NCBI RefSeq assembly: GCF_002939705.1
Contig: NZ_MDCB01000018.1
Location: 1-35,399, forward strand
Length of the DNA stretch: 35,399 nucleotides
From: Xanthomonas albilineans
GTDB taxonomy: Bacteria > Pseudomonadota > Gammaproteobacteria > Xanthomonadales > Xanthomonadaceae
Direction: 5' to 3'
The notes under the pieces are model-generated. The model saw only the letters and a program-made list of their open reading frames with translations. It was not told the origin of the DNA and did no database searches. The position numbers and the translations under genes were made by a program. This document shows positions 1 through 35,399 of this stretch, one piece after another; position 1 is the first letter of the stretch, and every line of letters starts with the position of its first letter.

Positions 1-1565
1 TGGAGATGCTCATCCGAACGCGGTGGGCGCGTCGGCGGGGTATACAACATCGCCTCGCCCGCTTGGCGCTGTTCGTGTTGATGCGACCGGGGGTCTTGGC
101 TGTAGCGCTGTTCGTGTTCGCGTTGCTGCGCATCCATGGCTTGGCGGTGTAACTGCGCGTGGTGCTGCGCTAGCTGGTGTTGCTGTTCGCGCGCTGCCTG
201 CGCTTGCTGTTCCTGCTGCTGCAATTGTGCGATCCGCGCCTGCTCATGCATATCCACGCTGGCCGGTTTTTCATGGGCCGGGTTGCTGTGAGCGGGTGGC
301 TGTTGTGTCTGCCGGTGTGCTTGCGCCAGGTGCGCCGCCTGCTGCTGCGCCTGCCGTATGTGTTCCTGGCGCTGCTGGATGACATGCTCTTCCTGCTGGG
401 CCGTGTGCCTGTCCATGGCCGGAGGCGGCATGGACGCGGCAGCGGATGAGGATGAAGATGAAGAGGCAGATGAAGAGGAGGACGTGTCCGCGTTCGTCGA
501 TGTTGGAGGCATGGACGCTGTCGGCCCGCTGTGCTGGAACCACTGCTCAGGATGGGTGAGCGTGTCGTAGGCTTGCCCGGCGGTGTGTTCGACCGCATGG
601 ATGCCGCGCTCCACGGTTTGACGATCGGCATCGTAGGCATGTTCGGCACGCACCTGCACCGCCAGTGCTTCCACCTTCGCCGCCATGGCGGCAGTCGCGA
701 CAGGATTCAGGGCCATGTTCAGTAGCTCGCGGTCCTGATGGACGTCCTGGCGAAAATGGTCAAAGGCGGCCTTGTTGTGCGCGTAGTTGGCTTGGAACTG
801 CACCAGCCTCTCCGGGGACAGCACGCTCTGCGGGCCAGTGAAGTGTGTGCCGCTGTGATCGCCCAGGCGCATCGCCCGCAACGGATTGGGTGACGATGCG
901 CCGTGGCTGACGTCGAGGTAGTGCGCGTCTTTGAGCGCTTGCACATTTTCTGGAGTCGCCAGGGTCAGCACCGTACCGTAATGCCGACTGGCCGCACTCA
1001 CCGGATCACCTGCCAGGACGTAATTGGTCACCGCCGTGCCACCTTCCGGCACGTGGTGGCTCAGGCTCACCGCGCCGTAAGCGTTGTAGGTCGCGCCGCG
1101 CAGACCGAATTCCGCCGCCTCAATCTGCGCCAGTGCACCGCCGAGGGAGTGGCCGGCGACGGTCACGTGCTCTTTGGGAATGCCCTGTTTGGCTGCCTTG
1201 GCGAGCATCTGCGCCGTGAACGCATCAGCGGCGGCTTTTTGCGGGTTGACGGCATCGCGCACCATCGTGGCATCGACGGCGATGTCCTGGACGGTGGTGA
1301 GCGCATGGCCTGCTTTTTCCGCCGTGGTATCGCCAGTAAATAGACCTGGGTCGGTGCCACGGTAGGCGATGATGATGCGGCGCGGCACTTCCACACTTTG
1401 ATACGCGGTTGCGTGGAAACCACTGATAGGATCGTTCGCGTAGCCAAAGACGGTGTAGTGCTGACCGCCAAGAGTTATGGGTTTTGTGCCATCAACTTCA
1501 CTCTGCAAACGGTTTCTATAGGAATTAACAGCAGCGTCGGCACGTGCTTGATCGGCAGTGTTCAT
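1..1565 (-). CDS. Class 3 lipase-like secreted effector, C-terminus cut by window edge
   Basis: The frame starts at the ATG at 1565-1563 and stays open to the left edge (521 codons visible, no stop). Residues 62-75 carry the RGT segment (IIIAYRGTDPG) of class 3 lipases. The nucleophile elbow VAGHSLGG has Ser140, and AGDPVS and LGDHSGTH further on are plausible Asp and His of the triad. A linker of almost pure serine (about 455-490) precedes a long Gln/His-rich tail. There is no N-terminal signal peptide, so export would need a dedicated secretion system. The ATG overlaps the stop of the upstream lipoprotein gene (ATGA), so the two are translationally coupled. By family knowledge this fits a phospholipase effector of the Xanthomonas type IV system, like the X. 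citri XAC0574/XAC0573 pair recalled from memory. No XVIPCD motif is seen in the visible part; it may lie beyond the edge. A T6SS-type lipase is the alternative. Confidence 0.8.
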   Translation of the reverse strand, partial: MNTADQARADAAVNSYRNRLQSEVDGTKPITLGGQHYTVFGYANDPISGFHATAYQSVEVPRRIIIAYRGTDPGLFTGDTTAEKAGHALTTVQDIAVDATMVRDAVNPQKAAADAFTAQMLAKAAKQGIPKEHVTVAGHSLGGALAQIEAAEFGLRGATYNAYGAVSLSHHVPEGGTAVTNYVLAGDPVSAASRHYGTVLTLATPENVQALKDAHYLDVSHGASSPNPLRAMRLGDHSGTHFTGPQSVLSPERLVQFQANYAHNKAAFDHFRQDVHQDRELLNMALNPVATAAMAAKVEALAVQVRAEHAYDADRQTVERGIHAVEHTAGQAYDTLTHPEQWFQHSGPTASMPPTSTNADTSSSSSASSSSSSSAAASMPPPAMDRHTAQQEEHVIQQRQEHIRQAQQQAAHLAQAHRQTQQPPAHSNPAHEKPASVDMHEQARIAQLQQQEQQAQAAREQQHQLAQHHAQLHRQAMDAQQREHEQRYSQDPRSHQHEQRQAGEAMLYTPPTRPPRSDEHL

Positions 1566-2170
1566 AGCTTGGCTTCCCTGACAGTAATGGTGACTTGGAA
1601 GTGAGCATCTGGATGCTGAACAACCTCATCGTCTTCTCCAGTGAGCGTTGGAGCGCCATAGGGAGCGAAAGAAGTATCCCCATACACGCTCTTCTTGAAG
1701 TAGAAGGGCCGCTCACCATCACGTAATAGAGGTTCAAGCCCGTTCCCCCAATTGAACCTTACCCCCTTGGCAGTCGCCACAATGACAGCACCGGTCGCAT
1801 CCCAGTGGCACACGCCAAGCTTGAAGTAGTCCTCATCCAATAAGGCGTCGCGGTAGAAATATCCCTTCCACGTGTGATCGTCCACCTGTGTCATAGGAAC
1901 ATCGAGTCCGGTACCAGGCACTTGCTGCACACCAACGAACGGCATCATCGGCACGCATTTCTCATTGATGACGTCATACCCGATATATGCCTTGATCGTA
2001 TCCCATGGCCCCGGCGCATGGGAGGTGGCAATCACTTCGTAGCGTCTGACCGGGTGCGGGTTGAGGTGACCGGTGGCGCCGTCATTGCCGACATCGATGC
2101 CTTTGGAGCAGCCCGCAGCGGTCAGGGCCAGGGGCATGATGGCGGTGGCGGCAAGGTGTTGCAGTTTCAT
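1562..2170 (-). CDS. Lipoprotein, candidate immunity protein for the adjacent lipase
   Basis: This 202-residue protein starts with MKLQHLAATAIMPLALTAAGC. That is a short signal sequence ending in a lipobox with Cys21, so a membrane-anchored periplasmic lipoprotein is expected. The start was chosen because GAGGA lies 8 nt before the ATG at 2170 and because the signal sequence must be N-terminal. The mature part is acidic and aromatic, with two later cysteines (in NEKCVPMM and LGVCHWD); no catalytic motif is recognised. The stop overlaps the ATG of the lipase by 4 bp (ATGA). A lipoprotein placed directly before a phospholipase effector is the usual order of effector-immunity pairs, which protect the producer's own envelope. 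The role is inferred from context and not from a recognised family. The frame continues open upstream (see 2171-2419). Confidence 0.72.
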   Translation of the reverse strand: MKLQHLAATAIMPLALTAAGCSKGIDVGNDGATGHLNPHPVRRYEVIATSHAPGPWDTIKAYIGYDVINEKCVPMMPFVGVQQVPGTGLDVPMTQVDDHTWKGYFYRDALLDEDYFKLGVCHWDATGAVIVATAKGVRFNWGNGLEPLLRDGERPFYFKKSVYGDTSFAPYGAPTLTGEDDEVVQHPDAHFQVTITVREAKL

Positions 2171-2419
2171 CGGGTCGTCCTCGGGGGGATGGGTCGCGGA
2201 TACGGCGGCAGGCAGGTACGGTGGCCGCGCAGGTTTACGCTTGGGCTCCACCGGCAATCCGCCGGGTGGCAGCGGCCCCAGCTCGGCGCGCACCCGCGCA
2301 TTGATGATCGCCATATCGCGCAGCAGCTGCAGATCGTGCAGCGGATCGCGCACCTTGAGTTTGCGCGGGCGATAGGGATTGTCGCTGTGATCGTCTTGAT
2401 CGTCGGTGTCCTGGCTCAT
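2171..2419 (-). other. In-frame upstream coding segment, small hypothetical protein fused or overlapping the lipoprotein
   Basis: From the ATG at 2419, preceded by AAAGGAGAGG about 10 nt upstream, the frame reads MSQDTDDQDDHSDNPYRPRK and continues 83 codons into the lipoprotein ATG at 2170 without a stop. The segment is hydrophilic: Asp-rich at first, then a helical stretch (LHDLQLLRDMAIINARVRAE), then a Pro-rich tail. It looks like a small independent Xanthomonas protein that has lost its own stop. Read through, it would make a 285-residue protein with an internal signal sequence that could not work as a lipoprotein signal. Two separate starts, or a fusion, are both possible. I do not recognise the function. 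Confidence 0.5.
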
Positions 2420-2637
2420 CGCGCGTGACCTCTCCTTTTGATTTGGACCAAGCCTCTCCCCTGCACCTGCGATCTTACGCCACGCAGCCGATGCCGCAAC
2501 GGCCTGGGGCGACGAGGCTATGGCCGGGGTGTTCATGGCCTGGCGCTCGCCCAACCAGCGGCGCGACAGGGTTCACCGACAAAGCTGCGGCGCGGGCTTG
2601 GTGCGCAACCGAGGCCACATGTTCGCCCATACACTAT

Positions 2638-2671
2638 ACGGAAATTCCAATCACGTGTATGGAATTTCCGT
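2638..2671. repeat. Perfect 12-bp inverted repeat around a CACGTG core
   Basis: ACGGAAATTCCA (2638-2649) and its exact reverse complement (2660-2671) are separated by a 10-nt loop containing CACGTG. No T-run follows on either strand, so it is not a typical intrinsic terminator. It lies about 220 bp upstream of the lipoprotein unit and at the end of a decayed reading frame. It could be an operator for a dimeric regulator, the end of a lost element, or an old transcription stop. Confidence 0.6.
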
Positions 2672-3048
2672 CGTTGTGCAGGACGTGTGCGCATCCTGCA
2701 CCGACGCGTTATATTCCATTGCATTGTGCAGTGACGGGCCCGCGTTGAGTGCCACATATTCGCTCACCTGCCGCTGGATGTCCGCTGGCAGATGGCTAGA
2801 CCGGAGTGCGCGCAAATCTGGCGCAGCGCCTGGGACAGTGCGCCACGTTCGTGAAACAACTCGCGGCTGAAATGCTTGAAGGCGGTCTGGTGATCCACGT
2901 AGCGCTGCGACGTTTCGCTGAAGCGATGCGGGACCAGGCCGTTGTCCGGGCTTTTGCTGCCGAAATACTGTTTGCTGCCGTGCTCGCCCAGCCCGCATCG
3001 CCAGCAGCGCATTGCCCACAACGACGCACTGCGATGCGAACGATCCAT
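2651..3048 (-). pseudogene. Frame-broken coding relic, family not recognised
   Basis: One minus-strand frame reads protein-like sequence down to about 2800 (YVDHQTAFKHFSRELFHERG, then LSQALRQICAHSGL) and soon stops. From about 2795 the neighbouring frame takes over with LPADIQRQVSEYVALNAG and SLHNAMEYN, and ends at 2651. The hand-over between frames near 2795-2805 suggests a single-base frameshift in a former gene. I cannot name the family. It lies just downstream of the pseudouridine synthase gene and is the only recognisable content of the interval 2420-3079 apart from the inverted repeat. Confidence 0.35.
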
Positions 3049-3079
3049 GCGCGATCGCGTCAGGCATCCACAGCAGCGT

Positions 3080-3673
3080 CTACAGCGCGCGCCAACTCCC
3101 CGGCGCCAGGCCGTCGAGCCGGTGCGTCCCCATCGCCACGCGCACCAGGCGCAGGGTCGGTAAGCCGACCGCAGCGGTCATCCGCCGCACCTGGCGGTTG
3201 CGGCCCTCGCGCAACACGATCTGTAACCAGGCATCGGGCACGGTCTTGCGGAAACGCACCGGCGGATCGCGCGGCCACAACGCCGGTGCGGCATCCAACC
3301 GGCTGACCTGAGCCGGCGCGGTGGGACCATCATTCAACGCCACACCATCGCCCAAACGTTGCAGTTGCTCCGGCTGCGGCACGCCCTCCACCTGCACCCA
3401 GTAGGTCTTGGGCTGTTTGTGGCGCGGGTCGGTGAGACGATGCGCAAGCGCGCCGTCGTCGGTCAACAGCAACAAGCCTTCGCTGTCGTAATCCAGCCGC
3501 CCGGCGGCATACACACCACCAGGCAGACCGAATTCGGCCAGCGTCCGCCGCGGCGACGCGCTGCGGTCGGTGAACTGGCACAGCACGTTGAACGGCTTGT
3601 TGAAGGCAATCAGCACGACGGTGGGGACCGCGCTACACCCGCGCCGCACGGCACGGTGCGGGACATGTCGCAC
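3080..3673 (-). CDS. rluE: 23S rRNA pseudouridine synthase, RluE/RsuA family
   Basis: The protein shows the family core: an early IAFNKPFNVLCQF segment, the catalytic-Asp motif GRLDYDSEGLLLLT, the RHKQPKTYWVQVEG segment, and LREGRNRQVRRM followed by TLRLVRVAMG near the C-terminus. No S4 domain precedes the core, which fits the short RluE type. RluE makes one pseudouridine in domain V of 23S rRNA (position 2457 in E. coli). The longest frame gives 197 residues. A GTG at 3616 (starting at LIAFNKPF) would give a length more usual for RluE, and neither start has a clear ribosome-binding site. It appears monocistronic and ends 32 bp from the decayed frame that follows. Confidence 0.85.
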   Translation of the reverse strand: MRHVPHRAVRRGCSAVPTVVLIAFNKPFNVLCQFTDRSASPRRTLAEFGLPGGVYAAGRLDYDSEGLLLLTDDGALAHRLTDPRHKQPKTYWVQVEGVPQPEQLQRLGDGVALNDGPTAPAQVSRLDAAPALWPRDPPVRFRKTVPDAWLQIVLREGRNRQVRRMTAAVGLPTLRLVRVAMGTHRLDGLAPGSWRAL

Positions 3674-3703
3674 GCGCGCATACCGCCATACGCAACGACC
3701 GCA

Positions 3704-4558
3704 TCAGCGCTTGACGAACTTCAACGTCATCCGGTCGCTCTCTCCGATCGCCTGGTACTTGGCGTTGTCGGCCGCATCGTGCTGGTTGCTCGGCGGCAGC
3801 GTCCACACGCCGCCCGGATAGTCCTTGGTGTCGCGCGGATTGGCGTTGATCTCGCTCTTGCCGACCAGGGCAAAGCCCGCCGCCTCGGCCATCGCGATCA
3901 CCTGCGCCTGCCCCACGTAGCCGCTCTTGTCGTCGGCCGGCACGTCGGCCTTGGCGCGATGTTCGACCACACCGAGCACGCCACCGGGTTTAAGCACCTG
4001 GTAGAACCCCTTGAACATACCTTCGGCCTGTCCGGCCGTGCGCCAGTTGTGCACGTTGCGGAACGTCAGCACCAGATCCGCCGATCCAGGCGGACCGAAC
4101 ACCGGAGCGCTCGGGGAATACGCCACGATGCGGGCGTGGTCGTACTGCGCCGGCGCGGCGGCGAATTTTTGCTCCAGGCCGCTGCGGGCCTTCTGCTGAT
4201 AATCGCGGCGTCCTTCCGGTACCGCCGCCGGATCGACCACGGCGGCGATGTAGTGGCCGCGTTCGCGCAGATACGGTGCCAGGATCTCCGCATACCAGCC
4301 GCTGCCGGGAGTGATCTCGATCACTGTCTGCGTCGGCTTGATACCGAAGAAGGCGAGGGTCTGGCCCGGGTGACGATAGGCATCGCGCGCGACGTTGGCA
4401 GGGTCGCGCCAGCGGCCATCGATGGCCGCCCGCAGCCCCGCATCCGCTGCGGGCAAGCCCGTGCTGTGAGCGGGCTTGAGCGCCTGCGCCATAGGCGCGA
4501 GCAATGTGCTGGCAACGGCCAGCGTACAGACACAGGCAAGCGAGGTTCGAAGCGTCAT
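3704..4558 (-). CDS. Exported class I SAM-methyltransferase-like protein
   Basis: This 284-residue protein begins with a signal peptide (MTLRTSLACVCTLAVASTLL, cleavage likely after AQA). A Rossmann methyltransferase domain follows: motif I is degenerate (VIEITPGSGWYAEIL), then VVDPAAV, ADLVLTFRNVHNW and VLKPGGVLGVVEHR. It resembles the exported methyltransferase-like proteins common in Xanthomonadaceae and other proteobacteria. SAM is not expected in the periplasm, so the substrate and even the activity are uncertain. The ATG at 4558 was preferred to an upstream GTG at 4573 because it gives a clean signal peptide. The gene diverges from the aldo/keto reductase at 4726. Confidence 0.78.
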   Translation of the reverse strand: MTLRTSLACVCTLAVASTLLAPMAQALKPAHSTGLPAADAGLRAAIDGRWRDPANVARDAYRHPGQTLAFFGIKPTQTVIEITPGSGWYAEILAPYLRERGHYIAAVVDPAAVPEGRRDYQQKARSGLEQKFAAAPAQYDHARIVAYSPSAPVFGPPGSADLVLTFRNVHNWRTAGQAEGMFKGFYQVLKPGGVLGVVEHRAKADVPADDKSGYVGQAQVIAMAEAAGFALVGKSEINANPRDTKDYPGGVWTLPPSNQHDAADNAKYQAIGESDRMTLKFVKR

Positions 4559-4725
4559 GGCAGGCGTCCACACAAAGGTGGCAGGAGCCTAGCACGCATG
4601 CGCGTCACCGCCGACGGCGACGTGCGCAGATCACGCAGACAGAACGTTATGCTTGCCAACATTGCAGCATCTCCGAAAGCACACGCGACACGCCTGTCGC
4701 CGTCCCCACACTGGAGGATTTCGCC

Positions 4726-5685
4726 ATGTGGCACACACGCGAACTCGGCCGTTCCGGCCTGCATGCAGCACCGCTTGCGTTCGGCGGCAACGTGTTCGGC
4801 TGGAGCGCCGACACCAAGACCTCGTTCGCCCTGCTCGATGCCTTCGTCGATGCCGGATTCAACCTGATCGACACCGCCGACATTTACTCGGCCTGGGTGC
4901 CGGGCAATCGCGGCGGCGAATCGGAAAGCATCATCGGCCAGTGGCTTAAACGCAGCGGCAAGCGCGACAAGGTACTGATCGCGACCAAGGTCGGCAAATG
5001 GGCCGAGCGTCCAGGTTTATCCGCCGATAACATCGCCGCAGCGGTGGATGATTCCTTACAACGTCTACAAACCGACGTCATCGACCTCTACCAGGCGCAC
5101 GCCGATGACGATGCGATACCGCTGGAAGCATCGCTGGCGGCGTTCGGGCGGTTGATCGAGCAAGGCAAAGTGCGCGCGATCGGCGCATCCAACTATAGCG
5201 CCGCACGCCTGGCCGAAGCGTTGCGGATCTCGGCGCAATACCACCTGCCGCGCTACGAGACGCTGCAACCGGAGTACAACCTGTACGATCGCGCCGGCTA
5301 CGAGGCCGCACTGGAACCGCTGGTGCACAAGCACGGGCTGGGCGTGCTGTGCTACTACGCGCTGGCCAGTGGTTTTCTCAGCGGCAAATATCGCAACGCC
5401 GGCGACGCCGACAAGAGCCAAGCGCGCGGCGCCAGCGTGGTCGCGCGCTACCTCAACGCACGTGGCCTGCGCATCCTGGCGGCGCTCGACGACCTCGCCG
5501 GCAAGCATGCCGCCACCCCGACCCAGGTAGCATTGGCCTGGTTGATCGCGCGTCCCGGCATCACCGCACCGATCGCCAGCGCCACCAGCCTGACGCAACT
5601 GCAAGACCTGCTCGCCGCCGCGCGCTTGCAATTGTCGTCCGCGGACATCGCGCAATTGAACGCCGCCAGCGAAGACAGCGCATGA
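4726..5685 (+). CDS. Aldo/keto reductase
   Basis: This 319-residue NADPH-dependent aldo/keto reductase starts at the ATG at 4726, preceded by GGAGG 8 nt upstream. It has the (beta/alpha)8 family signatures in order: the N-terminal TRELGRSGL strand, NLIDTADIYSAW (catalytic Asp and Tyr), IATKVGKW (catalytic Lys), DLYQAHADDD (catalytic His), GASNYSA and the C-terminal cofactor loop IASATSLTQLQDL. It resembles the YajO/YqkF-type cytosolic reductases. The physiological substrate cannot be told from the sequence. Its stop overlaps the next ATG (ATGA), so it is co-translated with the MDR-type reductase. Confidence 0.9.
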   Translation: MWHTRELGRSGLHAAPLAFGGNVFGWSADTKTSFALLDAFVDAGFNLIDTADIYSAWVPGNRGGESESIIGQWLKRSGKRDKVLIATKVGKWAERPGLSADNIAAAVDDSLQRLQTDVIDLYQAHADDDAIPLEASLAAFGRLIEQGKVRAIGASNYSAARLAEALRISAQYHLPRYETLQPEYNLYDRAGYEAALEPLVHKHGLGVLCYYALASGFLSGKYRNAGDADKSQARGASVVARYLNARGLRILAALDDLAGKHAATPTQVALAWLIARPGITAPIASATSLTQLQDLLAAARLQLSSADIAQLNAASEDSA

Positions 5686-6719
5686 GCACGGCCCCCTGGA
5701 CCACCCGCATCGTGCTCGCCTCGCGCCCGCAGGGCGCGCCGAGCGCGGAAAATTTCCGCCTCGAACAAGTGCCCCTGGCGCCGCCCGGTCCGGGCCAGGT
5801 GCTGCTGCGCAACCGCTGGCTATCGCTGGATCCCTACATGCGTGGTCGCATGAGCCAGACGCCTTCGTATGCGCCGCCGGTGCAACTGGGCGAAACGATG
5901 GTCGGCAGCACCGTGGCCGAGGTGCTCGTCTCGCATGCGCCTGCGCTCGCCCCGGGCGATCTGGTCCTGGTGCAGAACGGCGGCTGGCAGACGCACCTGG
6001 TCGCCGAAGGTGCCAGCCTGCGGCGCAAGCTCGATCCGCAGTCGCCGCTCCCGCCCAGCACCGCGCTCGGCGTCTATGGCATGCCCGGCTTCACCGCGTA
6101 TGCCGGCCTGCACGAGATCGGCAGGCCACAACCCGGCGAAACCGTCGCGGTCGCTGCCGCCACCGGCCCGGTTGGCGCTAGCGTGGCGCAGATCGCCAAG
6201 CTGCGCGGCGCGAACGTGATCGCCATCGCCGGCGGCGCGGAAAAGTGCCGTTACCTGCGCAAGGAACTGGGTATGGACACGGTCCTGGACCATCGCGCCG
6301 CGGATTTCGCCGCGCAGTTACGCACCGCCGCCGCCGACGGGATCGACGTGTACTTCGAGAACGTCGGCGGCCATGTGTTCGACGCGGTGCTGCCGCTGTT
6401 GAACGACTTCGCACGGATACCGGTGTGCGGCACCATCGCCACCTACAATGCCGAGGGCGCATCGCCGCCCGGCCCGGATCGGCTACCAGCACTGATGAAC
6501 CAGATACTGCGCCAGCGCCTGACTGTGCGCGGCTTCATCGTCGGCGACTTCGTCATGCTCTATCCGGAGTTCCTGCGCGAGATGGGCGCATGGCTGGCCG
6601 AGGGCCGGGTGCGCTACCGCGAACAGGTGGTGGATGGGCTTGAGAACGCGCCACAGTCATTCATCGACATGCTTGATGGCGGCAACTTCGGCAAATTGGT
6701 GGTGCGGCTGAACGTGTAG
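5682..6719 (+). CDS. NADPH-dependent MDR reductase, curcumin/2-alkenal reductase type
   Basis: This 345-residue protein of the zinc-free medium-chain dehydrogenase family resembles E. coli CurA and the leukotriene B4 dehydrogenase group. It shows WLSLDPYMRGRM near residue 50, GMPGFTAYAGL before the cofactor domain, a nucleotide-binding segment (AAATGPVGASVAQIAKLRGA), FENVGGHVFDAVL and the C-terminal VRGFIVGDF. It probably reduces alpha,beta-unsaturated carbonyls with NADPH in the cytoplasm. The ATG overlaps the stop of the aldo/keto reductase by 4 bp, so the two reductases form one transcription unit, perhaps for reactive-carbonyl detoxification (inference). Confidence 0.88.
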   Translation: MSTAPWTTRIVLASRPQGAPSAENFRLEQVPLAPPGPGQVLLRNRWLSLDPYMRGRMSQTPSYAPPVQLGETMVGSTVAEVLVSHAPALAPGDLVLVQNGGWQTHLVAEGASLRRKLDPQSPLPPSTALGVYGMPGFTAYAGLHEIGRPQPGETVAVAAATGPVGASVAQIAKLRGANVIAIAGGAEKCRYLRKELGMDTVLDHRAADFAAQLRTAAADGIDVYFENVGGHVFDAVLPLLNDFARIPVCGTIATYNAEGASPPGPDRLPALMNQILRQRLTVRGFIVGDFVMLYPEFLREMGAWLAEGRVRYREQVVDGLENAPQSFIDMLDGGNFGKLVVRLNV

Positions 6720-7203
6720 CCGCAATCCAACCGACAGCACCAGACGACTCACAATGCGCGATGCGGTGGCGATATCCCGCGACACCATCATGCGGCTTAT
6801 CCAGTCCGCAGCTTAGAGTAGCTAACAAAACTACTGCGTCGCTGTCGTGGATGCCAACCGCAATAAGAAAATCGAAACCGCTAACGTGCTTGTGCTCATT
6901 GCGTTGCTCTGCGTTGCACGGATCCTGTGGTGCGATGGGTTATCTTCTCTATACCCGCGCCAGTGATGAATCGATCAACTTCGATTCGACGCACCAGGGT
7001 TCTCGCGTTTCATCCGCGTACAACGCAGAGGTCAAATCGTAGACGGGTGGACTTACAAGGCATGGCGTTTGTTCGACGGAAACACGCTCGGCGAGGAACG
7101 TCAGGAAGAAATCCTCGCCTTCGGCATCATGCGTTGCAGTTGAATCTTGAGGCCACCCAATCCAGACACTACCATCGGTGATAACGCCGTCGTTGCCTTT
7201 TTC
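6720..7203. other. 484-bp interval with a short decayed frame
   Basis: The interval lies between the MDR reductase and pcaR and holds no gene with a credible start. On the plus strand, 6970-7143 is open and reads protein-like sequence (QLRFDAPGFSRFIRVQRRGQ, then DGWTYKAWRLFDGN and GEERQEEILAFGIM). It has no start codon except a late ATG, and the codons just before it are two stops. It is probably the 3' remnant of a lost gene whose family I do not recognise. The rest (6720-6965) is less GC-rich and shows nothing definable apart from presumably holding the pcaR promoter near its right end. Confidence 0.35.
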
Positions 7204-8073
7204 ATGTCCGATTCTCCAGCTCCACCCCGTGTGCGCCGCAGCCCACGTACCCGCCCGTCAGCGACGACGCCGGAACACGGTCTGCCCGCGGAGCTGATGC
7301 GCCGCATCGGCGCCTGCGAAGGCGATCCGAATTTCATGACCTCGCTGGCGCGTGGCCTGGCGGTGCTCAGCGCGTTCGGTCAGCACAGCCGCGACGTCAG
7401 CATGGCCCAGCTCAGCGCCGACACCGGCATCCCCCGCGCGGCGGTGCGACGGGTGTTGTACACCCTGGAAAAGCTGGGCTACGTCGGCGTGCATGGTCGC
7501 GGTTATGTGCTGCTGCCACGCGCGCTGGGGATCGGCAGCGGCTATCTGTCCACTGCGGCACTGTCGGTGGCGGCACAGCCAGTGCTCGATGCACTGCGCG
7601 ACACGTTGCACGAGTCCTGCTCGTTGGGCGTGCTCGATGGCGACGATCTGTTGTACGTGGCACGCGCGGAGACGGTGCGGCTCATGTCGATCAGCCTGCG
7701 TGCGGGGAGCCGGCTACCGGCGTATTGCACCTCGATGGGACGGGTGCTGCTCGCCGCGCAACCACCTGACACCCTGCACAGTTATCTGGAGCGCAACCCG
7801 CTGCGTCCACGCACCGAGCGCACCATCACCGAGCGCGTGCCGTTCCAAACACTGCTCGAACGCGTGCAACGCGACGGCTATGCAATCGTGGATCAGGAAC
7901 TGGAGATCGGCCTGCGCTCGGTCGCGGTGCCGGTGAACAACCGTCAGGAACGCGTGGTCGCCGCGCTCAACGTCGGCACTTCAGTGTCGCGGATGACGCT
8001 AGGCCACCTGCAAAACAAAGTATTGCCTGCGCTGAAACACGCGGCGCAGCAGTTGCGCCTGTTGCTGGATTGA
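7204..8073 (+). CDS. pcaR: IclR-family regulator of protocatechuate genes, PcaR/PcaU type
   Basis: The 289-residue protein has an N-terminal winged helix (FMTSLARGLAVLSAF, then DTGIPRAAVRRVLYTLEKLG) and an IclR effector domain (ESCSLGVLDGDDLLYVAR, LPAYCTSMGRVLLA, GYAIVDQELEIGLRSVAVPV). The wording of these segments matches the PcaR/PcaU/PobR branch that senses beta-ketoadipate or protocatechuate and activates pca genes. The start is the ATG at 7204; no clear ribosome-binding site is visible, and a later start before the winged helix is possible. In related genomes pcaR lies next to the pca operon. Here it is separated from pcaC by the transport unit at 8157-13736. Two tandem candidate sites lie upstream of pcaI (21048-21082). 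Confidence 0.88.
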   Translation: MSDSPAPPRVRRSPRTRPSATTPEHGLPAELMRRIGACEGDPNFMTSLARGLAVLSAFGQHSRDVSMAQLSADTGIPRAAVRRVLYTLEKLGYVGVHGRGYVLLPRALGIGSGYLSTAALSVAAQPVLDALRDTLHESCSLGVLDGDDLLYVARAETVRLMSISLRAGSRLPAYCTSMGRVLLAAQPPDTLHSYLERNPLRPRTERTITERVPFQTLLERVQRDGYAIVDQELEIGLRSVAVPVNNRQERVVAALNVGTSVSRMTLGHLQNKVLPALKHAAQQLRLLLD

Positions 8074-8156
8074 CACCTCACCCGATATTGCGGCGACGAA
8101 GGCGGATGCAAGCTGTTAGCGCCGAAGTAAAAAGTCGGCCTTGGGCTGCTGCACCC

Positions 8157-9446
8157 TCAATCCGCAGGCCCGAACGCCGGCAGCTTTTTCAAGTCCTCCG
8201 CCGACAGGCCCCGCCGGTCCATGACGGCGGGCATGAAGAATTTCCGCCACCGCTGCTCGAATGCGTCTACCTGGTCCCGATACCGGAGCTGGCTCGCCGC
8301 GTCGGTGCCGGCCAGAAATTCGCCCCACAGCACCAGGGCCAGGCCCGGCGACACCCAGGCCCAGCGGTTGACGAAAGCAGCCTGCTCGGCGCGGCGCGCA
8401 TCGAACGATCGCGCGAGCGGCCCGAGTGCCGCTTCTTGGCCCAGCGCGCGTGCAACGAAGGTCGCAGGCCAGACGGCGGTAGCCGGTGCCTGCACACCGG
8501 GGTGTGCCGCGTACCAGGCTTTCGCCAGGTCTTGTTCGTGCGCTTCGCTTTCCTGCTGGGCTGTGCGGATCTGCACGATGGACAGCAGCCGGGAGGGCAT
8601 CGGCGCGGCGCGTTCTGCCGCCAGCGCCAGCGCAGCGGGCACTGCGAAGGTCAAGGCAAGCCAGAGACCCAACGCGGCCAGCATGCTGCTTGCGCCAGAG
8701 ACAGGTGCCCACGACAGGCATCCACCGAGCACGACCCACACCGACGTGAATACGGCCAGTGCGCCGATCCAGGCCAGCGTCACTGGCGCGTTCGAACCCG
8801 GATCCAGCAGCAGCGCCGGGAGCGTAGCCACCGCGGTGACGGCCCAGATGCAGAGGCAGCGCCAACCCAGCGCTGCGGCCACCAGGGGCCACATGCCGTG
8901 CGTCGACTGCACACGCAGCAGGCCGAGGCGACCGTGCTCCCGCTCTTCTTGCAGGAGGCCGCCGCACAGCACGAGCGCCACCAGCGGCAGGAGCAGCGCG
9001 ACCATGGCCGGTACGCCGGGCAGGCCGGTGTCGTTCAAAAGAGGATTGCGCAGAGGTCCCGGGTCCCGCAATTCGACCAGCCGGTTGTCGAGCGAAGCCT
9101 TCAGACGCGTGGGCAGCACCGAGAGCCGCTGCACACCCAAGCCCAGGCCTGCCTGGACCGGCATACGCGTGACACCGAGGTCGCCGCGGCCCAGCTCGTA
9201 AGCGGCGATCGCGGCGGCGGGGCCTGGCGGGGTTTGCACCTGCGCCGTTGCGGAGTCGATCGCGGCGGCTCTCGCTGCTGCATCCAGCGCGGCTGCAGAG
9301 CGCCATGCACGCGCGTCGAGCCCTGCGGAGACGGCCGAGGCCAGCAGAACCGCGAACAAAGCGCTCAGCGCGATCCACGCCAGGGGCTGTCGCCACAGCT
9401 TCGAACCTTCCGCGCGCCAGTAGTGCCGGGACGGGATCAGTTGCAT
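8157..9446 (-). CDS. ABC-2-type permease, second of a pair
   Basis: This 429-residue membrane protein has one N-terminal membrane segment (WIALSALFAVLLASAVSAGL), a periplasmic domain of about 110 residues, then a block of five hydrophobic segments (for example MVALLLPLVALVLCGGLL and LAALGLWLALTFAVPAAL) and a C-terminal soluble part followed by one more segment. QEEREHGRLGLLRVQ is the loop typical of ABC-2 exporters. The layout matches the DUF3526-containing permeases, judged from memory. The ATG at 9446 lies inside the 3' end of the preceding permease gene (10-nt overlap), so the pair should be made together as a heterodimer. It is the last gene of the receptor-ATPase-permease unit and converges on pcaR. 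Confidence 0.8.
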   Translation of the reverse strand: MQLIPSRHYWRAEGSKLWRQPLAWIALSALFAVLLASAVSAGLDARAWRSAAALDAAARAAAIDSATAQVQTPPGPAAAIAAYELGRGDLGVTRMPVQAGLGLGVQRLSVLPTRLKASLDNRLVELRDPGPLRNPLLNDTGLPGVPAMVALLLPLVALVLCGGLLQEEREHGRLGLLRVQSTHGMWPLVAAALGWRCLCIWAVTAVATLPALLLDPGSNAPVTLAWIGALAVFTSVWVVLGGCLSWAPVSGASSMLAALGLWLALTFAVPAALALAAERAAPMPSRLLSIVQIRTAQQESEAHEQDLAKAWYAAHPGVQAPATAVWPATFVARALGQEAALGPLARSFDARRAEQAAFVNRWAWVSPGLALVLWGEFLAGTDAASQLRYRDQVDAFEQRWRKFFMPAVMDRRGLSAEDLKKLPAFGPAD

Positions 9447-10849
9447 GGGTCGAGTCTCCGCGAACCCAGCCACAGCACGCCGACGACCGCCACGAACCAT
9501 GCCACCAGCACGGCGCCGTCGGCAACGACCGCACGCAGCGAAAATCCCAGGCCGGGGTCTGCGTACCGCCAGGGCGGGATCGCCTGCCACTGCAGGTCGC
9601 CGGCGTATTTGTCTTCGAGCGAGGTGACGCCGCGGGTCGCGGCCAAGTCCCATTCGTCCATCCGCGTAGTGAACTGCTGCCGGTACGCTTCGGCCGATTC
9701 CTCGAAATGCTGGCGGTGCGCCAGGTCGGCGCCGGCCAGCGCGCTGGCCACGGACCGCATCGCGGCGTAGGGGCTCAAGACCGTGCACCACCGCAGAAGG
9801 CCTTGCTGTGCCAACTGCGCATCTTCGAGTTCCTTGAACCGCAGCGCGTGTACCTTGGTCGAATACGCATCCCGGAACAGGCGCCGTTTGGCGTTCGCGC
9901 CGAACGGTAGGTCTTCGAGGCGGGCCACCCGATATTCGGCCAGCAGGTGCGCATCGAAAGCCCCGAGCCGTGCTGCGGCTGCGCCGTCTCCGGGCAGACC
10001 GTTCTCGATACCGTCGTGGATGCCCGACCAGAACTGTTCGCCCGTCGGGAGGGGGTCGATGCGCTCCACCCACGATGCCGCCAACCGGGGAACGATGAAG
10101 ACAGCCGCGACCCAGAACGCGATCATGACCAGCAGCGCCGCGCGCGAGCTGGTGCAGAAAGCCGAGACGAGCACGGTGCCCGCGGCCCAGGTCGCGTAAT
10201 AGAGCAAGAGGGCTGCGCCCAGCACCGCCGCCGCCGGCATGCCACGCGGCTCCGCCACCATGCCCCAGGCGCTCACGACCAGGGCCGGGGCGAGCACCAG
10301 GGCCAACCCGGCACACAACCCCAGCCACTTGCCCAGGAGCAACGGAGTCGCGCGCACGCCACAGGCATGCAACATGCGCAGCGTGCCGAGTTCGCGCTCC
10401 TGCGTCACGGTGCTGTGCCCCAACACCGCGATGAGCAGCGGGACCAGCGCGAGCAGAACGAATGCGGGCGTGAAGGCCCCCAGTCCCAGCGCGGGCGCTG
10501 CATCGGCCGCGGGCATGAACATCGCCATGTTGCGTTTGTGAGGCTCCAGCCAGAGGGCCTGGCCTGTCTGTGCATCCACGCCCGGTTCTACGCTGGAAAG
10601 TGCGGTCCTGGGCTTGAATGCATAGAGGCCGAAATGAGCTGCGCGGTGCGGATTCTTCTCACCCTGGTGGTCCCACTGGTCGCGGACCGCATGTTCTACC
10701 GCGCTGCGTTCCTGTTCGGCCTTATCGCGCCGATCGGCTGCCGTGAACAGCATCGCGATGAAGAGCAGCGCCAACGTCAGGCCCAGGCCCCACAGCCTGC
10801 CGTCCCGGAGCAGTGCACGGGTTTCCTTGCGCGCGATCGAGGCCATCAT
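9437..10849 (-). CDS. ABC-2-type permease, first of a pair
   Basis: This 470-residue membrane protein has the same plan as the next gene: an N-terminal segment (LWGLGLTLALLFIAMLF), a soluble loop of about 130 residues, a core of hydrophobic segments (AFVLLALVPLLIAVLG, LCAGLALVLAPALVVSAWG, AALLVMIAFWVAAVFIVPRL), a large soluble domain and a last membrane segment (VLVAWFVAVVGVLWLG). VTQERELGTLRMLHACG is the cytoplasmic loop shared by ABC-2 exporters. The ATG at 10849 overlaps the ATPase stop (ATGA). With the ATPase and the second permease it should form a complete inner-membrane transporter; the export direction is inferred from the family. Confidence 0.8.
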   Translation of the reverse strand: MMASIARKETRALLRDGRLWGLGLTLALLFIAMLFTAADRRDKAEQERSAVEHAVRDQWDHQGEKNPHRAAHFGLYAFKPRTALSSVEPGVDAQTGQALWLEPHKRNMAMFMPAADAAPALGLGAFTPAFVLLALVPLLIAVLGHSTVTQERELGTLRMLHACGVRATPLLLGKWLGLCAGLALVLAPALVVSAWGMVAEPRGMPAAAVLGAALLLYYATWAAGTVLVSAFCTSSRAALLVMIAFWVAAVFIVPRLAASWVERIDPLPTGEQFWSGIHDGIENGLPGDGAAAARLGAFDAHLLAEYRVARLEDLPFGANAKRRLFRDAYSTKVHALRFKELEDAQLAQQGLLRWCTVLSPYAAMRSVASALAGADLAHRQHFEESAEAYRQQFTTRMDEWDLAATRGVTSLEDKYAGDLQWQAIPPWRYADPGLGFSLRAVVADGAVLVAWFVAVVGVLWLGSRRLDPCN

Positions 10850-11583
10850 CGCGCCATCGCCTCCGGCGTGCCCCGCGCATGCGCGAGGTAGATGCGCTCG
10901 AGTTCGGCGTGGGCGACATCCGCGGTTTCGAACTCTGCGACCAACCGACCCTCGCACAGGATGCCGATCTGGTCGGCGACCTGGAGTGCGTTGAAGAGAT
11001 CGTGCGTCGCCATCAGAATGGCCATGCCCCCCGCCTTGGCCGCAAGGATGCCTTGTGCGAATTCGTTAGATGCCGACGGATCGAGGCCCGAGGTCGGCTC
11101 GTCGAGGAGCATCGCCGTGGCCTTGCGAGCCCGGGCGATGGCCAGGCCGACCTTTTGCCGCATGCCCTTGGAGTAAACCGCCACCCGGCGGTCGTGCGCG
11201 TCGCCGGCCAGACCGGTGCCGTCGAGCAGGGCCCTGGCCTGTGGCTTGGTCAGCGCGACTTCCGACAGGGCGCAGAAATACCGCAGGTTCTCCACGCCCG
11301 ACAGATAGGGATACAACGCGACGTTTTCGGGCAAGTACGCCAGGCGCGCACGCGCCGCTTCGGGTTGCCGCGACGCATCGATCCCGTCCACCAGAGCGCA
11401 GCCCTGCGATGCCGGAACAAAGCCCAGAAAGGCGTTCAGCGTCGTGGTCTTGCCTGCACCGTTACCGCCGAGGAGCGCATACACGCGGCCTGCGGGAATG
11501 CGCAAGTCCAACGCGACGAGCGTGTCTTTGCCGCCCCGGCGAACCGTGAGCTTGCGTGCCTGAAGCGTCGCGTCGTCGCCCAT
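10846..11583 (-). CDS. ABC transporter ATP-binding protein
   Basis: This 245-residue ATPase is complete: Walker A GGNGAGKTTT, Q-loop region LAYLPENVALYPYLSG, signature YSKGMRQKVGLAIARA, Walker B AMLLDEPTSGLD and the switch His in MATHDLFNAL. The domain type is that of ABC-2 export systems (CcmA/NatA-like). The start at 11583 was chosen because its ATG shares one base with the stop of the TonB-dependent receptor (TGATG) and begins just before the first conserved strand. The frame extends upstream without a supported start. It powers the two permeases encoded directly after it. Confidence 0.9.
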   Translation of the reverse strand: MGDDATLQARKLTVRRGGKDTLVALDLRIPAGRVYALLGGNGAGKTTTLNAFLGFVPASQGCALVDGIDASRQPEAARARLAYLPENVALYPYLSGVENLRYFCALSEVALTKPQARALLDGTGLAGDAHDRRVAVYSKGMRQKVGLAIARARKATAMLLDEPTSGLDPSASNEFAQGILAAKAGGMAILMATHDLFNALQVADQIGILCEGRLVAEFETADVAHAELERIYLAHARGTPEAMAR

Positions 11584-13736
11584 CAGAAGAAATAACGCAG
11601 CGTGGCACCGACCGTGGTTTTCGGAACCGGCGAAACCAACAGCCCTGCCGCCGTACCGTAGGCGATTTCCGATCCGTAACGTTGGGGTTGGAACGTCGCG
11701 TACAACGAGCACTGGGCGGAACCATAGTCGTAGGTCGACCGTACGTCGTACCGTGTGTAAAGCGGCATGGTTCGTTCCTGCGTCGTGGGTGTCCCGACGT
11801 AGTAGGGGATGTCGTCGATCAGGGACGCGTCGGCATTGAGCGTCATCTGGCCCGCGCCGAGGCCGAACTTGTGCTGCGCACCCGCCTTGAGCTGCACGCC
11901 GGGAACGGAGAGCTTCGCGCCGGTATTGGCGGCCGGGTTGTTGACCTTGGCCTCCAGGATGCGGCCGACGCTCGCATACACGCTCGATGCGGTGCCGAGC
12001 TTCCAGCGCGTCTCGATTTCCACGCCCTTACGCGTGGTATCGCCGACTGACTTGAACGAGCCGTCGGCCTGCGAGACGATCTCGTCGCTGTTCAGAATGT
12101 AATAGGCCGCTCCCGAAACCATCACGTCCGTCGCGGGATTCGCGGTGAATCCCATGTCGTAGGAACGCACCTTGCTCGGCTTGACCAGGCTGATGACGCC
12201 GCCGGGCGCCCCGAGCGGTCCGGGCGCGCCGCTGCTGCTGATTTGCTCGGTGGCCGGCGACCGCATCCCCTCGGCGACGTTGGCGAAGAGCTCCAGCTGC
12301 GGCAGCGCCGTCCAAGAAGCACCCAGCTTGGGCGTGAAGACGCCTTTCCGGTACCCCGTGCTGGCCGCTGGAAGTTTCAGGTTGGCGATGTCGTAGTCGA
12401 AGCGGTCGTACCGGGCGCCAGCGCTCAGTTTGAGGTCCCGTGCCACCCTCCACTGCCCCTGCGCGAAAAAGCCGTAGGTGACCAAATCGAGGTCGACGTC
12501 GTTCGGGTAGTTCGCGGAAGGCAGCCGGTTCACGTAGATGCGGCGGAAGGCGCTTCCAGAGTCTTTGCGCAGTTCCGTTCCCATCACCAAGCTGGCGTCG
12601 CCGAAGACGGTGTTGTGGTAGACGCGGGCACCATACATGTCGCGGTCGTCCTCGCCCAGGAGATGTCGGGTCGCACTCGTCGCGACGGCGCGCTGGCGGT
12701 AGAGGCTCTCGCCGTAGGCGGTCGCGTACCAGCCCTCTTCCCCGGTCGTCGGCGCCCGATTCACGACCACGCTGGTGCGCCGCGCAACCCCGAAACCCGG
12801 GTTGTTGAATTGGGTCGAGCGCGGGTCCAGGCCTTTCTGCAGGTCGGAGAGCGCCAGGTAGCCAGCGGCCTGGAAATCCGACACATAGCGTGTCAGGCGC
12901 AGGCTGTATTTTCCGCTGGCTTGTTGCGTGGACAGCTTCCAGGAGAGGCTGTCCCGATCGGTATTGGACGCATAGCGGTAGCCATCGTTGCGATACCGGT
13001 CGGCCACCAGCAGGGAGTCGACTTCCGAGAGCTTATTGGACAGCACCAGAGTCGTGCGCCTGAGCCCGTAGCGCTCGGCGCTGACGCTCACACTCGACGG
13101 GGTCGCGTCGCCGCCGTCGCGGGTACGGATGTCGACCGCGCCGGCCCGGTTCTGGTCGCCATAGAGTGCCGAGACGGGGCCCTTGATGACGTCGATGCCG
13201 CCGATCAACTCGGGTGTCAGCCATTCGAGAAACACCGCACCGTGGCTAGCGATGCTCTGGATCGACGGGATATTCTGCGGAACACCATCCACGTACACGG
13301 CCGTGTCGGCTCCATGCGTGCCCTGGGTCGCGAAGCCGCGCATCCGGAAACCGTTGCCGGTATCCCCCTGGTCGATGTTGTTGGCCAGGACACCCGGCAC
13401 CCGGCGAAATATATTCGAAACGTCGCGACCGACATTGGTGTTGGCGATGTCTTCCTGACCGACGTGCTGCACGGTGGTGGGCAGGGCCTGCGGGTTGAGG
13501 GTGATGTCTGACCGGTCGCCGACTTGGCGGGAGTCGCTGTCGGAACCGTCGAGCACCCGCACCGAGGGCAGCGTGCCGGCCGCCGTGGTGGTGATGGCCG
13601 ATGGCGCGGTGGCCTCCGCGCTCTGGGCGTGGGCGGTAAGGGCAGTGCCCATCGTCGCCGTCAACACGGCGACGGCGAGCAGGGGGCGGGACAACGGCTG
13701 CGGCGATGGGCTGTTGGCGAGGAAACTGTTTTTCAT
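11583..13736 (-). CDS. TonB-dependent siderophore-type outer-membrane receptor
   Basis: This 717-residue receptor begins with a signal peptide ending in AHAQS. The plug domain follows (ITLNPQALPTTVQHVGQEDI, FRRVPGVLANNI, FRMRGFATQGTHGADTAVYV, GGIDVIKGPVSALYG), then a 22-strand-type barrel ending in the terminal Phe motif GATLRYFF. The class is that of FhuA/FpvA-like receptors; the ligand cannot be told. The ATG at 13736 was chosen for the signal peptide; the ribosome-binding site is weak and the leader AT-rich. It is the first gene of a unit whose later genes are an ABC-2-type ATPase and two permeases. That is unusual, since siderophore receptors normally pair with importers. The leader holds a perfect hairpin and the upstream border an IS21 relic, so acquisition by transfer is likely. 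Confidence 0.88.
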   Translation of the reverse strand: MKNSFLANSPSPQPLSRPLLAVAVLTATMGTALTAHAQSAEATAPSAITTTAAGTLPSVRVLDGSDSDSRQVGDRSDITLNPQALPTTVQHVGQEDIANTNVGRDVSNIFRRVPGVLANNIDQGDTGNGFRMRGFATQGTHGADTAVYVDGVPQNIPSIQSIASHGAVFLEWLTPELIGGIDVIKGPVSALYGDQNRAGAVDIRTRDGGDATPSSVSVSAERYGLRRTTLVLSNKLSEVDSLLVADRYRNDGYRYASNTDRDSLSWKLSTQQASGKYSLRLTRYVSDFQAAGYLALSDLQKGLDPRSTQFNNPGFGVARRTSVVVNRAPTTGEEGWYATAYGESLYRQRAVATSATRHLLGEDDRDMYGARVYHNTVFGDASLVMGTELRKDSGSAFRRIYVNRLPSANYPNDVDLDLVTYGFFAQGQWRVARDLKLSAGARYDRFDYDIANLKLPAASTGYRKGVFTPKLGASWTALPQLELFANVAEGMRSPATEQISSSGAPGPLGAPGGVISLVKPSKVRSYDMGFTANPATDVMVSGAAYYILNSDEIVSQADGSFKSVGDTTRKGVEIETRWKLGTASSVYASVGRILEAKVNNPAANTGAKLSVPGVQLKAGAQHKFGLGAGQMTLNADASLIDDIPYYVGTPTTQERTMPLYTRYDVRSTYDYGSAQCSLYATFQPQRYGSEIAYGTAAGLLVSPVPKTTVGATLRYFF

Positions 13737-13758
13737 GGAAATATAAATAATTTTTCCT

Positions 13759-13782
13759 GCGGCCATTTTTATAAATGGCCGC
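13759..13782. promoter_or_regulatory. Perfect hairpin in the receptor leader
   Basis: GCGGCCATTT (13759-13768) and AAATGGCCGC (13773-13782) form a perfect 10-bp stem with the loop TTAT. It lies 23 bp upstream of the receptor ATG, in AT-rich DNA unlike its surroundings. In the transcript it would sit just before the weak ribosome-binding site, so it may control translation. As DNA it could be an operator. No Fur-box match is evident. Confidence 0.55.
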
Positions 13783-13903
13783 GCAATAGTGATCAAACTG
13801 ACGGCAATTGCTACTGCAAGCCAGACCAAGAGTAAATCGGAAATATATGCGCCCCAAAATCCCTTAAATTATAAAGATTTCTGGCAACCTCAACAACAAC
13901 CTC

Positions 13904-14140
13904 AAACTGACCCACCTTGATCGCTGATCAGCAACTTAGAGTCGCCACGCCCACATCGTGCAGATCAGCGGGGAGAACTACCGATTGAAGGACAAACGCA
14001 AGGCCGGACAGACGGCAAAGAGGGCGACGGCGGCGGCATGACCGGCGTAGTGCTGCTGGGCGGCTAAGGGCTTTGCCCTGCGCAGCCGAGCAGCGCGATG
14101 AAAAAGACCCTGGTGGGTCAGATTTAAATCGGCGTTGACA
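13904..14140 (+). mobile_element. IS21-family remnant: istB tail and terminal repeats
   Basis: On the plus strand 13940-14041 reads the end of an IstB-like ATPase: HAHIVQISGENYRLKDKRKA followed by a basic tail and a stop, in frame but preceded by a stop at 13937. A 10-bp repeat CTGACCCACC (13907-13916) occurs inverted at 14112-14121, inside a longer end-like sequence (ACCCTGGTGGGTCAGATTT and onward to about 14140). Multiple short terminal repeats and an istB gene ending close to the right end are features of IS21-family elements. Most of the element, including istA, is missing. It marks the border between the receptor/ABC unit and the pca operon. Family assignment is from memory of IstB C-termini. 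Confidence 0.6.
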
Positions 14141-14180
14141 GCCAGCACAACGCGGATGGCAACACGCCCGCGGGCGTGGG

Positions 14181-14573
14181 TCACTCCGTGCCTTCGGCCG
14201 CCTGTTCGGCCAGGATCGGCGCGGCCAGGGCGAACGCATGATTGGCGGCGGGCACACCGCAGTAGATCGCCGCCTGCAACAGCACCTCTTTGATTTCGTC
14301 GGCACTGACACCGTTGTTGCGCGCCGCGCGCACATGTAATTTGAATTCCTCGTCGTGGCCACACGCCACCATCATCGCCAGGGTCAACAGCGAGCGGGTG
14401 TGCCGCGGCAATCCCTCGCGGGTCCACACCGTGCCCCACGCGGTACGGGTGATGAAATCCTGGAATTCCTCGGTAAACGGCGTGCGTGCGGCTAGCGCGC
14501 GGTCCACGTGTGCATCGCCGAGGACGGCGCGGCGCACCCGCAAGCCGGCCTCATAGCGCTCGTTCTCGTCCAT
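14181..14573 (-). CDS. pcaC: 4-carboxymuconolactone decarboxylase
   Basis: This 130-residue cytosolic enzyme decarboxylates gamma-carboxymuconolactone to beta-ketoadipate enol-lactone in the protocatechuate branch. The start at 14573 has GAGGAG 8-13 nt upstream. The sequence shows the AhpD-like fold signatures of PcaC: RYEAGLRVRRAVLGDAHVD, FQDFITRTAWGTVW, SLLTLAMMVACGHDEEFKLH and EIKEVLLQAAIYCGVPAANH. The length is typical for a stand-alone PcaC, which some bacteria fuse to PcaD. It is the last gene of the pca operon, 42 bp after pcaD. Beyond its stop lies the IS21 relic. Confidence 0.95.
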   Translation of the reverse strand: MDENERYEAGLRVRRAVLGDAHVDRALAARTPFTEEFQDFITRTAWGTVWTREGLPRHTRSLLTLAMMVACGHDEEFKLHVRAARNNGVSADEIKEVLLQAAIYCGVPAANHAFALAAPILAEQAAEGTE

Positions 14574-14615
14574 CGGTATAGCTCCTCGACAGTGGAAAAC
14601 ACACACGCCGCGCGG

Positions 14616-15395
14616 CTACTGCAACAGAAAGCGCAGCAACGCGTCGTTGAAGGCATGCGGAGATTCCACATTGCACAGGTGTCGACCGTGTACTTCAGTG
14701 AAACTACCGTTGGCGACCTGCGCGGCAATCGCCTGCAATTCAGCAGGCGGGCACACTGGATCGTCGTGTCCGGCCAGCGCCAGCACCGGCACCTCGATGA
14801 CGCCCAGCTGGTCGCGCAAGTCGGCCTCGGCCAGTGCGTGGCAACAGGCGATGTAGGCCTCCACGTCGGTGGCCTGGCACGTGTCCAGAATGGCGTGGAC
14901 CGTCGCCGGCTGGGACGCGACGAAAGCGGGGGTGAACCAGCGCACGCACGTACCCTCGCGCAGCGACGCCATACCCTCGGCACGCACCTGTTCGATGCGT
15001 GCCTGCCAGCTCTCGGCACTGCCGATCTTGGCTGCGGTCGCGCAGAGCGTTAGGCTGAGCAGGCGTTGGCCGGCATGCACGCCCAGCCATTGCCCGGTCA
15101 GCCCGCCGATCGACAGACCGCAGAAATGGCTGCGCTCGATCGACAGGGCGTCCCATAGCGCCAAGACGTCGCCGCCGAGATCCTGCAGGCGATACGGCCC
15201 CGGAGCCGTCGTCGAAGTGCCATGGCCACGGCGGTCGTAGCGCAGCACGCGAAAATGCGGTGCCAGCGCCGCGATCTGCGCATCCCACATGTGCAGGTCG
15301 GTGCCGAGCGAATTGCATAGGGTCAGCCACGGACGGCCTTCGCTGCCGTCGATGCGGTAATGCAGGCGATGCGCGGGCAACTCGAGGATGGGCAT
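14616..15395 (-). CDS. pcaD: 3-oxoadipate enol-lactonase
   Basis: This 259-residue alpha/beta hydrolase opens beta-ketoadipate enol-lactone to beta-ketoadipate. It shows the oxyanion region LTLCNSLGTDLHMWD, RYDRRGHGTS, the nucleophile elbow FCGLSIGG (Ser95), the acidic member in ALAGHDDPVCPP and the His in VHGRHLCNVESP. The length is standard. It starts 201 bp after the pcaB stop, an unusually long gap within this operon in which I see no gene or clear signal, and ends 42 bp before pcaC. Confidence 0.95.
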   Translation of the reverse strand: MPILELPAHRLHYRIDGSEGRPWLTLCNSLGTDLHMWDAQIAALAPHFRVLRYDRRGHGTSTTAPGPYRLQDLGGDVLALWDALSIERSHFCGLSIGGLTGQWLGVHAGQRLLSLTLCATAAKIGSAESWQARIEQVRAEGMASLREGTCVRWFTPAFVASQPATVHAILDTCQATDVEAYIACCHALAEADLRDQLGVIEVPVLALAGHDDPVCPPAELQAIAAQVANGSFTEVHGRHLCNVESPHAFNDALLRFLLQ

Positions 15396-15596
15396 GGACG
15401 ATAAGCTCGCAGAAAAAGGGGACGCCGCAGGCAGACGGCGATGCTTGCATTTTAGAGCGTGCTATGTACTTTGGAATGTGTACGCCGCCACCTGGAGCGG
15501 GTTGAGACAAGGCGTGTGCCACCCAGGCAAATGTCGCATCCCCGTCTCGGCGCGCTGCAGTCGGCTTCCCGCCCAGATCGCGCCATCGCCCCCGGT

Positions 15597-16949
15597 TCAG
15601 CCAGGCGCCTGCGCGGCGAGGACGCGCTCGATCCACACCGCCGCCATGCCGCGCCAACTGTCGTCGCCGAATAATGCGTCCAGTTGCGTCGGCGACAGCA
15701 CGGCGACGACCTGCGCGTCCTCGGCCAAGACCGTGCGCAGATGCCGCTGCGTCTCCAGCGCGCGGTGGACCGCCCTCTCCACCAGGGCATGCGCGGCGGC
15801 CTTACCCAACTGCCCGGCCAGATTCACCGCGACCGCTTCGGCATAGAGCAGGCCGCCATGGCTATCCAAGTGCGCAGCCATACGTGCGCGGTCCAATTGC
15901 AGACCTTCGATCAACACGCGTATCTGGGCCAGGCTACCGGCACTCAAGCGCACGATCTCCGGCAGGGTCTCCCACTCAGCATGCCAGCCGCCGACGGCGC
16001 GCTCGTGTTCCTGCGGCAGCGCCGCGAACAGTGTCGACAGCAGACCCGGCACGCGTGTGGCAGCGGCAATCGCCACCACACAGCCGACCGGGTTGCGCTT
16101 GTGCGGCATCGCCGAGGAACCGCCCTTGCCCGCTGCCGCGGGTTCGAACGCCTCGGCCACTTCCGACTGCATCAGCAAGGCAACGTCACGACCGATCTTG
16201 CCCAGGCTACCGGCCAGCAGCGCGAACGCCGCGCCAATCTCGCCGACACGATCGCGCGCCGCATGCCACGGCAATGCGGGCAGCGGCAAACGCAGCTCCT
16301 GGGCCAAAGCATCGGCCACCTGCAAGCCACACTGCTGCAACGCCGCCAGGGTGCCGGCGGCGCCGCCGAATTGCAGCACCAGCGCATCGTCGCGCAATGC
16401 GTGCAGGCGACGACGGCTGCGTTGCAGTGCGTCCAGCCAACCGGCCGCTTTCAGCCCGAACGTGACCGGCACGGCGTGTTGCAACAAGGTGCGTCCGGGT
16501 AGGCCGGTGTCGCGCTCGCGTTGCGCTAGCGCTGCCAGCGCGGTGCACAAGGCCTCCAGTTGCGCTTCCACACGGTCCAGCGCGGCGCGCAGTTGCAGAA
16601 CCGCGCCGCTGTCGATGATGTCCTGACTGGTCGCGCCCCAATGCACCCAGCGTGCGGCCTCGGCGTCGGTGGCGGCCACTTGCGCGGTGAGCGCCTTGAC
16701 CAACGGGATGGCCGGATTGCCGGCCAGCGCGGTGGCGGCGGCGAGGCTGTCCAGGTCGTAGTGCGCGGCCTCGCACGCGGCGGCGATGGGCGCCACGGCG
16801 CTTGTCGGAATCACCCCGCAACGCGCCTGCGCACGCGCCAGCGCCGCCTCGACATCGAGCATGGCTTGCAGACGGGCGCGGTCGTCGAACAACGCATCGA
16901 CGGCGGGGTCGCCGAACAACGGACGCAATAGCGAATCGGAAACGCTCAT
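15597..16949 (-). CDS. pcaB: 3-carboxy-cis,cis-muconate cycloisomerase
   Basis: This 450-residue member of the fumarase/adenylosuccinate-lyase superfamily cyclises beta-carboxy-muconate to gamma-carboxymuconolactone. The superfamily signature GSSAMPHKRNP is present, with VHWGATSQDIIDSG and GLPGRTLLQHAVPVTFG earlier and HERAVGGWHAEW later, all as in bacterial PcaB. The ATG at 16949 begins MSVSDSLLRPLFGDPAVD, the usual PcaB N-terminus; the frame is open further upstream but only as a shadow of pcaG. The gene lies 56 bp after pcaG. Confidence 0.95.
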   Translation of the reverse strand: MSVSDSLLRPLFGDPAVDALFDDRARLQAMLDVEAALARAQARCGVIPTSAVAPIAAACEAAHYDLDSLAAATALAGNPAIPLVKALTAQVAATDAEAARWVHWGATSQDIIDSGAVLQLRAALDRVEAQLEALCTALAALAQRERDTGLPGRTLLQHAVPVTFGLKAAGWLDALQRSRRRLHALRDDALVLQFGGAAGTLAALQQCGLQVADALAQELRLPLPALPWHAARDRVGEIGAAFALLAGSLGKIGRDVALLMQSEVAEAFEPAAAGKGGSSAMPHKRNPVGCVVAIAAATRVPGLLSTLFAALPQEHERAVGGWHAEWETLPEIVRLSAGSLAQIRVLIEGLQLDRARMAAHLDSHGGLLYAEAVAVNLAGQLGKAAAHALVERAVHRALETQRHLRTVLAEDAQVVAVLSPTQLDALFGDDSWRGMAAVWIERVLAAQAPG

Positions 16950-17005
16950 CGGATCGTGCGCAATGGCAATGGCGAGGCGGGCAGCGTAACCGCTGCGCGC
17001 CGTAG

Positions 17006-17563
17006 TCAGTAGGAGAAAAACACCGTTTCGCGTTCGCCCTGCATCCGCACGTCCCATTGGTAGCGCCCCGGCGCGCGCAGTTGCGCGATGAGCGTGGCAC
17101 GGCGCTCGACCGGCACCTGCGCCAGGATCGCGTCGCCGTCCAGATCGTCGTCGCCGAAGTACAGGCGTGTGGGTGCGGCGCGCAACAGCCCGCGCATGAA
17201 CACCAGCACGACCAAATGGGGCGCCTGCGGTCCCTTCGGTCCGGGCACGCGACCGGGCTTGATCGTGCGAAAAGCGAAACGGCCCTGCACGTCGGTCGGC
17301 ACCCGGCCCCAGCCGTGAAAGGCAGGGTCGTGGTCGCCACGACGCGGATCGGCGACATGGTCGTAGATGCCAGCGGCATCGGCCTGCCAGATCTCCAGCA
17401 ACGCATCGCCGACCGGCGCGCCAAGGCCATCGAACACGCTGCCGGCGACCTCCACCTGCGTGCCCTGCGCCTGTGCTGGCGCGATCTCGGTGCAATACAG
17501 CGGCTCCAGCCCGATCCGGTAGTAGGGGCCGACCGTCTGCGAGGGGGTTGCCTGGAAACTCAT
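17006..17563 (-). CDS. pcaG: Protocatechuate 3,4-dioxygenase alpha subunit
   Basis: This 185-residue alpha subunit of the ring-cleaving dioxygenase begins [20 protein letters not shown], the standard PcaG N-terminus. It contains [20 protein letters not shown], then [16 protein letters not shown] and the [18 protein letters not shown] segment. As in other alpha subunits the iron ligands of the beta subunit are not all kept. PcaG and PcaH form the alpha-beta protomer that cleaves protocatechuate to beta-carboxy-cis,cis-muconate. The ATG lies only 5 bp after the pcaH stop, so equal synthesis is expected. Confidence 0.95.
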
Positions 17564-17568
17564 CGCGC

Positions 17569-18288
17569 TTACTCCCAAGGGGTCTGTTTGCGTCCGCGCA
17601 GGACGATGTCGAAACGGTAGGCCAACGCATACTCGTTGGCCGCGTGTTCCCAATCGAACGCGGACACCATGCGCTCGCGCGCTTTGGGGTCGTCCACGCA
17701 GTTGAAAATCGGGTCGTAGGCCAGCAGCGGGTCGCCAGGGAAGTACATCTGGGTGACCAGACGCTGGCCGATGCCGTCGCCGTGCAGCGAAAAATGGATG
17801 TGCGCCGGGCGCCAGGCGTTGTAGTGGTTGCGCCACGGATACGCGCCCGGCTTGATGGTGGTAAAGCGGTAGCGACCATGCGCGTCGGTCAGCACCTGGC
17901 CGGTGCCGGTGAAGTTGGGGTCCAGCGGCGCATCGTGGCGGTCGCCATCATGCAGATAGCGGCCGGCCGCATTGCACTGCCAGACTTCGACCACGCGATT
18001 GCACACCGGTTTGCCGTTCTCGTCGAGGACACACCCACCGACGCTGATGCGCTCGCCCAGCGGCGCGCCCGGGAATCCGGCGGTGAGGTCGGCGGCGTGC
18101 GCGCCCAAGGTGATCCGGTCCAGCGTGGGGCCGGTGGCTTCGGACAGCGTCACCGCGATCATGATCGGGTCGCGGGTCGGGCCACGGCTGACGGTGGAGG
18201 CATAAGGCGGATGCCGATAGGCCGGTTGCGTGCCCGGGTACGGGCGACGGTAGCCGAGCAAGGGATCAATCGGGGAATCGTCGTGCAT
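17569..18288 (-). CDS. pcaH: Protocatechuate 3,4-dioxygenase beta subunit
   Basis: This 239-residue catalytic subunit has all four Fe(III) ligands at the spacing of known PcaH: Tyr111 (AGRYLHDG), Tyr150 (KPGAYPW), His163 and His165 ([12 protein letters not shown]). The N-terminal [19 protein letters not shown] and GPTLDRI are also typical. It cleaves the protocatechuate ring between the two hydroxylated carbons using O2. The gene lies 74 bp after pcaF and 5 bp before pcaG in the operon order pcaIJFHGBDC. Confidence 0.96.
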
Positions 18289-18362
18289 CGTCGTATTCTC
18301 GCGGGCTCCAGGCGGAGCCGGTTGACTGGAAGTGGATCATGCAGGTCCGCACGCGCAGCCGG

Positions 18363-19571
18363 CTACAGTCGCTCGATCGCCAGCGCCACGCCCTGGCCGA
18401 CGCCGACGCACATGGCGGCCAGGCCACGCTTGCTACCGCTGGCCTCCAACTGGCGTAGCAGGGTCAGTGCCAGGCGCGCGCCGCTCATGCCCAGCGGATG
18501 GCCGAGTGCGATCGCGCCACCATTGGCGTTGACGTGCGGCGCCGCGTCGTCCAGGCCCAGCGCGCGCGTGCACGCCAGCGCCTGCGCGGCGAAAGCCTCG
18601 TTCAGTTCGATGGCGTCGAACTGCTCCAGGCGCAGGCCCAGCCGTACCAGCAAGGCCTGCGTCGCCGGCACCGGGCCCATGCCCATATAGTCCGGTTCCA
18701 CGCCAGCGCTGGCGAAGCCGAGCACGCGCGCGCGCGGCGTCAGCCCCAGTTCGCGGGCCCGGGTCGGCGTCGCCAGCAACAACGCAGCAGCCCCGTCGTT
18801 GATGCCCGAGGCGTTACCGGCGGTGACGCTGCCGGGCTGACGGAACAACGGCGCCAGCCTGGCCAGCGCCTCGGCGGTGGTGTCCGCACGCGGATGCTCG
18901 TCACGCGACACCGTGACCGTCTCGCCGCGTTTGGCGCCCGGCACATCGACCGCGACGATTTCCTCGTCGAAGAATCCCGCCGCCTGCGCGGCCGCGGCGC
19001 GCTGCTGGCTGCGCAGCGCGAACGCGTCCTGGTCTTCGCGGCAGATACCGTGGCGCGCAGCCACGTTTTCGGCGGTCTCGCCCATCAGTGCCACACCGTA
19101 GCGTGCGCGCATGCGCGGGTTGACGAAGCGCCAGCCCATGGTGCTGTCCTCGATCTGCTGGTTGCGGGCGAAGGCACTATCGGCCTTGCCCATCACCCAT
19201 GGCGCACGCGACATCGACTCGACCCCGCCAGCGATCGCCAAGCCCAGTTCGCCGGCGCGCAGCGCGCGCGCCACCGTGCCGACGGCGTCCAGGCCCGAGC
19301 CGCACAGGCGGTTGACGGTGCAACCAGGCACGCTGCACGGCAGCCCAGCCAGCAGCAGGCTCATGCGTGCGACATTGCGATTATCCTCGCCAGCCTGGTT
19401 GGCGCAGCCGAGGTACACCTCGTCGATGCAGGCCGGATCCAGCTGCGGCTGCCGCGCCAGCAGCGCTTGCAGCGGTAGTGCGCCGAGATCGTCGGCGCGC
19501 ACGCCAGCCAACGCGCCACCATAGCGGCCAATCGGGGTACGGATCCCATCGATGATGTAGGCTTCGCTCAT
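18363..19571 (-). CDS. pcaF: Beta-ketoadipyl-CoA thiolase
   Basis: This 402-residue thiolase splits beta-ketoadipyl-CoA into succinyl-CoA and acetyl-CoA. It has the acyl-accepting Cys90 in [12 protein letters not shown], the catalytic His in [16 protein letters not shown] and the second Cys in AMCVGVGQG. The start [19 protein letters not shown] is typical of PcaF. Its ATG overlaps the pcaJ stop (ATGA). It is assigned to this step because of its place in the pca operon; by itself it could be any acetyl-CoA C-acyltransferase. Confidence 0.95.
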
Positions 19572-20230
19572 GCGACCGCCGTCAACGGGGCCAGGTTCAA
19601 CGCCAGACCGGTGGCCTGACGCAGGTCGTCCAGACTCACCCCATCGACCAGTTCGAGCACCGTGGCACCGGCCGGGCCGAGCGCGAACACGCCCAGATCG
19701 GTATACACCCGCGACACGCACCGCAGCCCGGTCAACGGATAGCTGCATTCGGCCACCAGTTTGCTTTCCCCGCGCTTGTTCATGAGTTCCATCATGACGT
19801 AGACCTGTTTGGCGCCGATGGCCAGGTCCATCGCGCCGCCGACTGCGGGGATCGCATCGGCCTCGCCGGTGCTCCAGTTGGCCAGATCGCCATGCACCGA
19901 GACTTGGAACGCACCCAGCACGCATACATCCAAGCGACCACTGCGCATCATCGCGAACGAATCGGCGTGGTGGAAATAACAGCCACCGATCAGCAACGTC
20001 ACCGGCTGCTTGCCGGCATTAATCAGGTCCGGATCTTCTTGCCCTGGCGGCGGCGCCGGACCCATGCCGAGGACGCCGTTCTCGCTGTGCAGGAAGATGT
20101 CCTTGTCCGCCGGCAGGAAGTTGGCCACCGCCGTCGGCAGACCGATGCCGAGGTTGACGTAGGCGCCTTCGGGAATGTCGCGCGCCACGCGCGCGGCCAG
20201 CGCATTGCGATCCAGGCCACGACCGCTCAT
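19568..20230 (-). CDS. pcaJ: 3-oxoadipate CoA-transferase subunit B
   Basis: This 220-residue subunit carries the catalytic glutamate (Glu50) in [14 protein letters not shown], which forms the enzyme-CoA intermediate. [17 protein letters not shown] and [15 protein letters not shown] are also typical of family I CoA-transferases. With PcaI it moves CoA from succinyl-CoA to beta-ketoadipate. The ATG at 20230 overlaps the pcaI stop (ATGA); an in-frame ATG three codons earlier is possible. Its own stop overlaps the pcaF start. Confidence 0.95.
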
Positions 20231-20916
20231 GGCGTGCATACGCCCTCCTGCCTGGTCGCCACCGCCACCAGTCGTTGCACGAAAATGCTCGGGGTAATCA
20301 CCGCTTCCGGATCCAGATCGCCCAACTCCACCACGCGCTCCACCTGCGCGATCGTGCAATCGGCCGCCATTGCCATCAGTGGGCCAAAGTTGCGCGCGGT
20401 CTTGCGGTAGACCAGGTTGCCCCAGCGATCGCCGTACTGCGCTTTGATCAGCGCGAAGTCGGCGCGGATCGGATACTCCAGCACGTAGTGGCGGCCGTCG
20501 ATCTCGCGCGTCTCCTTGCCGGCGGCCAGCGCGGTGCCGTAGCCGGTGGGAGTGAAGATCGCCCCCAGGCCGTTGCCGGCGGCGTGGATACGCGCGGCCA
20601 GATTGCCCTGCGGCACCAACTCCAGTTCCAGTTCGCCAGCACGATAAGCGCTGTCGAAATGCTGTGAGTCGCTCTGGCGCGGGAACGAACAGACGATCTT
20701 GCGCACGCGCCGATGCTTGATCAGCGCGGCCAGGCCCGTCTCGCCGTTGCCGGCATTGTTGTTGACGATAATCAGTTCGCGCGCACCCTGCGCGATCAGC
20801 GCGTCGATCAGCGCTTCCGGCATGCCGGCGGTGCCGAAGCCACCGATCATCACCGTCGCCCCGTCGTGGATGTCGGCCACTGCTGCGCCGCACGAGGCCA
20901 AGGTCTTGTCGATCAT
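20227..20916 (-). CDS. pcaI: 3-oxoadipate CoA-transferase subunit A, first gene of the pca operon
   Basis: This 229-residue subunit has the glycine-rich CoA-binding strand VMIGGFGTAGMPEALIDAL and NNNAGNGETGLAALI, then GTALAAGKETREIDGR, as in PcaI. The ATG at 20916 has GGAG 8-11 nt upstream. It opens the operon pcaIJFHGBDC, in which I, J and F are joined by 4-bp overlaps. The upstream region shared with vanA carries two tandem 15-bp palindromes of the PcaR/PcaU type (21048-21082). Induction by beta-ketoadipate through PcaR is therefore likely (inference). Confidence 0.95.
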   Translation of the reverse strand: MIDKTLASCGAAVADIHDGATVMIGGFGTAGMPEALIDALIAQGARELIIVNNNAGNGETGLAALIKHRRVRKIVCSFPRQSDSQHFDSAYRAGELELELVPQGNLAARIHAAGNGLGAIFTPTGYGTALAAGKETREIDGRHYVLEYPIRADFALIKAQYGDRWGNLVYRKTARNFGPLMAMAADCTIAQVERVVELGDLDPEAVITPSIFVQRLVAVATRQEGVCTP

Positions 20917-21047
20917 CGTCACGCTCCAGCGGTGACGGCTCGCCAATGCTGCGGATAGACACACCAATGCATCCGGAAAAGACTTGCCACAACGCCGGCT
21001 CCTGATCGATCCGGATCCCACGGTAGGATGCCGCTCGGCGGCGGTCA

Positions 21048-21082
21048 ATCCGATAATCGGATATAAAGTTCGATAAACGAAC
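21048..21082. promoter_or_regulatory. Two tandem palindromes, candidate PcaR operators
   Basis: ATCCGATAATCGGAT (21048-21062) is a perfect odd-length palindrome. GTTCGATAAACGAAC (21068-21082) has perfect 5-bp arms. Their centres are 20 bp apart, two helical turns, so dimers would bind the same DNA face. The second closely resembles the PcaR/PcaU/PobR operator core as I recall it (GTTCGATAATCGCAC upstream of P. putida pcaI). They lie 132-166 bp before the pcaI start. Confidence 0.7.
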
Positions 21083-21121
21083 AAAATTTCATGCCCACCC
21101 CTGGGCCGGCAAATGCCGTTG

Positions 21122-21131
21122 ATGTATACAT
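21122..21131. promoter_or_regulatory. Palindrome ATGTATACAT, candidate VanR site 1
   Basis: This perfect 10-bp palindrome shares the core TGTATACA with the second site at 21220-21231. The pattern fits the operator logic of GntR/FCD regulators (GT and AC half-sites in an AT-rich core). It lies 116-125 bp before the vanA start and about 100 bp from the second site, which would permit looping between them. Confidence 0.5.
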
Positions 21132-21219
21132 TGGACGCCGTCCCATTGCATCGACGGTGCTGCGCCCGCCGCAAATTCCCGACAGGACGCAGACAACACG
21201 CAACGCCCCCCGCACGCCT

Positions 21220-21231
21220 GTTGTATACAAC
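21220..21231. promoter_or_regulatory. Palindrome GTTGTATACAAC, candidate VanR site 2
   Basis: This perfect 12-bp palindrome ends 4 bp before the vanA ribosome-binding site (AAGGAG, 21235-21240). A GntR/FCD repressor bound here would block vanA transcription. The nearest encoded regulator of that family is the gene at 22349. The assignment is inference from the family operator pattern and position. Confidence 0.6.
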
Positions 21232-21246
21232 TTCAAGGAGTTCGCC

Positions 21247-22323
21247 ATGGGCCAGCCCATTCCGGCATTTCCGCTCAACGCGTGGTACGCCATCGCCTGG
21301 GACCACGAAGTCAAACACGCGCTGCTTGCGCGCAAAATCTGCAACTTGGAGATCGTCCTGTACCGCACCAGCAGCGGTCACGTCGCCGCGCTCGAAGATG
21401 CCTGTTGGCACCGATTGGTGCCGCTGTCGATGGGCCGGCTGCGCGGCGACGACGTGGTCTGCGGTTATCACGGCCTGGCCTACGACGCCAACGGACGCTG
21501 CGTGCACATGCCATCGCAGGACACCATCAATCCCGCCGCCTGCGTGCGCCGTTTCCCGACGGTGGAACGGCACCGCTACGTGTGGGTGTGGCCTGGCGAT
21601 GCCGCACTGGCCGATCCGGCGCTGGTGCCGGACCTACATTGGAACGACGATCCCGGCTGGGCCGGCGATGGCCGCACCATCGCGATCCAGTGCGACTACC
21701 GGCTGGTCCTGGACAACCTGATGGACCTGACCCACGAAACCTTCGTGCACGGCTCCAGCATCGGCCAGGACGAAGTCGCCGAGGCGCCATTCGACGTCGT
21801 CCACGGCGAACGCAGCGTGGTGGTGTCGCGTTGGATGCTGGAGATCGATCCGCCACCGTTCTGGGCTTGGCAGCTCGAGCATGCGCACGGCTACCGCGGC
21901 AAGGTGGACCGCTGGCAGATCATCCGCTTCGAGGCGCCCTGCACCATCGCCATCGACGTCGGCGTGGCGGTGGCTGGCAGCGGCGCGCCACAGGGCGACC
22001 GCTCGCGCGGCGTCAATGGCTACGTGCTCAACACCGTCACCCCGGAAACCGAGCGTAGCTGCCACTATTTCTGGGCCTTCGTGCGCAACCACTCGCTGCA
22101 CGAGCAATCGATCACCACCCGCCTGCGCGACGGCGTCACCGGCGTGTTCGGCGAGGATGAGGTGGTGCTGGAGGCGCAGCAGCGCGCGATCGACGCGCAC
22201 CCGGACCACGTGTTCTACAACCTCAATGTGGATGCCGGCGGGATGTGGGCGCGGCGCCTCATCGAGCGCATGGTCGCCGCCGAGCAACGCGCGCACGCGC
22301 TGCACCTGCGCATGGTCGGCTGA
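21247..22323 (+). CDS. vanA: Vanillate O-demethylase oxygenase subunit
   Basis: This 358-residue Rieske oxygenase starts at the ATG at 21247, 6 bp after AAGGAG. The Rieske cluster ligands are Cys53 and His55 (CWHRLVPL) and Cys72 and His75 (CGYHGL). The mononuclear iron site reads NLMDLTHETFVH. MGQPIPAFPLNAWYAIAWDH is the usual VanA N-terminus. With VanB it converts vanillate to protocatechuate and formaldehyde. It diverges from pcaI over a 330-bp control region and is followed 25 bp later by vanR. No formaldehyde-detoxification gene is adjacent. Confidence 0.96.
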   Translation: MGQPIPAFPLNAWYAIAWDHEVKHALLARKICNLEIVLYRTSSGHVAALEDACWHRLVPLSMGRLRGDDVVCGYHGLAYDANGRCVHMPSQDTINPAACVRRFPTVERHRYVWVWPGDAALADPALVPDLHWNDDPGWAGDGRTIAIQCDYRLVLDNLMDLTHETFVHGSSIGQDEVAEAPFDVVHGERSVVVSRWMLEIDPPPFWAWQLEHAHGYRGKVDRWQIIRFEAPCTIAIDVGVAVAGSGAPQGDRSRGVNGYVLNTVTPETERSCHYFWAFVRNHSLHEQSITTRLRDGVTGVFGEDEVVLEAQQRAIDAHPDHVFYNLNVDAGGMWARRLIERMVAAEQRAHALHLRMVG

Positions 22324-22348
22324 ACCCACCAGAGACTGAGAACGCCCC

Positions 22349-23098
22349 ATGTCCACCACGCATCCCTTCCGCTCCAGCGCCGCGCAAACCACCCGGGTTC
22401 TGCTCGCACTGCGCGAACTGATCCTAGCCGGCGATCTGGCCGCGAACGAACGCTTATCCGAAATCGCCCTGGTGGAACGCCTGGGCGCCTCGCGCACGCC
22501 GGTGCGCGCGGCGTTGCAACGGCTGGCCGAGGAGGGCCTGGTCCAGCCATTGCCCGGCGGTGGCTATGCGGTGCAGGCGTTCGGCGAGCGCGACGTCGAC
22601 GATGCCATCGAACTGCGCGGCACTCTGGAAGGCCTGGCCGCACGCCTGGCCGCCGAACGCGGCGTGGATCCGGCCCTAATGACGCAGGCACAAGCGGTGT
22701 TGACGCGGATCGACCAGACACTGGCGACGACGACGTTACGCGAAGAGGATTTCGCCAGCTACGTGAGCTGCAACGAACGCTTGCATGCCCTGCTGATCGA
22801 GATGGCCGACAGCCCACTGCTGACACGCGAATGCGCACGAATCGCGCAACTGCCGTTCGCCTCGGCCAGCAGTTTCGTGCTGAACCGCAACCGCGCCGCG
22901 CAGATTTTGCGCCTCGCTCAGGAACAGCATCGCCAGGTCCTAGACGCGATCCAGCGCCGCCAGGGCACGCGCGCCGAAGCCCTGATGCGCGAACACGCAC
23001 GGCTGGCGCAACACAATCTCCATCAAGCCCTACACGAGCACGACACACTCGACCAGATGCAAGGCAACCGCTTGCTCGGGTACCGCCTGCGCGCCTGA
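22349..23098 (+). CDS. vanR: GntR/FCD-family regulator, VanR type
   Basis: This 249-residue regulator has an N-terminal winged helix of the GntR family (LRELILAGDLAANERLSEIA, SRTPVRAALQRLAEEGLV, GGGYAVQ) and an all-helical FCD effector domain (VDDAIELRGTLEGLAARLAA, NERLHALLIEMADSPLL, EEQHRQVLDAIQRRQGTRAE-like C-terminal helices). It is probably the vanillate-responsive repressor of vanAB. It is encoded between vanA and vanB, 25 bp after vanA and 54 bp before vanB, so repression would be autoregulated. Vanillate as effector is inferred from context. Confidence 0.85.
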   Translation: MSTTHPFRSSAAQTTRVLLALRELILAGDLAANERLSEIALVERLGASRTPVRAALQRLAEEGLVQPLPGGGYAVQAFGERDVDDAIELRGTLEGLAARLAAERGVDPALMTQAQAVLTRIDQTLATTTLREEDFASYVSCNERLHALLIEMADSPLLTRECARIAQLPFASASSFVLNRNRAAQILRLAQEQHRQVLDAIQRRQGTRAEALMREHARLAQHNLHQALHEHDTLDQMQGNRLLGYRLRA

Positions 23099-23152
23099 AG
23101 TGCCCCACTAACGCAGCGCCTGCCCACCCCTTCCCGATCGTCGGAATCCACC

Positions 23153-24136
23153 ATGCGCAAAGACTCCCAATGGAACACCGCTCGCATCGTCGCCGTTACC
23201 ACGCCTTGTCAGGAGGTGCGCGAGATCAAGTTCGATCCTGGCAGCGCTGGCCGGCATTTCACTGTCGGCAGCCACATCGACGTGCGCGTGCATATCGGCG
23301 ACACCCCCGACGTGCGCTCCTACTCGCTGGTCGGCGAACCCGCCGCCGATGGACATTACCGCATCGCGGTGCGCGCGGTCGCCGGTAGCCGTGGCGGCTC
23401 GCGTGCGATGTGGGCGCTGGCGGTGGGCGACCAAGTGGAGATTTCCGCGCCAAACAACCAGTTCGCCCTGGACGAGAACGCCGAGCACATCGTGCTGATC
23501 GCCGGCGGCATCGGCATCACCCCTATCCTGGGCATGGCGCAGCGTCTGGCACGCAGCCCGCTCCCCTTCCAGCTGCTCTATGCCGGGCGCAGCCAAGCCA
23601 CCATGGCCTACTTGGAACCATTGCAGGCGTTACTCGGCGAACGCCTGAAGGTGTTCTGTCCCGAGCACCTGGGCCGACTCGAACTGGCCACGCAAATCGC
23701 GCAGTGGCCGCGCGGCGCAGACGTCTATGCGTGCGGGCCGCTGCCGCTGTTGGACGAACTGCGGCAGCGCTGGCGGGAAGATGGTCGCGCGCGCGCGCGC
23801 CTGCACTTCGAAACCTTCGGCAACAGTGGGCATGCACCGGCGCAGGGGTTCGAGGTGGAGATCCCCACCATGGGCAAGACCGTGCAGGTCGGCGCGCACC
23901 AATCGCTGCTGGACGCGCTGAGCGCGGCGGGCGTGGAGGTGATGGCCGACTGTCAGCGTGGCGAATGCGGACTGTGCGTGGTCGATGTCCTGGACAGCAC
24001 CTCGCCGCTGGATCACCGCGACGTGTTCCTGAGCGAGGAACAGCACCGCGACAACCACAAGCTATGCGCTTGTGTTTCGCGCGCGCTCGGTGGACGCATC
24101 CGCATCGACACCGGCTACCGCGCCGACGCATTCTGA
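23153..24136 (+). CDS. vanB: Vanillate O-demethylase reductase subunit
   Basis: This 327-residue reductase of the class IA ring-hydroxylating type has three modules: an FMN-binding barrel with RSYSLVGEP, an NAD-binding domain with IAGGIGITPILGMAQ and YACGPLPLLDEL, and a C-terminal plant-type [2Fe-2S] domain with CQRGECGLCVVDVL and a fourth Cys in HKLCACVSR. It passes electrons from NADH to VanA. It is separated from vanA by vanR, where vanA and vanB are usually adjacent. It converges on the gene at 24206. Confidence 0.95.
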   Translation: MRKDSQWNTARIVAVTTPCQEVREIKFDPGSAGRHFTVGSHIDVRVHIGDTPDVRSYSLVGEPAADGHYRIAVRAVAGSRGGSRAMWALAVGDQVEISAPNNQFALDENAEHIVLIAGGIGITPILGMAQRLARSPLPFQLLYAGRSQATMAYLEPLQALLGERLKVFCPEHLGRLELATQIAQWPRGADVYACGPLPLLDELRQRWREDGRARARLHFETFGNSGHAPAQGFEVEIPTMGKTVQVGAHQSLLDALSAAGVEVMADCQRGECGLCVVDVLDSTSPLDHRDVFLSEEQHRDNHKLCACVSRALGGRIRIDTGYRADAF

Positions 24137-24205
24137 AATGCAAAGATTCGACGCCGCCCGCCACAGCGGACGACGCCATGGGATGACCGCTGGATCAGGT
24201 GCAGA

Positions 24206-24694
24206 TCACTTGGTCGCCGCGTCCCAATGCTCCTGAATCTTACCGTTCTGGATGCGGAACATATCGAACCAAGTGGTCGTGTAGGTCTTGCTCGCATCCT
24301 TGGGATCGGGCAGCGTGCGCACCGACACCAGGGTCACGTGGTCGCCTTCGGCCAGAATCGCCACCAGCGGCAATTGCACCCGTGGCTGGATCGGCTGCGG
24401 CTTCACGAAAGACGTCAGGAACGCCAGGAACGCATCGCGCCCATTGGCCACGTTCGGATTGTGCTGGATGTAATCCTTCGCCATGTACTGCGGAGCGTAC
24501 TCGGTATGTCCCGCCTCGAACACGATCCTCCAAAAATCGTAGACCAGACGCTTGTTGGCGGTAGTGCACCAATCCTGACCCTGCAGCAGTTGTGCGTGAT
24601 TGGGGTTGGCGGTGACGGCCGTCTGCGCGAACGCGGACACGGCGGGAAGCGCAAGCAGCAAAGCCAGCAGATACATCTGAACGCGAATCTTCAC
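24206..24694 (-). CDS. Exported SnoaL-like (NTF2-fold) protein
   Basis: This 162-residue protein starts at the GTG at 24694, with GGAGAG 8-13 nt upstream. Residues 1-24 form a signal peptide (VQMYLLALLLALPAVSAFAQ). The mature part has the SnoaL-like layout: VYDFWRIVFEAGHTEYAPQY, DYIQHNPNVANGRDAFLAFL, then strands ending WFDMFRIQNGKIQEHWD. The IQHNP and EHWD motifs are the hallmark of the predicted SnoaL-like aldol-condensation-type family. The substrate is unknown. It converges on vanB, 69 bp away, and is not obviously part of the catabolic operons. Confidence 0.8.
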   Translation of the reverse strand: MKIRVQMYLLALLLALPAVSAFAQTAVTANPNHAQLLQGQDWCTTANKRLVYDFWRIVFEAGHTEYAPQYMAKDYIQHNPNVANGRDAFLAFLTSFVKPQPIQPRVQLPLVAILAEGDHVTLVSVRTLPDPKDASKTYTTTWFDMFRIQNGKIQEHWDAATK

Positions 24695-25093
24695 GATTAA
24701 CTCTCCGGAGAAAATAGGCAATGGTGCGCGGGCCGTGCGATCGCTGCGATGTGCGCGGACGACCAATGGCTATGGCGCGGTCGCAGCGTAGCAATGTTCG
24801 CCAGCAGAAAAGAGCCGGATACCGGATGAATTGGGGAAATTTCTCAGGTTTTTTGCTGCGATGGGAGAGACGCCACAATTACCAAAACATCAGAAATGGT
24901 CATCGCATTTACGCAATTTTCTGCACCGCACACATCTGCGGCCACGCGAGAAAACCGCCCTTCTGCAATGACAATTTTCACGATCTATCGCAGCCACCCA
25001 GCATGACGATCATGAACGTATGCGAGGTACACGCGCATCGCATCGTGTCATCCCGCAGCGCATGGGCAACACGATGTAAGCACGGTGCGTGGG
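24695..25093. other. 399-bp intergenic region with a weak hairpin after pobA
   Basis: No gene is supported here. The part at 24830-25000 is AT-richer than its surroundings and presumably holds the promoter of the leftward SnoaL-like gene. CATCGTGT (25041-25048) and ACACGATG (25069-25076) form an 8-bp inverted repeat with a 20-nt loop, 18-53 bp beyond the pobA stop. It is a possible but weak transcription end, with no T-run. Confidence 0.3.
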
Positions 25094-27276
<2,183 letters not shown>

Positions 27277-27416
27277 GAAACCGCTGATGGATTCTGAGGA
27301 TCCGTGTTCGGACTCGGGGCGATAGCAGTCGTCCCGCCCATGACGCGGCTTTCCCAATGCGATGCGAGCGCTCGCCGCACCGTGTTGCACAAGCGCATCC
27401 ACACACCATCGCATGA

Positions 27417-27448
27417 CTGCGCTGCCGAGGCAGGCACCGGCAGCGCAG
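27417..27448 (-). terminator. GC-rich hairpin after vdh
   Basis: CTGCGCTGCCG (27417-27427) and CGGCAGCGCAG (27438-27448) form a perfect 11-bp stem with a 10-nt loop. It lies 10 bp beyond the vdh stop in the direction of transcription and between the convergent pobR and vdh genes. No T-run follows, so it may act as a transcript-stabilising or Rho-assisted end and not as a strict intrinsic terminator. Confidence 0.45.
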
Positions 27449-27457
27449 GATGCCGGA

Positions 27458-28933
27458 TCAGAATGGATACGGTGGCGTGCTGTCGCGGATCGTCACCCAC
27501 TGCCAGTGCGTGTATTGGCTCCAGTCGGCCGGACCGCCCATGCTGGTGCCGTTGCCGGAAGCGCCGGTGCCACCAAACGGATTGATGACCTCGTCGGCCA
27601 CAGTCTGGTCGTTGATGTGCAAAATGCCGGTGTTCAAGCGCTCACCCAGCGCCATCGCCCGGCCGACAGAAGCGGAGAGGATGCCAGCCGACAGGCCGTA
27701 GTCGGTCTGGTTGGCCAGCGCGACCGCTTCGTCGTCGGTGTCGAAGGCGATCACATTGGCGACGGGGCCGAATACCTCTTCCTCGAACGCACGCATACCA
27801 GGCCGCACATTCGACAACACGGTTGGCGCATAGAACAACCCGTCGTGCGTTCCACCCGCCTCAAGCACGGCGCCAGCGGCGACCGACGCATCGACCACGT
27901 CCTTGACGTGCTGCAACTGGCGCGCATCGATGAGCGGCCCGAGCGCGACATGCGCGGTCGCCGGATCGCCCACCGGCAGATGCCGCGCTTTTTCGGCCAG
28001 GCGCCGGGTCAGTTCGGCGGCGATGCTGCGCTGGACCAGCACACGGCTGGTCGCCATGCAAATCTGGCCCTGATGGAAGTAGGCACCGAACGCAATCGCC
28101 GAGACAGCTTTGTCGAGCTCGGCATCTTCCAACACGATCAGCGAATTCTTACCGCCCAGTTCCAGTGCGACCTTCTTCAAATGCTTGCCCGCCAACTCGC
28201 CGATGCGGCGGCCGGTGGCGGTGGAGCCGGTGAAGGCAATCATCGGCACGCCCGGCGCCTCGATCAATGCCTGACCCACCTCGGCGCCACCCGGCAACAC
28301 GTGCAGCAGGCCCTTCGGCAAACCCGCCAACTGCAACACCTCGGCGATGAGGAAGCCGCCGGTATACGGTGTGCGCGAATCGGGCTTGAGGATCACCGCG
28401 TTGCCGACAGCCAAGGCCGGCGCAACCGAGCGCAGCGACAGAATCAATGGGAAATTGAACGGGGAAATCACGCCGACCACGCCCAACGGCAGACGCCGGG
28501 CAAGGCTTACCCGCCCCGGTGCGCTCGGCAGCAACTGGCCTTGCGCCTGTAGCGGCATCGCCGCTGCCTGCTGAAAGAGCAGGATCGCTTCGCGCACTTC
28601 GTGTTCGCCCTTGGGCAAAATGCCACCGGTCTCGCGCGCGACTAGCTTCGCCGCGACCTCTGCCTGCTGCTGCAACAAGTGCGCGGCGCGGTGGAAGACT
28701 GCCGCGCGCTCGCGCGGTGCGAGAGCGGCCCATTGACGTTGCGCGACGCGCGCCTGCGCCACCGCCGCCGCCACATCCGCGACATTCGCGTGGCCAGCGT
28801 GGTGCAGCGGCTTGCCGCTGCCTGGTTCGATCACTTCGAGCGTGCCGCCCTGGGCGGCGATCCACTCGCCATTGAAGATACGTCCACTCCAGCGAGTGGA
28901 CGATGCCAGCGCATCGCTATGGGTACTGTTCAT
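27458..28933 (-). CDS. vdh: Vanillin (aromatic aldehyde) dehydrogenase
   Basis: This 491-residue NAD(P)-dependent aldehyde dehydrogenase contains FNFPLILSLRSVAPALAVGN, the Gly-rich ITFTGS-like AFTGSTATGRRIGELAG, the catalytic Glu in LELGGKNSLIV and the catalytic Cys in HQGQICMATSRV. The wording matches benzaldehyde/vanillin dehydrogenases. It oxidises vanillin to vanillate and 4-hydroxybenzaldehyde to 4-hydroxybenzoate, the aldehydes released by the lyase encoded at 34544. The ATG at 28933 has GAGAG upstream; an ATG five codons earlier lacks one. It lies 168 bp after the outer-membrane protein gene. Confidence 0.93.
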   Translation of the reverse strand: MNSTHSDALASSTRWSGRIFNGEWIAAQGGTLEVIEPGSGKPLHHAGHANVADVAAAVAQARVAQRQWAALAPRERAAVFHRAAHLLQQQAEVAAKLVARETGGILPKGEHEVREAILLFQQAAAMPLQAQGQLLPSAPGRVSLARRLPLGVVGVISPFNFPLILSLRSVAPALAVGNAVILKPDSRTPYTGGFLIAEVLQLAGLPKGLLHVLPGGAEVGQALIEAPGVPMIAFTGSTATGRRIGELAGKHLKKVALELGGKNSLIVLEDAELDKAVSAIAFGAYFHQGQICMATSRVLVQRSIAAELTRRLAEKARHLPVGDPATAHVALGPLIDARQLQHVKDVVDASVAAGAVLEAGGTHDGLFYAPTVLSNVRPGMRAFEEEVFGPVANVIAFDTDDEAVALANQTDYGLSAGILSASVGRAMALGERLNTGILHINDQTVADEVINPFGGTGASGNGTSMGGPADWSQYTHWQWVTIRDSTPPYPF

Positions 28934-29101
28934 CGAATATGCTCTCATCGAATGGAAGAAACACTTGGCTCAGATCGCTGTGACCACCAAACCGTCACTC
29001 AGACCCACGCCTTCGATACCGATGCCCGAGACGACAGCAGTGGCGAACCGGGTCTTGTCGCGCCACTGCATGGCAACGCGGTTTGCTTACGCGGCGTGGC
29101 A

Positions 29102-30115
29102 TCAAAACACATGTACGTACTGAAAATTGACGTTATCGCCGGAGGGTGCATTCTTCACCTCCACCGGCATGTAGAAATTGGCATTGAAAATGTTGTGGTG
29201 GTCGATCCTCCACGATAATCCGGGCCCGAGGTAGAACTGCGTCTGCTTGCTATCGGCCACACGCAGGTCGTTGGTCCGGTTGTCGCGCAGTTGCTTCAAG
29301 TAATAGCCATTGATACCGATGTGCAGATCCTTCACCAATTCCAGCGAGCTGGCGAAGTTGAGCCACACCGCATCGCCCGCCTGGCCGTTGTGGAAGACGA
29401 AACCACCGAACTGCGGCACGTTCGACGCCTTGTCCGCACGGAAGTTGTAGATGTAATTCAGACGCCCGCTGATTTCCCAGCGCGGCGTCGGCAGGATGCT
29501 GAAAGCCCAATTCGGCAACACCGACCAGTAACCCGATCCCTGGTTGATGTCGCGATGCTGGTCGAATGTGCCGATCGGCACCAATGCATCCAGCTCGAAA
29601 CGTTGCGAAAACACCGGGCGGCCATCGCGGATCACCGGATCCATCTGCAAATACGGGCCGATCGTGAGGTCGCCGAGACCGACCCCATTGGCGCGCAGTG
29701 CCATCGGACTGTTGCGCGCGAAAGACGCATCCAAATCGACCAGCGCCGCCAACGCGTTGAAACCCAACGCACCACCGAACATCTTGTAGCCACTGACGTA
29801 AACCACCTGAGTAATCCAGACCGATGAGCCGATGTGTGGATCGCGGAACACCGACACGTCATCGCCGTGCGCGTCCTTGATTGCATCGAAGTCGTAGCGT
29901 CGCAGGTATTGAATCGCCGCCCAGCCCGGTTTGGTGCTGGTGAAGCCATCGAAGAAGCTGGTGCCGCCGGTGTCCAGGCCGGTCGGCAGGGTGGCGCTCT
30001 GCGGCACGGATTGCGCCGCCGCTGGCGCCGCATGGACGATGGACAGCAGAGCCAGCACCGACAGCCGCTGGCGAATGCGCGAAGGCAACGGGAAACGCGT
30101 GCGGGAACGATTCAT
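29102..30115 (-). CDS. Outer-membrane channel-like protein, Phenol_MetA_deg type
   Basis: This 337-residue protein has a signal peptide (LSVLALLSIVHAAPAAAQS) and a predicted beta-barrel: alternating aromatic strands such as WITQVVYVSGYKMFGG, ISGRLNYIYNFRADK, HIGINGYYLKQLRDN and FYLGPGLSWRID, and a terminal Phe. It resembles the SphA/phenol meta-pathway outer-membrane proteins often found beside aromatic-degradation genes. A role in letting hydroxycinnamates or aldehydes across the outer membrane is inferred from its place between marR and vdh. The ATG at 30115 has GGAG 9 nt upstream; another ATG lies at 30121. Confidence 0.85.
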   Translation of the reverse strand: MNRSRTRFPLPSRIRQRLSVLALLSIVHAAPAAAQSVPQSATLPTGLDTGGTSFFDGFTSTKPGWAAIQYLRRYDFDAIKDAHGDDVSVFRDPHIGSSVWITQVVYVSGYKMFGGALGFNALAALVDLDASFARNSPMALRANGVGLGDLTIGPYLQMDPVIRDGRPVFSQRFELDALVPIGTFDQHRDINQGSGYWSVLPNWAFSILPTPRWEISGRLNYIYNFRADKASNVPQFGGFVFHNGQAGDAVWLNFASSLELVKDLHIGINGYYLKQLRDNRTNDLRVADSKQTQFYLGPGLSWRIDHHNIFNANFYMPVEVKNAPSGDNVNFQYVHVF

Positions 30116-30300
30116 GGACATGCACTCCAGGCAAAGTGGATACGGCATGGGGCGGGGGGAATGGTGAAGCGGGCCAACGTTGACGTCAGCGCGGCACGGT
30201 GATCGCACGGCGGCGCACGCCACGATCACGCTGAATACAACACGGAAATCGAGAAAGCAGCGGCGCGGCCGCAAGCTGGCACCGGCCACGCATATAGCGG

Positions 30301-30792
30301 CTAGAGCGCCTCCAGCCGGTCGAGTGCCCGCAACAATGCACGCGCCTGATTCATGCCAAGCGCACTGACGAGTTGCTGCTCCATGCGTACCACTTCGACC
30401 TCGGCCTGCGCCAGCAGCGCGCTGCCGGACGCGGTCAGGTGCAGATGCTGCATGCGCCGATCCTGACGTCCACGCACCTGACGCAGCAAACGCCGCTTGA
30501 CCAGACGCGCGACCACGATGGCCAGGTTCGGCGGCGAGACGTTCAGCACCTCGCCCAGTTGCCGTTGGTGAATGGCGGGATTGGCATCCACCAACACCAG
30601 CAGCGAATAATCCACCGGCTTCAGATCGAAGCCACGCACGCACTCTTGAAACAGACGCCGCACCTGCAACTCGCTGCGGGTGATGCGGTAGCCGAGTAGG
30701 CTGGTCAGACGGCGCTGATCCACACTGTCCACCGTGTTCGCGTCGGCGGACAGCGTGCTGTTGGATATCTCGGGAATCGGTTTCGAGCGCAC
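30301..30792 (-). CDS. MarR-family regulator of hydroxycinnamate genes
   Basis: This 163-residue regulator has the MarR winged helix: VDYSLLVLVDANPAIHQRQL, the recognition region VLNVSPPNLAIVVARLVKRR and the wing VRGRQDRRMQHLHLTASG. The GTG start at 30792 was chosen for its AGGAA site about 7 nt upstream; longer frames lack one. By position it corresponds to HcaR/FerR-type repressors, which release DNA on binding hydroxycinnamoyl-CoA thioesters. The effector is inferred. It starts 118 bp after the MFS gene and is followed by 185 bp before the outer-membrane protein start. Confidence 0.83.
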   Translation of the reverse strand: MRSKPIPEISNSTLSADANTVDSVDQRRLTSLLGYRITRSELQVRRLFQECVRGFDLKPVDYSLLVLVDANPAIHQRQLGEVLNVSPPNLAIVVARLVKRRLLRQVRGRQDRRMQHLHLTASGSALLAQAEVEVVRMEQQLVSALGMNQARALLRALDRLEAL

Positions 30793-30909
30793 GGCGCTTC
30801 CTGCAAAGGGTATCTTGCGACAACGCCACGGCGCATGCGCACGCAGCTTCCACTGGCACTGGCCGACAACGCCATCGCCGCTGCATTGTAAGGACACCGC
30901 CGCGTATCT

Positions 30910-32232
30910 TCATAACGCCGGATCCACACGCCGTAGCAACGCCCGGTAAGGCGCAGCCGCGTACCACAGGCACAGCGCGCCAAGCAGCGCCGCCCCCATG
31001 CACACCACGCCCAGCGACAAGCCGACCTGACGCTCGTCGACGAGCACGTAGTCGGTGCCTAACGCCACCACATAAGGGCCCAATCCCAATCCGATCAAAT
31101 TGACCAACAGCAGATAGATCGAGGTGACCTGGCCACGCAAACGGTTCGGCGTGACCGCCTGCAGGATCGCCGGGGCTAACGCCACCGGCATGCCCAGCAA
31201 GAATGTGGTCAGCGCGATCGCCGCCAGCGCCATCCACGGCCCTGACGCGAACGCGAACAGCCCGCTGCTGACACTCAGCAACAGCGCGCCGATCAGCGAA
31301 ATCCGCAGCACCACATCGCGGTGTCCACGCACCATTAGACGATCGCCGAGGAAGCCGCTGAACAGCATGCCGGCGATGCCGAAGGTCAGGATGATGAGCC
31401 CATACGCCGGACCGATTTCACCGGGCGTCCATCCCCACCGACGGATGAAGGTCGCCGGTAGCCAGGCGGTGATGCCGAAGGTCACCATCGCGATCACGCC
31501 GTTAGCCAAGAACAACGCGATGTAGATCCGCGCGTTGTCGCGCAGATGCGCCAGGTCCGGACGCGCACTTGGCGTCGCCATGGCTTGCTCGCGTCGCAGT
31601 GGCTCGCGCACCGTGGCCATCAAGGCGATCGCCGCCAAGCCCGGCAGCGCCACCAGGAGGAACGCCGCCTGCCACGGCCGGAAGCTGCCCAGTAACGGGA
31701 AGACGACCAGGCTCTGCTTGCTGGTCGCCGCGATCACCAGGCCACCGACGATGAACGCTGTCGCCGAGCCGATGTACACGCCGGAGGTGTATACGCTCAT
31801 CGCCCTGGCCCGCCGCTGCGGCGGGAAGTAATCGGCCAGCATCGAATACGCCGCTGGCGATAGTGCCGCCTCGCCGACACCGACGAACACCCGCGCCATG
31901 AACAGGGTGAAAAAGCTGGTGACGTAGGCGCCAGCCGCCGTCGCCACGATCCACACCACGATGCCCAGCACGATCAGGTTGCGCCGGTTGTGGCGGTCGG
32001 CGACGCGCCCCAGGGACACCCCGATCAAGGTATAGAACACCGCGAAAGCAAGGCCGTGGACCAGACTGAATTGCGCGTCCGACAGCAGCAAATCGCGTTT
32101 GATCGGTTGTACCAAGAGCCCCAGGATCTGCCGATCGACGAAGGACAGGGTGTAGGCCAGCAACAACACCACGGTCACGTACCAGGCGTACAGCGGACGG
32201 TACGGCGTCGGCGATGGCAATGAATCGTGCAT
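30910..32232 (-). CDS. MFS transporter, probable aromatic acid uptake
   Basis: This 440-residue carrier has twelve predicted membrane segments and MFS signatures: LSFVDRQILGLL in segment 1, GRVADRHNRRNLIVLG in loop 2-3, FMARVFVGVGEAALSPAAYS in segment 4 and GFLGDRLMVRGHRD in loop 8-9. It belongs to the spinster-like/phthalate-carrier-like group common in catabolic clusters. The ATG at 32232 has GGAG 9 nt upstream. Being in the hydroxycinnamate cluster, it most likely imports ferulate or coumarate by proton symport (inference). Confidence 0.88.
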   Translation of the reverse strand: MHDSLPSPTPYRPLYAWYVTVVLLLAYTLSFVDRQILGLLVQPIKRDLLLSDAQFSLVHGLAFAVFYTLIGVSLGRVADRHNRRNLIVLGIVVWIVATAAGAYVTSFFTLFMARVFVGVGEAALSPAAYSMLADYFPPQRRARAMSVYTSGVYIGSATAFIVGGLVIAATSKQSLVVFPLLGSFRPWQAAFLLVALPGLAAIALMATVREPLRREQAMATPSARPDLAHLRDNARIYIALFLANGVIAMVTFGITAWLPATFIRRWGWTPGEIGPAYGLIILTFGIAGMLFSGFLGDRLMVRGHRDVVLRISLIGALLLSVSSGLFAFASGPWMALAAIALTTFLLGMPVALAPAILQAVTPNRLRGQVTSIYLLLVNLIGLGLGPYVVALGTDYVLVDERQVGLSLGVVCMGAALLGALCLWYAAAPYRALLRRVDPAL

Positions 32233-32265
32233 GGGACTGCTCCGTGGCGGCTCAGAAGCGCAAGG

Positions 32266-32508
32266 TCAGGACGAGCGTGGGCAGACGTCGTCGCGGACAT
32301 AACGACATGCATCGCGCAGGAATGCACCGGCCTGGCTGGAATGCAGGTCCATATACAGGCTGGCGTCAGCGCCATCTTCATGGCCGGCCAACCGCTGCCT
32401 TTGCACAGCCCTGGATTGGACATCGGCCTGGCCGGAACCGACGCTCCTCGGCACGGCCAAACCGCGTCTGCCTGGCGTAGGGTGAACGCGCGGATGAAAT
32501 ACAGTCAT
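32266..32508 (-). CDS. Possible small ORF between fcs and the MFS gene
   Basis: An 80-residue frame starts at the ATG at 32508 with a strong GGGAGGGG site 6 nt upstream and ends at 32266. The second half has coding-like codon use (ASLYMDLHSSQAGAFLRDAC). The first half is Arg/Pro-rich and less convincing. No family is recognised and other frames also stay open over parts of it. It may be a real small gene, a decayed one, or chance. It is the only content I can propose for the 372-bp gap 32233-32604. Confidence 0.3.
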   Translation of the reverse strand: MTVFHPRVHPTPGRRGLAVPRSVGSGQADVQSRAVQRQRLAGHEDGADASLYMDLHSSQAGAFLRDACRYVRDDVCPRSS

Positions 32509-32604
32509 CGATCCCCTCCCAAGTCTCGAAGCCAGTGGAGCAGTACGGTCGCAGCGCTGACGGCAATTTCGCACCGTCGGCACACAGGCCAACGCGTTAT
32601 CGCA

Positions 32605-34476
32605 TCACGTCGGCGCCTCGACCGCGCCTGGTGCAGCACCGGTGTACAACTGGTCCACCAACACGGCGCGGGTGCGCAATACGTTGCGCTGGTTGATCGA
32701 GCCCTTGTCGGTGATCTCGCCGGCTTCCAGGTTCGGCGGCTGTTCCAGCCACGCCGCGCGGGCGATGCGGCTGGCGTTACCGGTGGCGCTGCGGTTGAGC
32801 ACCGCGAGTAGATTTTGCAGCCAGGCACGCACCGGCGCAGCTTGCAAAAGCTGCGCCGCCTCCGCCGCTGATGGCAACCCGGCCAGAGCCTGCAACGCGT
32901 CCAGGCGCGGGAACAGCAACAGGCCGATGTCGCCGCGGTCGGCCCCAGTCACCACCACATCCTGCACGTATGCGGCGCCTTCCATCAGCACGCGCGTGCG
33001 CAACGGACCGACGCTGACAAATACGCCAGAGGATAGCTTGAAGTCCTCTGCCAGACGCCCGTCGAACAATAAGCCGCGTTCGGGATACTGCGGATCGATC
33101 AGCTTGAGTGCATCGCCGGAACAGTAGAAGCCTTCCTCGTCGAACGCCTCGGCCGTCTGCTGCGGTGCGTTCCAATAGCCGGGCATCACGTGCGGGCCAC
33201 GGAAGCGCGCTTCCAGCTTGTCGCCCACCGGGACCAACTTGACCTCGCAGCCCGGTGCCGGCACGCCGACCTCGCCGGGTGTGTTACTGGTGCCGTGGGT
33301 GAAGGTGCACGACGGCGCGCATTCGGTCATGCCCAGACCGGCAAGCATGCGGATGCGTTCGCCGCAATGCGCCTCGGCAATACGCTCCAGACGGTCCCAG
33401 ATGTCTTGCGACAAGGCGGCGGCGGCAAAGAAGAACATACGCATGCGCGACAGGAACGTCTCGCGCAGTGCCGGATCCTGTTCCAGCGCCTGCGCCAATT
33501 GTTCCCAGCCGCGCGGCACGCTCAGATACACCGTGGGCGCGATCTCGCGCAGGTTGCGCAGGGTCTGCGCGAACAATGCCGGGGTCGGCTTGCCATCGTC
33601 GATATAGAAGCTGCCACCGTTGTATAACGCGATGCCGATATTGTGGCTGCCGCCGAACGTATGGTTCCACGGCAACCAATCGACCAACACCGGTGTTTCG
33701 CCTAGCACCGGGAACGTCTGCAGCAACATCTGCTGATTCGCGCACAGCATGCGTTGCGTGGTGATCACCGCTTTCGGCAACAACGTGGAGCCGGACGTGA
33801 ACAAAAATTTGGCGATGCTCTCTGGGCCGGTGGCGGCAAATGCGGCATCGGCCGCGACCAGGGGGCGTGGCGCCAGCATCTCTTCGAAGCGCACGCACGC
33901 ACGGTCGCTCACCATGCCACGCACGCACACCACAGGCACATCCGTGGGGAACACGGCCGCGATGGCGGTCGCGAATGCCGCACCGTCGCTGGCGAACAGC
34001 AGCCCCGGCCGCAGCACCTGCGCGACGTGCCGCAGTTTGGCGAAATCGCGCGAAAGCAACGCGTAACCGGGAGACACCGGACAATACGGAATGCCGGCAT
34101 ACATCGCCGCGAACGCCAGTTGCAGATGTTCCAGATCGTTGCCGGACAGGATCGCCAACGGACGCTGCGCCGACAGCCCCATGTCCAGCAGATGCGCCGC
34201 GATACAGCGGGTGCGCTCGAGCATCTGCGCATAGCTCAGGCCCCGCCAATGTCCATCTTCGCCACGCTGGGCCACGAAGGTCGTTTCGGGCGTGTGTTGC
34301 GCCCAGTGCTGCAAGCGCAGCAGCAGATGCCGCGGCAGCGGCGCCAGCGGCTCGCGGGCACGCATGCGCAACACGCCATTGGCATCGCGATAAACTTCGG
34401 TATCGGCATGGCTGAGCCCGACCGGACGATAGCGGGCGACAGGTGCATCGTGCTGTGCAGAGATCATCGAAACCAT
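32605..34476 (-). CDS. fcs: Feruloyl-CoA synthase
   Basis: This 623-residue acyl-adenylate ligase activates ferulate, coumarate or caffeate to the CoA thioester with ATP. It shows VARYRPVGL at the N-terminus as in feruloyl-CoA synthases, the AMP-binding loop FLFTSGSTLLPKAVITT, the LVDWLPWNHTFGGSHNIG segment, AGLGMTECAPSCTFTHG (motif for adenylate) and SGDALKLID...GRLAEDFKLSSG near the C-terminus. The gene follows the lyase by 67 bp. ATGs at 34476 and 34467 are both possible; neither has a strong ribosome-binding site. Confidence 0.94.
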   Translation of the reverse strand: MVSMISAQHDAPVARYRPVGLSHADTEVYRDANGVLRMRAREPLAPLPRHLLLRLQHWAQHTPETTFVAQRGEDGHWRGLSYAQMLERTRCIAAHLLDMGLSAQRPLAILSGNDLEHLQLAFAAMYAGIPYCPVSPGYALLSRDFAKLRHVAQVLRPGLLFASDGAAFATAIAAVFPTDVPVVCVRGMVSDRACVRFEEMLAPRPLVAADAAFAATGPESIAKFLFTSGSTLLPKAVITTQRMLCANQQMLLQTFPVLGETPVLVDWLPWNHTFGGSHNIGIALYNGGSFYIDDGKPTPALFAQTLRNLREIAPTVYLSVPRGWEQLAQALEQDPALRETFLSRMRMFFFAAAALSQDIWDRLERIAEAHCGERIRMLAGLGMTECAPSCTFTHGTSNTPGEVGVPAPGCEVKLVPVGDKLEARFRGPHVMPGYWNAPQQTAEAFDEEGFYCSGDALKLIDPQYPERGLLFDGRLAEDFKLSSGVFVSVGPLRTRVLMEGAAYVQDVVVTGADRGDIGLLLFPRLDALQALAGLPSAAEAAQLLQAAPVRAWLQNLLAVLNRSATGNASRIARAAWLEQPPNLEAGEITDKGSINQRNVLRTRAVLVDQLYTGAAPGAVEAPT

Positions 34477-34543
34477 CCGGAACAGGGAAACGGCATGGTG
34501 ACGGGCATCGCGGCGACGGCACGTCACCGCGCTGCGGCCAGGG

Positions 34544-35380
34544 TCAGCGCTTGTAAGTCTGCAACCCGGGCTTGATGGTTTTATCGTCGAGGAATTGCTT
34601 CAGCCCTTGCTGACGACCCTTCTCCGGATCGCGGTGGTTGGACTGGTCGACCTTGGCGTAGAGGTAATCCTCGTTCTGCTCCCAGGTCAGCTCGCGGCAA
34701 CGCTTGAAACCGTGCTTGGCGAAACGCAGCACTACCGGATTTTTCTGCTGTAGTTCCTGTGCCAGCTTGGTCACCTCCGCACGCAGTTGCGCACGCGGCA
34801 CGCTGGCGTTGACCAGCCCCATCTGCGCGGCCTCGGTCCCGGTAAAGGTGCGGCCGGTCATGATGTACAGCATCGCGTTGCGGTGTCCCATGGTATCGGC
34901 GACGGCCTTGCTCACCAGGTTGCCCGGCGGGATGCCCCAGTTGATTTCCGATAATCCGAACACCGCTTCGTCCGCCGCGATGGCCAGATCGCAGGCCACC
35001 AGCGGCGAGAACGCGCCACCGAAGCACCATCCGTTGACCGCCGCGATGGTCGGCTTGCTGTAGAAACGCAGCAAGCGCCACTGCCACTGCGAGCAGTCGC
35101 GACGCATGCGCTCCTGCACAATCTCTTCCTTGCCGTCGGTCTCGCGGAAGTATTCCTTCAGGTCCATGCCGGCCGACCACGACTCGCCGGCACCGGTCAA
35201 CACCAGGACTTCCGCGGCGCTGTCCAGTTCCAGCGTCTCCAGCACGTCGATCATCTCGCGATTGAGCGTCGGACTCATCGCGTTGCGCTTTTCGGGACGA
35301 TTCAACGTGACCCAGGCGACACCTGCGTCGATCTGGACCTGGACGGTCTGCCAGCGGTCTTGGTAGTTGCTCATGGACAT
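34544..35380 (-). CDS. ech: Hydroxycinnamoyl-CoA hydratase-lyase (feruloyl-CoA to vanillin)
   Basis: This 278-residue crotonase-family enzyme hydrates feruloyl-CoA and splits it into vanillin and acetyl-CoA. The sequence agrees closely with the Pseudomonas enzyme as remembered: LNRPEKRNAMSPTLNREMID, GMDLKEYFRE, NGWCFGGAFSPLVACDLAI, the catalytic Glu145 in FGLSEINWGIPPGNLVSKA and KHGFKRCRELTWEQNEDYLY. The ATG at 35380 (or 35374) is the first gene of the leftward cluster in view; its promoter would lie beyond the right edge. The 4-coumaroyl and caffeoyl thioesters are also expected substrates. Confidence 0.96.
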   Translation of the reverse strand: MSMSNYQDRWQTVQVQIDAGVAWVTLNRPEKRNAMSPTLNREMIDVLETLELDSAAEVLVLTGAGESWSAGMDLKEYFRETDGKEEIVQERMRRDCSQWQWRLLRFYSKPTIAAVNGWCFGGAFSPLVACDLAIAADEAVFGLSEINWGIPPGNLVSKAVADTMGHRNAMLYIMTGRTFTGTEAAQMGLVNASVPRAQLRAEVTKLAQELQQKNPVVLRFAKHGFKRCRELTWEQNEDYLYAKVDQSNHRDPEKGRQQGLKQFLDDKTIKPGLQTYKR

Positions 35381-35399
35381 GCCTGCGGGGGAGGTGACG

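Follow-up and report, generated by a model that had tools for sequence, protein, structure and literature searches.

A probable Burkholderiales-type metal-starvation uptake cassette in the variable pcaR-pcaC gap of Xanthomonas albilineans

The window analyzed here, a stretch of 35,399 nucleotides from X. albilineans (contig NZ_MDCB01000018.1), contains four minus-strand genes between pcaR and pcaC. The left native flank is pcaR (7147-8073, plus strand), a regulator of the PcaR/PcaU/PobR family (TIGR02431, 312.6 bits, cut-off 284.75), which is followed by a left junction (8074-8156) and two ABC-2 permease genes with DUF3526, perm1 (8157-9446; PF12040, 7e-35; PF12679, 1e-6; start codon taken from the translation) and perm2 (9437-10849; PF12040, 2e-30; PF12679, 3e-21). 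These are followed by an ABC ATPase gene (10846-11583; PF00005, 1e-24), in whose translation the Walker A, signature, and Walker B motifs were recognized by eye, and by the gene of a 717-aa TonB-dependent receptor (TBDR) with plug and barrel (11583-13736; PF07715, PF00593). The AT-rich leader of the receptor gene is at 13737-13889 (minus strand). On the right, pcaC (14181-14606, minus strand; TIGR02425, 195.5 bits, cut-off 155.7) lies within native sequence that resumes at 14159, and pcaR and pcaC converge on the insert. The neighboring cassette genes overlap by 10, 4, and 1 nt, and the domains named for them, all above the Pfam cut-off, bear out the first-pass annotation of four overlapping genes separating pcaR from pcaC. 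Nothing ties these four genes to aromatics. PADLOC yielded ATPase-type matches only, and Rfam at the gathering threshold gave no match in the window. The PDB sequence search with the receptor gave 12 TBDR plug-region matches (CirA, FepA, PfeA, PirA, and PhuR).

The pcaR-pcaC interval was compared across the genus. Matches to pcaC (E 1e-20) and pcaR (E 1e-40) were present in 13 and 12 of the 19 other genus genomes, respectively, and in 11 of the 12 genomes with both, the two genes are 77-1,780 bp apart, as expected of usual close neighbors; the sole exception is G019, in which they are far apart. A related cassette was found on the Comamonas endophytica megaplasmid NZ_CP106882, which carries the same four genes in the same order with 72% DNA identity over 5.3 kb. 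In the genome-contig search, which detects close relatives only and may leave out records very near the genome of the window, all 46 of 46 matches (50-71%) lay outside the family of the host. Gene order is conserved among relatives: 18 of 48 kin loci show the order TBDR-ATPase-perm2-perm1, another 8 have it rearranged inside about 4 kb, and in 22 it was not found. In a receptor tree of 49 rows (the window, 2 plasmid loci, and 46 genome-contig loci), the window grouped with Comamonas/Acidovorax with a support of 100, its row being flagged among the long branches. The cassette is thus of a type otherwise seen in betaproteobacteria.

To investigate the regulation of the receptor, the promoter regions of its homologs were searched. 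The exact Zur box GTTATN3ATAAC was found over the receptor start, in a 390-nt stretch, in 10 of 48 homologs, all within the Pseudomonas group (n = 16), and 13 of these 16 have it at one mismatch. The remaining 32 kin loci, among them every locus with both receptor and ABC genes, lack the exact box, and none was found for Comamonas and Acidovorax, the nearest kin of the window receptor; conversely, ABC genes occur within the fetched flanks of 0 of 16 Pseudomonas-group receptor loci. Therefore, the Zur-box and ABC evidence is connected only by way of the ABC loci of the host family. In the window itself, the exact box is absent from the 900 bp before the receptor gene (the best match nearby has 3 mismatches), and no Zur, Fur, or TGCAAC-type box precedes the gene. 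A single match to a loose 14-nt consensus overlaps the receptor start codon on the opposite strand and was taken as chance. Elsewhere in the host genome, TGTTATN3ATAAC occurs as one palindromic site (C7:113130), and there are two Fur-family proteins, the second of which was read by eye as Zur. Upstream of Burkholderiales-type homologs, the dyad search returned TTGCAA-type dyads, AATGCAACTCAATTGCATT in L074 and similar ones in L067, L070, L072, and L079; we take this type to be a Burkholderiales Zur motif and did not use it as evidence. With regard to gene neighborhoods, a Fur-family gene adjoins the receptor in L060 and L072 (by Pfam) and in L066, L067, L073, and L102 (by tblastn), and CobW occurs with aaRS, amidohydrolase, PTPS, or DksA genes in L081, L084, L090, L098, and L104.

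The ABC unit was followed more widely. Besides that of the window, 88 perm2 matches were obtained in a search of 395 genomes of the family (its own included, taken from a larger group), and 52 loci covering 53 of them were fetched; these loci are related, not independent. Zur-like boxes were present at the unit promoters of 20 of the 52 loci, with no box at the other 32. Among 40 box-like sites, 29 lay in 45.8 of 804 kb (0.63 vs 0.0145 per kb), the stretches having been defined after the sites were listed. No TBDR match was found in the fetched stretch of 9 of the 52 loci, and the receptors of the others, where matching at all, showed about 22-31% identity to the window receptor. An alignment of perm2 revealed that H68, H72, E102, and H104, in the stretch separating the first long helix from the second, are invariant, and in the model, H68 and H72 stand in blocks with a pLDDT of 52-56 and E102 and H104 are below 50. 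The structure alignments comprised 36 and 18 rows chosen from kin and family loci. The best PDB match of the perm2 model was NosY (7o0y), a weak one (E 9e-4; TM 0.72 by target, 0.42 by query), and the PDB sequence search with perm2 gave no match. The label of exporter in the first-pass annotation is an inference from the ABC-2 type.

Taken together, we consider it probable that the four genes form a horizontally acquired, Burkholderiales-type uptake unit for metal starvation, with zinc or a zinc-ligand complex as its most likely substrate, set in the variable pcaR-pcaC slot. Working with TonB, the receptor would bring a metal in short supply, or its complex with a ligand, through the outer membrane. 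The ABC-2 complex of the ATPase and two DUF3526 permeases would then handle this metal or ligand at the inner membrane, either by releasing the metal or by returning the emptied ligand. Some of the relatives carry promoter boxes of the Zur type, the window copy being without one. Iron is also a candidate, since Fur-box-like dyads take the place of Zur boxes in several Massilia homologs. Under this alternative, the receptor would take up an iron siderophore (a xenosiderophore), and the ABC-2 pump would recycle or export it. The best NCBIfam score of the receptor belongs to a siderophore receptor, TIGR01783, at 131.2, under the cut-off of 223.5, and its model (pLDDT 79) matched TBDR folds in the PDB including FyuA, FecA, FoxA, and FhuA. 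However, the Zur boxes of the Pseudomonas-group homologs argue against a siderophore, the CobW, aaRS, and Fur-family neighbors suit zinc starvation, and the four genes include no siderophore biosynthesis gene, so that we regard an iron-siderophore role as unlikely.

A role of the ABC unit in exporting a peptide (a toxin, lasso-like peptide, or bacteriocin) or in conferring resistance, with the receptor as partner or target, is distinctly less probable. DrrA and a lantibiotic-protection ATPase are among the nearest families of the ATPase, far below cut-off, and lasso-type B and C genes adjoin the ABC genes in 9 of the 52 family loci, with a His-x-His core (A-H-[NGS]-H-G-T...). Against this, a search of the window and of the 48 kin loci found neither lasso B nor C, lasso C was not found in the host (one search, with no positive control), and the PADLOC matches are limited to the ATPase type. 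For the zinc reading that we prefer, these nine loci permit a tentative extension, which we rate as possible rather than expected: the DUF3526 ABC unit and TBDR may form an undescribed zincophore machine, in which the ligand of the nine loci would be a lasso peptide under Zur control whose predicted ring carries a conserved His-x-His, and the NosFY-like ABC unit, with its periplasmic His loop, would strip the metal or recycle the ligand. The window would then hold an acquired receiver-only version, free of Zur, that uses the ligands of others.

To determine how the cassette reached its present site, the locus was compared with those of relatives. The pcaR-pcaC site measures 48 bp in the sister genome G012 vs 6,085 bp in the window, and the blastn alignment to the sister resumes at 14159. 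The best receptor match per genome in the 19 other genus genomes was 25-29%, at E values of 1e-16 or weaker (identity over short pieces reached up to 35%), and perm2 was found at 28-35% in 83 other genomes of the family with a match at E 1e-20. The 48-bp site in the sister, the lack of a close relative in 19 genus genomes, and nearest kin in Comamonadaceae therefore indicate that the cassette was transferred, as the first-pass annotation had proposed, and this arrival is well supported by kinship and not by composition. The cassette has a GC content of 65-70% and a GC3 of 0.80-0.83, close to or overlapping the flanks; composition is thus uninformative on origin, was rejected as an origin test, and gave no transfer signal over 8157-13736. 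The pcaR-pcaC gap is a variable slot between convergent 3' ends: a different 1.8 kb insert occupies it in five relatives, in agreement with the idea of a landing site.

At the pcaC edge, the leader was confirmed to be AT rich (39% GC over 13737-13900 vs 64-65% in the flanks). It contains a dyad of 24 bp (13759-13782) and a TATAAT (13873-13868) 17 nt after a TTGTTG (13896-13891), the two hexamers having been read by eye and lying below the threshold of the promoter scan, which gave no site above threshold at either edge of the cassette. An IS21 end now borders the leader. Two such ends lie here. Element A (13890-13942, minus strand) is the right end of an IS21-family element (3' of istB) and is oriented toward the receptor gene; it is 96% identical to Xanthomonas plasmid IS21 ends and 93% to G000:C6. 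Element B (13945-14141, plus strand) comprises an istB 3' tail and the right end of an ISXci1-like IS21, with 79% identity to ISXci1 over 13945-14134 and 81% to the G000:C3 copy. The inverted repeat arms (13890-13916 and 14112-14138) agree at 74% over 27 nt, and one of the two ends is without its terminal TG. The IS21 relic reported at 13904-14140 therefore exists, with its istB tail and end repeats, but it is not a single IS: the two right ends run in opposite directions and belong to different elements.

Arrival of the cassette on an IS21-borne composite element would account for two IS21 right ends at the pcaC edge, yet we regard it as very unlikely. The ends are from different elements, inspection of the junctions by eye showed no target duplication, and at the pcaR edge no IS end was recognized, 8060-8178 giving no match other than itself below E 0.01 in a search of 20 genus genomes. 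IS21 ends of these kinds also occur in Xanthomonas plasmids, elsewhere in the host genome, and in the sister, and no intact IS21-flanked copy was seen. Since the ends were recognized on the pcaC side only and come from two elements, the relic is no sign that IS21 carried the cassette, and the suggested role of IS21 in the transfer is not borne out; the ends can have landed after the cassette. A native cluster lost by all relatives would fit the flank-like GC and GC3 but is hardly tenable, given the short gap of the sister, the absence of a close receptor from all 19 of the other genus genomes, the nearest kin found in another order, and the many independent losses required.

The transferred uptake unit that we propose would tie DUF3526, a transporter family of unknown function, to metal starvation via gene order, promoter boxes, and fold; the name DUF3526 occurs in no paper of the literature searched. 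The nine loci point to ribosomal peptide zincophores as a class open to testing, and if the zincophore reading is true, their peptide would be a lasso-peptide zincophore, on which no paper was found among the matches listed. For the genus, the findings reveal a gap between convergent neighboring genes whose content varies and which has received transport cassettes of different kinds.

Several known systems can be compared with this locus. ISXci1 and the IS21 family have the istB tail and terminal repeats in common with the relic, which retains no more than the right ends of two elements, with no istA and no intact istB. The C. endophytica plasmid cluster (TBDR-ATPase-DUF3526-DUF3526) resembles the window in genes, order, and DNA identity; upstream it has a small hypothetical gene with no Pfam hit (the query of the DUF2946-like set), whereas the window has the AT-rich leader and IS21 ends. 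Among Pseudomonas receptors, PMC10393844 names ZnuD, PA1922, PA2911, and ZrmA as Zur-regulated zinc TBDRs, and PMC11481552 describes PA2911-2914 as paired with an import-type ABC and PA4063-4066 as of the MacB type. The common ground with these zinc receptors is the receptor class and the Zur boxes of the Pseudomonas-group homologs, whereas the window receptor has no Zur box. The nearest solved fold to perm2 is that of NosFY/NosDFY (7o0y). This ABC machine serves copper delivery to NosZ, and its handling of metal in the periplasm may offer an analogue for the window unit. No NosD was found by Pfam among the four cassette genes, and, unlike NosDFY, the window unit has a TBDR partner and two DUF3526 permeases with a long loop that contains His.

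The pcaR gene (7147–8073, plus strand) on the left flank and the convergent pcaC gene (14181–14606, minus strand) on the right flank were found to be parted, as the first-pass annotation had described, by four overlapping minus-strand genes. These encode a TonB-dependent receptor (TBDR, 11583–13736), an ABC ATPase (10846–11583), and two ABC-2 permeases with DUF3526, perm2 (9437–10849) and perm1 (8157–9446), and are referred to here as the cassette. By eye, the translations showed a signal-peptide-like stretch at the receptor N-terminus and the ATPase motifs. Further pca genes (pcaD, pcaB, pcaH, and pcaF) were located on the pcaC side. The window held 6,085 bp (8073 to 14159) compared with 48 bp in the sister genome G012 (2276 to 2325 of its fetched locus L119), whereas the rest of the pcaR–pcaC region aligned. 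The pcaC match of the sister (L106, G012:C1:3344349-3344768) was reported with one in-frame TGA. Among the 12 other genus genomes holding both genes, the spacing of the two matches was 77–1,780 bp in 11, and in the remaining one (G019) they were far apart. A different 1.8-kb insert, in which an MFS transporter plus a regulator of the HxlR type were recognised by eye, occupied the gap in five of the 11 close-spaced genomes (G013, G008, G010, G009, and G006; loci L120–L124), and the gap was only about 250 bp in G005 and G011. Because relatives carry other inserts or short gaps, the interval between the pcaR and pcaC 3′ ends is a variable slot; the near-empty sister and the five relatives with another insert support its proposed role as a landing site.

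To trace the origin of the cassette, its relatives were searched. In 19 other genus genomes, the best receptor match per genome had 25–29% identity with an E value no better than 1e-16, and short receptor pieces reached 35%. A search of 395 family genomes, one of them the window's own, yielded perm2 relatives with 28–35% identity in 83 of the others and none closer at E 1e-20. The plasmid search returned a Comamonas endophytica plasmid with 72% identity to the cassette over 5.3 kb and Variovorax plasmid matches of 67–68% over about 45% of the query. A further 46 genome-contig matches (50–71% identity), from a search whose matches possibly lack records near the window's genome, came from Burkholderiales and the Pseudomonas group, plus a single Zoogloea; the Pseudomonas group here includes one record labelled Pantoea that the tree placed with Pseudomonas. 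The receptor tree was built by a quick method, with SH-aLRT as its only support measure, and was rooted at the midpoint. In it, the window row, which was flagged for its long branch, was sister to Comamonas/Acidovorax with a support of 100; this trio fell inside a 33-row betaproteobacterial part (support 100) and within an 18-row set (support 90) that is drawn open. The sister's 48 bp, the lack of a close relative in the genus, and the nearest kin in Comamonas/Acidovorax bear out the suggested arrival by transfer. The composition check put forward with that suggestion (GC against the flanks) gave no sign of foreign origin, and cassette composition does not reveal transfer; a native-like composition is expected if the donor had a similar GC. 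Transfer of the cassette into a variable slot is real and well supported, and the transferred thing is a conserved but unnamed transport cassette.

At the pcaC edge, 13945–14141 (plus strand) corresponds to the istB tail together with the right end of an ISXci1-like IS21 element, and 13890–13942 (minus strand) to a right end from a second IS21 element. Both ends point outwards, and their middles are missing. Similar IS21 ends were found at five other places in the window's genome and at four in the sister, and the pcaR edge showed no recognisable IS end. Because the ends are one-sided and occur elsewhere, the relic reflects IS activity at the pcaC edge and not a transfer vehicle; the istB tail and IS21-like ends first described were confirmed, as remains of two different elements, but the relic was not shown to have carried the cassette. 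An IS21 end adjoins and frames the AT-rich leader of the receptor, where a TATAAT (13873–13868) was seen by eye, spaced 17 nt from a TTGTTG that falls within the IS21 end; the pair lies under the promoter-scan threshold. A perfect 10-nt dyad, GCGGCCATTT/AAATGGCCGC, was observed just upstream of the receptor start (13759–13782).

The receptor model (pLDDT 79) gave many TBDR matches with PqqU at the top, and therefore the fold does not name the receptor ligand. The best match of the perm2 model (pLDDT 79.5) was NosY (E 9e-4), no other match falling below 0.001, and ranks 2–10 were further NosDFY chains. H68, H72, E102, and H104 were invariant among 18 aligned perm2 sequences and sit between the first two long helices in a low-confidence part of the model, where pLDDT was 52–56 around H68/H72 and below 50 from 92 to 123, covering E102 and H104. 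This loop would face the periplasm.

The cassette was next compared among 48 loci with close receptor relatives (two plasmid and 46 genome-contig loci). Its order was intact in 18, some of the loci being short-flanked and one of the 18 (L059) ending within perm1, and it was rearranged within about 4 kb in eight, all Oxalobacteraceae. In 22 loci as fetched, some with short flanks, the cassette was not found; 16 of these belonged to the Pseudomonas group. In a 390-nt stretch over the receptor start, the Zur box GTTATN3ATAAC (consensus GWWAYWNNNTWHCR in an excerpt of PMC10393844) was present in 10 of the 16 Pseudomonas group loci, or 13 with one mismatch, and its exact form in none of the other 32 kin loci nor at the window receptor. 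Because this box is absent, the window cassette is probably not Zur-controlled. The host genome held a single TGTTATN3ATAAC (G000:C7:113130), with a neighbouring ORF that looked PepSY-type by eye.

Genes near the receptor matched a Zur-regulon-like set in 20 of the 48 kin loci, a raw count for a set picked from those neighbours: Fur family, CobW/COG0523, ThrRS, amidohydrolase (taken as dihydroorotase), CysRS, PTPS, DksA, and DUF2946, the last of which proves nothing on zinc. Weak matches were CobW at 36% in L059 and L067, Fur at 34% in L098 and 32% in L104, and DksA at 40% in L094. In excerpts of PMC6103462 and PMC10563805, the genes listed for zinc starvation include COG0523, TBDRs, and either pyrC2 or dihydroorotase, with dksA added in the former and 6-carboxytetrahydropterin synthase in the latter. 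Dyads of the TTGCAA type (e.g. AATGCAACTCAATTGCATT), possibly a Burkholderiales metal-regulator operator, preceded the receptor gene in L067, L070, L072, L074, and L079, and Fur-like dyads were seen in several Massilia loci.

We lean slightly towards zinc as the leading metal for the cassette, with iron next. Most likely, judging from its family, the receptor would bring, with TonB, a metal or metal–ligand complex to the periplasm, and the fold, His loop, and co-occurrence suggest that the ABC-2 machine acts there on the metal or ligand. No ligand-synthesis genes were recognised near the window cassette, which would therefore use neighbours' ligands or free metal.

In the window's own family, 52 loci were examined, which together account for 53 of the 88 perm2 matches other than the window's own. 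In 43, the fetched stretch contained a match to a TBDR, a receptor type of which this family has many; these TBDRs were not close to the window receptor. Box-like sites (≤1 mismatch) numbered 40 in 804 kb, of which 29 fell in 45.8 kb upstream of TBDR, ATPase, cobW, or lasso genes of the unit; the densities of 0.63 vs 0.0145 per kb are descriptive only, as these stretches were set after the site list was seen and the loci are related. A box preceded a TBDR, ATPase, or cobW gene in 20 loci and was absent in 32. CobW adjoined the unit in L153, L158, L171, L187, and L198. In L151 (genome G389), two DUF3526 ABC units were divergently oriented; TBDR genes lay both between the units and alongside them, and the intervening stretch carried an exact Zur-like box.

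Lasso-type genes were detected next to the unit in nine of the 52 loci (L149 from G019, L156, L163, L183, L189, L192, L194, L195, and L196), based on Pfam Transglut_core3 in L149 and L156, Asn_synthase in L149, and tblastn for the other loci; the NCBIfam macrolactam cyclase was below cut-off in L149 and L156. All nine had a small ORF ending AH[NGS]HGT...TTSP, for which general lasso-peptide rules predict the cut site (Thr at −2) and the ring. The cluster (small ORF, B, and C) was convergent with the TBDR and DUF3526 ABC unit, and a box lay on the precursor side in eight loci (not L163); eight (not L189) had one ahead of the TBDR or unit. No lasso B or C gene was found in the window or the 48 close kin loci, nor a C gene in the host (one search, no positive control). 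The transfer itself is ordinary; the interest lies in the family of the cassette and in its lasso-type relatives, whose products are candidate lasso-peptide zincophores.
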